A stretch of DNA of 64,000 nucleotides from Lachnospiraceae bacterium oral taxon 500 (GTDB lineage: Bacteria > Bacillota > Clostridia > Lachnospirales > Vallitaleaceae). Numbering within the stretch: the stretch's first letter is position 1; the number at the start of each line of letters is the position of its first letter. Location of the stretch: contig CP027241.1 of assembly GCA_002999035.1 (NCBI GenBank), positions 561,001-625,000 of the forward strand. Direction: 5' to 3'. Both the position numbers and the translations under genes were made by a program. The notes under the pieces were generated by a model, which ran no database searches, had not been told where the DNA came from, and saw only the letters and a list, made by a program, of their open reading frames with translations. Below are positions 1-64,000 of this stretch, piece by piece.

Positions 1-511
1 AGCTTTCCTCGCCGGCCGATTCCTGATTGGACAGCACACCCTCCACATAGCGGCTGACCGCATCAATCACCACCATCACCGCCAATTCTCCGCCGGTCAG
101 GACATAATCGCCAATTGACAATTCCTCCGTTACCCATTCTTCCAGCACTCTTTCGTCGACACCTTCATAATGTCCGCACAAAAAAACCAGTTCTTCCTCG
201 GCCGCCAATTCCTTCACGATTTCCTGATTTAAGGTCCGGCCCTGCGGCGACATATAAATCAGCCTTTTTAAGTCGACACCCTTGCTTTGCAAATCCCGGC
301 AGGCCCGGAAAATCGGCGGCGCCTGCATCAGCATTCCGGCTCCGCCGCCAAAGGGGTAATCATCCACCTGATGATACTTATTGTCAGCGTAATCTCGGAT
401 ATTGACGGTATTGAGCGTAATCAGCCCCTTATCCATCGCCCGCTTTAAAATGCTGTCGGACAGCCCTTTTTCAATTTGCTCAGGAAATAAAGTCAGCACA
501 TGAAACTTCAT
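1..511 (-). CDS. trmD: tRNA (guanine-N1)-methyltransferase, 3' end cut by window edge
   Basis: TrmD makes m1G37 in tRNAs that read CNN codons, using S-adenosylmethionine, and prevents +1 frameshifting in the cytoplasm. About 170 N-terminal residues of a family usually near 240 are visible. The protein starts MKFHVLTLFPEQIE and contains the SPOUT-methyltransferase motifs YMSPQGRTLNQ, CGHYEGVDERV and SIGDYVLTGGELAVM, which form the knotted SAM pocket. The ATG overlaps the rimM stop by four bases (ATGA), so the two genes are translationally coupled. The C-terminal domain lies outside the window. Confidence 0.96.
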   Translation of the reverse strand, partial: MKFHVLTLFPEQIEKGLSDSILKRAMDKGLITLNTVNIRDYADNKYHQVDDYPFGGGAGMLMQAPPIFRACRDLQSKGVDLKRLIYMSPQGRTLNQEIVKELAAEEELVFLCGHYEGVDERVLEEWVTEELSIGDYVLTGGELAVMVVIDAVSRYVEGVLSNQESAGEES

Positions 512-1026
512 CGCATGCCCTCCAGTAAATGGACTTTAACCACCTTTCGGTCGGTATCAACCTCCAGCACGCAGTCGGGAATGACCGGAATCAAAATCTC
601 GCTGCCGTCCTCGGCGGTGACTTCATAAACGTCATTGGCACCGGTTTCAATCACTTCGGTCAACTTCCCTAAATATTCGCCTTCATCGGTAAAAACCGCC
701 GCACCGATAATTTCAAAAATATAATATTCATCTTCCGCCAACTCTAAGGCCTGGCTGCGGGGAATCTGCAAAAATGCGCCGCGAAAGGCCTGAGCCGCAT
801 TGATATCGCCGATTTCTTTAAACTCCATTAAAAAGCCCTCTTTAAAGGACTGAACTGTTTTCACCGTCAGCACCTTTTGCCCGCCGCCGGCCAGTTCCGC
901 CATAACCTGCGTCAAATCATAAAACCGGTCGCTGTCCTCCGTCATCGGCAAAACCTTAACCGCACCTTTTAAGCCATGTGTCGTTGTAATCTTGCCGATT
1001 ACCACGGTATCGTTACTGAGCCGCAT
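508..1026 (-). CDS. rimM: 16S rRNA processing factor RimM
   Basis: RimM helps mature the 30S head domain and binds ribosomal protein S19. The product of 172 residues has the usual length. The N-terminal RimM barrel starts VVIGKITTTHGLKGAVKV, and the C-terminal PRC-barrel part includes YYIFEIIGAAVFTDEGEYLG and ends LLEGMR. The ATG at 1026 follows AGAGGAT, which is a better start than an upstream in-frame TTG. It is followed by trmD with a four-base overlap. The rpsP and KH-domain genes that usually precede rimM are absent here; the gene has its own promoter and is divergent from proS. Confidence 0.95.
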   Translation of the reverse strand: MRLSNDTVVIGKITTTHGLKGAVKVLPMTEDSDRFYDLTQVMAELAGGGQKVLTVKTVQSFKEGFLMEFKEIGDINAAQAFRGAFLQIPRSQALELAEDEYYIFEIIGAAVFTDEGEYLGKLTEVIETGANDVYEVTAEDGSEILIPVIPDCVLEVDTDRKVVKVHLLEGMR

Positions 1027-1046
1027 ATTGTTATCCTCTTTCTGCG

Positions 1047-1118
1047 TCAATACCAAGGAGCAGCGCCGCCTTTGCTCAAGCCGTTGGGATGTCCTTCACA
1101 ACTTTTATTTGACGCCAT
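1047..1118 (-). CDS. candidate 23-residue leader peptide upstream of rimM
   Basis: An ATG-initiated frame encodes a 23-residue peptide that begins MASNKSCEGHPNG and ends GGAAPWY before a TGA. It lies on the predicted rimM transcript, and its stop is about 20 bases before the rimM start. A weak AGTAGGTAG sits just upstream as a possible ribosome site. It has one Cys, a glycine-rich stretch and an aromatic C-terminus. I do not recognise a family. It may be a chance frame, a translated leader that affects rimM, or a small signal or antimicrobial peptide. No function is assigned. Confidence 0.3.
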   Translation of the reverse strand: MASNKSCEGHPNGLSKGGAAPWY

Positions 1119-1142
1119 CTACCTACTTCTTATCAAGCATTA

Positions 1143-1171
1143 ATTGTACTACATTTTTAGCGTTTTGGCAA
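1143..1171 (-). promoter_or_regulatory. sigma-A type promoter of rimM-trmD
   Basis: On the minus strand TTGCCA is followed by a 17-base spacer and TACAAT. It lies about 115 bases before the rimM start and reads through the small leader frame. Confidence 0.65.
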
Positions 1172-1255
1172 ATATAAGTCAGGGTAAATCAGAAAAAATC
1201 GGCTGCCAAAAACTGTGCTTCCGTTCGCCAAAATCACAATCGGCAGAAACTCGGA

Positions 1256-1284
1256 TTGACAAAAGGTTACAGATATAGTATCGT
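1256..1284 (+). promoter_or_regulatory. promoter of proS
   Basis: TTGACA, a 17-base spacer and TATCGT lie about 60 bases before the proS ATG. No T-box features such as a TGGNACCGCG-like stretch are visible in this 320-base intergenic region. Confidence 0.5.
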
Positions 1285-1346
1285 AAAAATGTAATGACAT
1301 CGGACAAGAAATAATGACCCGCATAGTAAGGTTATGGAGGTATTCT

Positions 1347-3080
1347 ATGAAATTAGCCAATCTGGTCGGAGAACGCTTTAAGGAACGGCCATCAGACTGT
1401 GTGATTGACAGCCATACTTATGCAATTAAAGGCGGATATATAAAATATGTTGCCACCGGTATATACTCGCTGTACCCGCCAATGAGAAGAATTACGGCCA
1501 AAATCGAAAATATCATCCGACAGGAGATGGATCATCTTGGCTGCCAGGAAGTTCTGTTTCCGGTAGTGCTGCCCGCGGGATTGTGGGAAGAATCAGGCCG
1601 TGCCAGCAGTGTCGGAGAGGAACTGCTTCGCTTTAAGGATCGGAATAACACGTCATTGGTACTGGGAATGACACATGAAGAGGCAGCCGTCCAGTTAGTT
1701 CGCGAATATGGACAGTCCTATGCAAAATACCCATTCGCGATATATCAAATTCAAACGAAGTTCCGGGATGAAGCCAGACCGCGCGCCGGTCTAATCCGCG
1801 TTCGCGAGTTTACAATGAAAGACGCTTATTCCTTTCATACTTCAACGGAAGATTTGGAGCAATATTATCATCAAATGGCCAAAGCCTATGAACGTATTTT
1901 TGCCAAAGTCGGGATTCCGGAGGTTATTTCTGTCAGATCGGATTCCGGTATGATTGGCGGCAGTGTGTCGCATGAGTACATGCTTTTAACCGAGGCTGGG
2001 GAAGATTCCATTGTGCTGTGTGAGGATTGCGGTTATCGGGCTAATATTGAGGCGGCGGCTGTCACTGTCGATAACAGCGCCTGCACCGCGGCAACAAATC
2101 TGACCAAGGTTCATACGCCAAATTGCAAGACAATTGAAGAGGTTTGTACCTTCTTAAATTGTAAAGTAGAAGAGTCTTGCAAAGCCGTGATCTATCAAAA
2201 AAATATATCCGATGACTATGTTATTGTTTTTTTACGCGGCGATTATGAAGTTAACGAAACAAAATTAACCAATTTATTGGGTGAAAAACTTCATCCGGCA
2301 GTCATTACAGAAGATTGCGGCTTAATTGCCGGTTTTTGCGGGCCATACGAACAAACCGGCAAGTGGCAGATGATATATGATAAATCATTAGACGGAATTG
2401 AAGCCCTCTGTGCGGGCGCTAATCAAATTGACTATCATTATATCGGCCTTAATCTTAAACGCGATATCGGCGATGTCGAATATGCGGATGTTTCCAAAAT
2501 AAAGAACGGCGGAATTTGTCCCCGCTGCGGCCGGCAGAAAATCCAAATACGCCGGGGCATTGAGGTTGGAAATATTTTTCAATTAGGCACTAAATACACC
2601 CAATCTATGGGGATGACCTATACCGATGAAACCGGAGCAACGCAGGTACCGGTCATGGGATGCTACGGAACCGGTATCGGCCGGTTAGCAGCTTCCGTCT
2701 GCGAAGCTAAGCATGATGATTATGGTCCGATTTGGCCGATTTCAATTGCTCCCTGGCAAGTACATATCTGTTGTATGCGGGCAGATAAGGCTGAATGTCT
2801 CGAAATTTCGGAACATATCTATAAGCAGCTGCAGGCAGCCGGGATCGAAGTTCTTTTTGATGACAGGAAAGTCAGTGCCGGCGCAATGTTGGCTGATGCG
2901 GATTTATTAGGCGTGCCGATTCGGATCATTGTCGGCCCCAAAAACGCGGTTCAGCGGGAAGCCGAAATCGTTTCCCGTGACAAGCGGTTTGCAGTCAAAG
3001 TCAGCGTTGATAACATCTTGGCGGAAACTCAAAAATTGATCCACACCCTTTGGGATGAGATTAACCGCCACGTGCTTTGA
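1347..3080 (+). CDS. proS: prolyl-tRNA synthetase, bacterial long type
   Basis: It charges tRNA-Pro with proline in an ATP-dependent reaction. The product is 577 residues, close to the usual 570 of the bacterial type with an editing insertion. The class II core shows motif 2 (FRDEARPRAGLIRVREF, about residues 139-155) and motif 3 (GCYGTGIGRLA). The insertion domain, which deacylates Ala-tRNA-Pro in the family, lies between them around residues 230-395, and the anticodon-binding domain is C-terminal. The ATG at 1347 is chosen because TATGGAGG precedes it; an upstream in-frame start lacks such a site. No clear terminator follows, so transcription may run into the next gene. Confidence 0.96.
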   Translation: MKLANLVGERFKERPSDCVIDSHTYAIKGGYIKYVATGIYSLYPPMRRITAKIENIIRQEMDHLGCQEVLFPVVLPAGLWEESGRASSVGEELLRFKDRNNTSLVLGMTHEEAAVQLVREYGQSYAKYPFAIYQIQTKFRDEARPRAGLIRVREFTMKDAYSFHTSTEDLEQYYHQMAKAYERIFAKVGIPEVISVRSDSGMIGGSVSHEYMLLTEAGEDSIVLCEDCGYRANIEAAAVTVDNSACTAATNLTKVHTPNCKTIEEVCTFLNCKVEESCKAVIYQKNISDDYVIVFLRGDYEVNETKLTNLLGEKLHPAVITEDCGLIAGFCGPYEQTGKWQMIYDKSLDGIEALCAGANQIDYHYIGLNLKRDIGDVEYADVSKIKNGGICPRCGRQKIQIRRGIEVGNIFQLGTKYTQSMGMTYTDETGATQVPVMGCYGTGIGRLAASVCEAKHDDYGPIWPISIAPWQVHICCMRADKAECLEISEHIYKQLQAAGIEVLFDDRKVSAGAMLADADLLGVPIRIIVGPKNAVQREAEIVSRDKRFAVKVSVDNILAETQKLIHTLWDEINRHVL

Positions 3081-3182
3081 GCAGCATGAAAACGGAAAGC
3101 CAATCAAGGCGCGCCACAAATGGAGCCGATCACAATAGCTCAACTAGTACTGGGCTGCATAGGGCGCGATAAGGAGTAAAAA

Positions 3183-3770
3183 ATGACGGACAGCACAAAA
3201 ACCTATATCCAAACCGTAACCATCCCGGACATCCCATGGCACCGGCTGACGACAACTTACGGCCGAGCCACGGATTTTCCCAAATACCTAAAGACTTTGG
3301 GGCAAATGGAGAATAGGGAGGCAATTCAAGCGGCGGGCGAGGAAATTGCCCTAAACATCGAACACCAGTCAACTTTGTGTCATGCCACGCCGTTTGCTCT
3401 GATTTTTCTGGGCCGGACGTTTGCCCAGGCGATAGAGCAAAAAGAGCAAAGCGAAACGGCGCGTTATCTGGCCGAGGAGCTACTGGAGCTGTTTATGGAG
3501 ATCGCCGAAGCACTTCTGATGGCGGAGGAATTGACGCACGCTGAGCCGCTGCCTAATTTTGCCGATCTGCTGAAGGAAGAATATCTATGGTCAGAAGAAT
3601 ATGATGAAGAGGCCGATGAACTGCGGTACGAAGAAGAGGACGTTTTTCCGGCTGACCTTTTTTACAGCTTTTATTATTATTCTCGTCAGGTGCTTCTGCT
3701 CTGCCGGCCATGGCTGCGCCAGCTCGGCAGCGAGGCGGTACAGGCTCTGGCGGAAAAGCTGAAGGATTGA
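3183..3770 (+). CDS. hypothetical acidic protein, 195 residues
   Basis: I do not recognise this family. The frame follows a good AAGGAG site seven bases before the ATG. The protein is helical in appearance and strongly acidic. A Glu/Asp-rich segment at about residues 130-155 includes WSEEYDEEADELRYEEED, followed by a Tyr-rich FYSFYYYS segment. No signal peptide or membrane segment is visible. It lies 102 bases after proS on the same strand and ends before a bidirectional terminator shared with the convergent tsf. It may be cotranscribed with proS. Function unknown. Confidence 0.75.
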   Translation: MTDSTKTYIQTVTIPDIPWHRLTTTYGRATDFPKYLKTLGQMENREAIQAAGEEIALNIEHQSTLCHATPFALIFLGRTFAQAIEQKEQSETARYLAEELLELFMEIAEALLMAEELTHAEPLPNFADLLKEEYLWSEEYDEEADELRYEEEDVFPADLFYSFYYYSRQVLLLCRPWLRQLGSEAVQALAEKLKD

Positions 3771-3820
3771 TCTGGCGGAGATGGGCGAATACCGTTGAGC
3801 TATCCGCAAATTTAAAAAGC

Positions 3821-3841
3821 GCCGGAAATCAAACCTCCGGC
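3821..3841. terminator. bidirectional terminator between convergent genes
   Basis: GCCGGA and TCCGGC form a 6-bp stem with a 9-base loop. An A-run flanks it on the left and ACTTTTCATTTTT on the right, so it can end both the plus-strand gene at 3183 and rpsB-tsf. Confidence 0.7.
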
Positions 3842-3933
3842 ACTTTTCATTTTTATTAACCATATCCATGGCTTTGGGGGCCTTATCCTCCTCAAAAAGC
3901 AGAGTATCAGCTTCCCCTTCACAACTATTTAGC

Positions 3934-4857
3934 TTACATTCCCATTTGCTTGGCAACTTCATCGGCAAAGTTTTCCTGCTTCTTCTCCAGGCCTTCGCCG
4001 GTTTCAAAGCGGACAAAACTCTTAACCTTAATCGGCGAGCCCAGTTCCTTGGACATTTTCTCCAAATAAGCAGCTACCGTCAAATCGCCGTCCTTAACGA
4101 ACGCCTGATCCATCAAGCAGATTTCACGGAGTTCCTTTGCCAAGCGGCCTTTGACCATTTGCTCAAGGATGTTTTCCGGCTTGCCCGGGTTTTCATTACG
4201 CGCCTGATTCTTTAGGACTTCCATTTCGTTATTGATATATTCCTGATCAACTTCTTCGCGGGAAACATAACGCGGGCTTAAAGCTGCTACCTGCATCGCC
4301 ACGTCCTTTAAGACGGTAATGACTTTGCCGTTAGCGCCGTCGGCTTCGGCATTAACCAATACGCCAATCTTGCCGTTCATATGGTCGTAGGCAGCAATCG
4401 CCCCGGCCGATGGAACTCTCTCAAAACGGCGGATTTTCAGGTTTTCCCCAATCGTCGCAATCTTGGAAGCCAGTACCTGCTCAACCGTCCGGCTGTTGTC
4501 TTTCAGCCACGGCTCCGCTAATAAGCTCTCTACATCTTGGGCGGAAGACGCTAAAATCTGATCAGCCACTTCCTCAACAAAGCCTCTGAATTCGGCATTC
4601 TTTGCCACAAAGTCAGTTTCCGAGTTGACTTCCACGGCAACTGCCGTTTTCCAGTCTGCCGCAAGTTTTACGAAAACAATGCCTTCTGCCGCAATCCGGC
4701 CGGCTTTTTTAGCCGCTTTGGCCATACCGTTTTCTCTTAAATAATCAACTGCTTTATCCATATCGCCGTCGGTTTCGGTTAAAGCCTTTTTGCAATCCAT
4801 CATACCGGCGCCGGTCATTTCTCTGAGCTCTTTTACCATTTGCGCTGTTACAGCCAT
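3934..4857 (-). CDS. tsf: translation elongation factor Ts
   Basis: EF-Ts exchanges GDP for GTP on EF-Tu. The 307-residue product begins with the N-terminal UBA-like domain (VKELREMTGAGMMDCKKAL), which includes the conserved MMDCKKAL. The core contains KLAADWKTAVAVEVNSETDF with the TDFVAKN motif that contacts EF-Tu. GGAGGAAGAAA precedes the ATG. It follows rpsB by 24 bases on the same strand, the conserved rpsB-tsf operon order. pyrH and frr, often next, are not here because a terminator ends the operon. Confidence 0.97.
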   Translation of the reverse strand: MAVTAQMVKELREMTGAGMMDCKKALTETDGDMDKAVDYLRENGMAKAAKKAGRIAAEGIVFVKLAADWKTAVAVEVNSETDFVAKNAEFRGFVEEVADQILASSAQDVESLLAEPWLKDNSRTVEQVLASKIATIGENLKIRRFERVPSAGAIAAYDHMNGKIGVLVNAEADGANGKVITVLKDVAMQVAALSPRYVSREEVDQEYINNEMEVLKNQARNENPGKPENILEQMVKGRLAKELREICLMDQAFVKDGDLTVAAYLEKMSKELGSPIKVKSFVRFETGEGLEKKQENFADEVAKQMGM

Positions 4858-4881
4858 TTTCTTCCTCCTTCTTGCTTATTC

Positions 4882-5628
4882 TTATTCGTCAATCTTTTCC
4901 TGTTCTTCTGCTACCGGAGAATAATCAGCGGTATCGGTCAGCTGGACGCCCTGTTTTGCTTCTAAAACGGCATCTGCTACCATTCCGGCTAATAACTTAA
5001 CCGCCCGAATCGCATCGTCGTTACCCGGGATAACATAATCCACTTCCTCCGGATCGCAGTTGGTATCAACTACGGCCACAATCGGAATCCCCAACAAATG
5101 CGCTTCCCGCACGGCAATTTCTTCATTTTTCGGGTCAATCACAAACATAACGGCCGGCAGGTTTTCCATTTCCTTAATTCCGCCGAGATTCATTTCCAAT
5201 TTTTCCATTTCTGCCCGCAGTCCCATGACTTCCTTCTTCGGCAGCAACTGGAATGTGCCGTTTGCTTCCATTTCTTCCAATTCGTACAAACGTTTGATTC
5301 TTTCTTTGATCGTCTTGTGGTTGGTCAGCATGCCGCCCAGCCAGCGATTGCTGACGTAGTACATGCCGCAGCGCTCGGCTTCTGTTTTGATTGCTTCCTG
5401 TGCCTGCTTCTTGGTGCCGACAAAAAGCACATCACCGCCTCTGGCCACAATGTCTTTGACCACATCATACGCCTTGTCGATTAAAACCGAGGTCTTTTGC
5501 AGGTCAATAATATAAATCCCGTTTCTTTCGGTGTAGATGTATTCCTTCATCTTAGGATTCCATCTGCGGGTTTGGTGTCCGAAATGAACACCGGCTTCTA
5601 ACAGTTGTTTCATTGAAATTACACTCAT
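4882..5628 (-). CDS. rpsB: 30S ribosomal protein S2
   Basis: S2 binds the 30S subunit last and recruits S1-like contacts. The 248-residue product has the family N-terminus [20 protein letters not shown], then [20 protein letters not shown] and the [11 protein letters not shown] and RWLGGMLTN motifs. The ATG at 5628 follows CGGAGGA; a longer in-frame reading upstream would include promoter sequence and is rejected. It is first in the operon with tsf. Confidence 0.97.
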
Positions 5629-5737
5629 GTTTTTTCCTCCGTTTGGTTTTTTAATACATTCTTCCATATTCTTCCACTCTCCGCGCGACCTGACGGCACC
5701 GGCGCGAAAATCCGAATATGTGCTTTGTCCAACCGCC

Positions 5738-5766
5738 ATTTTAACACAGGGGGAAAACTTTTTCAA
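5738..5766 (-). promoter_or_regulatory. promoter of rpsB-tsf
   Basis: On the minus strand TTGAAA, a 17-base spacer and TAAAAT lie about 110 bases before the rpsB ATG. This leaves a leader of about 100 bases, in which S2 autoregulation might act. Two 18-base direct repeats lie just upstream of the -35 box. Confidence 0.7.
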
Positions 5767-5770
5767 GTAA

Positions 5771-5814
5771 ATTTTTTGAATTTACGCTTAACAGTCATTT
5801 TTTGAATTTATGCT
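5771..5814. repeat. two 18-base direct repeats upstream of the rpsB promoter
   Basis: ATTTTTTGAATTTACGCT at 5771-5788 is repeated with one change at 5797-5814, spaced 26 bases start to start. They abut the -35 box of rpsB. They could be an UP-like or activator site; this is inference only. Confidence 0.5.
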
Positions 5815-5856
5815 CGCCGGAATCTGAAAAGTGCATGATGTCAAACAGGATTGAAA

Positions 5857-5876
5857 AAGCCCCTTTTTCGGGGCTT
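5857..5876 (-). terminator. terminator of the CPBP protease gene
   Basis: On the minus strand AAGCCCC and GGGGCTT pair around a six-base loop and are followed by TTTTTC. It lies about 57 bases after the CPBP stop codon. Confidence 0.8.
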
Positions 5877-5932
5877 ATAACTCAATTCTTTGGCGACATG
5901 ATCATTTATACTTACCGGTGATTTTTTGGGAT

Positions 5933-6826
5933 TTATTCTTCATTCCCTGCCGGTTGAGCATTTACTGGCAGTTGAGCATCCGCTGCCGGCTCCTCTAAGG
6001 CATTTCCGCCGGTGCTGCGGACTAATTGATACACCAAATAAAGGGTCGGCACTATCATAACCAGCGCCACTTTTTCCCAGATTCCGACCATATATTGATA
6101 CGGGGAAGCGGAAATCCAATCTCTGACCGCCGCTATGCTGTTGATGGTGATATGCATAATAATCGGCCACCATAAGTTTCTGGTTTTCAGATAAATAACT
6201 CCGGCAATTAAGCCCATGATAAAGGTATAAACGCTTTGAACAAAAGACATATGTGCAATCCCGAACAGGAATGCGGATACAAACAATGCCATCCGGCCGG
6301 AGCCGATTTTTTCCAGTGTCCGGAAGATAAGTCCCCGAAAAATCAGTTCCTCCAAGATAGGGGCAAGGATTCCGCCTGCCAATATTGCAAAAAACATCAT
6401 TTCCGCCGTATAGCTCATGCCGGAAGAAGCTTCCAGCCCTTTCAGGCTTCGGCCTATAAAATCTATCTTCACCAATACATTCCGCACAAAAGCGACCCAT
6501 AAAAACGACATTCCGCCAAAGCCGATTCCGGCTGCCAGACTCAATGCCGTTCCTTTGTTAGCACTCCAATTTACTGCCGGCTGCGGATGAACCTTGTTTA
6601 ATTTCCGATATAAAATATACGCCGGAATAATCATCAAAATCGATTTAACGGTATCAAACCGGTTGATATCTTCCGTTTCGACAAACCAACTCAGCCACGG
6701 GGCATGTGTCGCATCAAACGCTTTTATCATCGCCATCAGCAGCAGGTTGGTAAATACCAAAACACTGACTGTATACACCAAAACCAAAAAAATATTTAAC
6801 GCCAATTCTCTTTTTTTCATTTTCAT
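5933..6826 (-). CDS. CPBP-family intramembrane metalloprotease
   Basis: This belongs to the CAAX/bacteriocin-processing (Abi, PF02517) family of membrane glutamyl proteases. The 297-residue protein has a long first hydrophobic helix at about residues 10-35 and several more. It carries the three family motifs: EELIFRG (Glu159-Glu160, Arg164), FGIAH (about 188-192) and HITIN (about 225-229). Two ATGs two codons apart follow AAAGGAAAGAG; the first is used here. It stands alone between its terminator and the Mbeg1-like gene. Substrate unknown; members process prenylated proteins or peptides, or give immunity to bacteriocins. Confidence 0.88.
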   Translation of the reverse strand: MKMKKRELALNIFLVLVYTVSVLVFTNLLLMAMIKAFDATHAPWLSWFVETEDINRFDTVKSILMIIPAYILYRKLNKVHPQPAVNWSANKGTALSLAAGIGFGGMSFLWVAFVRNVLVKIDFIGRSLKGLEASSGMSYTAEMMFFAILAGGILAPILEELIFRGLIFRTLEKIGSGRMALFVSAFLFGIAHMSFVQSVYTFIMGLIAGVIYLKTRNLWWPIIMHITINSIAAVRDWISASPYQYMVGIWEKVALVMIVPTLYLVYQLVRSTGGNALEEPAADAQLPVNAQPAGNEE

Positions 6827-6952
6827 CTCTTTCCTTTGTGCTTTAATTAAACTGCCGCGCAGAAAAATCACATTTTTTATCTGCGCTGTATGAATGTATC
6901 ATAGCACTTCATGGATAAAGATATTGTTAAGAGTACCGGCAAATTGTATTTT

Positions 6953-8128
6953 TTATTCCTCTTTCTTCCGGCCGAAAAGCCCCGGCAGCGACAGCTTAAT
7001 TCCGTCGTTTTTTTCCAGCAAGCTGTCACCGACTTCTTTACCGACCACCTCCGCCGCTTCTTTCCAAAAAAGATTGATTACCCGGCGAAACTCTCTTTTC
7101 TGCCCATCGCTCAGATCCGTCATCACCTTTAAAAACTCGGCTGCGTCCTTCCACTTCATATTGACTAAGTCTGTCACGGTTTCAATCTTAGCCGCCGCCA
7201 AGACATCAAACAGTGTATCCACAAATCGCTTGCGTTCGCTTTCGTCCGTTTTTTCCAGCCACTGCTTAACCGTCAGTTCAACCATATCGCTCCCCGCATC
7301 CAGCTCTTTGGCATATTCAAAGGAATTTCCCTTAACCTGCCAGGTAAAAGCATCATGCTGCCACAGTCCGATCGCATCCGCTTTCACCACCCGATATTCT
7401 TCCGAATGTTCCATCAGCCGGCCAATGACCGAGGATTCCGGCAGATAGGTCCGCACCTTTTTCATGGTTTGACTGTATTTGGGGTGCTTGGTAATTGCCT
7501 CCCGAAAACCGGGCCCGTCATAATTATCGACCGACAATATCTTATCGGCAATTTCTCCGCCGATATGCATGGCGGCGTAAACCGCTAAGTTCCCGCCCTT
7601 GGAATGGCCCCCCAGCCGCAGTTTAAAGTTTGTCCACTCAAAAATCCGTTCCAGATAATTGACAGCTTCCAGCTGCGCCGGCACCTGATCCATATAGGAC
7701 ATATTTAAGTTTTCCCGCCAGCCGACCATGGTCGCGTCCGTTCCCCGGTAAATCACATAAATACTGCCATCCGGAATCCAAGTCGTCATCGCCGCAAACT
7801 GTTCCTGCTTCTCTTCATCAATCCGGTTGATGTAATTAGCAAAAATCAGCCCGGAAAAACGGCGGCTTTCCTTCAGCAGGCCAAACAGCCGGGCCGGATT
7901 GCGGACAATGCCTATCTTTTCCGCCGTCTCTTTCGGCGGATATTTGAGCCAATATTTTTCTATCAGTTTAGCCATAGAGACCGAACTTTTTTCATTCCAG
8001 GCCGGAACCACTCCGCCCAAATCCAAATACCCCAACTGCGTCAGAATCAGGCCGTCAACTTCGTTAAACGAATCCTGCTCAAAGCTGAGGTCGCCCCGCC
8101 ATTTAATATAATCTTCAATATTTGCCAT
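6953..8128 (-). CDS. Mbeg1-like (DUF2974) alpha/beta hydrolase
   Basis: The 391-residue protein is a lipase-like alpha/beta hydrolase of the Mbeg1/DUF2974 family, common in Firmicutes. The nucleophile elbow GHSKGGNLA is at about residues 174-182 with Ser176. The N-terminal signature VDGLILTQLGYLDLGG and the segment YRGTDATMVGWRENL with the oxyanion-type GTD fit the family. AGGAG precedes the ATG. There is no signal peptide, so it is likely cytoplasmic. The natural substrate of the family is not established. Confidence 0.85.
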   Translation of the reverse strand: MANIEDYIKWRGDLSFEQDSFNEVDGLILTQLGYLDLGGVVPAWNEKSSVSMAKLIEKYWLKYPPKETAEKIGIVRNPARLFGLLKESRRFSGLIFANYINRIDEEKQEQFAAMTTWIPDGSIYVIYRGTDATMVGWRENLNMSYMDQVPAQLEAVNYLERIFEWTNFKLRLGGHSKGGNLAVYAAMHIGGEIADKILSVDNYDGPGFREAITKHPKYSQTMKKVRTYLPESSVIGRLMEHSEEYRVVKADAIGLWQHDAFTWQVKGNSFEYAKELDAGSDMVELTVKQWLEKTDESERKRFVDTLFDVLAAAKIETVTDLVNMKWKDAAEFLKVMTDLSDGQKREFRRVINLFWKEAAEVVGKEVGDSLLEKNDGIKLSLPGLFGRKKEE

Positions 8129-8306
8129 AATGCTGCTCCTAATGTATGCATCCTGACTTTACCGCCTGTTTCGGCTTTGCTCCTGACGTCTATCTGCGCC
8201 GCTTTTTCGGTAAAGTCGCCAAATCAAACGAAACGGCGAGAGCTGCCAAATCCCCCGCCGTCGCACACACGTTTCTGTCAAAACACTCTTGTCTGTTTTC
8301 TTGTTT

Positions 8307-9371
8307 TTATTTAGTGACAACCGTCCAGTTGCCGTTTTCATCACATTCCGCCAAAACTTCATTGATGATATCCTCGCCGATGGTAAAGAAGCGGCGAATA
8401 TTTTCCAGCGTCTGCTCGGCGATATTGGTCAGCGCTTCCCTGGTAAAGAAAGCCTGATGCGAGGTAACCAGCACATTGTTTAAAGACAACAGCCGGGCCA
8501 GCACATCATCGGTAATAATCGAATCCGAACAATCCTCAAAGAAATACTCACTTTCTTCTTCATACACATCCAGCCCCGCCGCGATCACCTTTCGAGTTTT
8601 CAGTGCCTCCACCAAATCCTCTGAATTAATAAGACCGCCGCGCGAAGTATTGATAATCATCACGCCGTCCTTCATCTTGGCAATGCTCTCCTTATTTATC
8701 ATATGATAGCTTTCATCCGTCAAGGGGCAATGCAGGGAAATAATATCCGACTTGCAGAACAACTGGTCTAAATCAGTATATTCCACATTCAGCTTCGGGT
8801 TCGGGTACTTATCATATGCCAGCACCTTCATACCGAAACCCTTGACAATATCAATAAAGGCCTGTCCGATCCGGCCGGTACCGATAATGCCGGCAGTCTT
8901 GCCCCGCAGGTCAAAGCCCATCAGACCGTTGATGCTGAAGTTGTTTTCTCTCGTCCGGTTGTACGCCCGATGCGTTTGCCGGTTCAGGGTCAAAATCATG
9001 GCCATGGCGTGTTCGGCAATGGCATAAGGACTGTACGCCGGCACCCTGACAATATGAATCTTGCCGCTGGCCGTCCGGAAATCAACATTATTATAGCCGG
9101 CCGCTCTCATGGCAATCAGAGTAATGCCGTTGGCGACCAGCGCTTCAATCGTTTTGGTTCCCAAATCATCGTTGACAAAGGCACAAACCACGTCAAAGCC
9201 CTTGGCCAGAGGCGCGGTTTCTTCATTTAACTTATACTCAAAAAACTTAATCTTATAATTGTATTTTTCATTCAGCTCCGTAAAAAAGCGGACATCATAG
9301 GGCTTGGCATCAAACAGCGCAATCTTTAAATGCTCATTGGTCGTTTCCAATAACTCTCTTTTCTTTTCCAT
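8307..9371 (-). CDS. D-lactate dehydrogenase-like 2-hydroxyacid dehydrogenase
   Basis: It probably reduces pyruvate or a related 2-keto acid with NADH to the D-hydroxy acid. The 354-residue product is slightly long for the 330-residue LdhA type. The Rossmann motif GIIGTGRIGQAF is at about 163-172. The catalytic triad is visible: Arg244 in NTSRGGLIN, Glu in GLDVYEEE at about 267-274, and His305 in VTSHQAFFT. AGGAAGG precedes the ATG. It is monocistronic. The short repeat AATACTGTT occurs twice upstream and might be an operator. D-LDH is the best match, but other hydroxyacid substrates are possible. Confidence 0.88.
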   Translation of the reverse strand: MEKKRELLETTNEHLKIALFDAKPYDVRFFTELNEKYNYKIKFFEYKLNEETAPLAKGFDVVCAFVNDDLGTKTIEALVANGITLIAMRAAGYNNVDFRTASGKIHIVRVPAYSPYAIAEHAMAMILTLNRQTHRAYNRTRENNFSINGLMGFDLRGKTAGIIGTGRIGQAFIDIVKGFGMKVLAYDKYPNPKLNVEYTDLDQLFCKSDIISLHCPLTDESYHMINKESIAKMKDGVMIINTSRGGLINSEDLVEALKTRKVIAAGLDVYEEESEYFFEDCSDSIITDDVLARLLSLNNVLVTSHQAFFTREALTNIAEQTLENIRRFFTIGEDIINEVLAECDENGNWTVVTK

Positions 9372-9528
9372 TTATTTTCCTTCCTATTACAATACTGTTT
9401 ATAATACTGTTGCTGTTTCCGGTCTCCTGTTTTGCCCAACCTGATTCCTTACCGTTTTTGCTTTTCCGGCTTTTCGTTGCCTGCCGTGCACCCAAATAAA
9501 CATCACTTTCCGCCTGCCCGCTGCTCAG

Positions 9529-10011
9529 CTAATTTACCTGGCCGCGCTCATCTGCCAGCAGATTGCCGCTGTCAGCCGCCGCCGTTGCCAGCTGGTCGCA
9601 GCGCTCGTTCTGCGGGTGCCCGTTATGCCCCCGCACCCATCTGTACTCAACTTTGTGCTCCTGCATCAGTTGGAGCAGCCGCTTCCATAAATCCTGATTT
9701 TTGACTTCTTCGTTTTTGCCCCTAATCCAGTTGTTTTTTTGCCAGGCCGCCACCCAGCCCTGGCCAAAAGCGTCAACAATATACTTGGAATCGGAAAAAA
9801 CGGTCACCTCGCAGCCGGTTTTTAGCTCCTCCAAGCCTTTAATCACCGCCAAAAGCTCCATCCGGTTATTGGTCGTCTGCCGGTAACCAGCCGACAGTTC
9901 CCGCCGGTGGAGCTGGCCGCCGGCATCGACATATTCTAAAATACTGCCGTAGCCGCCGTTGCCGGGATTGCCCCGACAGGCTCCGTCGGTATATAATGTT
10001 ATTTTTTTCAT
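9529..10011 (-). CDS. rnhA: ribonuclease HI
   Basis: RNase HI cuts RNA in RNA:DNA hybrids, for example primers and R-loops. The 160-residue product has the metal-binding DEDD set: Asp in LYTDGACRGNPGNGG, Glu in NNRMELLAVI, Asp in VFSDSKYIVDA and Asp in NERCDQLA. The handle region WKRLLQ..HKVEYRWVRGHNG is of the bacterial HI type. Its ATG overlaps the stop of relQ by four bases, so it is the last gene of an NlpC/P60-relQ-rnhA operon. Confidence 0.96.
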   Translation of the reverse strand: MKKITLYTDGACRGNPGNGGYGSILEYVDAGGQLHRRELSAGYRQTTNNRMELLAVIKGLEELKTGCEVTVFSDSKYIVDAFGQGWVAAWQKNNWIRGKNEEVKNQDLWKRLLQLMQEHKVEYRWVRGHNGHPQNERCDQLATAAADSGNLLADERGQVN

Positions 10012-10682
10012 CCTTCGTCCTTTTCCGTCATTTCAATCCGGTTGCGAATCCGCTCCATCCGCTCGTCCAGTGCCGTAATGATATCGGCACATTCCCGCAG
10101 TTCCTCGGAAATCTCATCGGCATTCGGTAAATCTTTTTTGTAATGCAGTTTATGATCCAGGCTTGCCCAAAAGTCCATAGCAATCGTCCGAAACTGCACT
10201 TCTACCTTGATATTTTTCTTACCGGTGGATAAAAAAATCGGAATCTCCATGATCAGATGCAGGCTCCGATAGCCGTTCGGCTTGGGATGAACGATGTAGT
10301 CCTTTTTCATCAACAGCCGAACGTCGTCCTGCTGGATCAAAAGATTGGCCAGACTATAAATGTCGTCAATAAAAGAACAGATAATTCGGATTCCCGCCAC
10401 GTCAAATAAGTTTTCCTCAATGCTTTCCAGCGTTGTCGGAAAGCCCTTGCGCCGCAGTTTTTCCATAATACTGAGCGGCTGCTTGACCCGGGTTTTAATC
10501 GACTCAAATGGATTTCGATTGTGCTGAATCGAAAATTCCTCATTTAATATCTTCAGCTTTGTTTCCATTTCCAGTAATGCCGATTCGTATTGAAGCATTA
10601 AGTTCATAAACGGCCCCGCCTGCTCCCATAAAACCTGCGGATCCTGTAAATTAGCGACATCGGCTAAACTAAATTTCTCCAT
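10008..10682 (-). CDS. relQ: small alarmone synthetase (RelQ/YjbM type)
   Basis: It makes (p)ppGpp from ATP and GDP or GTP. The protein of about 224 residues has only the RelA/SpoT synthetase domain and no HD hydrolase, TGS or ACT domains, which is the small synthetase layout. Key motifs are GIRIICSFIDDIY, YIVHPKPNGYRSLHL with the GYRSLH loop, and VEVQFRTIAMDFWASLDH with the catalytic EVQFRT. A helical C-terminus allows tetramer formation in the family. The ATG at 10682 follows GAGAGGAAAGAG. It is 32 bases after the NlpC/P60 gene and overlaps rnhA by four bases. Confidence 0.93.
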   Translation of the reverse strand: MEKFSLADVANLQDPQVLWEQAGPFMNLMLQYESALLEMETKLKILNEEFSIQHNRNPFESIKTRVKQPLSIMEKLRRKGFPTTLESIEENLFDVAGIRIICSFIDDIYSLANLLIQQDDVRLLMKKDYIVHPKPNGYRSLHLIMEIPIFLSTGKKNIKVEVQFRTIAMDFWASLDHKLHYKKDLPNADEISEELRECADIITALDERMERIRNRIEMTEKDEG

Positions 10683-10714
10683 TTTCTCTTTCCTCTCCGG
10701 CATGGTCTTTCTTC

Positions 10715-11728
10715 TTATTTAAGAGTAATGAAATCTGACCGCAACCGACCATAGGCATAAAAATGATTTGCCCAATACGGATCGGACAGCGGAGTAATCT
10801 GCACCTGATTGCCGGCAGCATGAATGATTTGACCGTTTCCGATATAAATAGCAGAATGGGTGACCGTTGCTCTGGTTGAATAAGTACGGGTAAAAAAGAC
10901 CAGATCCCCGACCTTTAAATCTGCCGCCGCAACCGGCTCACACAACGCAAACAGCGACTGTGAAGAACCTCTGGTATAAGAAGCCGTCCCCGAAGTGGTC
11001 AGCACCCAATGGACAAAACCGGAACAGTCAAAAGCATTCGGCCCGGCCGCTCCGCCGACATACGGCATTCCCAAACGGGACTTAGCCAGTTCCAGCAAGG
11101 AAGTCTGGTGACTCGTCCAATCCTGCTGCTGCGCCTGCTCCGCCAAATATTTTAAAAACTCCTCGACAAACTTGGCTTCTGACACCATCCGTTCCGGCAG
11201 CTTAATCTTCTGCAATATTCTGTCATTTTTTTGATAAATAAACAGCGAAGAAGTTTCCGGCAGCCATTGATAGGGAATATCCAACGCTGTCAGCACCTCG
11301 GCAATCGGAACAGCAACGCCGCTGCCCGGGACAACATCCGGCGAGATATCGGCCGCCGTTTCGCCCTTATAGTAAATCTTATTTTCCGGCAGAGAAATAC
11401 GCAGCGTATTGCCTCGCCACATCAAAATCGCCGAAAAATCCTGTAAGTTCCAGGTAATCGGCAAACCACATGCTTCTTCCATCAGTGACAACGGCACATA
11501 GGTTCGGCCGTCACGAATGTACGGCCCCCAAGCTGCTGTTCTCACTTCTCCGTCCGCCAGATATTCCGTTTCATCAACCGCCAGATAAAGGCTGTTAATG
11601 GGGCTGTCTACTGCCAATTCTTTTCTGATTTCCGCATTCCGGGAAAGATGTTCTTTGGTCATCGCCTGCACCGGAGATGCACTGCCCAAGGCCAGCACCG
11701 CCGCCGCTATCATCAAATATTTTTTCAA
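10715..11728 (-). CDS. secreted NlpC/P60 peptidoglycan endopeptidase with copper-amine-oxidase N-like domain
   Basis: This is a likely D,L-endopeptidase of the cell wall. A TTG start five bases after GCGGAGG gives MKKYLMIAAAVLALGS followed by a signal-peptidase site near SPVQA. Residues about 45-170 resemble a copper amine oxidase N-terminal-like domain (DGRTYVPLSLMEEACG), a fold often seen on clostridial wall proteins. The NlpC/P60 domain follows with the catalytic Cys in FDCSGFVHW and His in VTHSAIYIGNG, then IIHAAGN. It is first in the operon with relQ and rnhA, and its promoter sits in a repeated 40-base sequence. Confidence 0.9.
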   Translation of the reverse strand: MKKYLMIAAAVLALGSASPVQAMTKEHLSRNAEIRKELAVDSPINSLYLAVDETEYLADGEVRTAAWGPYIRDGRTYVPLSLMEEACGLPITWNLQDFSAILMWRGNTLRISLPENKIYYKGETAADISPDVVPGSGVAVPIAEVLTALDIPYQWLPETSSLFIYQKNDRILQKIKLPERMVSEAKFVEEFLKYLAEQAQQQDWTSHQTSLLELAKSRLGMPYVGGAAGPNAFDCSGFVHWVLTTSGTASYTRGSSQSLFALCEPVAAADLKVGDLVFFTRTYSTRATVTHSAIYIGNGQIIHAAGNQVQITPLSDPYWANHFYAYGRLRSDFITLK

Positions 11729-11824
11729 AACTGCCTCCGCTCTCTCTTCATCCAAATTATTATCGCGATCCGATTAGAGCACAATTCAGTGAAATTGCAC
11801 TGTTTTTTAACCATATCCTTATTT

Positions 11825-11852
11825 ATTATATCAAAAAAGCCGGATAAATCAA
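11825..11852 (-). promoter_or_regulatory. promoter of the NlpC/P60-relQ-rnhA operon, part of a duplicated 40-mer
   Basis: On the minus strand TTGATT, a 16-base spacer and TATAAT form a promoter about 97 bases before the TTG start. The surrounding 40 bases (11825-11864) recur at 22351-22390 with one mismatch. Confidence 0.7.
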
Positions 11853-11898
11853 GTTAAAGTTTTTTTGGTTTTTTTTAAAGTATTTTATACTCCTTCTT

Positions 11899-13503
11899 TT
11901 AATTGGCTCTTTCTTTCCACTCCAGGAATTCCTCAAAGCTTCCGGTATAATCAATACATCTGCTTTCTCCCGGCATCGGCAGCTCAATGATACGATTGGC
12001 AATGGTATCGATCAATTGATGATCATGAGTGCATAGCAGGACATTCCCCTTAAACGCCTCCAAGCCGTCGGTCAGCGCGGCAATGCTTTCCAAATCAAGA
12101 TGATTGGTCGGCTGATCCAGAAGTACCACATTGGCACTGCTCATCATCATTCGGCTGAACATACAGCGTACTTTTTCACCTCCCGAAAGAACTTTTACCG
12201 GCTTAAAGACTTCATCGCCCGAGAAAATCATCCTGCCCAAAAAGCCACGCAAATAGGTTTCCGTCGGCTCCGGCGCATATTGGCGAATCCATTCCAAGAT
12301 ATTGAAGTCACAGTTTTCAAAATATTCGGTATTATCTTTGGGAAAATAGCTCTGGCTGGTGGAAACACCCCATTTAAAGCTTCCTTCATCCGCCTCAAGC
12401 TCACCTGCCAAGATTTGCATCAGTACAGTTTGCCCAAGCTCATTATCTCCGACAAAGGCAATCTTATCTCCCTTTGCCATGGTGAAGCTGACATTATCCA
12501 AAACCTTTACTCCGTGGACGGTCTTACTGATACTATCCACAGTCAAAATATCTTTTCCTGCTTCTCTTTCCGGCGTAAACTGAATAAATGGATATCTGCG
12601 GCTGGATGCCGGCATATCTTCTACCTGAATCGAGTCCAAAATCTTTTTTCTGCTGGTTGCTTGTTTGGACTTGGAACGATTGGCAGAAAAGCGCTGAATA
12701 AAGGCTTGCAGCTCTTTAATCACTTCTTCTCTCTTTTTCGCCTGATTGCGCAGCAGTTGCTGCATCAATCGGGAAGATTCATACCAAAAATCGTAGTTAC
12801 CGGCATACATCTTGACTTGACCGTAATCAATATCGACAATATGGGTACAAACCGCATTTAAAAAGTGGCGATCATGGCTGACTACAATTACCGTACCGGC
12901 ATAGTCCATCAGAAAGTTTTCCAGCCAAGCAATGCTGTTTAAGTCCAGTCCATTGGTCGGCTCGTCGAGTAAAATAACACTGGGATTACCAAAAAGCGCC
13001 TTTGCCAAAAGAACTTTTACTTTTTGTTTTCCGGTCAACTCGGACATATAGCTATGGTAGTCCACATCGGTCAATCCCAATCCCCGAAGCAATGCCGCCG
13101 CTTCATCTTCCGCTTCCCAGCCGCCCATTTCCGAAAACTTTTCTTCCAGTTCCGCCACTTTTTCTCCATCTTCCGTAGAAAAATCTTCTTTGCTGTAAAG
13201 CCTTTCTTTTTCTTTTATGATTTCGTACATTTGCGGATTGCCCATTAAGACGGTTTCCATAATCGGCTTGTCATCATATTTGAAATGATCCTGCTCCAAT
13301 ACGCTCAAACGGCAGCCTTGCTTTAAAGAAACTGTACCGGTGGTTGGCTCCATTGCGCCATACAATACTTTCAACAGCGTCGATTTTCCTGACCCGTTGG
13401 CTCCGATAATTCCATAGCAATTGCCCTCTGTAAACTTTAAATCAACCTCTTTATAAAGTGTTGTTCCGGCAAACTGCAAACTCACATCTGTAACTTGTAA
13501 CAT
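11899..13503 (-). CDS. ABC-F family ATPase (YbiT/YkpA-like)
   Basis: ABC-F proteins are soluble twin-ATPase factors that act on the ribosome in translation or antibiotic resistance. The 534-residue protein has two ABC domains and no membrane segment. Domain 1 has Walker A GANGSGKST (about 34-42), signature LTGKQKVKV and Walker B VILLDEPTNGLD. The linker is rich in Lys/Arg (ANRSKSKQATSRKK). Domain 2 has GDNELGQT in place of GxxGxGKT, LSGGEKVRC, and LLDQPTNHLD, where Gln replaces the catalytic Glu. AGGAGGAAAAGA precedes the ATG. Domain 2 may bind but not hydrolyse ATP. It is monocistronic. Whether it gives resistance cannot be told from sequence. Confidence 0.9.
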   Translation of the reverse strand: MLQVTDVSLQFAGTTLYKEVDLKFTEGNCYGIIGANGSGKSTLLKVLYGAMEPTTGTVSLKQGCRLSVLEQDHFKYDDKPIMETVLMGNPQMYEIIKEKERLYSKEDFSTEDGEKVAELEEKFSEMGGWEAEDEAAALLRGLGLTDVDYHSYMSELTGKQKVKVLLAKALFGNPSVILLDEPTNGLDLNSIAWLENFLMDYAGTVIVVSHDRHFLNAVCTHIVDIDYGQVKMYAGNYDFWYESSRLMQQLLRNQAKKREEVIKELQAFIQRFSANRSKSKQATSRKKILDSIQVEDMPASSRRYPFIQFTPEREAGKDILTVDSISKTVHGVKVLDNVSFTMAKGDKIAFVGDNELGQTVLMQILAGELEADEGSFKWGVSTSQSYFPKDNTEYFENCDFNILEWIRQYAPEPTETYLRGFLGRMIFSGDEVFKPVKVLSGGEKVRCMFSRMMMSSANVVLLDQPTNHLDLESIAALTDGLEAFKGNVLLCTHDHQLIDTIANRIIELPMPGESRCIDYTGSFEEFLEWKERAN

Positions 13504-13576
13504 TCTTTTCCTCCTAATTGTGTCCTAAACGGCATTCCATTCTTTTCTCCTTCAGTGAAAGGAAAGCCTGCATGTG

Positions 13577-13604
13577 ATTATATCAGAGCTTGAATTTTTG
13601 TCAA
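13577..13604 (-). promoter_or_regulatory. promoter of the ABC-F gene
   Basis: On the minus strand TTGACA, a 16-base spacer and TATAAT lie about 75 bases before the ABC-F start. Confidence 0.75.
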
Positions 13605-13641
13605 TAAAAGAATCGTCCAAAGACTGTGGTATCAGCAAAAA

Positions 13642-13665
13642 AGAGCTGCTAAAAACAGCAGCTCT
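13642..13665 (-). terminator. terminator of the histidine phosphatase gene
   Basis: AGAGCTGCT and AGCAGCTCT form a perfect 9-bp stem with a six-base loop. On the minus strand it ends in CTCTTTTTTGC, about 50 bases after the stop at 13716. Confidence 0.85.
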
Positions 13666-13715
13666 GGCACTCCCAAAATATGACAGGCTTATCTTTAAAT
13701 GCCCCTAAACACACT

Positions 13716-14231
13716 TTATAAATTAAATTCAACAATTTCACCTAACTTCGGATTATATCCGGTCACTGCCTGAATCATCATGCTATGACCGACCACAATG
13801 ACCTTATCATATTGGCTGTATTTTTCCAGGACTTTACACACCCGCTCTGCCATTAACTGTCGGCTTTCCCAGTTCCTGTCCTGACCGGGCGGATAATCAC
13901 CATTTAAACTAAAATATTCGGCACAGGCCAACTCCGCTCTGCTGTCTTCTTCATACATGTAATTCTTATTGGCCAGCCATTCATGCAAATCGGTTTCTAC
14001 TTCCAATTTCACATTTAATTTTCTGGATAAAATCGCCGCTGATTGCAAAGCTCTGGTATATGGTGAACTAATAATCAAATCGGCATCCTGCAGGCGTTCA
14101 TCCTTGGCGGTTTGTTTTATTTGCTTTTTCCCTTTCTCAGCCAAAGAGGCTAAATTAACCCCATAACCCTGATATATTTTTTGATTATGTTCCGAATAAT
14201 CAGTTTTACCATGACGCACAAAATAAAACAC
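13716..14231 (-). CDS. histidine phosphatase (phosphoglycerate mutase-like)
   Basis: The 171-residue protein belongs to the histidine phosphatase superfamily. The phosphorylated His is in FVRHGKTDY near the N-terminus, the second catalytic His is in VVGHSMMIQAVTG, and IISSPYTRALQSA carries the conserved Arg. The sequence is shorter than glycolytic phosphoglycerate mutase, so a phosphatase acting on a small phosphorylated substrate is more likely. It has its own terminator; the lipoprotein gene upstream ends 77 bases before it. Confidence 0.85.
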   Translation of the reverse strand: MFYFVRHGKTDYSEHNQKIYQGYGVNLASLAEKGKKQIKQTAKDERLQDADLIISSPYTRALQSAAILSRKLNVKLEVETDLHEWLANKNYMYEEDSRAELACAEYFSLNGDYPPGQDRNWESRQLMAERVCKVLEKYSQYDKVIVVGHSMMIQAVTGYNPKLGEIVEFNL

Positions 14232-14308
14232 AACTCCTCCTTATATCAACCGCAATCTCAGGTGTATAAAACCCCATTGAAATCCAGCATTTTTACTCAT
14301 AGACGACT

Positions 14309-15610
14309 CTACCACATATGATTGCCGTAAATAATATCATAACTCTGCGTAGCGTGGTTAAAACTCCCAACTTTGGTGCCATCCTGATTGATAAAAAACA
14401 AATATGAAATATGGTCATCATCCCCAACTTTAACCCCAATAGAATATGCTTTGTCATGAATTTCCTCAAAGAACACCATATCCCCTGCCAGAAAAGTCAG
14501 CTTTTCCTTGTCAAAATCCAGAAATTCCAGCTTTTTGACAATATCTTCCGTTTCCTGGGCAGCATTTTTGGCGGTTATTTTTTTCTTGGGATAATTCGAC
14601 GCCGGATTTTGATAAATCAACTTTCCTGTCTCCACATCATAAATACTTTGGGTCGCTTTCTCAATATCAAAACAGCCTAAATATTCTTGAGTTTGTTCAT
14701 GGAAAAGCATAATTCTGGCACAGCCTTCCGGTTCTTCGCCTTCCGAATAAGGCGGATTATCAAAATCCCAGTTTTCCAAATCATATTTCCAGGTATAATC
14801 CCATTTGGATTCAATATAGCCCGCTTCTGCCAGCCCGCTTAATAAAAATTCAAGATTGGTATATCCATCATAGGCATCCGGCACATACCAAATCACCTGA
14901 TCATTCGGTATACGATAAATGCCATTGGGGCCGGCCGTAAAAAATACCATGCCTGTTTTTAAATTAATATAAAAACAGGCCACGGATGCCCATTCCTTAT
15001 TGTCAATAAATGTCTGCTGCGCTTCTGCATCTGGAAACAGCAAATATGTCATATACGGTCCCGGATAACGCTCCCGCACTATATTTACGCCATGATCAAA
15101 TCCCATGTCATGCATAGCTTTGCGATACAAATCATCATCCGTAACCAAAAACAAATACTGATCCGGAAATTCTCCAACCGGTGCGCTTATATCCAATTCC
15201 AATCCTTTTCTCTTTAACAGCATATCATATTTCCAGTATTCTTCCAGTATAATCTCTCGGCACTCCTTATCCGTTAACAATACATTTTTCTCTTTTGGCA
15301 ATGGCTTTTGATCGATGTTATCTTCCTGTTTCTGGGTTTTATTTTTATTGTTCCAGACTTTGACTTTTGAGGAATCTTGTTTTTTGTCTTTTTTCGAAGT
15401 TTTTTCCGATTCTTTTTCGGTATCGGCTTTCTCTACCTTATCTTCTTCCTTGTTTTCCTTGTCTTTTGACTCTGTCTCAGCTTCCGCCTTTTTATCCCCG
15501 AAAAAATTAAGGTTCAAACCGGAGCACGCTGATAAACTAATGGTCAAAAAAAACAGCACGAACAAAACTCTCCCTTTCCCTCCCACTCTACTTTGATTGT
15601 TTTTTTTCAT
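14309..15610 (-). CDS. hypothetical lipoprotein with charged linker
   Basis: I do not recognise the family. The N-terminus is a lipoprotein signal: positively charged start, hydrophobic FVLFFLTISL and lipobox LSAC, giving a lipidated Cys near residue 29. Residues about 40-105 are a Lys/Glu/Asp-rich low-complexity linker (KDKENKEEDKVEKADTEKES). The rest looks globular, rich in Tyr, Trp and Asp, and could carry PepSY-like elements at the C-terminus (YIYDVETGKLIY-like repeats). A GGGAGGGAG site precedes the ATG. It is expected to sit on the outer face of the membrane. It lies just downstream of deoR on the same strand. Confidence 0.8.
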   Translation of the reverse strand: MKKNNQSRVGGKGRVLFVLFFLTISLSACSGLNLNFFGDKKAEAETESKDKENKEEDKVEKADTEKESEKTSKKDKKQDSSKVKVWNNKNKTQKQEDNIDQKPLPKEKNVLLTDKECREIILEEYWKYDMLLKRKGLELDISAPVGEFPDQYLFLVTDDDLYRKAMHDMGFDHGVNIVRERYPGPYMTYLLFPDAEAQQTFIDNKEWASVACFYINLKTGMVFFTAGPNGIYRIPNDQVIWYVPDAYDGYTNLEFLLSGLAEAGYIESKWDYTWKYDLENWDFDNPPYSEGEEPEGCARIMLFHEQTQEYLGCFDIEKATQSIYDVETGKLIYQNPASNYPKKKITAKNAAQETEDIVKKLEFLDFDKEKLTFLAGDMVFFEEIHDKAYSIGVKVGDDDHISYLFFINQDGTKVGSFNHATQSYDIIYGNHMW

Positions 15611-15676
15611 AATTCTCCCTCCCTTAAAAAGTTCATAGTCACCCCTATTGTTTTAACAAACTAATCCCTGATTAAA

Positions 15677-16447
15677 TTACTCCTTCGGATATATCACATT
15701 AACTTCTTTTTCTTGCAAAAAGGTCATCCATTCTTCACTTGGTTTTTTTTCTGTAACCAAATAATCAATATGAGAAAAATCATCAATATGAATTAAGGAT
15801 ATTTTATTAAATTTAGTACTGTCAACCAACAAATACACCGTTTCCGAATTTTCCATGACTTTTCTTCTTAGTTGTGCAATTGATACATTGGAATCGGTAA
15901 TCCCTTTTTCGATAGAAACGGAACTGCATGAAATAAATGCTTTATTAAAATGATATTTATCTAGTGTTTCAAGGCAAATGTTATCATTGGTGCATTTATT
16001 TTTATTATCAATCAGCCCCCCCAGCAATACGGTACTGACATTACTATACGTTAAAAACTTATATGCTACCATAATCGCATTTGTTACTACAGTCATTGAA
16101 ATATCTTTTATAACATCAATCATAGTGAATACGGTGGAAGAATTATCTAAAAAAATGGAGTCTTTCTCTTCAAACACATCCTTAATCAACTTTGCCATAT
16201 CTTCTTTTTCGCGCAATGTCAGTTTTTGTCTAACCGAAAAATCAACATTAATTGTTGGTAACGCCTTTTCATTAAGTTTGGCCCCGCTATAAAACATAGT
16301 AATTATTCCGGCTTTCTCCAATTCCTTAAAGTCACGCCTAACGGTTTGCTCAGAAACGTCAAGCTCTTCCGCCATTTTTTTTATAGTCAAAGTTTTATTT
16401 TGGAGAAATTTGTTGTAAATCTCACTTTTTCTATCAATTGATAACAT
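15677..16447 (-). CDS. DeoR-family transcriptional regulator
   Basis: DeoR regulators bind DNA with an N-terminal helix-turn-helix and sense a sugar phosphate with a C-terminal isomerase-like domain. The 256-residue product starts MLSIDRKSEIYNKFLQNKT; the HTH is at about 15-55 (MAEELDVSEQTVRRDFKEL, a near-canonical signature). The sensor domain has FLDNSSTVFTMID and VLLGGLID. AAGGGAGAAAAAG precedes the ATG; an upstream in-frame start is rejected. It is the last gene of the PTS operon, 100 bases after the isomerase, and probably controls it. Confidence 0.92.
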   Translation of the reverse strand: MLSIDRKSEIYNKFLQNKTLTIKKMAEELDVSEQTVRRDFKELEKAGIITMFYSGAKLNEKALPTINVDFSVRQKLTLREKEDMAKLIKDVFEEKDSIFLDNSSTVFTMIDVIKDISMTVVTNAIMVAYKFLTYSNVSTVLLGGLIDNKNKCTNDNICLETLDKYHFNKAFISCSSVSIEKGITDSNVSIAQLRRKVMENSETVYLLVDSTKFNKISLIHIDDFSHIDYLVTEKKPSEEWMTFLQEKEVNVIYPKE

Positions 16448-16546
16448 CTTTTTCTCCCTTATCTTCGCTCTGCTTATTTTATTTATAAATGCAATCAAGA
16501 AAACCAAAGCGAAATGCTCTGATTTTCTTGTGCATGAAAGAGATTT

Positions 16547-17191
16547 TTATTTTTCCAATAATTCTTTTATGTACTTTTCTATTTTACCACTTTTTGCGTT
16601 ATTATAAAACAATTTTTTAAATTCTTTATAATTAATCAAACCATACAATCTTTCTTGATCCAGCCGCCGAATCACTTCTTCAATCGGATACTGAGCCGGT
16701 CTTTTCGTCCACTCCATCATTTTAATTCTACTTTTTCTTTCTGCCTCAGCATATTCATCTGGATAGCCTTTACCAAACGGCTGCTCAAACAGCGCTCTAA
16801 ATACATACCGTAAATTGACCTCTGCCCCCCAACCATAATACTGCGCAAATGGGATAGAGATGGCATTTCCGGCATTCACCTGACTAAACAAATATGCATC
16901 AAGCGGAGTATTGACATATCCACAAACCAAATTAGAAAAAGCATTGCATGAAATCATTGCGCCTTGCCCTGTACCGCAACCGGTTACTATAAAATCCGCC
17001 GCCTGACTTTCCATCAAGATAGAGGCAATGACTCCAATCTGAGTAAAATTAATTTCATGTTCATCCTTTTCCGAAAACATGCCATAATTATCAACCTCAT
17101 GTCCTCTTGGTTCCGCTTCTGATGCCAAAATCTCATAAATCAAACTATTTTTCCCAGCCTGCGAATCTTCATTAATCAGAGCAACTCTCAT
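16547..17191 (-). CDS. RpiB/LacAB-family sugar-phosphate isomerase
   Basis: The family interconverts aldose and ketose phosphates (ribose-5-P or galactose-6-P). The 214-residue product starts MRVALINEDSQAGKN, and contains FIVTGCGTGQGAMISCNAF, matching the catalytic Cys/GTG loop of RpiB/LacAB, and GNAISIPFAQYYG. It is longer than RpiB (about 150), with a C-terminal extension of about 60 residues (KRPAQYPIEEVIRRLDQE). AAGGAGG precedes the ATG. It lies 13 bases after the PTS IID gene. The actual substrate is probably the PTS product and is unknown. Confidence 0.85.
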   Translation of the reverse strand: MRVALINEDSQAGKNSLIYEILASEAEPRGHEVDNYGMFSEKDEHEINFTQIGVIASILMESQAADFIVTGCGTGQGAMISCNAFSNLVCGYVNTPLDAYLFSQVNAGNAISIPFAQYYGWGAEVNLRYVFRALFEQPFGKGYPDEYAEAERKSRIKMMEWTKRPAQYPIEEVIRRLDQERLYGLINYKEFKKLFYNNAKSGKIEKYIKELLEK

Positions 17192-17203
17192 GGTATTCCT
17201 CCT

Positions 17204-18037
17204 TTAGAAAATTCCAACTGCTGCACCCAAAATACCGAATAATATGATGAAAGCCAGTATATAGACTACTTTCACATCTTTCTTTAACATCCGATAAATT
17301 AAAGCAGTAAGGCACAGCGGCAATAAGTTGGGAACAATGCCATTTAACGTCTCTTGAAAGCTCATCTGATCATATGCCACTTTTATTGGCACAGATACAT
17401 TGGTAGCAACCATTGCTCCTATTACCATCAATCCCAAAATTCCTGCTCCCTTAAAGATTTTATCCATAATACCGGATTCTTCCACCTTTGATAAAAATCC
17501 GGTACCCAACCGATAACCTTCAAACATCAGAAAATAACGCGATAAGAAATTAGGGATATTAAACAGCAGTAAATACAAAAACGGTCCAAATATATATCCT
17601 TTTAATGCCAGCGAACATCCAAGACCGGCGGCAATTACCCGTATTGTTCCAAAAAACAAGGAATCTCCAATTGCTGATAACGGCCCCATAAGTCCTACCT
17701 TCACTGCATTAATCGAATCTGTATCAAAGTTTTCATCATTGGCATTTTGCTCTTCCATAGCAGAAGTAATGCCAAATAATACCGTACAAATGAAAGGTGT
17801 AATGTTATTAAATTCCAGATGCCTTTGTAAGGCTTTTTTCATTTTTTCCTTATCATCTCCATATAGTTTACGGAGTACCGGCATCAAAGAAAAAGCCCAG
17901 CCAAGATTTAATTGTCTTTCATAGTTAAACGAAGAATTATATGCAATCGAACGATAAAATACAGATTTTAATTCCTTGTTTGTTAATTTTTTATCTCTTA
18001 CGGCAACAGCGCTATTTGTATTAGAATTCATTATCAT
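17204..18037 (-). CDS. PTS mannose/fructose/sorbose-family IID component
   Basis: IID is one of the two membrane components of mannose-class PTS permeases. The product is about 277 residues. It contains LGWAFSLMPVLRKLYGD and MEEQNANDENFDTDSINAVK, the typical region before the GPLSAIGDSLFFGTIR motif, and ends in hydrophobic helices. The ATG at 18037 follows AGGAGG with a five-base gap and overlaps the end of the IIC gene by 17 bases. It forms the sugar channel with IIC. Confidence 0.95.
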   Translation of the reverse strand: MIMNSNTNSAVAVRDKKLTNKELKSVFYRSIAYNSSFNYERQLNLGWAFSLMPVLRKLYGDDKEKMKKALQRHLEFNNITPFICTVLFGITSAMEEQNANDENFDTDSINAVKVGLMGPLSAIGDSLFFGTIRVIAAGLGCSLALKGYIFGPFLYLLLFNIPNFLSRYFLMFEGYRLGTGFLSKVEESGIMDKIFKGAGILGLMVIGAMVATNVSVPIKVAYDQMSFQETLNGIVPNLLPLCLTALIYRMLKKDVKVVYILAFIILFGILGAAVGIF

Positions 18038-18788
18038 CTGCACCTCCTACATATTTCATCTTATCTTTTCCGTCTTTGATTATAACCAAAATCGCTATAC
18101 AAATGGCAATGCAAGCAATTCCCAACACCGGAATATTAAGATATCCGGCAATTAAAAAACCTATGAAAAAATAGGGTGCCAATTCTTTACTGATAATCAT
18201 CTTTATTAACATTGCAAAACCTAATGCCGGCAGCATGCCTGACGCTGCTGATAATCCAGCCATAATAAACCGAGGAACCTTATCCAGAATCGCCTGAACG
18301 ACCGGACCGCCAACATAAAAACAAATTCCAACTACAATCGCCATCGGTACACAGTACGCAAGTGTTGACCAAACATGCATTGCTGCTACTTTTTTATCGT
18401 CTCCTTTTAAGGCATATGCATCAGCCCGATGCACAAAATACCCGCGAACAAAGGTATAAATTAATTGTTTGATTAACAGTGCAAATGTTGCAATTGGAAG
18501 CGATAACGCAACTGCGCCCTCAATTCCGGCTCCTGTGGTAATCGCAAAGGCCGTGCCCAAAATGCCTCCGGTATAAATATCCGGCGGAAAAGCACCACCT
18601 ATTGTTAATGTTCCCATATAAACCAATTCCAGACTTGCTCCAATCAGCAATCCTTGCTTTACATCTCCAAGCGCCCATCCTACCAGCAAACCGGTAAAAA
18701 TAGGACGGTCATACTGTGAATATCCCAACGCGTCACCCATATAAGCAAAAAATGCTATTAACGCTATCATTACCGCTGCTCCTACCAT
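18021..18788 (-). CDS. PTS mannose/fructose/sorbose-family IIC component
   Basis: IIC is the multi-span sugar-transporting subunit. The 255-residue protein is strongly hydrophobic with about six to eight helices. It has the family region RPIFTGLLVGWALGDVKQGL and LIGASLELVYMGTLTIGGAF, followed by PPDIYTGGILGTAFAI. AAAGGAGATAGTAAC precedes the ATG. It lies between IIB (77 bases upstream) and IID, with which it overlaps. Confidence 0.95.
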   Translation of the reverse strand: MVGAAVMIALIAFFAYMGDALGYSQYDRPIFTGLLVGWALGDVKQGLLIGASLELVYMGTLTIGGAFPPDIYTGGILGTAFAITTGAGIEGAVALSLPIATFALLIKQLIYTFVRGYFVHRADAYALKGDDKKVAAMHVWSTLAYCVPMAIVVGICFYVGGPVVQAILDKVPRFIMAGLSAASGMLPALGFAMLIKMIISKELAPYFFIGFLIAGYLNIPVLGIACIAICIAILVIIKDGKDKMKYVGGADDNEF

Positions 18789-18865
18789 GTTACTATCTCC
18801 TTTCCAATTACATTATGCAATTTCACAATAAAAAAGTCATAAATAGTCTCCTATGGTTCAAAGTA

Positions 18866-19333
18866 TTAATGAAGTTTTTTAATCGGATCATTCGGCACCA
18901 TTCTTAACTCAATGGTTTTTCCTGCTTCTTCCAATTCTGTCAACATTTCTTCCTCTTGATTTGTTAAATTAATATTATGGTTTGATGGATGTGGATGTGT
19001 CTTCTCTGTTGCCTTAAGACCTCCAATGTTAATATACTTAATCCTATCTACCGCTTTGGCCAAACGATACGCATCCTCTACACCTTCAACAATAATAAAT
19101 AAATTATATTTGTCAGCTTTCCCTGAGTTCAGCTGCTCAATTGATTCGTCAATTCCTTTAACAATTAATTTACATGTTGATGGCTTAGCCAACCGCAAAG
19201 TCGTCTTTCTTAATTCGTCATGAACACAAGCATCGTTTGCAATTAAAATACAATTTGCATCCAAGTATCCTGACCATGAAAATGCGACCTGACCGTGTAA
19301 CAACCTGTGATCAATTCTCAATAGCTTAATCAT
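18866..19333 (-). CDS. PTS mannose/fructose/sorbose-family IIB component
   Basis: IIB takes phosphate from IIA and gives it to the sugar during import. The 155-residue protein starts MIKLLRIDHRLLHGQVAFSW; the second His of DHRLLHGQV is the phosphorylated residue of the family. The fold continues with ILIANDACVHDELRKTTL. AAGGAGGTGCGA precedes the ATG at 19333. No IIA gene is found in the operon, so IIA must come from elsewhere or be shared. Confidence 0.95.
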   Translation of the reverse strand: MIKLLRIDHRLLHGQVAFSWSGYLDANCILIANDACVHDELRKTTLRLAKPSTCKLIVKGIDESIEQLNSGKADKYNLFIIVEGVEDAYRLAKAVDRIKYINIGGLKATEKTHPHPSNHNINLTNQEEEMLTELEEAGKTIELRMVPNDPIKKLH

Positions 19334-19361
19334 TCGCACCTCCTTAATGTCCTCTGTTATT

Positions 19362-20333
19362 TTATGCTTTTTCCTGCTCCTTTATCGCCTCCTCCACTGT
19401 TTCCAGAATGTCATGAACGGTCAGTTTAAATTTTGCTTTTAAATAATCTTTGCTACCTACCTCATTAAATTGATCTCTAACCCCAATTCGTCGCAAAATC
19501 CCTTTTGTGCTGCTTTCTGCCATCCGCACACCGACTATTTCCCCTATTCCTCCGTAAATACTGTGATTTTCAATTGTTATAATTATCTTATGCTCATGGA
19601 TGATACGGTCAATCAATTCTTCATCTAATGGTTTAATAAAAAACAAATCAACCACTGTACAGGAAAGCCCTTTTTCACTCAGTATGTTCGCACATTCCAA
19701 AGCATCATAAACTGCTGCTCCAATTGCAATAAAAGCTATTTCCCTTCCTTCTCTTACAACTTGACCCTTGCCATAACAAAATTCAGAACCCTCCCGATAA
19801 ATAGAAGGAACAATTTTTCTGGTACAACGATTATAAATTCTGCCGCCATGTTCCGCATACCACTCTAATACCCAAGCAAAACTAATTGCATCTGCTGGCG
19901 CAACCACACAAATATTGGGAATAGCTCTAACTGCAGCAATATCTTCAAAGGTAGCATGGGTTGGCCCGTTATGTAATGACCAGTATCCCGGATCAGAAGC
20001 ATATATATGAATATCCTGATTGGCAAAAGCAACTGACATATATATTTGATCTAAAACTCTTCTTGATACAAACGGCGAGAAAGAATGAACAAAGGGCCTC
20101 AGCCCGACCCTGGACATGGCCGCAGCTGCCGAAATCATATTCGCTTCGCAAACCCCGAAATTAACGGTATGCTCAGGATATTTTTCAAACAAATAACCGG
20201 CTCCGGAAGAAGAGGCCAAGTCTGCATCACAAACCATGAGCGGCATTCCCTTTTCAATTAGTTTTTCCAGTGTTTTTCCATATTCTTTTCTAACTTCTCT
20301 CTTTTGATGTTCCGGATCAATCATCCAACTCAT
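19362..20333 (-). CDS. transketolase, C-terminal subunit
   Basis: Transketolase moves two-carbon units between sugar phosphates with thiamine diphosphate. This 323-residue subunit holds the pyrimidine-binding and C-terminal domains. It includes VNFGVCEANMISAAAAMSR with the catalytic Glu, and HNGPTHATFEDIAAVRAIPN. The C-terminal part has IITIENHSIYGGIGEIVG. It overlaps the N-terminal subunit gene by four bases (ATGA), so the two are made together. The split form is common in Clostridia. Confidence 0.94.
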   Translation of the reverse strand: MSWMIDPEHQKREVRKEYGKTLEKLIEKGMPLMVCDADLASSSGAGYLFEKYPEHTVNFGVCEANMISAAAAMSRVGLRPFVHSFSPFVSRRVLDQIYMSVAFANQDIHIYASDPGYWSLHNGPTHATFEDIAAVRAIPNICVVAPADAISFAWVLEWYAEHGGRIYNRCTRKIVPSIYREGSEFCYGKGQVVREGREIAFIAIGAAVYDALECANILSEKGLSCTVVDLFFIKPLDEELIDRIIHEHKIIITIENHSIYGGIGEIVGVRMAESSTKGILRRIGVRDQFNEVGSKDYLKAKFKLTVHDILETVEEAIKEQEKA

Positions 20334-21139
20334 GTTTGAAACACCTCTCTTTTGCTCTCAATATAGTTTTTCAAAACATTAATTTCATTTTCATTAAATT
20401 TAACATGATGTGGATTTTCTGCACTGGAAAACTCATCAATTCCATATCCTTTAATCGTATCTAAAATAATTACATTTGCCTTTGATTGCTTCTTACAAGT
20501 CTCAATCGCTTTTTCAATTTCCGCTACATCATGCCCATTTATCTTTAGTGCATTAAAATTCATTGCCGTTAATAACTTTTCATAATCAATTTTACAACTG
20601 ATTTTTTCGGTCAAACCATCTACCTGCTTTTTATTCCAATCAATAAATAAAATTAAATTGCTTAATTTTTTCCCAGAAATAAATTGTAATGCTTCAAAGA
20701 CCTCGCCTTCATTGCATTCTCCATCACCAACAATACAATACACCCAGCCTTTCTTATTTTGCACTTTTAAACCGTAAGCAATTCCTGCTGCTTGTGAAAT
20801 CCCTTGCCCTAATGAACCGGTTGTAACCTGTACCCCTTTTGTTTTATTACGGTCCGGGTGTGATGGCAGGCTTGTTCCATTTTCATTTAAAGTAAAAATT
20901 ACTTCTTTCGGTATTTTTCCTTTTAAATATAAAGCAGCGTAATATGCCGGTCCAGCATGTCCTTTGGATAAAACAAACCAATCATTTGAATCCTCTTGCA
21001 TATACTTTTCAAAGATAACTGCCACTGTTTCCGTAATTGAAAAAGCTCCGCCAATGTGCCCATCACCACATTCAATAAACATTTTTGAAGTAATATATCT
21101 AATTTGCTCTGCAAATTTTTCAATTGATTTGTTTCCCAT
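20330..21139 (-). CDS. transketolase, N-terminal subunit
   Basis: This 269-residue subunit carries the pyrophosphate/metal-binding domain. It has DGHIGGAFSITE, LSKGHAGPAYYAALYLKG, GSLGQGISQAAGIAYG and the ThDP motif GDGECNEGEVFEALQF. The ATG at 21139 follows AAAGGTGGGAAG; a longer in-frame start is less likely. It pairs with the C-terminal subunit downstream and follows the aldolase by 33 bases. Confidence 0.94.
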   Translation of the reverse strand: MGNKSIEKFAEQIRYITSKMFIECGDGHIGGAFSITETVAVIFEKYMQEDSNDWFVLSKGHAGPAYYAALYLKGKIPKEVIFTLNENGTSLPSHPDRNKTKGVQVTTGSLGQGISQAAGIAYGLKVQNKKGWVYCIVGDGECNEGEVFEALQFISGKKLSNLILFIDWNKKQVDGLTEKISCKIDYEKLLTAMNFNALKINGHDVAEIEKAIETCKKQSKANVIILDTIKGYGIDEFSSAENPHHVKFNENEINVLKNYIESKREVFQT

Positions 21140-21172
21140 AATTCTTCCCACCTTTATCAAATTGGCTTTCCT

Positions 21173-22033
21173 TTAATACAAGTTCATTTTACCGATACAG
21201 CCGAAAAGTTCCATTTTATGTGCAATCACTTTTTGGGCATCCATTATTGCCTCATCATATACATTTGGTGTCCAGAAAGCATTTGTTCTGATTAATTTCT
21301 GTTTTGCCCCCTCAAAAAATGCTTTGCGGTAATCACTTGCAATATTTACCTTACAAATTCCATGTTGACATGCTTCTACTATTTCTTCATCTTTGTTTGA
21401 CGAACCGCCATGTAAAACTAATGGAGTTTTTATCATCTCCTTAATTTCTTTCAAAATATCAATTCGAAGTTTTGGAACAAATCCAGGCGGATATATCCCA
21501 TGTGCTGTTCCAATCGCCACCGCTAAAGCATCTACCTTGGTTTTCTCAATAAAATCTACCGTCTGTTCCGGCACTGTGTATATAATGTCAGATGCCCCTC
21601 CTTCAACACTGGATTCTAACGAACCAATGGTACCGATTTCCGCTTCTACTGAAACACCTACACAATGCGCTATTTCACAAACCTTTTGAGTAATCCTAAT
21701 GTTTTCTTCATACTCTAACTCTGAACCATCAATCATAATCGATGTAAAGCCGCAGCGTATTGCTTTTACACAATCTGACATTGTTTTCCCATGATCCAAA
21801 TGCAATGTGCAAGGCACTTTTGACTTTTCCATTTCCGCAATCATATAACGAAAAAAAGATTCTCCTACATATTCAAACTCCGGCGGCGCCAGCTGAATAA
21901 TGACCGGCGCTTCCTCTTTTTCGGCACAACGCAATACCGTTTCAAATAAAAGACTGTCACAAATATTAAATGCTCCTACAGCAAATTTTTTGCTCTGGGC
22001 AGTTTCTAATAATTGTTTCATACTGATCAGCAC
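21173..22033 (-). CDS. class II ketose-bisphosphate aldolase
   Basis: Class II aldolases use zinc to split ketose (bis)phosphates. The 286-residue product has AVGAFNICDSLLFETVL, CTLHLDHGKTMSDCVKAI (zinc His and Asp of LDHG), EAEIGTIGS, AVAIGTAHGIYPPG and LVLHGGSS with the second zinc His. A GTG seven bases after GGAGGTG is the likely start. It is the first gene of the catabolic operon. It could act on fructose-1,6-bisphosphate, tagatose-1,6-bisphosphate or a ketose-1-phosphate; sequence does not decide. Confidence 0.92.
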   Translation of the reverse strand: MLISMKQLLETAQSKKFAVGAFNICDSLLFETVLRCAEKEEAPVIIQLAPPEFEYVGESFFRYMIAEMEKSKVPCTLHLDHGKTMSDCVKAIRCGFTSIMIDGSELEYEENIRITQKVCEIAHCVGVSVEAEIGTIGSLESSVEGGASDIIYTVPEQTVDFIEKTKVDALAVAIGTAHGIYPPGFVPKLRIDILKEIKEMIKTPLVLHGGSSNKDEEIVEACQHGICKVNIASDYRKAFFEGAKQKLIRTNAFWTPNVYDEAIMDAQKVIAHKMELFGCIGKMNLY

Positions 22034-22086
22034 TTTCTTTCACCTCCAAACATCATTAAATGTTACACAATATTCCTTCTTATTAC

Positions 22087-22115
22087 ATGATATAACTTTT
22101 TCTAATAAAAGTCAA
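22087..22115 (-). promoter_or_regulatory. promoter of the aldolase-transketolase-PTS operon
   Basis: On the minus strand TTGACT, a 17-base spacer and TATCAT lie about 55 bases before the aldolase start. The flanking sequence is very AT-rich; no clear DeoR operator could be defined. Confidence 0.7.
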
Positions 22116-22280
22116 TGCTGTTAATTAATTTTCTTTCTTTTTATAATTTTACAATTATTTTCCGCTTTTTAGTCTAGATATTTGCCAGAACTTCGATATC
22201 TAAGCCATCAACCTAATAAAAATGCGACAAACCTTGCCAACTCTGCAAAGGACATCTCGATACAACGTTCTTATTCGCAC

Positions 22281-22344
22281 AAAAAGTGGCGGATGCCTTT
22301 CTATATAAGGCTTGCCGCCACTTTATCTCTATCGAAGTGTAAAA
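22281..22344 (-). ncRNA. candidate small RNA of about 64 nt
   Basis: A promoter at 22351-22378 (minus) would start transcription near 22344. After about 20 bases the RNA enters a long hairpin with a 10-bp outer stem (AAAGTGGCGG with CCGCCACTTT, 22283-22324) and an inner GCCTT/AAGGC stem, ending in TTTTT at 22285-22281. No frame or ribosome site is visible. It may instead only be the terminator of the ATPase gene upstream plus a relic promoter. Confidence 0.4.
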
Positions 22345-22350
22345 TATGAA

Positions 22351-22378
22351 ATTATATCAAAAAAGCCGGATCAATCAA
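22351..22378 (-). promoter_or_regulatory. second copy of the duplicated promoter 40-mer
   Basis: TTGATT, a 16-base spacer and TATAAT on the minus strand. The 40 bases 22351-22390 match 11825-11864 with one change. It is followed within 30 bases by a terminator-like hairpin rather than by a gene. Confidence 0.55.
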
Positions 22379-22403
22379 GTTAAAGTTTTTCTTTCCCCAC
22401 GAC

Positions 22404-22421
22404 AAACGCATGAATGCGTTT
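22404..22421. repeat. 8-bp perfect hairpin
   Basis: AAACGCAT and ATGCGTTT flank a two-base GA loop just after the stop of the ATPase gene. No T-run follows on either strand, so its role is unclear. Confidence 0.35.
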
Positions 22422-22491
22422 CCCAGGCTGCCGGATCGCCCTATATCTCTGACTTGGGAAAAACATGTCCGCCGTTTGAATCTCTCTAACT

Positions 22492-23691
22492 TCAATCCTC
22501 GCCGCTCAGCAAAAAGTCGGCTAAGTGTACGATTTTTACGCCATTGATATTGCCCGCCGCCATTTCATCGAGTGTGACCACATATTTGGGATAGTGGTCT
22601 TTGACAGCCAGCAGGTTGGCGATTTCCCGGTCGGACTCCTCCGGCAGCTGGCGGCAGACCTGAACATAAATCCGGTCACCGCGCCGAACCGCCACAAAAT
22701 CAATTTCTTTCGTGTCATTCTTCCCGATATAAACCTCATAGCCCCGGCGCCGCAGTTCAAAGTAAACGATATTTTCCAGCATCGCCGCTATTGATTTGGG
22801 GTTAAAACCCATAATGCAGTATTTCAGCGAAGAATCTGCCAAGTAAAATTTTTCCTGCGTTTTAAGCACCAATTTACCCTGCAAATCATAGCGCTGACAG
22901 CGATAGATAACAAACGCCTTTTCCAGCCAGTTCAAATAATTGTACACCGCCTCCACCGACAGCGACCGCCCTTCGCTTTTTAAAAACTTAACAATGGCGT
23001 TGGCAGAAAAGGTTTTTCCCACATTTTCCATAATATATTTTACGACTCGCGTGAACAAATCAAAATTCGTAATATTATGCCGTTTCGTAATATCGCCGGT
23101 AATCACCGAGTGATAAATTCCCTCGACGATTTGATAAGCGGAACGTTCGTCAAAGCTGCCCAGCGCTACAATTGGGAACCCGCCCAAGCGCAGATACTCG
23201 TTTAGCAGCTCCTTAACCGACCGGGTATCGGATTTTTTAAACTCCAAATACTCGGCAAAAGACAGGGTATAAACCGGAATCGAAACATACCGTCCGGTTA
23301 AATAAGTGGAAATCTCACTCGACATCAGTTTGGAATTGGAGCCGGTTACGTAAATATCGGTATCGGCGTTTTCCAGCAAGCTATTGACCGCTTTTTCCCA
23401 GCCCTCTATTTCCTGCACCTCATCCAGCAAAAGATAATATCGCCTACCGCTGGTCATCTGCGCTTTAATTCCATGATACATTTCCTTATCCGTCATCCCG
23501 CTGTCAAAATCCTCCGAAGTATAACGCATACTAATAATCTGCTCCGCCGGAACACCGCTCATTTGCAAATCGTCCCGCAGCATTTCCAAAAGTGTAGATT
23601 TGCCGCAGCGCCGGATTCCGGCCAGTATTTTAACCAGCGGCATATCGCGGTAAACTTGCAGTGCCTTGATATATTGCGGTCTTAAAATCAT
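22492..23691 (-). CDS. AAA-type ATPase with DUF4143 domain
   Basis: The 399-residue protein has Walker A GIRRCGKST at about residues 25-33, Walker B YLLLDEVQEIEGWE and sensor region VTGSNSKLMSSE, the pattern of the AAA_14 family. The C-terminal half (ENIVYFELRRRGYEVYIG, KEIDFVAVRRGDRIYVQVC) matches DUF4143, a nuclease-like fold. AGGAGGG precedes the ATG. It is monocistronic with its own promoter. These proteins are widespread and variable in anaerobes; their role is not known. Confidence 0.87.
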   Translation of the reverse strand: MILRPQYIKALQVYRDMPLVKILAGIRRCGKSTLLEMLRDDLQMSGVPAEQIISMRYTSEDFDSGMTDKEMYHGIKAQMTSGRRYYLLLDEVQEIEGWEKAVNSLLENADTDIYVTGSNSKLMSSEISTYLTGRYVSIPVYTLSFAEYLEFKKSDTRSVKELLNEYLRLGGFPIVALGSFDERSAYQIVEGIYHSVITGDITKRHNITNFDLFTRVVKYIMENVGKTFSANAIVKFLKSEGRSLSVEAVYNYLNWLEKAFVIYRCQRYDLQGKLVLKTQEKFYLADSSLKYCIMGFNPKSIAAMLENIVYFELRRRGYEVYIGKNDTKEIDFVAVRRGDRIYVQVCRQLPEESDREIANLLAVKDHYPKYVVTLDEMAAGNINGVKIVHLADFLLSGED

Positions 23692-23714
23692 GGTGTTTCC
23701 CTCCTGTTAAGTAA

Positions 23715-23743
23715 AGTATACCCAAAAACTTCCGATAAATCAA
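23715..23743 (-). promoter_or_regulatory. promoter of the DUF4143 ATPase gene
   Basis: On the minus strand TTGATT, a 17-base spacer and TATACT end about 24 bases before the ATG. Confidence 0.65.
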
Positions 23744-23856
23744 TAGTTTTTACTGAAATTCCGTAAAAACTTTTCTTTTTTCCTAAGTTTTTTTCCATAT
23801 CTAGAGAAATAATAAGCGGAGTAGATTTTAAAAATCCCCCCGCCTTTTTTTCAGAC

Positions 23857-24942
23857 CTATTCTTCCCGTTTAAACCGCCATTTTCGTTCTTGATCCCTCT
23901 GACTGGCATAACTGATGCCAATCCGCCGGTGGCGGCTGATCTTGACCTTGGTGCCGTCCTCCTCCAGCCACAACTCGCCGGTGGAAGAAAGGAACTGACC
24001 GTTTTGCGCTTTGCCGATTTGCATAGCTTTGGTCAGTTTACCCGGCCCGTCATAGCCTTCCACACCCCGAATCAAAACCGCTTCGGGAAAACCGTCCGGC
24101 CCGGTCACCACATTTAATAAATAATGAATCCCATAGCATAAATAAACATACGCCACACCGCCGGTCTGATACATAACTTCAGTTCGGGTCGTCCGGCCCT
24201 TGTGGGCATGACAGGCGGTGTCCTTTTCCCCGTAGTAACATTCCGTTTCAGTAATGCGGCAGCGCAAGACCTCGCCGCTCGCCAGCCGCCGGCACAAAAG
24301 CTTGCCAACCAGCCTCGGCGCCAATTCCTTGGCCGAAGCCTGAAAAAACTCAAGCGGCAACTCCCGCGGCGGGTAAGTTTTCGCTTTTTCCCGGCGCAAG
24401 CTTTGAAAAAAGCACTTTAGCCGCGCCGTACATTCCTCCGCTAAAACGCCGCTCACCACTGCCACCCGGTGATTAAAGCCCGCTACATTCATTAAATCAA
24501 CAATCGTTCCGGCACTGCCGGCCTTAAAATTAGCCGTACCGTAAACCAAGCGCCCCAATCTGGCCTGCACAATCGCACCGGCGCACATCGGGCAAGGCTC
24601 TAACGTCACATACAACACAGCCTCCTCCAGCCGCCAGTCCTGCAAAAAATCAGCCGCTTCGGCCATTGCCAATAACTCGGCATGAGCCAGCACCGAATGA
24701 TCCGTCGCCCGCCGATTATAGCCCCGGCCAATTACCTGCCCCCGCCAGACAATCACGCAGCCAACCGGTGTTTCGCCCAGTGCCTCCGCTTTTTCCGCCT
24801 CAGCCAAAGCTAGCCGCATATACTCCTTATCATGCGGCTCTGCCGAAGCTCCCGGCCGACCATTGCCTGCCGGACTAAAATCTTTTTTTAGCCCTGCCGC
24901 CGGCTTTCCGGCCGGCAAAGGCTGTTTTATTTTCTTTTCCAC
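23857..24942 (-). CDS. fusion of TadA-type tRNA adenosine deaminase and 3-methyladenine DNA glycosylase
   Basis: A single 361-codon frame joins two enzymes. Residues 1-35 are a Pro/Ala/Lys-rich extension. Residues about 36-190 are TadA-like: LALAEAEKAEALGETPVGC, zinc ligand and proton-donor pair in HAEL, and EPCPMCAGAIVQARL. TadA makes inosine at A34 of tRNA-Arg. Residues about 195-361 are an AAG/MPG glycosylase: EFFQASAKELAPRLVGKLL, RITETECYYGEKDTACH with the catalytic Glu, GGVAYVYLCYGIHYLLNVV and EAVLIRGVEG. A GTG at 24942 is the apparent start with a weak ribosome site; an internal start near residue 42 is possible. Both parts keep their key residues. Confidence 0.88.
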   Translation of the reverse strand: MEKKIKQPLPAGKPAAGLKKDFSPAGNGRPGASAEPHDKEYMRLALAEAEKAEALGETPVGCVIVWRGQVIGRGYNRRATDHSVLAHAELLAMAEAADFLQDWRLEEAVLYVTLEPCPMCAGAIVQARLGRLVYGTANFKAGSAGTIVDLMNVAGFNHRVAVVSGVLAEECTARLKCFFQSLRREKAKTYPPRELPLEFFQASAKELAPRLVGKLLCRRLASGEVLRCRITETECYYGEKDTACHAHKGRTTRTEVMYQTGGVAYVYLCYGIHYLLNVVTGPDGFPEAVLIRGVEGYDGPGKLTKAMQIGKAQNGQFLSSTGELWLEEDGTKVKISRHRRIGISYASQRDQERKWRFKREE

Positions 24943-24963
24943 ACCTAACCCCAGTTTCCGGTT

Positions 24964-25665
24964 TTACAGCAAAGTCAAAAGCCGAAGCAAAAGCTTGGTT
25001 GAATTAACCGCTGCCTGCCGGGTAAATTCATTAAAGTCCATACCGGCCGTATTATCAGCCCGATCGGTAATGGAACGCACCGCCACAAACGGAATCCGGT
25101 TCAGATAACAGACCTGTGCAATCGCCGCACCGCCCTCAATCTCGGCACAGTCACCGGCATAAAACTGATATAATTCCTCCCGCTCCTCGACTTTGGAAAT
25201 AAACTGATCACCTCCCAAAATCCGGCCGGTTACTACTCTTGTCTTAGCATCCAAAACATCGCTGGCTTTTTCCATCAAATGAATCAAATGCGTATCCGCC
25301 TTAAAAACCGAAGTGTCCATCTGCGGGATCTCACCTTTACTGTAACCAAAGGCAACAGCATTGACATCATGCTGGATAAACTCCCGGGAAATAACAACAT
25401 CGCAAATATCCAATTCCGGTGAAATCGCACCGGCTACACCTAAGCTAATGAGGGCATCAATTCTAAAAATATCAATCATAACCTGAGCACAAACGGCGGC
25501 GTTGACCTTACCGAGCCCGGATTTGGCTAAGACAATCTCTCGGCCGGCGAGGCTTCCTCTGATATATTCGGTATGAGCAATACTACGGACATTTGTAACC
25601 GTCATTTGGTCTCTCAGCTTCATTACTTCTTCTTCCATTGCGCCGATAATTCCGACAAGCTTCAT
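24964..25665 (-). CDS. mtnN: 5'-methylthioadenosine/S-adenosylhomocysteine nucleosidase
   Basis: MtnN cleaves MTA and SAH to adenine and the thioribose compound in the activated methyl cycle. The 233-residue product has the catalytic Glu in GIIGAMEEEV, the pocket Glu in CAEIEGGAAIAQVC and the catalytic Asp in RSITDRADNTAG. AAAAGGAGGG precedes the ATG. It has its own promoter; the TadA-glycosylase fusion follows after 21 bases and may be cotranscribed. Confidence 0.96.
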   Translation of the reverse strand: MKLVGIIGAMEEEVMKLRDQMTVTNVRSIAHTEYIRGSLAGREIVLAKSGLGKVNAAVCAQVMIDIFRIDALISLGVAGAISPELDICDVVISREFIQHDVNAVAFGYSKGEIPQMDTSVFKADTHLIHLMEKASDVLDAKTRVVTGRILGGDQFISKVEEREELYQFYAGDCAEIEGGAAIAQVCYLNRIPFVAVRSITDRADNTAGMDFNEFTRQAAVNSTKLLLRLLTLL

Positions 25666-25723
25666 AGCACCCTCCTTTTAAACTTTTCTGCATTCCCCTG
25701 CTTTTGAAGCAAGCTTCTATTAC

Positions 25724-25752
25724 ATCATAGCGTATCTTTTGATAAAATACAA
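25724..25752 (-). promoter_or_regulatory. promoter of mtnN
   Basis: On the minus strand TTGTAT, a 17-base spacer and TATGAT lie about 59 bases before the mtnN start. Confidence 0.6.
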
Positions 25753-25865
25753 GCAAAATTTATTTTTCCTTGGCTCTTTGTGTTCTGCTGCCCTTCGGCA
25801 TTCTGCCGGCTTAAGCCGTGACCTCGTTTGGCCGGTTAAAAACTTTTTTCGGTCACAAATTTGCT

Positions 25866-26567
25866 TTAGCCCAAATATGCCTGCCGCACCCGGTCGTCAT
25901 GCAGCAGCTCCTGGCCGGAACCGGTCATAACAATGCTGCCGGTTTCCAGCACATAGGCTCGGTCGGCAATCGACAGCGCTTTATTGGCATTTTGCTCGAC
26001 TAGCAAAACCGTCATGCCCTGCTGATTGATATCCTTTATAATATGAAAGATTTCATTGACTAAAATCGGCGCCAGCCCCATCGACGGCTCATCCATCAGT
26101 AAAAGTCTGGGCCGGCTCATCAAAGCCCGGGCAATCGCCAGCATCTGCTGTTCACCGCCGCTCATCGTTCCGGCCGGCTGTTTACTTCTTTCTTTTAACC
26201 GGGGAAAGCGCAAATACATTTTTTCAATATCTTCAGCAATTTCCTTTTTATCCCGGCGCAGATAAGCGCCCATCATCAGATTCTCCAGCACGCTCATCCG
26301 CCCGAAAATCCGGCGTCCTTCCGGCACCTGGACCAGTCCCATGCCCACAATTTTTTCCGCCGGCACAGCCGTAATCTCCGTATCCTGCAGCCAAATCTTA
26401 CCGCCGGAAGCTTTGAGCAAGCCGGATAAAGTATGCATAATCGTTGTCTTACCGGCTCCGTTGGCGCCAATCAGGGAAACCACTTCCCCTTCCCCCACTT
26501 CAAAACTGACATTTTTTAAAGCATGGATTGCGCCGTAAAATACATTGATTCCTTCCACTCTCAGCAT
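25866..26567 (-). CDS. livF: branched-chain amino acid ABC transporter ATPase LivF
   Basis: One of two ATPases powering a liv-type importer. The 233-residue protein has Walker A GANGAGKTT, signature MSGGEQQMLAIARAL and Walker B LLLMDEPSMGLAPILVNEIF; the SMGLAP motif is typical of LivF. AGGAGGCGGAAA precedes the ATG. It is the last gene of the five-gene operon, 10 bases after livG. Confidence 0.95.
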   Translation of the reverse strand: MLRVEGINVFYGAIHALKNVSFEVGEGEVVSLIGANGAGKTTIMHTLSGLLKASGGKIWLQDTEITAVPAEKIVGMGLVQVPEGRRIFGRMSVLENLMMGAYLRRDKKEIAEDIEKMYLRFPRLKERSKQPAGTMSGGEQQMLAIARALMSRPRLLLMDEPSMGLAPILVNEIFHIIKDINQQGMTVLLVEQNANKALSIADRAYVLETGSIVMTGSGQELLHDDRVRQAYLG

Positions 26568-26577
26568 TTTCCGCCTC

Positions 26578-27336
26578 CTAACTGCCCAAATACGCCTTAA
26601 TTACCTGTTTATTGACCTTAATCTCTTCCGGCGTTCCCTTGGCAATGATCTGACCATAATCAATGACAATCAGCCGTTCACAAATCCCCATGACCAGATT
26701 CATATCATGTTCGATTAAAAGAATCGTCAAATGAAAGTTCTCCCGTACCAGACGAATCGTTTCCATCAGTTCCTTGGTTTCCTGCGGATTCATGCCGGCC
26801 GCCGGTTCATCCAGCAAAAGCAGCTTTGGCCCGGTTGCCAAAGCCCGGCAAATTTCCAGCTTGCGCTGTTTGCCGTAAGGCAAGTTTTTAGCCAGTTTAT
26901 CCGCATCCTCTTCCATATGAAACAGCGCCAAAAGTTTAATCGCCTCTTCTTCAATTTGCTTTTCCTGCCGCCAATACACCGGCAGCCGCAGCACCGCCGC
27001 TAAAGCTGAATAATTCAGCTTTTTCTGAAAAGCAATCTTGATATTGTCAATCACGCTCAGATTTTTAAACAAGCGAATATTTTGAAAGGTTCTGGCCATA
27101 CCCAGGGCTACAATATCGGCCGGTTTTTTATTATTTGTTTTTTGACCGTTAAAATAAATCTCACCCTCGGTCGGCTGGTAAACTCCGGTCAACAAATTAA
27201 AAATCGTAGTTTTACCGGCTCCGTTCGGCCCAATCAAACCGACCAGTTCGTTTTCCTGCAAAGAAATATCAAAATGACCCACCGCCTGCAGGCCGCCGAA
27301 AGCAATTCCCACGTCCCTCGTTGTCAGTAATTCCAT
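26578..27336 (-). CDS. livG: branched-chain amino acid ABC transporter ATPase LivG
   Basis: The 252-residue ATPase has Walker A GPNGAGKTT, the LivG-type segment GMARTFQNIRLFKNLSVIDN, and Walker B LLLLDEPAAGMNPQET followed by LLIEHDMNLVMGICERL. The long insertion between Walker A and the signature is typical of LivG. It pairs with LivF. GAGGGCGAA precedes the ATG. Confidence 0.95.
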   Translation of the reverse strand: MELLTTRDVGIAFGGLQAVGHFDISLQENELVGLIGPNGAGKTTIFNLLTGVYQPTEGEIYFNGQKTNNKKPADIVALGMARTFQNIRLFKNLSVIDNIKIAFQKKLNYSALAAVLRLPVYWRQEKQIEEEAIKLLALFHMEEDADKLAKNLPYGKQRKLEICRALATGPKLLLLDEPAAGMNPQETKELMETIRLVRENFHLTILLIEHDMNLVMGICERLIVIDYGQIIAKGTPEEIKVNKQVIKAYLGS

Positions 27337-27345
27337 TTCGCCCTC

Positions 27346-28317
27346 CTATTTCTTTCCGGTCAGCTTGTTTTTCAGCCAGCCCAGCGTGCCGGTCAGGGAA
27401 AACTCCCGACTGCCCAAAAGCCCGCTCGGCTTAAAAATCATCACCAAAATCAAAAGCACTGCGTAAATTACCAGCCGCAGCTCATCAACCTGATATAAAA
27501 ACTCATTGACCAGCGCCAAAAACAGGCCCGCTAAAATCGTTCCGGTAAAGCTGCCCATGCCGCCCAAAACCACGATAATAAAAAACTCAACCGACAACAT
27601 GAACTTAAACTTATTCGGATCCAGTGCCCGCTGGAAAAAAGCCAGTGCCCCGCCGGCCACCCCGGCTAAAAATGCCGATACGGCAAAGCCGTAAACCTTA
27701 TAATAAATGGTCGGTACGCCCACCGATTCGGCGGCAATTTCATCTTCTTTAATCGATAGCAGCGCCCGGCCATGGCGTGAACGCACAAATAAAAACAAAA
27801 AGGTCATAACCAATATCAAAATCACCAGTAAAATCGGCAAATTAATCAGTTTCGGAATCTTTTTTAAGCCCGCCGCTCCGCCGGTAAAAGGCAGATTATA
27901 CAGGGCAATTCGAATAATTTCACCAAAGCCGAGGGTTACAATTCCCAAATAATCACCGCGCAGACGCAGTGCCGGGATACCGATCAAGATCCCGAAAATG
28001 CCCGCCACCAGGGCACCGCACAAAATCCCGACAACTAATTTCAGCCCGCCCGGCAGACCGGTATGCAGACCAATCAAAGCGGCGGTATAGGCACCGATGG
28101 CCATAAATCCGGCATGCCCCAAAGCCAGCTGCCCCATGTAGCCGGCCGCCAGATTAAGCGAAGAAGCAGCCATAATATTGATTCCGGCCACAATCAGAAT
28201 TCCCTGATAATAGCTGTTTAAGAGCCCCGCCTGCCAGCAGAGCAAAACCGCCCCAAAAAGAAGCAGAACGGCAATAAAATTAATAATATAATTTTTTCGG
28301 AACTTTTTTATTTCCAT
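27346..28317 (-). CDS. livM: branched-chain amino acid ABC transporter permease LivM
   Basis: A multi-span permease of about 323 residues. It contains ASSLNLAAGYMGQLALGHAGF and RGDYLGIVTLGFGEIIRI, both conserved in LivM, and ends with a GMGSFTGTILAGL motif. The ATG at 28317 follows AAGGGGAGC. It lies 13 bases after livH and 9 bases before livG, within the operon. Confidence 0.94.
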   Translation of the reverse strand: MEIKKFRKNYIINFIAVLLLFGAVLLCWQAGLLNSYYQGILIVAGINIMAASSLNLAAGYMGQLALGHAGFMAIGAYTAALIGLHTGLPGGLKLVVGILCGALVAGIFGILIGIPALRLRGDYLGIVTLGFGEIIRIALYNLPFTGGAAGLKKIPKLINLPILLVILILVMTFLFLFVRSRHGRALLSIKEDEIAAESVGVPTIYYKVYGFAVSAFLAGVAGGALAFFQRALDPNKFKFMLSVEFFIIVVLGGMGSFTGTILAGLFLALVNEFLYQVDELRLVIYAVLLILVMIFKPSGLLGSREFSLTGTLGWLKNKLTGKK

Positions 28318-28330
28318 TTTGCTCCCCTTT

Positions 28331-29212
28331 CTATACTTTTTCCTTGACATTCTTGCCTAAAATACCGGCCGGTTTAAAAATCAGCACCAAAATCAAAATT
28401 CCAAATACAAAAGCATCCGCCCAGGTGGTTGAAATATAGCCCCTGGTAATCGTTTCCACGCCGCCGATGACAAAACCGCCCAGCATCGCTCCCGGAATAC
28501 TGCCGATCCCGCCTAAGACTGCGGCCACGAAAGCTTTTAATCCCGGCATCATACCCATATAGGGCTGAACCTCGTAATAATTCATACTGTATAAAATACC
28601 ACCGACCGCCCCTAAGGCCGAACCGATTGCAAAGGTAACCGCAATCGTCCGGTCAACATTGATGCCCATCAGCTGCGAAGCTTTTGTATCCTCCGATACC
28701 GATCGCATGGCTTTGCCGGTTTTGGTATAATGAACAATCAGCCGAAGCAGCAGCATAAAGGCCACCGCCACTCCAATCGTAATGAAGGTCATGTAGGAAA
28801 TCCGCACTCCGCCCAGGCGAACCGCATTTTCCGCTTTAATAATCTCCGGCATCCGCTTGGAGTCAGCTCCGAACAAATAACGAAAACCGTTTTCCAGGAG
28901 CATGCTGACACCCAGCGCCGTAATCAGCGCCGAAATCCGGGGAGCGCTGCGCAATGGCTTGTAAGCAATCCTGTCAATCAGCATACCTAACAGCGCGCAG
29001 ACAATCACCGCTCCCAGGAGCGCCACACCAAAGGGCAGACGGTAGGCTGTCAGGCCAAAAAAAGTAAAATAAGCGCCCACCATCAAAATATCCCCATGCG
29101 CAAAATTAATCAGCTGCACGATGCCGTACACCATCGTATAGCCCAAGGCAATCAAGGCATAAATACTGCCCACATGAAGACTGTTTATAATTTGCTGGAA
29201 CAATTCCGCCAT
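28331..29212 (-). CDS. livH: branched-chain amino acid ABC transporter permease LivH
   Basis: A hydrophobic permease of about 293 residues. The N-terminal QQIINSLHVGSIYALIALGY and YGIVQLINFAHGDILMVGAY are hallmark LivH segments, and AAVLGGIGSIPGAMLGGFV is the conserved coupling region. The ATG at 29212 follows AAGGAGG. It follows the binding-protein gene by 113 bases. Confidence 0.95.
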   Translation of the reverse strand: MAELFQQIINSLHVGSIYALIALGYTMVYGIVQLINFAHGDILMVGAYFTFFGLTAYRLPFGVALLGAVIVCALLGMLIDRIAYKPLRSAPRISALITALGVSMLLENGFRYLFGADSKRMPEIIKAENAVRLGGVRISYMTFITIGVAVAFMLLLRLIVHYTKTGKAMRSVSEDTKASQLMGINVDRTIAVTFAIGSALGAVGGILYSMNYYEVQPYMGMMPGLKAFVAAVLGGIGSIPGAMLGGFVIGGVETITRGYISTTWADAFVFGILILVLIFKPAGILGKNVKEKV

Positions 29213-29325
29213 GATATCCTCCTTGTTTTGTTGCAAAAAGGCCGCCGCATGGAAGGTTTTTCACACAATCATCCTCTTGTGCCAAACTTTAATGCCGCGG
29301 CCTGTCGTTAGACCTGATGTAATCC

Positions 29326-30519
29326 TTACTTTCCTTTGACTTTTGCTTCTACGACTGCTTTCCCGTCCACTACTTTGATTACGGTAACATCCTTGTTTTT
29401 GGGATTCCCGTTTTCATCGAACTTGAGAACACCGGTAATACCTTCAAACTCCATCTCATTTAAAGCCTTGACAATGGCTGCCGCATCTGTCGAGCCGGCT
29501 TTTTTAACCGCTTCGACAATGACCTGACCGGCATCATAACCCAGAGCAGCAAACGAACTCGGTTCCGCACTATACTTTTCCCGATATGCGTTTACAAACT
29601 CAACTGCCGCTTCACTGGTATCAGCCGTTGAGAAGTGAGTCAGATAATAGCAGCCTTCCGCTTCCTTAGCGTAATTAGCCAAAACGCCATCCCAGCCGTC
29701 GCCGCCTAAGAATGCAGCCTCGACTCCGGCCGTTTTTAACTGACCGACCAGAATGCCGACCTTATTATAATAATCCGGCACAAATACCAGCTCCGGCTGT
29801 CCGGCCTTAATCTTAGCCGCCAGCGCGCTGAAATCCTTATCGTCTTCATTATAACCTTCATTGCTGACAATCGTCAGACCAGCCGCTTCTACTACTTTTT
29901 TAAACTCTTCCGCCAATCCAACCGAGTAATCGCTGCCGACATTATAAACAATCGCTACTTTCTTAACGCCCAAATTTTCAACCGCAAACTGTCCGGCCAG
30001 CATGCCCTGATAGGGGTCAATATAGCAGGCCCGGAAAACATTGGGATAATCCGGCGTAATATCTAAATGCGTACCGGTCGGAGTAATCATCGGGATGTTT
30101 TCTTCCTGCGCTACCGGTGCCACTGCCAGCGAGGTAGAGGAAATAACCGGACCTACCAGCGCGGCAATCTTATCATTGCTGACCAGCTTATTAAAAAGGT
30201 TAACTGCTTTGGTTTGGTCAGCCTCCGTATCGTAAATCACGGGCTGGATAGTCTGACCGTCCAGATACTTTTTGCCATTTAAGATTTCAAAGGCCAACTT
30301 GGTTCCGTTGCTGGAAGCTATACCGTACTCAGCAATCGGTCCGCTCAGCGGCGCTAACATTCCGATTTTGACTTCTGCTCCGTCTTGACCGGCCGTGGTC
30401 TCTGTTTTGGTTTCGGTTTGAGTTTCCGTTTTCGTTTCTGTTTTAGTCTCCGTAGTCGAATTACCGCAGGCGGTAACTGCCAGGGCCAAGCCCAGCAATA
30501 ATGCTAACATTTTTTTCAT
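29326..30519 (-). CDS. livK: branched-chain amino acid-type substrate-binding lipoprotein
   Basis: The binding protein that delivers substrate to LivHM. The 397-residue product has a lipoprotein signal ending in lipobox VTAC at residues 15-18. A short low-complexity linker of repeated Glu-Thr-Lys-Thr follows, then a periplasmic-binding fold of type I (IGMLAPLSGPIAEYG). It is the first gene of the operon and lies 148 bases downstream of its promoter. Family members bind leucine, isoleucine, valine or other amides; substrate is not determined. Confidence 0.92.
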   Translation of the reverse strand: MKKMLALLLGLALAVTACGNSTTETKTETKTETQTETKTETTAGQDGAEVKIGMLAPLSGPIAEYGIASSNGTKLAFEILNGKKYLDGQTIQPVIYDTEADQTKAVNLFNKLVSNDKIAALVGPVISSTSLAVAPVAQEENIPMITPTGTHLDITPDYPNVFRACYIDPYQGMLAGQFAVENLGVKKVAIVYNVGSDYSVGLAEEFKKVVEAAGLTIVSNEGYNEDDKDFSALAAKIKAGQPELVFVPDYYNKVGILVGQLKTAGVEAAFLGGDGWDGVLANYAKEAEGCYYLTHFSTADTSEAAVEFVNAYREKYSAEPSSFAALGYDAGQVIVEAVKKAGSTDAAAIVKALNEMEFEGITGVLKFDENGNPKNKDVTVIKVVDGKAVVEAKVKGK

Positions 30520-30629
30520 AAAAATTTTCCCCTTTCTTGCTTTTGCAACTCGTTTTCATTTTCTTGCACTTTTACAATTTCTTTCCCCTATAATTGTTGA
30601 TTTTTATGTCATTTGTAAATGTAAATGCA

Positions 30630-30658
30630 ATTATACATCATTCATCTTGCAAAATCAA
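30630..30658 (-). promoter_or_regulatory. promoter of the liv operon
   Basis: On the minus strand TTGATT, a 17-base spacer and TATAAT begin about 110 bases before the livK start. Confidence 0.75.
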
Positions 30659-30686
30659 GTAATTTTTGCAATTAGTTCAGGCAAGC

Positions 30687-31032
30687 GGATAATTATATAT
30701 GATACTGCTCGGGAAAGCTTGCTTTCACAGGCAGTGTCATATGTAATTATCCATTTGCGGAACGCAAACACCCAGAATTCGCGCCAGCGAATTCTGGGTG
30801 CCTTGGCCTGAACGTATTTTGTCTATAGCGGATAGTTATGCCTGATACTACTCGGGAAAGCTTCCATTTGCGGAACGCAAACATGAGCAATTCGACGAAA
30901 GTCATTTCGGCGAATTGCGAATGGCTTGCCTGAACACACTTTGTCTATAGCGGATAGTTATGCCTGATACTGCTCGGGAAAGCTTGCTTTCACAGGCAGT
31001 GTCATATGTAATTATCCATTTGCGGAACGCAT
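30687..31032. repeat. cluster of three related hairpin elements between livK and mtaB
   Basis: Copy 1 (30687-30752) and copy 3 (30952-31017) are imperfect inverted repeats with stems of about 22 bp around GAAAGCTTGCTTTC, each followed by CCATTTGCGGAACGC. Copy 2 (30830-30876) lacks the inner arm. Between them lie two other hairpins: a perfect 14-bp stem at 30769-30800 and an 8-bp stem at 30887-30918. The spacers TGCCTGAAC and TTGTCTATAGC are also repeated. No gene is present in this stretch. It resembles REP or MITE-derived sequence. Confidence 0.8.
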
Positions 31033-31040
31033 TTTATCTA

Positions 31041-32429
31041 TCACCGCCACTCCGCCGTCATCCCGTCGGCATAAACTTCCCCTAATTTGACGCTAATTTC
31101 AACCGGCTCTTTGTCAGCCGCCGGCAGATAGGCCTTGATATACTCTCTGGTATGGCCGACCGTATAATTCCGGCCGTCCAGCTGTACCTCCTCCTCCGGC
31201 AAAATCTCCGCCATCCGGCCGATAAAGCCCTGCAAGTAAGCCCGCTTGGAAGCCTCCCCCAAGGCAATCATCTGACTGCTTCTTATGTTTTTCACTTCCT
31301 CTGCCACCTGATTCGGCATATTCGCTGCCTTGGTGCCTGCCCGCTTAGAATATTTAAAAACATGCAAATCGGCAAAGCCAATCTCTCTGACAAACTCCAG
31401 TCCTTTCTTAAATTCAGCCTCACTTTCCCCCGGAAAACCGACAATAATATCAGTTGTAATCGCCGGGGCTTCGTAAATCTGACGGAGCAGCCGGACACCG
31501 GCCGCAAAGTCCGCCGTGCGATAGCGCCGGTTCATTCCGGCCAAAACCGCGTCCGAGCCGCTTTGCAGCGACAGATGAAAATGCGGGCAAAGATGCTTTA
31601 GCTTCGCAATGCGGTCGGCAAATTCCGGTGTGATCAGCCGCGGCTCTAAAGAGCCTAAGCGAATCCGGCGGACGCCCTCAATCCGATCAATTTCTTCCAG
31701 TAAATCAATCAGACCGATTTCCTCGGAAAAATCCAGACCGTAAGAGGTCAAATGAATCCCGGTAATGACAAACTCCTGATAGCCCGCCTCCGCCAGTCCC
31801 TTGATTTCCTCTAAAATCCTACCCGGCCGCCGGCTCCTGACCCGCCCTCTGGCAAAGGGAATAATGCAATAGGTACAAAATTGATTGCAGCCGTCCTGCA
31901 CCTTAATCGTCGCCCGCGCCCGCTCATGCCGGCCGGCGATCCGCAGGTCTTCATATTCCGGCTTATGATAACCCTCCTCCACCGCATCCACAATTTCCCG
32001 GCCGCGGTAAAAGTCGCCGAGCAGCGTTAAAATCTCCTTTTTGCGATGGTTGCCGATTAAAATATCAATCCCCAAACTTTCCTTTAACGTCTGATGTTCT
32101 CGCTGCACATAGCAGCCAACGGCAATCACCACGCAGTCGGGGTTTTTCTTTTTGCCTCTGGCCAACATCTGCCGCGATTTTTTAGCGGCGATATTGGTTA
32201 CCGTACAGGTGTTGACAATATAAACATCCGCCGTTTCCAGCGCCGTACTTTCCCGATAACCGTCCGCTAAAAAAATCTCCCGAATGGCTTCGCTTTCGTA
32301 TTGATTGACCTTGCAGCCCAGCGTCAGGATATGAAAGCTCTTTTGTCGGCCGGATGCTCCGGTCTTTAACGACCCGGCCGTGAGCTTTGGCTGCGCGGTT
32401 GCATTTTTTTCTATTATATGATCTGTCAT
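31041..32429 (-). CDS. mtaB: tRNA t6A37 methylthiotransferase MtaB
   Basis: MtaB is a radical-SAM enzyme that converts t6A37 to ms2t6A37 in tRNAs reading ANN codons. The 462-residue protein starts its UPF0004 domain with ILTLGCKVNQYESEAIREIF, the MtaB/YqeV signature, and has three N-terminal Cys ligands. The radical-SAM triad is in CNQFCTYCIIPFARG, and a TRAM domain is C-terminal. TTGGAGGA precedes the ATG. It is flanked on both sides by repeat elements, and its stop codon is nearly in contact with the 30.7-31.0 kb cluster. Confidence 0.95.
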   Translation of the reverse strand: MTDHIIEKNATAQPKLTAGSLKTGASGRQKSFHILTLGCKVNQYESEAIREIFLADGYRESTALETADVYIVNTCTVTNIAAKKSRQMLARGKKKNPDCVVIAVGCYVQREHQTLKESLGIDILIGNHRKKEILTLLGDFYRGREIVDAVEEGYHKPEYEDLRIAGRHERARATIKVQDGCNQFCTYCIIPFARGRVRSRRPGRILEEIKGLAEAGYQEFVITGIHLTSYGLDFSEEIGLIDLLEEIDRIEGVRRIRLGSLEPRLITPEFADRIAKLKHLCPHFHLSLQSGSDAVLAGMNRRYRTADFAAGVRLLRQIYEAPAITTDIIVGFPGESEAEFKKGLEFVREIGFADLHVFKYSKRAGTKAANMPNQVAEEVKNIRSSQMIALGEASKRAYLQGFIGRMAEILPEEEVQLDGRNYTVGHTREYIKAYLPAADKEPVEISVKLGEVYADGMTAEWR

Positions 32430-32451
32430 AGTTCCTCCAATTTCTATTTTT

Positions 32452-32778
32452 AACTCAACTTCTCCTTAATCAAAGCGTTGCGCACTTCTGCCCGGGTGGC
32501 GACCTACCCTGCTCGAAAGTTTCGCTTTCTGCCCCGGCGAGCAATCTGCCTGAATCCGCTCTCGCAATTTGCTTTGTAAATCACATTCCGTTCCGCCGTC
32601 TCCGAAAGACGCAGTCTTTCCGGCAGCAACGAGCTCCAACAAACCCCTGATCAAAGTATTACGCACTTCTGCCCGGCAGGTGGTCTGCCCTGGTCGAAAC
32701 ACTCCGCGTTTCTGCCCGGGTGGGCGACCTACCTAAAAAAGAAGTTTCTGGCTTTGCAGAACATGGGAAAGTTGAGTT
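32452..32778. repeat. MITE-like element with AACTCAACTT termini
   Basis: The ends AACTCAACTT (32452) and AAGTTGAGTT (ending 32778) are inverted repeats. The inside contains duplicated units with GCGCACTTCTGCCCGG near 32476 and an ACGCACTTCTGCCCGG variant near 32660, then the unit GCCCGGGTGGGCGACCTACC. Related copies are at 61574-61672 and, as fragments, at 61779-61842 and 42381-42413. No coding capacity is apparent. Inference: a non-autonomous mobile or recombination-amplified element. Confidence 0.65.
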
Positions 32779-32829
32779 TTTAACTCAACTATGATTATAA
32801 TCACTTTAACTTTATTCAGCAAGTATTAC

Positions 32830-33094
32830 TTTTCACCAGCAGACCAAATGCTCCGCATTTGCCGCACTTCGTGCTCCCTGTCTGCCGGTGAAGCGCCGCA
32901 AAATGAATATGCCCGCTTCGCGGTCGCATTCATTTATGCTTGCGCGCTTCAACTTTTGACTTATCGGCTGTTTTTCACCAGCAGACCAAATGCTCCGCAT
33001 TTGCCGCACTTCGTGCTCCCTGTCTGCCGGTGAAGCGCCGCAAAATGAATATGCCCGCTTCGCGGTCGCATTCATTTATGCTTGCGCGCTTCAA
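32830..33094. repeat. tandem duplication of a 123-bp two-hairpin unit, period 142
   Basis: Bases 32830-32952 and 32972-33094 are identical. Each unit holds an imperfect inverted repeat (TTCACCAGCAGAC with GTCTGCCGGTGAA) and a second AAATGAAT/ATTCATTT hairpin with a GC-rich inner part. Open frames through it are products of the repeat and lack ribosome sites. Confidence 0.85.
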
Positions 33095-33113
33095 TTTGTA
33101 ATCCTTTTTTAAC

Positions 33114-33141
33114 TTGACTATCCGCCGGTCTGTGATATAGT
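33114..33141 (+). promoter_or_regulatory. promoter of the HPr-like gene
   Basis: TTGACT, a 16-base spacer and TATAGT lie about 70 bases before the start codon, immediately after the tandem repeat. Confidence 0.65.
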
Positions 33142-33208
33142 AAAAAATAGAGCGGTTATGCCGCAGGCAGTTTTTTCGATGAGTCATTAAACAAAAAGGA
33201 GGAAAACA

Positions 33209-33445
33209 ATGAATACGGTTTCTGTATCACTGAACTCCATTGATAAGGTAAAATCTTTTGTAAACGTTGTCGGCAAGTACGACGCAGACTTTGACTTAGT
33301 TTCCGGCCGGTACGTTATCGATGCCAAGTCGATCATGGGCATCTTCAGTTTGGATCTATCCAAGCCGATTACTTTAAAGATACATGATGCGAATGAAATT
33401 GAGCAAATTTTAGAAGATTTAAAACCTTTTTTAGTGGAAGCATAA
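33209..33445 (+). CDS. HPr-like protein without the active-site histidine
   Basis: The 78-residue protein has HPr size and order. It keeps a segment like the Ser46 region (AKSIMGIFSLDLSKPITL) and the C-terminal helix (NEIEQILEDLKPFL). The N-terminal part, where HPr carries the His15 site in a GLHARPA motif, reads NSIDKVKSFVNVVGKYDAD and has no His. It therefore cannot accept phosphate from enzyme I in the normal way. AAAAGGAGGAAAACA precedes the ATG. It may regulate rather than transport phosphate; this is inference. Confidence 0.85.
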   Translation: MNTVSVSLNSIDKVKSFVNVVGKYDADFDLVSGRYVIDAKSIMGIFSLDLSKPITLKIHDANEIEQILEDLKPFLVEA

Positions 33446-33449
33446 ATAA

Positions 33450-33553
33450 AAAGGGGCTGTTGCATTTTAAGATTTTTACACAAGATTCAGAAAAAATCTT
33501 TGCGTTTTATCGCAATATCTTGTGTAAAAGCTGTATTTTGCAGCAGCCCCTTC
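33450..33553 (+). terminator. long nested hairpin element, terminator-like
   Basis: GGGGCTGTTGCA pairs with TGCAGCAGCCCC, and ACACAAGAT with ATCTTGTGT inside, followed by TTCTTATTTCC. A second copy, about 85% alike, lies at 57829-57932, also directly after a gene end. It most likely ends the HPr-like transcript. Confidence 0.7.
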
Positions 33554-33627
33554 TTATTTCCAGTTCAGACAAGCAGCCGATCCGACTTTTTATCTGCTCC
33601 ATAGTTTTTCACGAAAGCGAGGTTTTT

Positions 33628-34904
33628 ATGAGTAAATATTTGATACTGATTTCCATTGACGCCTTAAACGCCAAGGATCATGCCATTTTTAAACATTTGC
33701 CGGTTTTTCAGGATTTCATTGAAAACGGCGCCTATTTTCCCAAGGTCGCGCCCATTTATCCCAGCCTGACCTATCCCTGCCATACCAGCATTATTACCGG
33801 CACTCCGCCCAAGGTTCACGGCATTTTCAACAACGAAATCCCCGAACCGGAAAAATCACCGAAGCATGACTGGTTCTGGTATGAAAAAGACATTCAGGCA
33901 CCGACCCTGTTTGACGCGGCTTATTCGGCCGGACTGACCTCGGCGGCGGTGCTTTACCCGGTCATGGCCGGCAGCAAGAGCATTACCTATAATTTCCCGG
34001 AAATATTTTCCCATACCGGCGAAAGCCAGCTTTCCCTCTTTTGGAAAACCGGCACCCGCTCGCTCCTGTTTGACGCTCTGCGTCATGCCCCTAAAACCAA
34101 AGGGATTCAGCAGCCATATTTGGATAACTTTTCCTCTGCTTTATTTAAAGATATTTTGCGCAAGAAAAAGCCCCGGCTGGCAGCGCTTCATTTGACGGAG
34201 TTAGACGATGCCCGGCATCACCACGGCACATTTTCAGCGCCGGCCAAAACGGCACTGCTCTCCGCTGCTAAAAGGGTGGAAGAAATTATTTGGCTGACCA
34301 AGCAAATGGGAATTTATGAGGAAACCACCTTTGCCGTTTTCGGCGACCATGGTTTTCAGGACTACCAGACCGCTATTTCTTTCAACCGTTTGTTAAAAGA
34401 TTTGGGCTTCCTGCAAACCGACGAACAGGGCCGGGTTACCACTTGGAAAGCCTACGGCGCCAACGCCGACGGCTCTTTGCATCGTATTTGCATGACCCGC
34501 AGGACGTAAAGCTGCAAAGCCAAATTGAAATTTTGCTGGACGCTTTGCTGCGGCTCCCGGAAAAGCCGTTTAAAGCCTGCTACACCAGAGCCGAAGCCAA
34601 TCTTCGTTTTCAGCTAAGCGGCCCGTTCTCCTATGTCATAGAGGCAAGCGATGGTTACGCCTTTGTCCAGGATATTTTAGAAAACTATTTAACGCCGACC
34701 AGCCAAATCCCCGGCTCTTATGTGGCAACCCACGGTTTCCTGCCCAGCCAGCCGAACCTGAAGACAACTCTGCTGCTGAAAGGCCCGGAGATTCGGCATC
34801 ATCTGCATTTGGGCGAAATCAGCCTATTAGATGAAGCGCCAACCTTTGCCAAAATCTTGGGGTTGCCGTGGCAGACCGGTCAGCCCTTAGATGTTTTCAG
34901 GTAA
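33628..34904 (+). pseudogene. alkaline phosphatase-family (type I phosphodiesterase/nucleotide pyrophosphatase) gene with a frameshift
   Basis: The reading starts at ATG 33628 after AGCGAGG. The first part (to 34509) has LISIDALNAKDHAIF with the metal Asp, PSLTYPCHTSIITGT with the nucleophile Thr/Ser region, HLTELDDARHHHGT and AVFGDHGFQDY. The frame then runs into TAA at 34507. The continuation, FASYLHDPQDVKLQ to the end at 34904, is in the next frame. The break is near 34474-34480 at GGCTCTTTGC; one extra T would restore a protein of about 425 residues, normal for the family. It is a recent pseudogene or a sequencing error. A strong terminator follows. Confidence 0.85.
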
Positions 34905-34923
34905 GTGCCGGTGCACTCATAAA

Positions 34924-34976
34924 AAACCGCCAAGTATCGACAGTTAATATTCACTGCCGATACTTGGCGGTTCTTT
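34924..34976 (+). terminator. strong terminator after the phosphatase gene
   Basis: AACCGCCAAGTATCG and CGATACTTGGCGGTT form a perfect 15-bp stem around an 18-base loop that itself has CAGT/ACTG pairing, followed by CTTTT. Confidence 0.9.
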
Positions 34977-35122
34977 TATGACAATTACGGGGGAGCCTAT
35001 ATACTCTTAAAATTCAATGTCAATTCTTGAAATTCATCTATTTTAAGAATATAATAATAAAATAGGATATTTTGAAATGTCATTTTACTATAATACGCTG
35101 AAAAATCTGTGTTTTTCTCCTT

Positions 35123-35902
35123 TTACTCTAAATTCAATTTATTCTTACACAGATAATTGACCAACAGCCACTCAAGTACCAGCAGCGCCGTTGTCATCAG
35201 CAGCGTCAGCCCCATCATCCCATTGATTGTACCCGGCAAAAACTTATCATTCAGGCTTTCCAAATAACCGCTCATAAATAAGCCGGCCATCAATACCGTA
35301 CTCACCAATTGCTTCACCGTATAAATGCCGATATAGGAAATGATGGAAAAAACAACCTTATTGCGGTTAGCTAACTGTCCAAAGCTCATCGCCAGATAAA
35401 AATCCACAATCTGTATAATCATGCCAACCATCATGGTCAGACCAATCAGCACCAACGTAATCAGAGAATAGCCGGACTGCCAATAATAACGAATCCCTTC
35501 AATTACTATCTCAGTAAACTGACTGATGTTTAAAAAGCTAAGCCCGACTGCAATTGTTACTGCCAGCGGCACTAACATAATCACAAAGCCGACTAAGAGC
35601 TTGGAAAAAATGATCTGCCAGATTTTCACCGGTAAAGTAAAGGTCAGATAGCCCTCGCCGGTAAACATATTTTGATAAAAGCGGAGGATCACCACTACAA
35701 AGGTAACTAAATGCATGGCAATTAAACTGAAAATAAGTACCGGTACCGCCATACCGGCCGCTATCTCCAGCAGCATAATGTCACTGTCCCGAAGCTCAAC
35801 CAAAAATCTTTGCGACACAATCATCAGCAGCAGCCCCGTCCAAATCAACAGCAGGTAGCGACCCAAATATTTAAATTCGTGCTTGATTAATTTTAGTACC
35901 AT
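35123..35902 (-). CDS. ABC-2-like permease
   Basis: A membrane protein of 259 residues with about six hydrophobic segments (for example LLLIWTGLLLMIVS, LITLVLIGLTMMVGMIIQIV). Between the second and third lies MFTGEGYLTFTLPVKIWQII, typical of these permeases. It overlaps the ATPase gene by 10 bases and is the last gene of the GntR-ATPase-permease operon. The layout resembles Bacillus ytr or bceAB-like export systems. Substrate unknown. Confidence 0.85.
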   Translation of the reverse strand: MVLKLIKHEFKYLGRYLLLIWTGLLLMIVSQRFLVELRDSDIMLLEIAAGMAVPVLIFSLIAMHLVTFVVVILRFYQNMFTGEGYLTFTLPVKIWQIIFSKLLVGFVIMLVPLAVTIAVGLSFLNISQFTEIVIEGIRYYWQSGYSLITLVLIGLTMMVGMIIQIVDFYLAMSFGQLANRNKVVFSIISYIGIYTVKQLVSTVLMAGLFMSGYLESLNDKFLPGTINGMMGLTLLMTTALLVLEWLLVNYLCKNKLNLE

Positions 35903-36588
35903 CTCATTACCTCCCGGAACATCTCATCAACCGATTTCTGTTCCCTTTCCCTAATATTTTCAACCGAGTCATACAGGAAAATACTGCCGTTTTTGATCAT
36001 CACCACATCATCCAGCACATTTTCGACGTCATAAATCAAGTGCGTGGAAATAATCACCAGCGCATCTCGGTTATACTGTGAAATAATCGTTTGCAGGATA
36101 TAATCCCTTGCCACCGGATCAACCCCGCCAATCGGCTCGTCCAAGCAATAGACCTCGGCTTCCCGGCTCATCACCAGTGCCAGCTGCACCTTTTCCTGCG
36201 TTCCTTTCGACAGAGTTTTCAATTTTTTCTGAACCGGAATATTTAAGTCTTTCAGCAAATGATTTACTTTTTCCACATTAAAATCAGTATAAAAATCCGC
36301 AAACAAATCCACCAGCTGCTCAACCGTCATTTGTGAGTTCAGGTACGATTTATCCGGTAAATAAGAAATCCTGCCCTTTGACTTCGGTCCGGGCTTTTCC
36401 CCGTCCAGCAGAATCTGGCCTGTACTTGGCTGAATCAGTCCGTTCAGCAGCTTGATCAAAGTCGTCTTGCCGGAACCATTCGGCCCCAGCAGCCCGACGA
36501 TTCGCCCTTGCCCCAAAGTCAGGTTTACATTTTGCAGTGCCGGGAAAGAACCATACTTTTTTCCCAGCTGAATCATCTCTATTTTCAT
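35893..36588 (-). CDS. ABC transporter ATPase (YtrB-like)
   Basis: The 231-residue ATPase has Walker A GPNGSGKTT, LSKGTQEKVQLALVMSREA as signature region and Walker B VYCLDEPIGGVDPVARDYI. Members of this type partner with ABC-2 permeases for export or membrane-stress response. CAAGGAGGAATAA precedes the ATG. It lies between the GntR gene (100 bases upstream) and the permease. Confidence 0.92.
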   Translation of the reverse strand: MKIEMIQLGKKYGSFPALQNVNLTLGQGRIVGLLGPNGSGKTTLIKLLNGLIQPSTGQILLDGEKPGPKSKGRISYLPDKSYLNSQMTVEQLVDLFADFYTDFNVEKVNHLLKDLNIPVQKKLKTLSKGTQEKVQLALVMSREAEVYCLDEPIGGVDPVARDYILQTIISQYNRDALVIISTHLIYDVENVLDDVVMIKNGSIFLYDSVENIREREQKSVDEMFREVMRWY

Positions 36589-36688
36589 TTATTCCTCCTT
36601 GTATCGGAATCTGCGCCCGCTTTTATCCGCCGCGGCCATGCTTGGCGGTGCTTTCCAAAAATACCTCGCGCTCTTGCCGCTTTGCTGC

Positions 36689-37060
36689 TTAAGCCTTTTT
36701 TTCCTGTTCTGTCAATTCTTTTAAAAGCTCCATAATTTCTTCTTCCCCAAGTCCCAACGACTTCATATCCGCCAGAAAGCTTTCTCCCAACTGCCGGGCC
36801 AGCTGCCGGCCTTTGGCTTTGATCCGCTCTCTGTCCTGCGTCACGTAACGGCCGACCGTTCGATCCGCGAAGAGCATACCCTCCTGCTCCAACTGGGAAA
36901 ATGCCTTTTGCATCGTATTCGGATTGACTCTGGCGGTCTCCGCCAGCTCCCTGACCGTCGGCATCTTCTCGCCCGGCTGATATTTGCCGGCAATAATCTC
37001 ACGGGTAATTCGCTCTACCAGCTGAATATAAATCGGCCGGCTAGAATCCATCTGCCACAC
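36689..37060 (-). CDS. GntR-family regulator, YtrA subfamily
   Basis: The 123-residue protein has an N-terminal winged helix with RPIYIQLVERITREIIAGKY and MPTVRELAETARVNPNTMQK, the YtrA-type signature, and a short helical C-terminus with Glu/Lys-rich end. It lacks a large effector domain. A GTG start at 37060, seven bases after AAGGAGG, is preferred over an ATG three codons later. It most likely represses its own operon. Confidence 0.92.
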   Translation of the reverse strand: MWQMDSSRPIYIQLVERITREIIAGKYQPGEKMPTVRELAETARVNPNTMQKAFSQLEQEGMLFADRTVGRYVTQDRERIKAKGRQLARQLGESFLADMKSLGLGEEEIMELLKELTEQEKKA

Positions 37061-37109
37061 TGTATGTCCTCCTTCCACTGGATTAGATTTGTTGTCTTAC
37101 TGTATTGTT

Positions 37110-37138
37110 ATATTAATACAATAGTTGAAAAATGTCAA
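37110..37138 (-). promoter_or_regulatory. promoter with overlapping inverted repeat of the GntR-ABC operon
   Basis: On the minus strand TTGACA, a 17-base spacer and TAATAT. ACTATTGT and ACAATACAGT around the -10 form an imperfect palindrome, a plausible operator for the GntR-family product. Confidence 0.7.
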
Positions 37139-37160
37139 GCGAAATTTTAAAAAAACTTAA

Positions 37161-37199
37161 AACCCGGCTGCCGGTTTCATCCGACAGTCGGGTTTTTCG
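37161..37199. terminator. terminator at the end of the sugar ABC operon
   Basis: AACCCGGCTG and CAGTCGGGTT pair with one mismatch around a 14-base loop. T-runs follow on both strands (GGTTTTTCGC on plus; GGTTTTAAGTTTTTTT on minus). It lies between the substrate-binding protein gene and the GntR gene promoter, which run in the same direction. Confidence 0.65.
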
Positions 37200-37269
37200 C
37201 TCTTTACTTATCTTGCCGGCAGACGGATGCCTACCGACTCAAAAATATCTCATGCTTTGCCGCCTGAGT

Positions 37270-38655
37270 TTATTTATTTTCCTCAACGATCTTTTGACCG
37301 CGGCTCATCATTTCGCTGATTGCTTTGTCAATATCATTTTCGCCCAGCAGGTATTTTTCCGTTTCCTCTGTCAAGAGCTTAGTCAGCTGAACCTGATATT
37401 TGGGAATGGTGACAAATAAGTTATCTTCCCAAGCCGGGTTATTTAACACATTTTTCAGGGCTTCCATATCGCAGTACTTCGGATCATCGACCATCTTTTC
37501 AACATATTCCATCCGGTCCTCGCCCTTAACCGCCGAAATGCTCACACCGCGGATTTTCATGCCTTCCGTGGTATAGAAGCGCAGAAAATCATAGGCTTCC
37601 TGCGGATGTTTAGAGTTCTTTGATACCGAATAAAAATGAGCTTCCACCAAAGTCCGTCCTGCTTTTCCATCCTTAAATACGGGCAGCGGCGCAAAAGTCG
37701 TCTGAAAATCATGCGGATATTTGCCCTGATCATCCAGTTCATTGATCATCCAGCTGCCGATCGGCAGCATTGCAATCTCACCATTAAAGAACTTCGACCG
37801 GTAATTCATATTCATGGCCTTGGCCTCAGCAAAAGGCGCCGAGCATTTATCCACGTTTTCCAGCTGATTTCTGAACTCAAGCCAGGCTTTCAGATTGGGA
37901 TCGTCATAGTTTAAGCTGCCATCGGCTTTGAGCAGCGCATTATCCATCTTGGCAGAGACAACACCTAAATAGTTAAAGGTATCCCATAAATGGAAATATC
38001 CGCCATATCTCTTTTCTGCGCCCTCACCCTTGGTCAGTTTAAGCGCATACTCCTCATAATCCTGCCAGGTCCAGTCCAGGCTCGGAATCGGCAAACCGGC
38101 TTCTTCCAAATAACTCTTATTGAGCAGCACAAACCAAGCCTTCCAATCGGCCGGCATGCAATATACTTTACCGTCAACTACCGGCAGACAGGAATATGTC
38201 TCCTTGGGGTCAACCCCCTCAGCCTTAAAATAATCATCCAAGGCCAAATATGCGCCGGACGACGCTCTTTGCGTATGCTCCGGTACGGCCGCCGTTGCCA
38301 CAATATCCATTTCCTCGCCGCCCATCAGCATCAGGTCAACCTTTTTGGTATACTCACTGGCGTTTTGATCGCCGTAATAATCAAAGACAACCTTAATATT
38401 CGGATGTAGCTTATTATATTCTTCTGCCGCTTTTTTATCCTCTTCCTGATGATTGGTCTGCCAGCCGACAAACCGGAGCGTTACCTCTTCGCCTGAGCTG
38501 GTCGCGGGGGTTTCTGTCTTGTTGGCCTCGGTCTTATTTTCCTCCGTCTTTCCTTCCGGCTGAGGTGTTTTCTGCTCGGTCTTGCCCGACTCACCGCAGG
38601 CCGCCAGCGAAACGATCAGCATCATCGCTAAAATAAAACTTACAATTTTTTTCAT
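37270..38655 (-). CDS. sugar ABC transporter substrate-binding lipoprotein
   Basis: A family 1 extracellular solute-binding protein of 461 residues. The signal peptide ends in lipobox LAAC, followed by a linker rich in Glu, Lys and Thr (KTEQKTPQPEGKTEENKTEA). The mature part has LRFVGWQTNHQEEDKKAA, NKLHPNIKVVFDYY and MLPIGSWMINELDDQG. The ATG at 38655 follows GGGAGGAAAATT. It is the last gene of the GH3-permease-permease operon, after a 96-base gap. No ATPase gene is present, so a shared MsmX-type ATPase is likely. Confidence 0.92.
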   Translation of the reverse strand: MKKIVSFILAMMLIVSLAACGESGKTEQKTPQPEGKTEENKTEANKTETPATSSGEEVTLRFVGWQTNHQEEDKKAAEEYNKLHPNIKVVFDYYGDQNASEYTKKVDLMLMGGEEMDIVATAAVPEHTQRASSGAYLALDDYFKAEGVDPKETYSCLPVVDGKVYCMPADWKAWFVLLNKSYLEEAGLPIPSLDWTWQDYEEYALKLTKGEGAEKRYGGYFHLWDTFNYLGVVSAKMDNALLKADGSLNYDDPNLKAWLEFRNQLENVDKCSAPFAEAKAMNMNYRSKFFNGEIAMLPIGSWMINELDDQGKYPHDFQTTFAPLPVFKDGKAGRTLVEAHFYSVSKNSKHPQEAYDFLRFYTTEGMKIRGVSISAVKGEDRMEYVEKMVDDPKYCDMEALKNVLNNPAWEDNLFVTIPKYQVQLTKLLTEETEKYLLGENDIDKAISEMMSRGQKIVEENK

Positions 38656-38751
38656 AATTTTCCTCCCTATTTTATTGTGATTTCCCGGCATCCGTCCTCT
38701 GTCAGGGCAGCGCCGGCAAAAAGTTACCTTAATCAAAAACTTCTTATTCCG

Positions 38752-39585
38752 CTATCCCTTAACCGCACCGCTGGCAATACCATCAATCACAAAGCGCTGC
38801 CCGAACAAAAAGGCAATGACCAGCGGAATAATGGAAGACACGGCCGCCGCCATAATCAGCGAATAATAATTACCCGCTTCCGAGGCAAACTGCTTCATCC
38901 CCAGCTGAATCGTATACAGCTTTCTGGAGCTTAAAAACACGAGCGGTGCCTGATAATCGTTCCAGGTCCAAACAAACTTTAGTATCCCCAGCGTTGCCAG
39001 CGCCGGTTTGGTCAGCGGGAAAATGATCTGCAAAAACACCCGGAAATGACTGGCTCCGTCAATTTTAGCCGACTCGGACAAGGATTCCGGAATGCCCAGC
39101 ATACTCTGCCGCAGCAAAAATACTCCGTAAACACTGAACATATAAAGCAAAATCAAACCCAAATGCGTATTATACAGCCCGATTTGCTTGGCAATCAAAA
39201 ACTGGGACACAATCGTTACCTGCGGCGGAATCATCATCGTCGCCAGGTAAAGAACAAAGACTTGGTCCCGACCTTTCCAATGCACCTTGGAAAAGCCGTA
39301 AGCGCCCAGGGATGATACAAACATCTGTAAAGCAGTCGCTGCCACAGTCAGCCAAATCGAGTTCCAATAATACAGTCCGAAATTATATTGCTTCCCCCAT
39401 ACCGCCTTATAATTTTCAATCCCGTTAAACCGGGGCGGAATCCATTGAATCGGAAAGTTAAAGACATCCGCCTCCATTTTGAACGAAGCGGAAATCATCC
39501 AAATCAGCGGCAGCAGCATGCTAAATCCAATCAGCCAAAAAATAACGGTCAGAATAATCTTGCCCACACCTAATTTTTTGTTCAT
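38752..39585 (-). CDS. sugar ABC transporter permease, MalG type
   Basis: A 277-residue permease with about six helices. The conserved EAA motif region reads ESLSESAKIDGASHFRVFLQ followed by IIFPLTKPALATL. It overlaps malF-type permease gene by four bases (ATGA) and works with it as the membrane core. Confidence 0.94.
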   Translation of the reverse strand: MNKKLGVGKIILTVIFWLIGFSMLLPLIWMISASFKMEADVFNFPIQWIPPRFNGIENYKAVWGKQYNFGLYYWNSIWLTVAATALQMFVSSLGAYGFSKVHWKGRDQVFVLYLATMMIPPQVTIVSQFLIAKQIGLYNTHLGLILLYMFSVYGVFLLRQSMLGIPESLSESAKIDGASHFRVFLQIIFPLTKPALATLGILKFVWTWNDYQAPLVFLSSRKLYTIQLGMKQFASEAGNYYSLIMAAAVSSIIPLVIAFLFGQRFVIDGIASGAVKG

Positions 39586-40496
39586 GCTTTCACCTGCCCA
39601 TCAAAACTCTTTTGCAGCCGGAATTGAATCAATGTCACCGCAAAAATCAGGACAAACAGCGCCCAGGCCAATGCATTGGCATAGCCCATATCATATTCTT
39701 CAAAGGCCTTACGATAGACATAATATGCCATCACCGAACTGGAACTGCCCGGCCCGCCCTGAGTCAGCACACTGATATGATCAAAAACTTTAAACGAACC
39801 GATAATCCCCATCGTCACCAAAAAGAAGGTTGTCGGCCGAATCAAAGGCACCGTCACCGAAAAAAACTGACGCACCGGTCCGGCGCCGTCAATGGCTGCC
39901 GCTTCGTACAGTTCTTTGGAAATGCCCTTTAGCCCCGCTAAAAATACAACCGCATAATAACCCACGTTTTGCCAGATATAAATAATCATCACCGATGGCA
40001 GGGACCACTTTAAATCAGCCAGCCACTTGGGGGGATTTTGCATCCCGATCGAATGCAAAAACGAATTGATCGGCCCAAAACTGGGATGAAACAGCACCTG
40101 CCAAACCGCGCAAACCGCAACTACGCTGGCAATATAGGGAATAAAAAACATTACCCGAACCGGGGCTTTGCCCAAAATATAACGGTTTAAAATTTCGGCA
40201 GTAACCAGTCCAAGCACCGTCAAAGCCGGTACTGTAATCAAAGTAAACATGATATTATTTCGGTAAGACTCCAAAAACCAAACGTCAGTAAATAATTTAG
40301 CATAATTAGCCAAACCATGAAAGCGAATGGCCGAAAGCCCCTGCAAAAAATCCCATTTGCAAAAGCTCAAAATGACCGAGATAATAACCGGAATCAAAAT
40401 AAACACCAAAAAACCCAGCAGTCCCGGCAAAATAAACAGTATTCCCGTCCAGAACTCTCTTCGCTCTCTTTTATTGCGCACTGTATGATTTCCCAT
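39582..40496 (-). CDS. sugar ABC transporter permease, MalF type
   Basis: A 304-residue permease with six helices. The EAA region is GISKELYEAAAIDGAGPVRQ, followed by VTVPLIRPTTFFLV. AAAGGAGAAGG precedes the ATG. It lies between the GH3 gene (76 bases upstream) and the MalG-type gene. Confidence 0.94.
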   Translation of the reverse strand: MGNHTVRNKRERREFWTGILFILPGLLGFLVFILIPVIISVILSFCKWDFLQGLSAIRFHGLANYAKLFTDVWFLESYRNNIMFTLITVPALTVLGLVTAEILNRYILGKAPVRVMFFIPYIASVVAVCAVWQVLFHPSFGPINSFLHSIGMQNPPKWLADLKWSLPSVMIIYIWQNVGYYAVVFLAGLKGISKELYEAAAIDGAGPVRQFFSVTVPLIRPTTFFLVTMGIIGSFKVFDHISVLTQGGPGSSSSVMAYYVYRKAFEEYDMGYANALAWALFVLIFAVTLIQFRLQKSFDGQVKA

Positions 40497-40519
40497 GACA
40501 CCTTCTCCTTTGTTTAAGC

Positions 40520-40556
40520 CTGCGCCGCCAAGCGCTTAAAACTTCCGCCGGCGCAG
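40520..40556 (-). other. intercistronic GC-rich hairpin
   Basis: CTGCGCC and GGCGCAG pair across a 23-base loop between the GH3 and MalF-type genes. No T-run follows, so it may stabilise the mRNA or limit read-through rather than end transcription. Confidence 0.4.
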
Positions 40557-40572
40557 CTTTTCCTCATCCACC

Positions 40573-42324
40573 CTAATAATTCAGCAAGTCTCCGCACAAC
40601 ACATCAATATTGCTGACGCCGGTAAACGGACTCCGGCCGGTCAGCTTTTCGGTCAGCACCTCCAAAGTGACCTGACGGCTGTCATAAGTATTGATATAGG
40701 TCTGTGCCTGCGGAATATCTGCCAGGTGATACGGACATTGAATGGAAACCACCACCGTCGGCAGTTCATGCACATAAAACGGAACATCCGGCGTTCCCTT
40801 GCTCAGCGGCCAGACCGTTCGCTGCACCGTTGACGGATTCACATTGACCAGATTGATGACCAAATCATAATTTTCAGTGATTTTACTGATCGGGGCCTTC
40901 TGCGCATAAATCGAACCAATATTTTTAATAAACTCCTCTTTCGGCAGTTTCATCAGCTTTTGCATCGGCGATTCATAAATCGTAACCGTAAAGCCCTGTG
41001 CTTCCAAACTCTCTTTCATCCACTGCATCGGCTGGCCGCCGCCGCCCAGAAGCTCACCGAAGCCGCCCTCGACTCCTTTGACTTCAACCAGCAGGATTCT
41101 GGGATATCTCTCCGGTGTCAGCGGCAGTACGCCTTTTTCTTCCCGAACCAGCGTAATTGCCTTATCGGCCACTTCCCTGAAAAGCTTTTGATTCTCGGGC
41201 AAACCGATCTTCGCCAGCGCTTCCGCTTTCGGCGGCAGGATTTCGCTCTTAGCCTTGCGATGCAGTCCCAGATGTGCTTTCAAACCCAAAATCCGATAAA
41301 GTGCCTCTTCCAGCCGCTCTTCGGTAATGATCCCATTCCGATAGCCCTGCATCATATACTCAAAATCCTCGTCCGGATCGTTAAAAAACAAGAATAAGTC
41401 GCAGCCGGCAGCAATGGCAGTCGGCAGAACTTCCGACCGCTTCATGGCCGAAGTCATACCGACCATATGGCTGGCATCGGTCACAATCAGCCCGTTAAAA
41501 CCAAGCTGGCCGCGCAGCAAATCCGTCAGCAGCTCTTTGGACAAAGTGGCCGGCAACGTATTTTTGTCTTTTAGTTCCGGGTTAAAATGACGGCTGTAAG
41601 CTGGCAGATGAATGTGCCCGGCCATGATCGACGGCAGATCCGCCTCGATCAAACCCCGGTATACTTTGCCGTAAGTTTGATCCCACTCCTGACAAGACAA
41701 GCTGTTAATGCTGAACGACAGATGCTGATCCCGCTCGTCCACCCCATCGCCTGGGAAATGCTTGGCGGCCGGAGCAATGCCGCTCTCCCGTATCCCCTTC
41801 ATATAAGCCAGTGCCATTTCCAGCACTTTATCCGGATCATTGGCAAAGGAGCGGCTGGAAATAATGGGATTGCGCCAATTATACATAATATCAACAATCG
41901 GCGCAAAACTCCAGTTGCAGCCGACCGCTGCCGCTTCCACACCGGCCACCCGCCCCATTTCATAGGCATAGTGAGCATCATCGGTCGCGCCGATCTTAAC
42001 CTCCACCCCGACCTCAGTACCGTCCTTGCAGGCACCGTTGCCGCCGGCTTCGGTATTGGCTGCAATCAGCAGCGGAATTTTGGAGTTTTCCTGTAAAATC
42101 CGGTTCTGCTCATATACTTCCTCGGCCAAACCCGGATTGTATCGAACAGCGCCGATATGATAGGTTTGCACCATATGCTTTAAATAGGCTTCTTCCCGGG
42201 AAGAACCCATATTGACAAAAAGCTGTCCGATCTTTTCTTCCAGAGTCATCGACGCGATCGTCTCCCTGACCCATCTAATATCTTCTTCCTTTAAATAATA
42301 TGGCCTTGCTGTTAAATCTACCAT
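40573..42324 (-). CDS. glycoside hydrolase family 3, beta-N-acetylhexosaminidase-like
   Basis: The 583-residue enzyme has the GH3 N-terminal TIM barrel: IGQLFVNMGSS, KHFPGDGVDERDQHLS with the Asp-His dyad of the hexosaminidase subgroup, and nucleophile Asp in GLIVTDASHMVGM. NagZ usually has GHG where this protein has GDG. The C-terminal domain is present. No signal peptide is visible, so it acts on imported sugars in the cytoplasm. It is the first gene of an operon with the sugar ABC importer, so the importer probably brings in its substrate. Confidence 0.88.
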   Translation of the reverse strand: MVDLTARPYYLKEEDIRWVRETIASMTLEEKIGQLFVNMGSSREEAYLKHMVQTYHIGAVRYNPGLAEEVYEQNRILQENSKIPLLIAANTEAGGNGACKDGTEVGVEVKIGATDDAHYAYEMGRVAGVEAAAVGCNWSFAPIVDIMYNWRNPIISSRSFANDPDKVLEMALAYMKGIRESGIAPAAKHFPGDGVDERDQHLSFSINSLSCQEWDQTYGKVYRGLIEADLPSIMAGHIHLPAYSRHFNPELKDKNTLPATLSKELLTDLLRGQLGFNGLIVTDASHMVGMTSAMKRSEVLPTAIAAGCDLFLFFNDPDEDFEYMMQGYRNGIITEERLEEALYRILGLKAHLGLHRKAKSEILPPKAEALAKIGLPENQKLFREVADKAITLVREEKGVLPLTPERYPRILLVEVKGVEGGFGELLGGGGQPMQWMKESLEAQGFTVTIYESPMQKLMKLPKEEFIKNIGSIYAQKAPISKITENYDLVINLVNVNPSTVQRTVWPLSKGTPDVPFYVHELPTVVVSIQCPYHLADIPQAQTYINTYDSRQVTLEVLTEKLTGRSPFTGVSNIDVLCGDLLNY

Positions 42325-42380
42325 CTTTTTACCCTTATCCTTCCGTGAATTGTTTGCCTTTCACCTAAGCTCAAAGGGCG

Positions 42381-42413
42381 AAAAGGCTGTTCTGTCGAAC
42401 ATGGGGAAGTTGA
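42381..42413. repeat. fragment of the AACTCAACTT-family repeat
   Basis: AAAAGGCTGTTCT...GAACATGGGGAAGTTGA resembles the right end of the element at 61574-61672. No matching left end is seen. The rest of the 356-base gap to udp is AT-rich and holds only promoter sequence. Confidence 0.4.
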
Positions 42414-42590
42414 AACCATTACCTGACTAAAATATCATATTTCCTAAAAATTTACCAGTGATTTTTTAATTTATTTTATCAAAATCTTGAACACTTATTA
42501 TTTTTGTTTGATATTCCTAATTTTATTAATTGTTTTTTGTTTATCTTGCTTAAAACTTGTTCTTTCCCCTTCGTTAATTTTGAAAAATTC

Positions 42591-42619
42591 TTGAATCTTT
42601 CGCCCTCTTCGTTTATACT
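42591..42619 (+). promoter_or_regulatory. promoter of udp
   Basis: TTGAAT, a 17-base spacer and TATACT. Transcription would begin near 42626, just before a perfect hairpin. Confidence 0.75.
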
Positions 42620-42629
42620 GATAAAGAAA

Positions 42630-42649
42630 GCCGGCTGTCGGCAGCCGGC
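42630..42649 (+). other. 5' leader hairpin of udp
   Basis: GCCGGCTG and CAGCCGGC form a perfect 8-bp stem with loop TCGG, about four bases into the predicted transcript and 31 bases before the start codon. Such 5' stems often protect an mRNA from decay. Confidence 0.6.
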
Positions 42650-42680
42650 CAATCCATCATCCGCTTAAAGGAGGTAGCAT

Positions 42681-43460
42681 ATGTCAGTTGTATATACCAC
42701 AGATAAAGAATATCATATTGGGCTAAAAGCCGGCGATGTCGGCGAATATGTTATCCTGCCCGGCGACCCGGGACGGGTGCAGAAAATTGCCGAACATTTG
42801 GATAACGCCGTTTTTGTCGGCCAAAACCGCGAATACACTACCTATACCGGCACTTTAAACGGCGTTAAGGTCAGCGTAATGTCGACCGGCATGGGCGGCC
42901 CCTCAACTGCCATCGGCATAGAAGAGCTGATTCATATCGGCACCAAAACTCTGATTCGGGTCGGTACCTCCGGCGGAATGCAGCCGGAAGTGGAAGCCGG
43001 CCATGTGGTCGTTGCCAGCGGTGCCGTTCGTATGGACGGAACGGCCGGGGAATACGCTCCGGTCGAGTTTCCGGCCGTCCCCGATTTTACAGTCGCCAGC
43101 GCATTGGCCGAAGCCTGCCGCAATTTAAAGCTGCCGCATCATGTCGGGGTCGTTCAATGCAAAGATTCTTTTTACGGCCAGCACGAGCCGGAAAATATGC
43201 CGACCAGCTATATGCTTTTAAATAAGTGGGAAGCCTGGAAGCGCTGCGGCGTTTTAACCTCGGAAATGGAATCAGCCACTTTGTTTGTGGTCAGTGCAAT
43301 CCGCCGGGTGCGGGCCGGCTCCATTCTGCTGGTTGTCGCCAATCAGACCCGCCGGGAAATGGGACTGCCCGACCGGCAGGTGCATGATACCGAAGCCGCT
43401 ATCAAAGCAGCCGTCGAGGCCGTTCGTCTGCTGATTGCTAAAGATCAGGCAGCACAATAA
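42681..43460 (+). CDS. udp: uridine phosphorylase
   Basis: Udp splits uridine with phosphate to uracil and ribose-1-phosphate. The 259-residue protein has [20 protein letters not shown] with the phosphate loop, [18 protein letters not shown] and [18 protein letters not shown] with the ribose-binding EME motif. AAGGAGGTAGCAT precedes the ATG. It is monocistronic, ends in a terminator shared with dnaB, and is convergent to it. Confidence 0.95.
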
Positions 43461-43468
43461 ACAACAAA

Positions 43469-43488
43469 AAAGCCGGGAAACCGGCTTT
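43469..43488. terminator. bidirectional terminator between udp and dnaB
   Basis: AAAGCCGG and CCGGCTTT flank a GAAA tetraloop, with A- and T-runs on either side. It touches the dnaB stop codon. Confidence 0.9.
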
Positions 43489-44819
43489 TAATATTGTCTT
43501 TCCATATTCATAAATCTTGTGTACTCACCCAGCCACAAAAGCTTGGCGCTGCCGGTCGGACCGTTTCTCTGCTTGGCGATAATGACCTCGGCCTGCCCCT
43601 TATTTTCCGGCGTCGCATTATAATACTCTTCCCGAAACAGAAACATCACCACATCCGCATCCTGCTCAATCGCTCCCGACTCCCGCAGGTCACTCAGCAT
43701 CGGCCGGTGATCGGCCCGGCTTTCCACCGCCCGGCTCAACTGCGACAATGCAATCACCGGCGCCTGCATCTCCCGGGCAATCGCCTTTAAGGAACGGGAA
43801 ATTTCGGAAATTTCCTGCTGCCGGGACTCCGACCGCGCACTGCCGGTCATCAACTGCAAATAATCAATGATAATTAAGTCAAGACCATGCGTCAATTTCA
43901 GCTTCCGGCACTTGGCTCTAAGGTCGGCCACCGAAATACCGGGGGTATCATCAATAAATATCCTGGCTTCCCCCAGAACACTGGCCCCGTTTAACAGCCT
44001 TTCAAAATCCGTATTCTCCAAATTGCCGTTGCGGATTTTCTGTGCGTCAATCATGGCTTCGGCGCTGATCATTCGGCTGGTCAACTGCTCCTTGCTCATT
44101 TCTAGGCTGAAAAAAGCCACTGATTTTTTTTCTTTGACCGCCGCATACTGGGTAATATTTAACACAAACGACGACTTGCCCATAGAGGGTCTGGCCGCCA
44201 CCAAAATCAAATCCGAGGGCTGAAACCCGGCCGTCATATGATCCAAATCAATAAAACCGCTGGGGAGCCCGGTCACCGCACCATGCTGGCCATAGGCTCT
44301 GGCAATGCTGTCCAGTGCCGGACTGATCAGACTTTTAATCAGCACCAAATCGGATGTCCGCCGGTTTTGGATAATGTTAAAAATCCTCTCCTCTGCCTTA
44401 TTTAAGATCTCCTCTAATTTCTCCTTACCCTCAAAACTGTCGGCGGCAATGTCATTGGCCGAGCGGATTAAGCGGCGTAAAACCGATTTTTCCTGTACAA
44501 TCCGGGCATATTCTTTGACATGGGCAGAAGTCGGCACATTTAAAGAAATATTGGTCAAATACTCAATCCCGCCGACTTCCTCCAATTTCCCCATTTTGTT
44601 CAGCTGATCCTGCACCGTAATCAGGTCAATCGACCGGTTCTCCCGAAAAAGAGTATAAATCGCCGCAAAAGCGGTACGCTGCTCCGGCGTATAAAAATCA
44701 TCCTCGCTGACATATTCGGTCGCCGTATAAACAGCCTCCCGGCTCATCAGCATCGAACCGATCACCGTCTGCTCCGCCTCCAGACTGTAAGGGGGAATTC
44801 GCTTGATTTCATCTGCCAT
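43488..44819 (-). CDS. dnaB: replicative DNA helicase DnaB
   Basis: DnaB unwinds DNA at the fork. The 443-residue protein has the N-terminal RIPPYSLEAEQTVIGSML region, then the RecA-like core with Walker A ARPSMGKSS, SLEMSKEQLTSRMIS, and IIIDYLQLMTG as Walker B, and LSQLSRAVESRADHRP. AAGGAGGAAGCC precedes the ATG. It follows rplI by 19 bases in the gdpP-rplI-dnaB operon. Confidence 0.97.
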   Translation of the reverse strand: MADEIKRIPPYSLEAEQTVIGSMLMSREAVYTATEYVSEDDFYTPEQRTAFAAIYTLFRENRSIDLITVQDQLNKMGKLEEVGGIEYLTNISLNVPTSAHVKEYARIVQEKSVLRRLIRSANDIAADSFEGKEKLEEILNKAEERIFNIIQNRRTSDLVLIKSLISPALDSIARAYGQHGAVTGLPSGFIDLDHMTAGFQPSDLILVAARPSMGKSSFVLNITQYAAVKEKKSVAFFSLEMSKEQLTSRMISAEAMIDAQKIRNGNLENTDFERLLNGASVLGEARIFIDDTPGISVADLRAKCRKLKLTHGLDLIIIDYLQLMTGSARSESRQQEISEISRSLKAIAREMQAPVIALSQLSRAVESRADHRPMLSDLRESGAIEQDADVVMFLFREEYYNATPENKGQAEVIIAKQRNGPTGSAKLLWLGEYTRFMNMERQY

Positions 44820-44838
44820 GGCTTCCTCCTTACGCTTT

Positions 44839-45285
44839 CTATTCCGCCTCCACCTTGACCGTCAGCTCGCCGACTACTTCGGCATGCAGTTTAATCTCAA
44901 CCGTATGCACACCCAGCGTCTTAATCGGTTCCTTGAGCACAATCTTTTTCCGGTCCAGATTCAGCTTCAGCTGCTCCTCAATCGCCTGTCCGATATCCTT
45001 AGCCGCCACCGACCCAAAGGTGCGGCCGCCCTCGCCGCTCTTAATCTTTAAGACAACCTGTTTGCCCTTTAAACTGGCCTGCAATTCCTTAGCGGCAGCC
45101 AGCTCGGTTTCTTTTTTATGAATAGCCGCCTGTTTGGCCTGTTTAGCCTCATTGATTGCGCCGCTGGTGGCAGCGACTGCTAATTTTTTCTTAAACAAAA
45201 AGTTAGCGGCATAGCCATCGCTGACCTCAACCATTTCTCCCTTTTTGCCTACTTTTTTAACATCATCGAGCAGAACTACTTTCAT
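44839..45285 (-). CDS. rplI: 50S ribosomal protein L9
   Basis: L9 binds 23S rRNA and spans to the L1 arm. The 148-residue product starts [20 protein letters not shown] and has the conserved [13 protein letters not shown]. The C-terminal domain includes [19 protein letters not shown]. The ATG at 45285 follows AAGGAGAAAACAACG and lies inside the end of gdpP (23-base overlap). Confidence 0.97.
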
Positions 45286-47320
45286 CGTTGTTTTCTCCTT
45301 CTTGTAAATATTCATCAATTTTTTCTTTAATCAGGGCAATTGCCGCTTCCATAGTCATGCCCGTCAGCTGCGCTCCCGCCATGTTTAAGTGTCCGCCGCC
45401 GCCCAGTTTTTCGGCGATCAGCTGCACATTAACCGTGTCAAACGAGCGGGCGCTGACATAAATCGTCTCTTCCACCTGGGTCAGCACAAAGGAAGCCCGA
45501 ATCGTTGCTACATTTAAGAGCTCATCGGCTGCCTGTGCCGCTACCAGAACCGGATTGGGCGTATTGCTCGGACAAGTCGAAATCGCCATACCATCCCGGT
45601 AAATGACCACCTCGTTAATCGCAGCCGCTCTGGCCTTGTAGCTTTCCAAATCATTGCGGAAAAGTTCCCGCACTCTGGTGATATCGGCTCCGTTTCGCTT
45701 CAAAAAGGCTGCCGCTTCAAAAGTCTTAACCCCGGCCTTAACCGTAAAGTTTTTGGTATCAACCGTAATTCCGGCCAGCATCGCATCGGCTTCAACCGCG
45801 TTCAGCCGCGGTTTATCGGAAATATAACGCAAAATCTCCGCTACCATTTCACAGGCCGAAGAAGCAAACGGCTCAACATAACGCAAAACCGGATTTTCCA
45901 CCTGCTCGACACTGGTACGGTGATGGTCAAAAACCACCACCCGGGAAGCCATCGTCAAAATCTCCGGGTACTCGGTATAGGATGGCCGATTGACGTCCAC
46001 CACCACCACCACCGTATTTTCCCGAATCAGCGACTTGGCTTCGCTGTTATTGACCAGCACATATTCCCGGTAAATCTCGCTTTCCAGCAGCCGGTCATAT
46101 AGCCCTTTAATGGAAGTCGATACATTATTAACAATAATATGGGCTTCCTTCTTCATTTCCCGGGCGCAGACATAAACACCGACTGCCGCTCCCAGCGAAT
46201 CCATATCCGGATTGTGATGCCCCATAATCACGATATTATCCGCTTCCATAAACAGCTCTTTCAAGGCGTAAGCCTTCATCCGCGCCTTGACCCGGGAAGT
46301 ATTTTCCACGCCCTTCGTCTTGCCGCCGTAAAAAAGCGTCTTATCGCCCTCTTTAATTACCGCCTGATCACCGCCCCGGCCGAGCGCCAGTTCCATTCCC
46401 GCCTTGGCGTATTCCATGCTGGCGGCAAAGCTGCCGGGATGAATCCCCAGAGCAATACTGATCGTCACCGGCAATTCATTGCCCAAATGCAGTTCTCTGA
46501 TTTCATCCAGTATCGAAAACTTCTTTTCCTGCAAAAGCTCAACCTGTTCCCGGCGCAAAATCAGAAAATATTTATCCTTTTCGTATCGCTTTAAAACTCC
46601 TTTAAACTCATTGGCAAAGCGCTGCAAATTAGTATCAACCAGCGCCATCAGCGGCGACTGCTTGACTTCCTCGGTACTTTGCATCACTTCCTCATAGTTA
46701 TCAATAAAAATGCTGCCGAGCACACATTCCTGCGCCTGTGCCTGCTCTCTCAGCGCCGACATCTCAGTAATATCATAAAGATACAAGGCATAATAAAAGT
46801 TTTGCTCCGAGCCTTCCAGCAAACTGTTGCCGCTCGTCAGCAGCAGGCGCTGCAATACTGCTTCGTAAGTATTCTCCTTAAACCGAACTTTCCGTTTAAC
46901 AGTCACATGGTCAACCGGCAAATCGCCGACATGCAAATCCGTCAAATATTTGAGAACATTTTTGCCTTTCAGATTTTGATCCGGAATCAATTCGCCAAAC
47001 TTTTCATCATACCACTCAATCACCCCATCCGCATCCAGTACGGCATGAGGGATGTCAAAATAATACAAATGCTCCTTTTGCAGTTCCGATGCGCTTAAAG
47101 AAAGGCGCAGGATTTCCTGCTGCAATGTTTTTTTGGCTTTTAAAATCGCATAGGTAAAAACCGCTCCGTGAACCAGACTCAGCACCAAAAAGGCCAAGCC
47201 GATCTCTTTATTGAGCAGATATGTAATCCACGTAAATACCAACAGCAAAAACTGACTGGCCCATGGCCAGAGCAAATATTTCTTCAGTCTTGCCGACAAG
47301 CGAATATCCTGACTTCTCAT
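45263..47320 (-). CDS. gdpP: c-di-AMP phosphodiesterase GdpP
   Basis: GdpP degrades cyclic di-AMP and so affects wall and potassium balance. The 685-residue protein has two N-terminal membrane helices ([17 protein letters not shown], then [17 protein letters not shown]), a PAS-like domain, a degenerate GGDEF domain and a DHH-DHHA1 module. The DHH core shows [40 protein letters not shown] and [13 protein letters not shown]. The ATG at 47320 follows CAAGGAGCTTAAA. It is first in the operon with rplI and dnaB. Confidence 0.95.
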
Positions 47321-47366
47321 TTTAAGCTCCTTGCTCTTATGTAACTTAACTTTCCTGTCGAAAAGC

Positions 47367-47405
47367 AAACGCCTACCTATGCCACTATAACATAGACAGG
47401 CGTTT
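47367..47405 (-). terminator. hairpin after the M23 peptidase gene
   Basis: AAACGCCT and AGGCGTTT pair, and CTATG and CATAG pair inside. The T-run is stronger on the plus strand (GTTTTTTAT) than on the minus (GTTTGCTTTT). It lies between the M23 gene and gdpP on the same strand. Confidence 0.55.
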
Positions 47406-47466
47406 TTTATCTCTCATATGCACCCGGCTGCCGGCTACCCGCTAAGGTCCCTCGGCAGAGCCTGCT

Positions 47467-49188
47467 TTACAAATATTTGGTTGGATTCACTCTGGTACCG
47501 TTGATGTAAATCTCAAAGTGGCAATGATTGCCGGTACTGTTACCGGTCGAACCAACCTCGCCGATTTTTTCACCCTGTGCCACCTTCTGGCCAACCGTAC
47601 AGGAAACCTTACTCATATGCCCGTATAAGGTCTGTGTGCCGTTACTGTGCTGAATCTTAACCATATAGCCATATCCGCCGCTGTTCCAGCCGGCCTGAAT
47701 AACGGTTCCGCCGTCCGAAGCCATGATTTCCGTGCCGCGCGGCGCCGCTAGGTCAATTCCACCGTGGAAAGAACCCCAGCGATAACCGTAACCGGACGAG
47801 AAAATAAACCGTTTCAACGGATAAATAAACTTACCGGTTGTCGCCTTCGGCGGCAGCGGCATAGTGCCGACCAGCCGAATCTTCGGCTGCATTTCGGTCA
47901 AAACTTCCGTCTCCAGTACCTGCGAAGCAATCTGCTGGCCGTTTACTTTGGTAATAAGTGCCTTAACATTTTGCAGGCCGTCCTGACCTTCTTCCTTGAT
48001 CTTAGACGAACCGACATACATGCTCGGATCCTTTTCTTCCACCACCGTCTTTAAAATCGGCTCATTATAAGTCGTTTCATATTTAGCAATGACCTTGAGC
48101 AGCGGCTCCGGTGCCGTAATCACAATCTCATCGCCGACATGAATCACCGCCTCACCGTTTTGCAGCTGAGGGTTGAGCTGATAGAGCTTACTCAGCCCCA
48201 TGTCATGTTTGTCAGCAATCACACTGGGTGAATCACCCTTTTCCACATAATATACTTTTTGCTCAATCCGGTTTTGAGTGACCAGATTGGTTGCCGTCTC
48301 CACATCAACGATTTTATTGGGAGCCACATAGCTTTCGGCAATCAGCACGTCTTTGGGCAAGCTGACTTCCAGCAGTTTTTCGTTATTCGCCGGAGCCCCC
48401 TGAGCAAGCTGCGCTTCGCTTAAGTCAATGGCATCGCCCGCTTTCTGCGGCTTTTCAGCTGCAGCCGGCTGTCCCGACAACTTATTCTTAATTGCCGTTA
48501 CGATACCGTTTAAGGTTTCCACCGGCCGACGCTTCGCATCCGCTGCCGTCGGATCACCGGAAGTCACTAAACTTCTTTCTTTTTCCTCCGGATCAAAAAC
48601 CAGCAGCTTGGGCGTAGTCACCAAACTGTTATGCTGATCGGCAGTCAAATCAACATCAACCACCATATCGGTGTCCAAAAACTTTTCCTGCGCCCGGCGC
48701 AGCACCTCTTTGGCCGACTCTTCATCTGCCAGCGCCACGGTAAAGGCATTGCCGATTTTAACCACATAAGCCTTCTGCTTTTCGCCCTCAATCATAGAAG
48801 CAAACGCAATTTCCAGTTTGGCTATCAGTTCATAATTATCCCCTGAAATTTCCGCATTCTTTACTTCCGTTAAGGTAATCTTCGTATCCAGCTCCGGATC
48901 ATAGCCCAATTTCTTTTTTAAAGCCAAATACGCCTTTTCCGCCAATTCCTCGGCGATTTCTTCGCTTTCAACAATTCCTGCTTCTCTTCCGTTAAATTCT
49001 ACTTTGTAGGCTTTTTCCACCTGTTTGACAACTGCATGGTTCCCTGCGGTTATTTGTGAATTGTGAGCCGGGGATTCCGGCGAGAACCTGGTTATCGTTG
49101 TAATGGCAACCACTGCCGCTACCGCCGCACAGACCTCTCTTTTGTGTTTCCACCAAAAAGGCTCTCGGTATTTCGGTACTCCGTACAT
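47467..49188 (-). CDS. membrane-anchored M23 peptidase with LysM and G5 domains
   Basis: A cell-wall endopeptidase of 573 residues. A single N-terminal membrane segment (CAAVAAVVAITTI) at about 20-35 anchors it. A long middle region (EKAYKVEFNGREAGIVES) follows, then a LysM domain (YYVEKGDSPSVIADKHDMGL), a G5-like region (ETTYNEPILKTVVEEKDP) and the C-terminal M23 domain with zinc ligands in HGGIDLAAP and HCHFEIYING. The ATG at 49188 follows AAAGGAGGTCTGT. It has a leader of about 300 bases. Confidence 0.92.
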   Translation of the reverse strand: MYGVPKYREPFWWKHKREVCAAVAAVVAITTITRFSPESPAHNSQITAGNHAVVKQVEKAYKVEFNGREAGIVESEEIAEELAEKAYLALKKKLGYDPELDTKITLTEVKNAEISGDNYELIAKLEIAFASMIEGEKQKAYVVKIGNAFTVALADEESAKEVLRRAQEKFLDTDMVVDVDLTADQHNSLVTTPKLLVFDPEEKERSLVTSGDPTAADAKRRPVETLNGIVTAIKNKLSGQPAAAEKPQKAGDAIDLSEAQLAQGAPANNEKLLEVSLPKDVLIAESYVAPNKIVDVETATNLVTQNRIEQKVYYVEKGDSPSVIADKHDMGLSKLYQLNPQLQNGEAVIHVGDEIVITAPEPLLKVIAKYETTYNEPILKTVVEEKDPSMYVGSSKIKEEGQDGLQNVKALITKVNGQQIASQVLETEVLTEMQPKIRLVGTMPLPPKATTGKFIYPLKRFIFSSGYGYRWGSFHGGIDLAAPRGTEIMASDGGTVIQAGWNSGGYGYMVKIQHSNGTQTLYGHMSKVSCTVGQKVAQGEKIGEVGSTGNSTGNHCHFEIYINGTRVNPTKYL

Positions 49189-49490
49189 ACAGACCTCCTT
49201 TGATCCGTCCATAAAACCGTTTTATGGATCTGCTGCCGTCATGCCCTATTGCTTTCAAATAATTGTATTCTTAACCCTCTCTTTTTCTCTGAATACGGCA
49301 TGACATTGAGGTATCCGGTCAACTGACCGGCTTAATTTTTCCTGACAAAACTTTCCTTATCCGATGCCGGATCTGACAAAATCCAACCCGCTCAGCCCTG
49401 CCTGCCGAAACATATCCGCAGAGGAAAACTGCTTTTATCGGCGGCTGCCGGCGCAGAAAAAATTAAGTAATCAATTTGTAACACATCGAT
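49189..49490 (-). promoter_or_regulatory. structured 5' leader of the M23 peptidase gene
   Basis: The leader of about 300 bases holds several pairings: a TCATGCC/GGGCATGA helix enclosing GTATTC/GAATAC, a CCGGTCAGTTGACCGG palindrome, ATCCG/CGGAT, and CCATAAAA/TTTTATGG directly before the ribosome site. It could be a riboswitch. The conserved boxes of the c-di-AMP ydaO/yuaA element were looked for and not found. Confidence 0.45.
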
Positions 49491-49494
49491 ATTA

Positions 49495-49523
49495 TGATAT
49501 CATATGTTGGCCCAAATGTAAAG
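49495..49523 (-). promoter_or_regulatory. promoter of the M23 peptidase gene
   Basis: On the minus strand TTTACA, a 17-base spacer and TATCAT. Transcription would begin near 49488. Confidence 0.65.
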
Positions 49524-49620
49524 TTTATCTTTTATTTTCGTAAATGAAAGCCGTTTTTCGTCATTTTGCATAAAATTATTCAAGCCGGGCTTCTACCCCC
49601 GCCAAAGCCTTTAAATTCAA

Positions 49621-49660
49621 AAACTTTGCGATTACTAAATATTCAGTCTCCGCAAAGTTT
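49621..49660 (-). terminator. terminator of the secreted membrane protein gene
   Basis: AAACTTTGCG and CGCAAAGTTT form a perfect 10-bp stem with a 20-base loop, and T-runs on both strands. It lies about 80 bases after the stop at 49740. Confidence 0.75.
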
Positions 49661-49739
49661 TTTTCTTTTCTTTATTTTTCTTAATATTAACTTTACAAAA
49701 ATTTGTTTCTTTTTAAAAACATAAGTTTGTTCGCACGGT

Positions 49740-50360
49740 TCAGCGATGATGCCGCATCCGATAATCCAGTCCGACCACACCCAGAATAACCGCAATCAGC
49801 ACCGCCACAGTAATTCCGATACCGCCGTAAGCCCCGAAAATTAATTTACTTAAATTAAATTCCCCCTTGGCTTTCCCGCTGATTTCACCTTTTTCGCCTG
49901 ATGGTTCTTTCTCCGGCTGCGCCGGTGCGCCCTGAGCAATTTTCTCATCACTGATTTCAACATCGCCCTGCGGCGTAACCCACACCAGAATCGTATTATC
50001 ACCCGCTTCTACCGTAAACTCAGCCAATTCTGCCTCTTCCGGCAAAGCATAATTTTCTGATACAACCCGATAAACATAAGCCCCCTGCTCCAAGCTTAAA
50101 CGAATATGCCCGACGCCGCCCTTTTCCGATTCGCTGACAAAGCTGCCGATCTTTTCGCCGCTGCTGCCGTCGGCGTTTTGCCGGTAAAGCTCCAATTCCA
50201 CTCCCGACACCGTTGCTTCTTCAACCGTTTCGCCCACAATCAGCAGCACATTTTCCTTTTCGGCCTGAGTCGCCGAAATCAGAGGTGAGCTTATGAACAG
50301 CAAAGCCATTATCATCGCCAACACCATATGAGCTTTTTTTATAAAACACTTCTTTTTCAT
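49740..50360 (-). CDS. hypothetical secreted protein with C-terminal membrane anchor
   Basis: I do not recognise a named family. The 206-residue protein has a signal peptide (MVLAMIMALLFISSPLISA), a domain at about 35-125 with beta-rich text that resembles a SpaA/prealbumin-like fold (SGVELELYRQNADGSSG, GAYVYRVVSENYALPEE), a Pro/Glu/Lys linker and a membrane helix at about 178-198 (GIGITVAVLIAVILGVVGL) ending in RMRHHR. It is likely exposed on the cell surface. GAAAGGACAGCTT precedes the ATG. Confidence 0.75.
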   Translation of the reverse strand: MKKKCFIKKAHMVLAMIMALLFISSPLISATQAEKENVLLIVGETVEEATVSGVELELYRQNADGSSGEKIGSFVSESEKGGVGHIRLSLEQGAYVYRVVSENYALPEEAELAEFTVEAGDNTILVWVTPQGDVEISDEKIAQGAPAQPEKEPSGEKGEISGKAKGEFNLSKLIFGAYGGIGITVAVLIAVILGVVGLDYRMRHHR

Positions 50361-50483
50361 AAGCTGTCCTTTCTTTAGTATATAGGTCTTTTTTCTTATT
50401 TCATAGTTCTTTGGTTTTTATCATTCTTCATAATAGCATAGATTCTTCACAAAAGCAATAGTTTTTTCATTTTTATATTAAAA

Positions 50484-50508
50484 AAAGGAAGCCTTTGCCG
50501 CTCCCTTT
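50484..50508 (-). terminator. terminator of the SLH protein gene
   Basis: On the minus strand AAAGGGAGC and GCTTCCTTT pair with one G-T, around a seven-base loop, followed by a long T-run, 10 bases past the stop codon. Confidence 0.8.
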
Positions 50509-50519
50509 TTTATGCTTCA

Positions 50520-52754
50520 TTATTGTACTAAAAGACCTTTTTCAATTTCCGTTGCCGGCAAGTCTTTGACCACATTAATGCCGTTAAACTCCAGAACTTC
50601 TTTTACTTTTAATTCATAAGTCCTATTTGGGTTGTAATTTTGAGCATTCAGCACGATTCGGCGTCCGTCAATGTAGCGGACTCCCAAAATATACAGCTCC
50701 TGTTTGGTTTCCTTGTCATAGATCCGGTAATTATCAACATCCAGATTCGGCACGGCTTTGGCCACCGGTTCATTAAAGTAAATCTGAACGGCATTATCGC
50801 CGATATAAATCACCTTTTCAAACCGCACCTTCTCTTCTTCCATATCCGTTACTTCAAAGGCGATCTTAGCGGCATCCTTGCGCCACTCACCATTAGCGCC
50901 CTTAATATCCGTCTTGGCGTAGAGATAATAAGTGGCTGAATTGTTTTCCTTCAGCGGCTCAGCCAAATACATCAGCATCCGGGCATTCTCATAATCATGA
51001 TAAATCGCAGCCGGAACAATCATTTTACCGCTCAGCTCCCGGCGGAGATAATAATTTTTCGGCTCCGCCGCCGTCCGCTGATCCATGGCCGTATCAAAAT
51101 TGAACTGAATCGTATAGGGATCAATCTGTCTGGCCTCACTTAAATCATAGCTGCTGGTTCCGGTTACGCCCGCCGTAAAGCGATAGTCCTTTTCAATAAT
51201 GGACTCCGTCCGGCCCTCGGTATAGAGTTGATTGATTTTCAGGTTATAAGTTTTATTCTCAATGAGAGTCCGTGATGTTTTCAGCAAAATACTTTGTTCA
51301 CTGCTCTCGCTCCCCGCCAGAACAGTGGCTTTATCAATCGCAATCGGCGAAGCATTGTTGTCTGTCAGATAATAGGAAAAGACCTGCTCTGCGGTAGCGG
51401 CGCTGACCGGCTTATTGGTTGTCAGGCGAATAGTATTTTTGTCCAGCAGCTCAATCGCAGTAATGTCAAACTTGGCTTCCTCCGTTTGTTTGCCTAAAAA
51501 CAACAGCATATCTTCCTTGCCCGAATTAATTCTGACACCTAACTTAGACTGGGCGCTGCCCGATACAATTAATGCATAGGCTGCGTTTTCCACGAAGCTG
51601 TAATTTTGCATCTGAATCCGTACCTTGGTTTCTCCGGAAAGATTCACTTTTAAAGCCGCGCTGTCGGCCACAACATCTTTGTCCCGCTTAATCTGATAAA
51701 AACTTTGGTTGGTCATAATGTCGCCGATCGGATGTGTAAACTCCACCTCAATCGTCCGCCGATCCAACACATCAATCCGGCTGATGCGGAAAAGGTCAGT
51801 TTCAATCCCCTGCCGGCGCAGTGAAACAAATTCCTTTTTATATTCCTGAAAATAAGTATTATCCCGGTCAATCACATCTTTAATCAAAATCTGATACTTA
51901 ACATTCTCGGCCGGCTGATCGGTATCGACCACAAACGAATTTAACAAATCCGTCGCCCGGATGGACTTAACCTTTAAATTGCGGCCGCCTTCCTCGACCA
52001 GAATCATATTTTCGGCGGAAAAGACCTTAGGCGGATTGCTGAAACGGACGCTGTACCGGCCGGGGGACATTTCCTTGACTTCTTCCACCCGGTTAGTTCC
52101 CGTCCGGCGCAGCAGACCGACTTCTGCCAGCGTCGCTTCGGTGACACCCTCGTTTTTCAGCAAATTATAAAACATTTCTTTTTCGGTCTGCACATTTTTC
52201 ATACCCAAAACCCTATCAAGGAGCTTAATCACATCGCCTCGGGTAAAGGGATTGGCAGCCGCCAGACTAACCTCGCCGGCCGTTACGATTTTTAAATCCT
52301 CGGCTTTCTTTAAGGTGTTCTGCCAGGTAAAATCCTTATCATACTGATAGCCCAGCGCGACCAGCAGCAATTTGGCAAAAGCCTGCATCTCTAACTTAGC
52401 CTTCGGCCGGAAAGTACGATCGGCATAGCCGTTGATAATTCCCTTTTGAATGCAGTAGCCGATGTATGGCGCCGCCCAATCGGTTTTGGAATTGATATCG
52501 GTAAACGTACTGATCGGATAACTGGCAGAATTGGTCATCACTTCTTTCTCTGCCCCCAACAGCCGGACGATAAAAGTCGCCGCCTCCTGCCGGGTCAAAG
52601 TGCCGGTTAAATTGTAGGATTTGCCGTCGCCCTTTAAAATACCTAATTTATTCAGCCTTGACGCTTTTTCCTCCAAGGTGCTCTCCGCTGCCTGTACCGA
52701 AATACCGGTCAGCAGAATCATAATTCCCAGTAACAGCGCTAATATTCTTTTCAT
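50520..52754 (-). CDS. S-layer homology (SLH) domain surface protein
   Basis: The 744-residue protein has a signal peptide (ILALLLGIMILLTGISVQA) and three SLH domains at about 30-200: LNKLGILKGDGKSYNLTGTL, DWAAPYIGYCIQKGIINGYA with FRPKAKLEMQAFAKLL, and a third ending FTRGDVIKLLDRVLG. SLH domains bind wall polysaccharides. The rest consists of several Ig/SbsA-like repeats, each with a phrase such as RRTIEVEFTHPIG, KNTIRLTTNKPVS, YTIQFNFDTAMD, and NAVQIYFNEPVA. The ATG at 52754 follows GTGGAGG. Confidence 0.92.
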   Translation of the reverse strand: MKRILALLLGIMILLTGISVQAAESTLEEKASRLNKLGILKGDGKSYNLTGTLTRQEAATFIVRLLGAEKEVMTNSASYPISTFTDINSKTDWAAPYIGYCIQKGIINGYADRTFRPKAKLEMQAFAKLLLVALGYQYDKDFTWQNTLKKAEDLKIVTAGEVSLAAANPFTRGDVIKLLDRVLGMKNVQTEKEMFYNLLKNEGVTEATLAEVGLLRRTGTNRVEEVKEMSPGRYSVRFSNPPKVFSAENMILVEEGGRNLKVKSIRATDLLNSFVVDTDQPAENVKYQILIKDVIDRDNTYFQEYKKEFVSLRRQGIETDLFRISRIDVLDRRTIEVEFTHPIGDIMTNQSFYQIKRDKDVVADSAALKVNLSGETKVRIQMQNYSFVENAAYALIVSGSAQSKLGVRINSGKEDMLLFLGKQTEEAKFDITAIELLDKNTIRLTTNKPVSAATAEQVFSYYLTDNNASPIAIDKATVLAGSESSEQSILLKTSRTLIENKTYNLKINQLYTEGRTESIIEKDYRFTAGVTGTSSYDLSEARQIDPYTIQFNFDTAMDQRTAAEPKNYYLRRELSGKMIVPAAIYHDYENARMLMYLAEPLKENNSATYYLYAKTDIKGANGEWRKDAAKIAFEVTDMEEEKVRFEKVIYIGDNAVQIYFNEPVAKAVPNLDVDNYRIYDKETKQELYILGVRYIDGRRIVLNAQNYNPNRTYELKVKEVLEFNGINVVKDLPATEIEKGLLVQ

Positions 52755-52808
52755 GCTTGCCTCCACTTTCTTGGTCTATCGGGTTCCCCCGCCTCCAGTT
52801 TTTTCCTT

Positions 52809-52837
52809 ATTATACATGATTTTGAAATGTTTTAACA
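52809..52837 (-). promoter_or_regulatory. promoter of the SLH protein gene
   Basis: On the minus strand TGTTAA, a 17-base spacer and TATAAT; the -35 is weak. It is divergent to the tRNA promoter. Confidence 0.5.
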
Positions 52838-52898
52838 GAGTTTCTTCTATTTTTAAGCAACTTTTAATCTCACTTTTTCCTTTTTTTGAAAATAAGTG

Positions 52899-52927
52899 TT
52901 GACATTTACTAGCTTCTTTAGTATAAT
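52899..52927 (+). promoter_or_regulatory. consensus promoter of the tRNA operon
   Basis: TTGACA, a 17-base spacer and TATAAT match the sigma-A consensus perfectly, about 45 bases before the first tRNA. Confidence 0.9.
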
Positions 52928-52971
52928 CATTTTTGCGTTTGAAAATCATTGCGCACACAAGCTTTTGCTCC

Positions 52972-53046
52972 CGAGGTGTGGCTCAGCTTGGCTAGAGTAC
53001 CTGATTTGGGATCAGGGGGTCGCAGGTTCAAATCCTGTCACCTCGA
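52972..53046 (+). tRNA. tRNA-Pro(UGG)
   Basis: Acceptor arms CGAGGTG and CACCTCG pair fully. The anticodon loop TTTGGGA between CCTGA and TCAGG reads TGG. The T-arm is GCAGGTTCAAATCCTGT. CCA is not encoded. Confidence 0.95.
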
Positions 53047-53051
53047 TACGT

Positions 53052-53122
53052 GCGTGTGTAGTTCAGTGGTAGAACACTAGCCTTCCAAGCTAGATATGTG
53101 GGTTCGATTCCCATCACACGCT
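53052..53122 (+). tRNA. tRNA-Gly(UCC)
   Basis: GCGTGTG pairs with CACACGC. The anticodon loop CTTCCAA between CTAGC and GCTAG reads TCC. CCA is not encoded. Confidence 0.95.
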
Positions 53123-53158
53123 TTGTCCGGTTTTAAGCGGCGGCTTTCAGTCGGATTT

Positions 53159-53232
53159 GTGCCTGTAGCTCAGTAGGATAGAGCAGTGGCCTTCTAAGCC
53201 ACGTGTCGGGGGTTCGAATCCCTTCAGGCACG
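53159..53232 (+). tRNA. tRNA-Arg(UCU)
   Basis: GTGCCTG pairs with CAGGCAC. The anticodon loop CTTCTAA between GTGGC and GCCAC reads TCT. The discriminator is G. CCA is not encoded. Confidence 0.95.
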
Positions 53233-53265
53233 TTGCTCTGTACCTTTGTCAGGGCAGAATTATGC

Positions 53266-53340
53266 GGTGGGTGTAGCTCAGTTGGTTAGAGCGCTAGGTT
53301 GTGGCCCTAGAGGCCGTGGGTTCGAGTCCCATCTCTCACC
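53266..53340 (+). tRNA. tRNA-His(GUG)
   Basis: A G-1 and C73 pair as usual for His. The anticodon loop TTGTGGC between CTAGG and CCTAG reads GTG. The acceptor GTGGGTG with CTCTCAC has a G-T at 4-69 and a T-T mismatch at 6-67. CCA is not encoded. Confidence 0.93.
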
Positions 53341-53367
53341 CTACTCTTCGGAGTAACAATTTTATAT

Positions 53368-53440
53368 GGGTTATTAGCTCAGACGGTAGAGCACTTGACT
53401 TTTAATCAAGGTGTCCCGGGTTCGAGTCCCGGATAGCTCA
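53368..53440 (+). tRNA. tRNA-Lys(UUU)
   Basis: GGGTTAT pairs with ATAGCTC including two G-T pairs. The anticodon loop CTTTTAA between CTTGA and TCAAG reads TTT. CCA is not encoded. Confidence 0.95.
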
Positions 53441-53444
53441 TTTG

Positions 53445-53526
53445 GCGGATGTGGCGGAATTGGTAGACGCATCAGACTTAGGATCTGACGCCTCACGGCG
53501 TGGGGGTTCGAGTCCCTTCATCCGCA
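53445..53526 (+). tRNA. tRNA-Leu(UAG)
   Basis: GCGGATG pairs with CATCCGC. The loop CTTAGGA reads TAG. A long variable arm (CCTCACGGCGTGG region) marks it as type II. CCA is not encoded. Its last 17 bases are repeated twice downstream in a tandem array. Confidence 0.95.
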
Positions 53527-54052
53527 GGAAGCATAAAAACAAGACCTGTTAGGGTCTTTTTTTATGCTTTATTGCGTGAGGAAGGGGCTCGAACTGAGGC
53601 GTAAAGAAGCCGCCAGCGGCGGGTTCGAGCCGAGCGGCCTGATAGCCCGCTCTTTCTCCTGCCCTCTCTATTCCTTGCTCTCTCTTTTCCCTGACCACCC
53701 TATTCCTTCCCGGCGGGCGGTGGGAGTCCCTTCATCCGCAGGAAGCATAAAAACAAGACCCGAGAGGGTCTTTTTTTATGCTTTATTGCGTGAGGAAGGG
53801 GCTCGAACTGAGGCGTAAAGAACCCGCCAGCGGCGGATTCGAGCCGAGCGGCCTGATAGCCCTCTCTTTCTCCTGCCCTCTCTATTCCTCACTCTCTCTT
53901 TTCCCTGACCACCCTATTCCTTCCCGGCGGGCGGCGGGAGTCCCTTCATCCGCAGGAAGCATAAAAACAAGACCCGTTAGGGTCTTTTTTTATGCTTTAT
54001 TGCGTGAGGAAGGGGCTCGAACTGAGGCGTAAAGAAGCCGCCAGCGGCGGGT
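53510..54052. repeat. 214-bp tandem array that includes the 3' end of tRNA-Leu
   Basis: Two full units and one partial follow tRNA-Leu; GGAAGCATAAAAAC recurs at 53527, 53741 and 53955, exactly 214 bases apart. Each unit holds GAGTCCCTTCATCCGCA (tRNA 3' end), the terminator palindrome, and a second hairpin, GGCTCGAAC with GTTCGAGCC enclosing GCCGCC/GGCGG. The third unit breaks off at GGGTTC near 54052. Frames of 84 codons that run through the repeat are treated as artefacts. Confidence 0.9.
53531..53570. terminator. terminator of the tRNA operon
   Basis: AAGACCT and GGGTCTT pair around a GTTA loop, extended by GCATAAAAA with TTTTTTATGC, and a T7 run. Copies recur at about 53745 and 53959 with loops GAGA and GTTA and an intact stem. 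The palindrome can act in both directions, so it also serves the convergent gene at 54059. Confidence 0.9.
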
Positions 54053-54058
54053 TCTTTC

Positions 54059-54613
54059 TTATACTTTATACCCCAATTTCTCCATTAATTCGCTCGGTGA
54101 CGTTTTCAGTATTTGCTCCTCCGGTATACGCTCCGAGTACCTCCCGCTTTCCAGAATATCTTTGAGCAGGAAATTATCCAAAATCATATCCTGCCGAATC
54201 AAATCCCAGTTCGCTTTCTTCTTGAAAAATACTTTAAAAATCAGGAAGTTCATAATCGGCCCGATCACCGGTGTCTGCACGCCAAATGCTTCCGTATGGG
54301 AAAAGCTGCAGCCGCCGTCTGTCCGTTTTCCCTCAAAGGTTATAACGGCCGTTTTATTATCATTCTCGAACACAAATCGAAAATACCGATCATCTCGTTT
54401 GCTTTCTTTAATGCGCCCGGTTACATCATAATCAAGCCCCATAACCACCTCATGAAATCGGACTTTATCTCCTGTCTTAATGCCGCCGTCTAATAAATTG
54501 CAATGCAGATGCAGCGGACTCCATTTCACAAACTCTTCTTCAAAATTATCCGCCCAGCGACAAAGTTTTTCAAAAGGGGCAGCAATGCTGATTTGTTCAT
54601 TAAGTACAACCAT
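54059..54613 (-). CDS. SRPBCC-fold protein (polyketide cyclase/START-like), function unknown
   Basis: The protein of about 184 residues fits the SRPBCC ligand-binding fold: opening IAAPFEKLCRWADNFEEEF, then GDKVRFHEVVMGLDYDVTGR, a beta-rich core with RYFRFVFENDNKTAVITFE and a C-terminal helix. AAGGAGG lies six bases before the ATG at 54613; another ATG two codons earlier is possible. Longer in-frame starts upstream pass through promoter sequence. It is monocistronic; its 3' end abuts the 214-bp array. Ligand unknown. Confidence 0.7.
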   Translation of the reverse strand: MVVLNEQISIAAPFEKLCRWADNFEEEFVKWSPLHLHCNLLDGGIKTGDKVRFHEVVMGLDYDVTGRIKESKRDDRYFRFVFENDNKTAVITFEGKRTDGGCSFSHTEAFGVQTPVIGPIMNFLIFKVFFKKKANWDLIRQDMILDNFLLKDILESGRYSERIPEEQILKTSPSELMEKLGYKV

Positions 54614-54797
54614 ATTCATCCTCCTTGCTAAGTTAAACTTCTGTTGCAGCAAAAGCATCCGGCATCTGATGCCGCGATTTTCGCTCCTGTTCTTTTTCGT
54701 CCCCTGAACCGGCCTTTCCAAATAAGACGCCATTTTGATTGCCGTATTCTTCTGTCCTATTATAAAATTAGCCGGCAATACATTTTTTCATGTTTTT

Positions 54798-54827
54798 AGT
54801 ATAACATGTTCGGCAGCATAAGAACAA
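54798..54827 (-). promoter_or_regulatory. promoter of the SRPBCC gene
   Basis: On the minus strand TTGTTC, an 18-base spacer and TATACT. The -35 and spacer are not ideal. Confidence 0.45.
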
Positions 54828-55025
54828 GTATCTATTATACTTGTCGCATTTTGAACAGATACCGCCGCCTTTGCCTTGTTTAAAAATCCTTGAGCCGATT
54901 GCCGCCAAAAACACGCGCTGACGAATATTTGGGCAAGGAAAAATCCGCAGGATTTTCTCGCACTCACGCTCAAGTTATGATATAATGAATTAAAACCCGC
55001 ACACTCGCAAAAACAGGAGGAGACT

Positions 55026-56744
55026 ATGAGTTATCAAACACTGTATACCGAATGGCTGAATAACGACTACTTTGACGAAGCAACCCGGCAGGAATTGCTG
55101 GCCATCAAAGGGAACGAGCCGGAAATAGAAGACCGTTTTTACACTGATTTGGAGTTTGGCACCGGGGGGCTGCGCGGTATTTTAGGCGCCGGCACCAACC
55201 GGATGAATATTTACACCGTCCGCAAAGCAACGCAGGGACTGGCGAATTACATCTTAAAAACCGCCGGCGAAGCCGGTAAAAAGAAAGGCGTTGCCATTGC
55301 TCATGATTCCCGCCGGATGAGTCCGGAGTTTTGCCGGGAAGCGGCGCTGGTTTTAAATGCCAACGGCATCGCGTCCTATATCTTTAACGGTGTCCGCACT
55401 ACGCCGGAGCTGTCCTTCGCCGTCCGCAACCAGGGCTGCGCCGCCGGTATCGTCATTACTGCCTCGCACAATCCTTCCAATTATAATGGCTACAAAGTAT
55501 ACGGCGAGGACGGTGCTCAGGTGACTTATCCCCGCGATAAGGAAATCATTGATGAAGTCAATAAAATTACCGATTTTTCTATGATTAAGTATCAGCCGGC
55601 CCCCGGCGAACTGTATCATGTTTTTGGCGAGCAGGAAGATACCGATTACATTAATGCCATTAAAACACAAACGCTTGATCCGGCCGTGATTGCGGCTGAA
55701 AAAGACAAGCTGGTCATCGTTTACACCCCGCTGCACGGCACCGGCGGCCGGCCGGTACTGCGGGTTTTAAAAGAACTCGGCTACCAAAAGGTTTATCCTG
55801 TTGCCGAACAAATTGAGCCCAACGGCGAGTTTCCGACTATTTCCTATCCCAATCCGGAAGAAGAAAAAGCCTTTGAATATGCGAAACGGCTGGGACAGGA
55901 AAAAAATGCCGATTTACTGCTGGCGACCGACCCCGATTCCGACCGGTTGGGCATTATGGCAAAAACAGAGGATGGCAGCTATTTCCGCTTTACCGGCAAT
56001 ATGATTGCCCCGCTGCTTTTCGACTATATTTTAACCAAAAAGAAAGAACAAGGAACTTTACCGGCAAGCGGCGCTTTGATTTACAGCTTTGTTTCCACCA
56101 AAATCGCTAAAAAAATGGCCGAGCGCGAGCATTTAAAGGTCTTTGAAGTGCTGACCGGTTTTAAATACATCGGCGAGAAAATCAAAGAGTTTGAACAGGA
56201 TCACAGCTATGAATACCTGTTTGGCTTTGAAGAAAGCTACGGCTATCTAATCGGCACCCATGCCCGCGACAAGGACGCCGTTGTTTCGGCGATGCTGGTC
56301 TGCGAAATGGCTGCCTATTACAAAACGAAAGGTCTAAACTTAAAACAAGCCTTAGAAGCGCTTTACAGCCGCTATGGCTATTACCGGGAAGCAACGCTGC
56401 CGCTTAGTTTTCCGGGCGCCGAAGGCCGCAATAAGATGGCGGAACTGCTGGCTCGTTTCCGTCAAAACCCGCCGCAGGAAATTGACGGTCGCAAGGTACT
56501 GGAAATCCGCGATTATGAAAGCGGCCAGATTACCGACTGTCAAACCGGTCAAACCCGACCGACCGGCTTAGTTAAATCCGATGTTTTATACTATGTTTTA
56601 AGCGGCGATGCCTGGGTCTGCGTCCGTCCCTCCGGTACGGAACCGAAAATGAAACTTTATTACGGCGTTCAGGCTACGAGCTGGGATGCGGCCGAAGCCG
56701 CCGGTCAAAAGCTGGAGGCTGCTTTAATGCAAATGGTAAAATAA
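55026..56744 (+). CDS. pgcA: alpha-phosphoglucomutase/phosphomannomutase
   Basis: It interconverts hexose-1- and hexose-6-phosphates, feeding UDP-sugars or glycogen metabolism. The 572-residue protein has GTGGLRGILGAGTNRMN, the phosphoserine loop TASHNPSNYNGYKVYGED, the metal loop ATDPDSDRLGI, the sugar loop GFEESYGYLIG and the phosphate loop VRPSGTEPKMKLYYG. CAGGAGGAGACT precedes the ATG. manA follows after 128 bases on the same strand. Confidence 0.95.
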   Translation: MSYQTLYTEWLNNDYFDEATRQELLAIKGNEPEIEDRFYTDLEFGTGGLRGILGAGTNRMNIYTVRKATQGLANYILKTAGEAGKKKGVAIAHDSRRMSPEFCREAALVLNANGIASYIFNGVRTTPELSFAVRNQGCAAGIVITASHNPSNYNGYKVYGEDGAQVTYPRDKEIIDEVNKITDFSMIKYQPAPGELYHVFGEQEDTDYINAIKTQTLDPAVIAAEKDKLVIVYTPLHGTGGRPVLRVLKELGYQKVYPVAEQIEPNGEFPTISYPNPEEEKAFEYAKRLGQEKNADLLLATDPDSDRLGIMAKTEDGSYFRFTGNMIAPLLFDYILTKKKEQGTLPASGALIYSFVSTKIAKKMAEREHLKVFEVLTGFKYIGEKIKEFEQDHSYEYLFGFEESYGYLIGTHARDKDAVVSAMLVCEMAAYYKTKGLNLKQALEALYSRYGYYREATLPLSFPGAEGRNKMAELLARFRQNPPQEIDGRKVLEIRDYESGQITDCQTGQTRPTGLVKSDVLYYVLSGDAWVCVRPSGTEPKMKLYYGVQATSWDAAEAAGQKLEAALMQMVK

Positions 56745-56872
56745 ACGGCACTTTTCCCGCAGAATTGCCTGCCGGCGCGGAAAATGCAATTTTTTCTGCA
56801 CCGGCAGCCGCAGGACAAACTTTTTATGCTGCAAATATCGAATAAGCAAGCACGCAAGAAAGCAGGTACACT

Positions 56873-57805
56873 ATGATTTTTAAACTTTATCCGGCTCATA
56901 AGGATTATTTATGGGGCGGTACCCGCTTAAATGAGGAATTTTTCAAAAACCGAACCGGCATTGTGGCTGAAACCTGGGAACTGTCGGTTCATCCGGACGG
57001 CCCGTCCGTTATCACCGATTCCGGCACTGCCTATGACGGCAAAACGCTGACCGAATACTTAGCCGCCGAACCGCAGGCACTGGGCCAGCCGGGCGAACTG
57101 CCGATGTTAATTAAGTTTATTGATGCGGCCCAAGATTTGTCCATTCAGGTTCACCCCGACAACGATTACGCGCTGGCGCATGAAGGCCAATTCGGCAAAA
57201 CCGAATGTTGGTATGTACTGGACGCAGCCCCCGGTGCTTTTCTCTATTACGGAGTAAATCGTCCGCTCAGCCGGGAGGAATTTCGCCGGGTAATAGCGGA
57301 AAACACTTTATTGGATGTGCTGCGCCGCGTACCGGTCAAAAAAGGGGATTTTTTCTTTATTCCGGCCGGTACCATTCACGCTATCGGTGCGGGTATTTTA
57401 ATTGCCGAGATTCAGCAAAATTCGAATGTTACTTATCGGGTCTATGATTTTAACCGCAAGGATGCAAGCGGTAAACTGCGGGAGCTTCATATCGAACCGG
57501 CGATTGCCGTATCCGATTTAACCCCGGCGCAGGAGCATTTTGACTTTGGCGGTCATCTTTGTCAATGCCCTTATTTTACGGTTGACAAGATTATTGTTCG
57601 CAGTGCCCTCCACTATGACCCGCAAAGCTATCAAGGCCGGGCCAGTTTTCATTCCCTGCTGATTTTAGACGGTGTCGGAACTTTAACCGATGGCCAAAGT
57701 ACGCATCCCCTGCGCAAGGGCGACAGCTTCTTTGTCAGCGCCGATCACTCCGCTTACACCGTAGACGGCGACTTGACCATGCTGCTGACCACTTTAGGAA
57801 AATAA
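56873..57805 (+). CDS. manA: mannose-6-phosphate isomerase, class I
   Basis: It converts mannose-6-P and fructose-6-P. The 310-residue cupin has YLWGGTRLNEEFFKN, GIVAETWELSVHPDGPS, the zinc motif IQVHPDNDYALAHEGQFGKT, FFIPAGTIHAIGAG and YRVYDFNRKD. It is the short Firmicutes type. A weak AGGT site precedes the ATG. It lies after pgcA and before a nested hairpin element. Confidence 0.95.
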   Translation: MIFKLYPAHKDYLWGGTRLNEEFFKNRTGIVAETWELSVHPDGPSVITDSGTAYDGKTLTEYLAAEPQALGQPGELPMLIKFIDAAQDLSIQVHPDNDYALAHEGQFGKTECWYVLDAAPGAFLYYGVNRPLSREEFRRVIAENTLLDVLRRVPVKKGDFFFIPAGTIHAIGAGILIAEIQQNSNVTYRVYDFNRKDASGKLRELHIEPAIAVSDLTPAQEHFDFGGHLCQCPYFTVDKIIVRSALHYDPQSYQGRASFHSLLILDGVGTLTDGQSTHPLRKGDSFFVSADHSAYTVDGDLTMLLTTLGK

Positions 57806-57828
57806 AACCGCGATTTTATTGCAATAAA

Positions 57829-57932
57829 AAGGAGTTGTTGCATTTTCAGATTTTTACACAAGATTCAGGAAAAATCTTTGCGATCCATCGCCATCTCTTG
57901 TGTAGAATCTGTATTTTGCAACAGCCCCTTTT
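57829..57932. terminator. second copy of the long nested hairpin element, shared by convergent genes
   Basis: GGAGTTGTTGCA pairs with TGCAACAGCCCC with one mismatch and one G-T, and ACACAAGAT with ATCTCTTGTGT inside. It resembles 33450-33553 closely. T-runs occur on both sides, so it can end both manA and the sulfatase-like gene. Confidence 0.7.
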
Positions 57933-57943
57933 CTTTTTATCCC

Positions 57944-59935
57944 TTATTCATATCTCTGAAAATACCCCAAATGCTCGGCAACATAACGAAGGCACTCCTG
58001 CATCAAAGCTTCGTCCCTGATCTCCTCACCGGCCGGTGTCCGCAGGCTGCAGCTATATTCCGCCAGACTGACTCTGGCGTCCTTTTGCACGGCCTCTTTA
58101 GTCTCAAAGAAAAATACCATATCTTCATTGCGTAAAGCAATTTTATAAGTATCGCCCGGATAAATGGACTCGCTGACCGTAAACTTTCTTTTTTCGTTGC
58201 CGCCGAAAAAGACCGGCAGAACCGACCGGCGACCGGTCAAATCAACCGAAAAGCCCGCTAATTTTCCTAAAATCGGCAAGTAATCCACGCTGGAAATATA
58301 TTCCGGGCAAACCCCCGGCTGTATGTCCGCTCCCTTAATCAGCAGCGGCACTTTGGTCCGCTCATCCGCTAAAAAGAAACCGCCGTTCGGAACCAAATAC
58401 CCCTGCCCGTGATCGGAAAACAAGGTAACTAAAATATCCTCCGGCGCAAAGGTTTCGTTTAAATAATCAAACAAAAAGCCCAAATAGCGGTCAACATAGC
58501 GCATTTGCTCCTGATACCGTCGTTTTTTATTGCCATTAAACTGCTGCTTAACCGAAGTGCTGCCGGTTGCCCGTTCGTCCTGAAGCTCGGACAGTGTCAG
58601 GCGTGCCTGCACATCAAACGGCAGCTTATAATTATCAGTAATATCGTGGAGCTCCCCGATATTGATATAAACATACTGATTGCTTTCTTTCAGCCCATCC
58701 ATATGATTAATTGCCTCGGAAATGACCTGCTTAATATCCATTACTTCCCCGTACACGCCAGAAAGTACCCGGTCAAAGCCGCGAACATAGCCATAGTCAG
58801 GATTCGTCCGCCAGTCGCCGTCAATCTTGGCCGTTGTATATCCGGCCCGTTTTAAGCACTCGCCCAGCACCTCTACATTCTCCGGCAAACGATAATCCAC
58901 TTCAGGATAAAACATCTTATGATCAACGGTGTATTGACCGGAAAAATATCCTGCCATGCTGGGATACGTCCATTCACTCGTGGAATAAAAATTAGTGCAG
59001 CGGATTCCGGCGGCAAAATAGCGGTAAGTTTTCGGCATCGACTCGGCAAAACCATTTTCCTCCAAAAAGGTCTGTGACAATCCATCCACAAAAATTGTTA
59101 AAATCAGCTTTTTACGCCCCGGCTTTGCCGTCAGCGGCATAGGCTGACCAACCACAATCTGCATTCCCTCCTCGCCACTGATTTCAAGATCTCGGTCGGC
59201 CGGATAACAATGAAAAACATTACAAGCCTGATACATTTGAAATCGTTCCTGTTCGCATTTTATTTCAAAGTTCCCCGTTCGCCGAACCAAAACCGGTACG
59301 AGAGACTGCTCCCCGATTTCTACCTTGACCGAATTCCCCTGTGTCAGCACCTTTCTGAGTTCAGCCTGATCATACGGAATATTCCTCTCTGCCGAAAGAA
59401 TGCCCAAACGATTATAACCGGCAATATAATATTCCGAATTGGTCTTCAATCGTACGCCTACCGTCTTTTCTTCCGCGTACGACCATGGATTGATTAACCG
59501 CTGTCCAAACAAATCATCCATTCCCTGCTGCAATTTTCTCATTTTCAGACGAAGTTCTTCAATTTCTTTATCCGTCGCCTGCTGTGCCTGCAACTCCATT
59601 TTCAACTTTATCCGTTTTAATTCCGAACTGTCTAACTGATCGGTTTCTATCAAACACAGTCGGGCAAAATATTCATAAGCCTGATAAAAATCGCCGACAA
59701 TTTCATAGAGCACGCCTAAATTATATAAAAAATCCAGCATATAGGGATTCTTTTTCAGCCCCTCGTGCAGCAGCCCAATCCCCCGCTCGATTTCACCAAT
59801 CAGCATATAATAAGTGGCTTTCATTGATACAACATCTAAATCAAAGGGCTTTACCCGTTCATAAGCCTCAATCTCCGGCAAAAGCCCCTCGACTACGCCC
59901 TGACTTAAGCTTTCCTGAATTTCCTGCTTGTTCAT
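57944..59935 (-). CDS. TPR protein with sulfatase/phosphotransferase-like domain
   Basis: The 663-residue protein has TPR-like helices at about 30-105 (MLDFLYNLGVLYEIVGDFYQ), a coiled coil at about 108-145 (ELRLKMRKLQQGMDDL), and a C-terminal alkaline phosphatase/sulfatase-fold domain from about 285: TIFVDGLSQTFLEENG with the metal Asp, YSTSEWTYPSMAGYFSG in the nucleophile region, LFSDHGQGYLVPNGG, and CPEYISSVDYLPILGKLAG. No signal peptide or membrane helix is visible, unlike LTA synthases. Its ATG overlaps licCA by four bases. It may act on a phosphocholine-bearing precursor; this is inference. Confidence 0.85.
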   Translation of the reverse strand: MNKQEIQESLSQGVVEGLLPEIEAYERVKPFDLDVVSMKATYYMLIGEIERGIGLLHEGLKKNPYMLDFLYNLGVLYEIVGDFYQAYEYFARLCLIETDQLDSSELKRIKLKMELQAQQATDKEIEELRLKMRKLQQGMDDLFGQRLINPWSYAEEKTVGVRLKTNSEYYIAGYNRLGILSAERNIPYDQAELRKVLTQGNSVKVEIGEQSLVPVLVRRTGNFEIKCEQERFQMYQACNVFHCYPADRDLEISGEEGMQIVVGQPMPLTAKPGRKKLILTIFVDGLSQTFLEENGFAESMPKTYRYFAAGIRCTNFYSTSEWTYPSMAGYFSGQYTVDHKMFYPEVDYRLPENVEVLGECLKRAGYTTAKIDGDWRTNPDYGYVRGFDRVLSGVYGEVMDIKQVISEAINHMDGLKESNQYVYINIGELHDITDNYKLPFDVQARLTLSELQDERATGSTSVKQQFNGNKKRRYQEQMRYVDRYLGFLFDYLNETFAPEDILVTLFSDHGQGYLVPNGGFFLADERTKVPLLIKGADIQPGVCPEYISSVDYLPILGKLAGFSVDLTGRRSVLPVFFGGNEKRKFTVSESIYPGDTYKIALRNEDMVFFFETKEAVQKDARVSLAEYSCSLRTPAGEEIRDEALMQECLRYVAEHLGYFQRYE

Positions 59936-61545
59936 TTTTTATCCTCTTTTCCGGTGAAAAATCCCATTTCAGCCAATTTTTTAATATAAATCTGCGAATA
60001 CCCATAGACCTTAGCTGCATAGTCCTCATGAAAAACATAGCCCTGGCCCTCTTTATATTTCGCCCATAAACTCCAGTAAAGCCCGCAGACTGCCGCGTAA
60101 CCGTACAGTTTTATTTCCTCCCTGATCAATAATTTCCTGCCCAAATACAACTCTGCCAGTTTTTTCAAATCTGCCGCATCATAGCCCGGCGAAATAATAA
60201 AGACCGCCAAATCCATCATCGGATCGGACATAGCCGCATACTCCCAGTCAATCAACCGGATTTCACCGTCTTTTAAAACCAACACATTTTGCTCGACAAA
60301 GTCAATATGACAAAGCACCGGGCAAAAATCTACCGTTTCCAAGTATTCGGCAATCCGAACAACTGAATCCCTAACCGCTTCATAATCCGGCCAAAAAGAA
60401 ACCTGCGCCACCCGGCACCGTTTTTCATAAGCTAAAATCTCTGCTTTCGGATAAAAAATCCGTTCAATCCGTATTCCGCTATTATGCACCTCTTTTAACC
60501 TTTGCAGCGCCTTTTTGACTTCCGCTGCCCATTCCCACTGCAAAATCTTGGAATTCTCTTCATAAACCGTGATCTTAATCCCGCTTTCCGGGTCAAAGTA
60601 CACGACCCGATCGGTGATATTCTTATCTTTTAGAGCTTCATACACCAAATATTCATTTTTTCGGCTGATAAACGCACTGCTGCCGACTCCCGGCAGTCGC
60701 AAAACATAGCGAACTCCCTTAACCCGAAACAGGAAAGAAGAATTGGTCATTCCCAGCTTTTGCTCCCGGATATCGGTAATCTCGCTTTCTCTGATCTGAA
60801 AAACTTCTGCAATTCGCTCTAAAACAGGATTCCCGGAATGCTCTCGATAGCGTGGGTCAAAGGCTCGCAAATCTTCCAAACTTTCCAGTTCCAAGACCGC
60901 CTGCTCCCTTTCCTCATGGATATAAAACTCCAATTCCCGGGTATGACGAAGCAATACTTCTTCCCACAGCCAGCTATGGCTGCTCGGGTTTTCATATTCC
61001 CGTTCCAGTATCCGGCAAAAATCAGGAACTACTTCCCGGCTGAAAAAGACCGCACCATACATATAGGGCTGTCCACCCGCCGCCTGCTTTTGCACCTCTA
61101 CGATCCGTCCGCTTTCATCCGTCCGCAGCCCCCATTCGGCTTTGGCAGTTTGGCTGCGCACCGCGCAGTACCAGCTCTTATCGGTTTCCTGCCCTTTAAA
61201 AATATTTTCCGGATAATAATTATCCGCCGAGAGAAGGTAAGTATCGCCCAAATACTGTCTGACCAAATACAAACTGGCAATATTATTTTGACTTTCATAA
61301 TTCGGATTGTAAATACAGGTCACAATTCCGGTGTATTTTTCCTGTAAAAAATCAAACTGCTCCGCCAGATACCCCGTTACAATCAGGATTTTTTTAATTC
61401 CCACTGCCAAAAGCTGCCTGATTTGGCGCTCGACCATAGTTTCGCCCCGCACTTCAATCAGCCCCTTGGGTTTTTCATAGGTCAGAGGAATCATCCGGCT
61501 GCCCATTCCGGCCGCTAAAATGATGGCATTTTCCACTGTTCGCAT
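59932..61545 (-). CDS. CTP:phosphocholine cytidylyltransferase-choline kinase fusion (LicC-LicA)
   Basis: One 537-residue protein joins two steps of CDP-choline formation. Residues about 1-230 are a nucleotidyltransferase: AIILAAGMGSRMIPLTYEKP with the NTP loop, and LLSADNYYPENIF. Residues about 245-530 are an aminoglycoside/choline kinase-like domain: TNSSFLFRVKGVRYVLRLPG, CHIDFVEQNVLV (Brenner motif) and IRLIDWEYAAMSDPMMDLAV. The ATG at 61545 follows AAAAGGGAATAAA. It is first of the two-gene operon with the sulfatase-like protein. Product: CDP-choline for decorating surface glycans, as in lic systems. Confidence 0.9.
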   Translation of the reverse strand: MRTVENAIILAAGMGSRMIPLTYEKPKGLIEVRGETMVERQIRQLLAVGIKKILIVTGYLAEQFDFLQEKYTGIVTCIYNPNYESQNNIASLYLVRQYLGDTYLLSADNYYPENIFKGQETDKSWYCAVRSQTAKAEWGLRTDESGRIVEVQKQAAGGQPYMYGAVFFSREVVPDFCRILEREYENPSSHSWLWEEVLLRHTRELEFYIHEEREQAVLELESLEDLRAFDPRYREHSGNPVLERIAEVFQIRESEITDIREQKLGMTNSSFLFRVKGVRYVLRLPGVGSSAFISRKNEYLVYEALKDKNITDRVVYFDPESGIKITVYEENSKILQWEWAAEVKKALQRLKEVHNSGIRIERIFYPKAEILAYEKRCRVAQVSFWPDYEAVRDSVVRIAEYLETVDFCPVLCHIDFVEQNVLVLKDGEIRLIDWEYAAMSDPMMDLAVFIISPGYDAADLKKLAELYLGRKLLIREEIKLYGYAAVCGLYWSLWAKYKEGQGYVFHEDYAAKVYGYSQIYIKKLAEMGFFTGKEDKK

Positions 61546-61573
61546 TTTTATTCCCTTTTCCTGTGCCAATCAT

Positions 61574-61672
61574 CTCAACTTTCCCCTAATCGAAGTGCTG
61601 TGCACTTCTGCCCGGGCGGGCGATCTGCCTAAAAAAGTCTGTTCTAATTTTGCGGAACATGGGAAAGTTGAG
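61574..61672. repeat. 99-bp MITE-like element with perfect 12-bp terminal inverted repeats
   Basis: CTCAACTTTCCC at 61574-61585 and GGGAAAGTTGAG at 61661-61672 are exact inverted repeats. The inside has GAAGTG/CACTTC pairing and GCCCGGGCGGGCGATCTGCC. Related to 32452-32778. No frame of note. Confidence 0.8.
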
Positions 61673-61686
61673 TTATCATTTTTATA

Positions 61687-61743
61687 AAAAAGGCTTGAAC
61701 ATCAGTCAATCCCCATTATAGTACCGACATAGCAAGCCTTTTT
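61687..61743. terminator. long-loop terminator after the GH13 gene
   Basis: AAAAAGGCTTG and CAAGCCTTTTT are perfect 11-bp complements around a 35-base loop. T-runs exist on both strands. It is about 100 bases after the GH13 stop on the minus strand. Confidence 0.65.
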
Positions 61744-61778
61744 ATTAAGCCTATTCTTTTTTTCTCAATTATTCGCGC

Positions 61779-61842
61779 TGCCCGGGCGGGCGACCTGCCT
61801 AAAAAGACCGTTCCGGTTTTGCAGAACAGGGGACAGTTGAAC
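61779..61842. repeat. right-hand fragment of the AACTCAACTT-family repeat
   Basis: GCCCGGGCGGGCGACCTGCC, then GTTTTGCAGAACAGGGGACA and GTTGA match the right half of 61574-61672 with changes. It ends at the GH13 stop codon, which it probably supplies or overlaps. Confidence 0.6.
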
Positions 61843-63944
61843 TAATAACCGGCCTTCTTTAAAATCACCGCACTGAACGGTTTTAAGCGCAGCTTAATCC
61901 GGCCGTTTTCCACCGGATACATCTCCTTGGCCGTATTATGGCTGTCAGCCGTACTCTCAAAAATCCGCTGGCAGGAATCGTCATCGGAAATCCCGATCTC
62001 CCAGACCGGAATCGAAATCTGGCGGCAATCGGCATTGTTATTAAACGCTACCACAATCTTATCCCGCTCGTCAAACCGGCCGTAGGTCAAAACATTATAT
62101 TCGCCGCCCAGCATCTTCAGCGAGCCGCTGCGCAGCGTCGGAATCGACTTGCGCAAAGCAATCAGCTGTTTATGTACATTGAGCAGCTCTTTATTCTCAT
62201 TCCCCCAGGGATAGGTTCGGCGGTTGTCCGGATCCGTCCAGCCGCAGACGCCGGCCTCATCTCCATAATAAATGGTCGGTGCGCCCAGCCAGGTCATTTG
62301 CAAAACGACCGCTTCTTTCATAATGCCGTAATTAAGCCCCTCACCGGCCGCCTCCGCTCCGGCCGAAGCCGTCCGGCCAACCCGATGGTTGGTTCGGGTT
62401 AAAAAGCGGGAATGATCATGATTGGACAGCTCATTCATCGCCACCTGCAAAGCCGAAATACTGAACTTCGCCATATTATAAGTCATTGTATCGCAAAAAG
62501 ACTGATAATTTCCAAACAAATCCCCTCGGTGCTCATCCGAGTGTTTTTCCATACCGGTAAAAAACCACGAAACCGGCTCCATAAAAGCATCATAATTCAT
62601 GACCGAATCCCATTGGTCGCCGTTTTTCAGCCAATCCGACGGATCACCGTAATGTTCCGCCAAAATCAGAGCTTCCGGATTCGCCTCTTTGACCGCACTG
62701 CGGAAATCCCGCCAAAACTGATGATTGAACTCCTTGCTGTATCCCAGATCAGCCGCTACATCCAGTCGCCAGCCGTCGGTTTTATACGGCGCGCCGACCC
62801 ATTTTTGTGCTACCTTCATAATCTTACGGTACAGTCCCGGTGAACCCTCATAATTTAGCTTCGGCAGAGTATCGTAGCCCCACCAGCCGTCATAATTGCT
62901 GTTGTTCGGCCAGCTGTCCGTCTCATGAAAGTGAAAATAACTATGATAGGGGCTGGTAGCCGAAGTATACGCCCCGGCCGGATACTGACCGCTGCCGCCG
63001 TAAAAGCCTTCCCGGTCAAGCCATTTATTAAACGAACCGCAGTGATTGAACACTCCGTCTAAGATAACCCGCATCCCGCGGCGGTGAATCTCCTCGACCA
63101 GCTCGGCAAAGAAAGCATTGCTGGCCTCAATATTGGCCGGACTAGTCGTGCGCCGCTGATAAAGACTGGCATATTCGTTGCCCTCCTCACCGGTCAGCGT
63201 AGCGCCGCCGTCTTCAACAATTACGCCGAAATGCGGATCTATTGCCTCATAGTCCTGTGTATCGTATTTATGATTGGACGGCGAAGTAAAAACCGGATTC
63301 AGGTAAATGACCTCCACTCCGATTTCCTGTAAATAGTCGAGCTTATCCCGTACCCCCTGTAAATCGCCGCCGTAAAACTCGCGAATTCCGTCAGCGGCCG
63401 GGAGTTTGTTCCAATCCTTGACCCGCTCAGCCAGCTCACCGATATAGCGATATTCTCCGTCAGCCACATCATTGGCCGGATTGCCGTTATAAAAGCGGTC
63501 AACAAAAATCTGGTACATAATTGCTCCCTTGGCCCAATCAGGCGTAGCCAGACCCGGCACCAGCTTAAAATCAAAATAATGATCTGCTTCTCTGGTCGCA
63601 CCTTTTTTATTATAAAACACCCGGTAGCGACCGGAGCTCAATTCAAAGTAGTACTGGAGCGGCTTAGTCACACCTTCCAGCATAATTTCATAATAATCAA
63701 ACAGCGCATCGGAACTTACCCGCTTCAGCGGCAGCCTTTTATCTTCATAGCGGAGATAAACTTTTTCCACATTATTTTTTTTCGTTCTCAGCCGCAGCTT
63801 AACCGGCTCACCGGGCTTTGGATCCTGCGGAATCCGGTAATTTTGCGTTTCATCACAAAAAATCCCATTTTCCTCCAGAACCGGGTGACGGGTGCTGATA
63901 TAAGCCAAAAACTTTTCAATTCCGAACATTCTTCTAATGTCCAT
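61842..63944 (-). CDS. GH13 alpha-glycosidase (neopullulanase/cyclomaltodextrinase-like)
   Basis: It probably hydrolyses alpha-1,4 linked maltooligosaccharides or cyclodextrins in the cytoplasm. The 700-residue enzyme has an N-terminal beta domain (about 1-130), then the TIM barrel with the four GH13 regions: VILDGVFNHC, GWRLDVAADLG with the nucleophile Asp, ILAEHYGDPSDW with the acid/base Glu, and LSNHDHSRFLT. The early segment GAIMYQIFVDRFYNGNP is typical of this subgroup. AAGGAGGATTTT precedes the ATG. No signal peptide is seen. Confidence 0.93.
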   Translation of the reverse strand: MDIRRMFGIEKFLAYISTRHPVLEENGIFCDETQNYRIPQDPKPGEPVKLRLRTKKNNVEKVYLRYEDKRLPLKRVSSDALFDYYEIMLEGVTKPLQYYFELSSGRYRVFYNKKGATREADHYFDFKLVPGLATPDWAKGAIMYQIFVDRFYNGNPANDVADGEYRYIGELAERVKDWNKLPAADGIREFYGGDLQGVRDKLDYLQEIGVEVIYLNPVFTSPSNHKYDTQDYEAIDPHFGVIVEDGGATLTGEEGNEYASLYQRRTTSPANIEASNAFFAELVEEIHRRGMRVILDGVFNHCGSFNKWLDREGFYGGSGQYPAGAYTSATSPYHSYFHFHETDSWPNNSNYDGWWGYDTLPKLNYEGSPGLYRKIMKVAQKWVGAPYKTDGWRLDVAADLGYSKEFNHQFWRDFRSAVKEANPEALILAEHYGDPSDWLKNGDQWDSVMNYDAFMEPVSWFFTGMEKHSDEHRGDLFGNYQSFCDTMTYNMAKFSISALQVAMNELSNHDHSRFLTRTNHRVGRTASAGAEAAGEGLNYGIMKEAVVLQMTWLGAPTIYYGDEAGVCGWTDPDNRRTYPWGNENKELLNVHKQLIALRKSIPTLRSGSLKMLGGEYNVLTYGRFDERDKIVVAFNNNADCRQISIPVWEIGISDDDSCQRIFESTADSHNTAKEMYPVENGRIKLRLKPFSAVILKKAGY

Positions 63945-63978
63945 AAAATCCTCCTTACAGAATTTCTCTCTTTAAGCC

Positions 63979-64000
63979 TCACCACTCTTTGCCGAAAATG
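63979..64000 (-). CDS. possible 3' end of the next upstream gene
   Basis: On the minus strand the last bases read IFGKEW followed by TGA, 34 bases before the GH13 start. It may be the C-terminus of a gene in the same operon, cut by the window edge. Evidence is very limited. Confidence 0.25.

Follow-up and report, generated by a model that had tools for sequence, protein, structure and literature searches.

Deaminases of the TadA type and methylpurine-DNA glycosylases (MPG/AAG) have already been brought together in a single polypeptide by protein engineers. As the available text of PMC12802905 describes them, the A-to-Y and ACG base editors combine a DNA-active evolved TadA, a Cas9 nickase and an evolved MPG, and convert adenine into other bases by way of hypoxanthine. 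The natural protein considered here likewise carries both enzymes on a single chain, but it differs from the engineered editors in that its deaminase looks like the tRNA-acting type, and in that no DNA-targeting module was found in it, its Pfam matches being to the deaminase and MPG families only.

Each half has close counterparts among well-described enzymes. The deaminase half is 47–50% identical over the domain to the TadAs of B. subtilis (7cph) and S. aureus (2b3j), superposes on them with Foldseek TM(target) values of 0.92–0.97 and shares their HAE/PCxxC zinc site; as expected of a TadA, it is accompanied in the genome by a tRNA-Arg(ACG), and no other TadA was found there. It departs from these relatives in bearing a second enzyme at its C-terminus and, in the protein encoded by the window, an N-terminal extension. 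The glycosylase half shares with human AAG and the TIGR00567 family the fold and seven checked active-site residues; however, it is short (about 165 residues), lacks some 20 residues ahead of the GP-K-L motif and is joined to TadA.

Two further open frames also fuse TadA or MPG to another enzyme, though to functionally unrelated partners: a TadA followed by the methionine sulfoxide reductases MsrA and MsrB (475 aa; L029:1489-2913, plus strand), and a short MPG followed by a BtuR/CobO corrinoid adenosyltransferase (341 aa; L014:967-1989, minus strand). Given such unrelated partners, joins of this kind need not mean coupling. A literature search, which covered few subscription journals and no bioRxiv preprints, returned base-editing papers and unrelated ones instead of any description of a natural TadA–MPG fusion; database entries made by automatic annotation may well include proteins of this kind.

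The fusion gene and its two halves

Table 1. Features of the tadA-mpg locus; positions are counted along the window, the whole stretch of 64,000 nucleotides that was analysed
Feature	Position	Strand	Basis
tadA-mpg fusion gene, 361 aa, GTG start	23857..24942	-	open frame; matches to both families; orthologues
N-terminal extension, residues 1-36	24835..24942	-	orthologue alignment; low model confidence
TadA domain, residues 37-187	24382..24834	-	NF008113 37-188; TadA chain alignment; Foldseek
Linker, about residues 188-193 (~6 residues)	24364..24381	-	unfused TadA ends/MPG starts aligned; pLDDT
MPG/AAG glycosylase domain, short type, residues 194-358	23869..24363	-	PF02245; 3qi5/1f4r alignment; Foldseek
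MTA/SAH nucleosidase gene, immediately upstream of fusion	24964..25665	-	PF01048, NF004079 236.5 bits

A sequence-only reading of this DNA had described a continuous frame of 361 codons encoding one protein made of a TadA and an alkyladenine glycosylase. Both descriptions stand, with the stop codon lying inside the coordinates of Table 1 and the minus strand, which that reading did not give, now added. In hmmscan searches of Pfam, the deaminase half matches PF14437 (residues 38–183, E = 4e-41) and PF00383 (residues 38–136), and the glycosylase half matches PF02245 (MPG; residues 198–358, E = 9e-49, 165.7 bits against a cut-off of 27). The NCBIfam models concur: the TadA equivalog NF008113 scores 166.2 bits against a cut-off of 150, and TIGR00567 (3mg) scores 163.6 bits against 116.35, so that both halves lie above the cut-offs of both collections. 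Every catalytic motif quoted in the sequence-only reading is present in the translation.

Alignment of the TadA domain to TadA chains from B. subtilis, E. coli and S. aureus identifies its zinc-site and catalytic residues as H87, E89, C117 and C120. These are invariant in all three fusions of the genus, and the H-A-E ... P-C-x-x-C columns are invariant across the 120 TadAs aligned. In the MPG half, E234, Y236, H245, Y267, Y270, N277 and R292 align with human AAG (3qi5/1f4r), and these seven residues are again the same in all three fusions. We take their counterparts in the human numbering to be E125, Y127, H136, Y159, Y162, N169 and R182, which presumably supply the active-site Glu, the intercalating Tyr, the base-contacting Tyr, His and Tyr, and the Asn and Arg of that enzyme.

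NG86 dN/dS stands at 0.06–0.13 for the TadA half in all three pairs and at 0.07 for the MPG half in two of the three pairs, the third having a saturated dS and a pN of 0.11; with dS near or beyond saturation, the ratios are rough. These low values speak against the decay of either half, as far as codon comparisons can indicate. In the AlphaFold2 model both domains lie mostly above a pLDDT of 90; the linker block (residues 181–190) has a mean of 74, and residues 1–32 of the N-terminal extension, which the alignment places as longer in the window protein than in both orthologues, fall below 50. From the whole-chain pTM of 0.66 and the weaker linker, we read the model as one in which the orientation of the two domains is not fixed. 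Foldseek aligns the MPG half with human AAG (1bnk) at a TM(target) of 0.76, and other human AAG structures match it as well. By every sequence feature checked, both halves are plain members of the TadA and MPG families.

Distribution and origin

The fusion is present in all three genomes examined from the genus and in none of the 19 genomes from the seven other genera of the family. The fusions of the two congeners (G001 and G002) measure 333 and 336 aa from the first start and share 77% and 72% identity with the protein encoded in the window, and the source genome is a single contig of 3.2 Mb, given as 99.98% complete. Three separate assemblies thus carry the join, which excludes the assembly error that the sequence-only reading had named, along with separate genes in all relatives, among the findings that would refute its claim; within the genus, neither came to pass. 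The fusion is confirmed as real, with chance out of the question.

Elsewhere in the family, all 19 genomes have an unfused tadA; 12 of them also have an MPG match (E <= 1e-8) at a separate location, one of these matches being a fragment; a thirteenth has a weak partial match only, and the four genomes of the genus g8 have no match at E <= 0.001. In wider samples drawn from the order (MPG matches at E <= 1e-22 in 51 of 392 genomes), the class (at 1e-20 in 57 of 391) and the phylum (at 1e-22 in 34 of 398), which share some genomes, the fusion appeared only in the host genus. Fusions were called in these samples from the length of the open frame among the matches listed and by looking for tadA in the loci retrieved, which numbered no more than 30 for each search; a fusion to a distant MPG, or one outside this phylum, could have escaped notice. 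A peptide scan for ETP[IV]GCVI or ECYYGEK recovered 79 loci with two fusions among them, both being those of the congeners. None of the 216 plasmid records and 43 phage records with a match holds at least 80% of the fusion query in one place, and on this ground we rejected a mobile origin of the whole fusion.

The two halves were placed separately in quick, single-gene trees supported by SH-aLRT only, in which many nodes stand at 80–86. In the TadA tree (43 rows, with the 79-locus peptide-scan set left out), the TadAs of the three fusions group together (SH-aLRT 99), and closest to that group stands the TadA of G008, a genome from another genus of the same family (SH-aLRT 81); the tree does not unite the host family. 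The MTA/SAH nucleosidase gene upstream of tadA recurs in both congeners and in G008, the latter being the one case among the 19 family loci outside the genus in a search that covered roughly 1.5 kb at each, apart from one locus with only 178 bases upstream. Based on this nearest relative and the common upstream nucleosidase, the TadA half most likely occupies its original locus.

For the MPG tree, the fusions were trimmed to their MPG halves and L014 to its first 175 residues, and the repeat loci (L001, L062, L063, L179-L181, L189, L235 and L236) were omitted together with duplicate sequences and any protein shorter than 130 aa, leaving 90 rows. Here, the glycosylase halves of the fusions nest within a 25-row group of short MPGs (SH-aLRT 97) whose other members come from 13 other families of the class. 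Of the 12 MPGs in the rest of the family, eight had loci and entered the tree, and all eight lie elsewhere, apart from the short clade. Because the MPG half belongs to this distinct short clade, unlike the other MPGs of the family, the glycosylase half was probably gained horizontally and then joined. The alignment puts both the ends of unfused TadAs and the beginnings of unfused short MPGs only a few residues from the junction; hence, little beyond a stop and a start had to be removed.

On the downstream side, the window carries an AAA_14/DUF4143 ATPase gene (Pfam; 22492-23691, minus strand), and at the same position both congeners have a gene for a protein that we read as NlpC/P60-like. The differing downstream gene is suggestive of an insertion or rearrangement.

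tRNA substrates, repair enzymes and a second tadA-mpg pairing

Whether the genome holds another tadA was a question raised by the sequence-only reading, and at E <= 1 none was found, apart from one match at E 0.04 that we read as a dCMP-deaminase-like protein; nor was there a second MPG at the same threshold. The source genome has 45 tRNA genes by the Rfam tRNA model (with 21 of the 171 first-look candidates unscored), and ARAGORN read the anticodons of 44. Two of these have A34, namely tRNA-Arg(ACG), at locus L147, and tRNA-Leu(AAG), which lies outside the window (G000:C1:2849814-2849898; L155:64-151), and tRNA-Leu(GAG) is absent among the 44. Since A34 tRNAs are present and no second TadA accompanies them, the gene content implies that the TadA half must still perform the tRNA work. 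The window has a cluster of six tRNA genes of its own (Pro, Gly, Arg-TCT, His, Lys and Leu-TAG) at 52972-53526 on the plus strand.

A tRNA-Leu(AAG) is found in 21 of the 22 family genomes, fused or unfused, and therefore does not track the fusion; a link between the fusion and an expanded set of A34 tRNAs was rejected for this reason. According to the available text of a 2026 paper (PMC13249217), bacterial tRNA-Leu(AAG) genes are almost all in Bacilli, with Mycoplasma and Prochlorococcus also named. Judging from its tRNA genes, the host family of Clostridia may be a further lineage that decodes leucine with a wobble inosine.

Among other repair enzymes, endonuclease V was found in none of the three genomes of the genus and in one of the 22 across the family, and Tag in none of the three and in nine of the 22. 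The MPG half is the genus's only enzyme among the MPG, endonuclease V and Tag families.

A second association of the two genes exists as well. Among 94 genomes from 42 families with an MPG locus, of which 84 (39 families) have at least 1 kb on both sides and 10 have less on one side, tadA lies alongside in two groups only: the fusion genus, with three genomes, and the family f63, with six genomes in two genera. In this distant family, 6 of 11 genomes have an MPG match, and in all six (L219, L220, L221, L237, L238 and L239) tadA and the MPG gene share a strand and overlap; the overlap is 8 bases long in the two clearest cases and 17–119 in the rest if the first possible start is used. Overlapping neighbours in so distant a family mean, on the evidence of these gene arrangements, that tadA and mpg came together on at least two occasions. 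If a genome is taken, roughly, to have 2500 genes, the two would be adjacent by chance in about 0.03 of 39 families. The fusion itself prompted the search, and only f63 is therefore independent, which puts the odds of an accident at roughly 1 in 30; the f63 pairing is thus a hint of selection for a tadA-mpg link rather than of accident. In the genus g212 of f63, a small gene precedes tadA, and its product at L219 is MazE/AbrB-like, at a score below the Pfam cut-off.

Readings of the fusion

We favour, at a probability of roughly 0.75, a genus-specific fusion that holds two independent housekeeping enzymes in one chain. A horizontally gained gene for a short-type methylpurine-DNA glycosylase would have landed behind the native tadA, and their joining in one frame would date to the ancestor of the genus. 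In the resulting protein, the N-terminal half would be an ordinary zinc TadA that forms I34 in tRNA-Arg(ACG), and probably also in tRNA-Leu(AAG), and the C-terminal half an ordinary base-flipping glycosylase of the AAG type, clearing DNA of alkylated or deaminated purines. With a short linker between them, the halves would act independently on different nucleic acids, and the benefit of the fusion, if any, would lie mainly in joint expression. Both activities, their independence and the order of events are what we infer from the sequences and trees set out above. Weighing against this reading are the independent tadA-mpg overlap of f63, the nucleosidase neighbour's presence at just one of the 19 family loci outside the genus, the quick single-gene trees with their many nodes at 80–86, and the saturation of dS.

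A functional coupling of the halves is possible. The sequence-only reading had supposed that the deaminase might also touch DNA or nucleosides and that the glycosylase could then clear its product. In one form of coupling, the MPG half would be a guard of the genome, excising in cis the hypoxanthine left off-target by TadA, for example in transcribed or single-stranded DNA, in parallel with the engineered A-to-Y base editors. We regard such a guard as unlikely. Two independent tadA-mpg associations, the genus fusion and the overlapping genes of f63, are consistent with it, as are the failure to find endonuclease V or Tag in the three genomes of the genus and, in the available text of PMC12802905, the editing of DNA through hypoxanthine by fusions of an evolved TadA, nCas9 and an evolved MPG. 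The f63 overlap lends weak backing to some link between the two genes, and the clearing of the product has itself gained no positive support. Moreover, TadA is unfused in every family genome outside the genus, and the g8 genomes have no MPG match at all at the threshold used; there is therefore no general need for a guard.

Wild-type TadA is, to our knowledge, known for RNA and not for DNA. The residue that might have marked a departure from this is Asn at E. coli position 108, which we take to be an editor mutation; however, it occurs in 108 of the 120 TadAs, the three fusions included, in a sample weighted to Lachnospiraceae because most of its TadAs come from the scan that required ETP[IV]GCVI or ECYYGEK. 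It is therefore no fusion-specific sign of DNA activity, and as a DNA-editing signature marking the fusion it was rejected. Nor do the presence of tRNA substrates and the weaker linker, with its unfixed domain orientation, favour the clearing of a deaminase product on DNA, and nothing in the sequence shows that the deaminase half acts on DNA.

A bolder form of coupling, to which we give slightly less credence than to the guard, is a truly bifunctional enzyme: its TadA half would deaminate DNA adenine at some rate and its MPG half would remove the hypoxanthine in cis, the pair protecting the genome or, under stress, making A-to-N mutations in the manner of the engineered TadA-MPG editors, and the f63 genes would be its two-gene version.

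More doubtful again is the proposal that the MPG half has been repurposed, for instance as an RNA-binding or RNA-glycosylase module that aids TadA with its tRNAs. The almost direct joining of MPG to the C-terminal helix of TadA would suit such a role, as would the two A34 tRNAs, Arg(ACG) in the source genome and Leu(AAG) in the family. However, every checked glycosylase residue is kept, the presumed intercalating Tyr included, and tRNA-Leu(AAG), being in 21 of the 22 family genomes whether fused or unfused, does not track the fusion. A literature search for MPG acting on RNA brought up papers on endonuclease V only. That one half is catalytically dead, or that the join is an assembly error, is very improbable in view of the three separate assemblies, the invariant residues and the low dN/dS where it could be computed, with nothing found in its favour.

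The fusion, together with its two-gene counterpart in f63, allows a direct test of whether a TadA and an MPG cooperate, and even if they do not, it is a ready-made compact scaffold of the two enzymes. If the halves cooperate, no earlier natural case is known to us in which the making of inosine in tRNA is tied to the repair of hypoxanthine. If they do not, as the favoured reading of two independent housekeeping enzymes would have it, the genus presents a clean case in which a repair gene, probably of horizontal origin, has been joined to an essential gene that was native.
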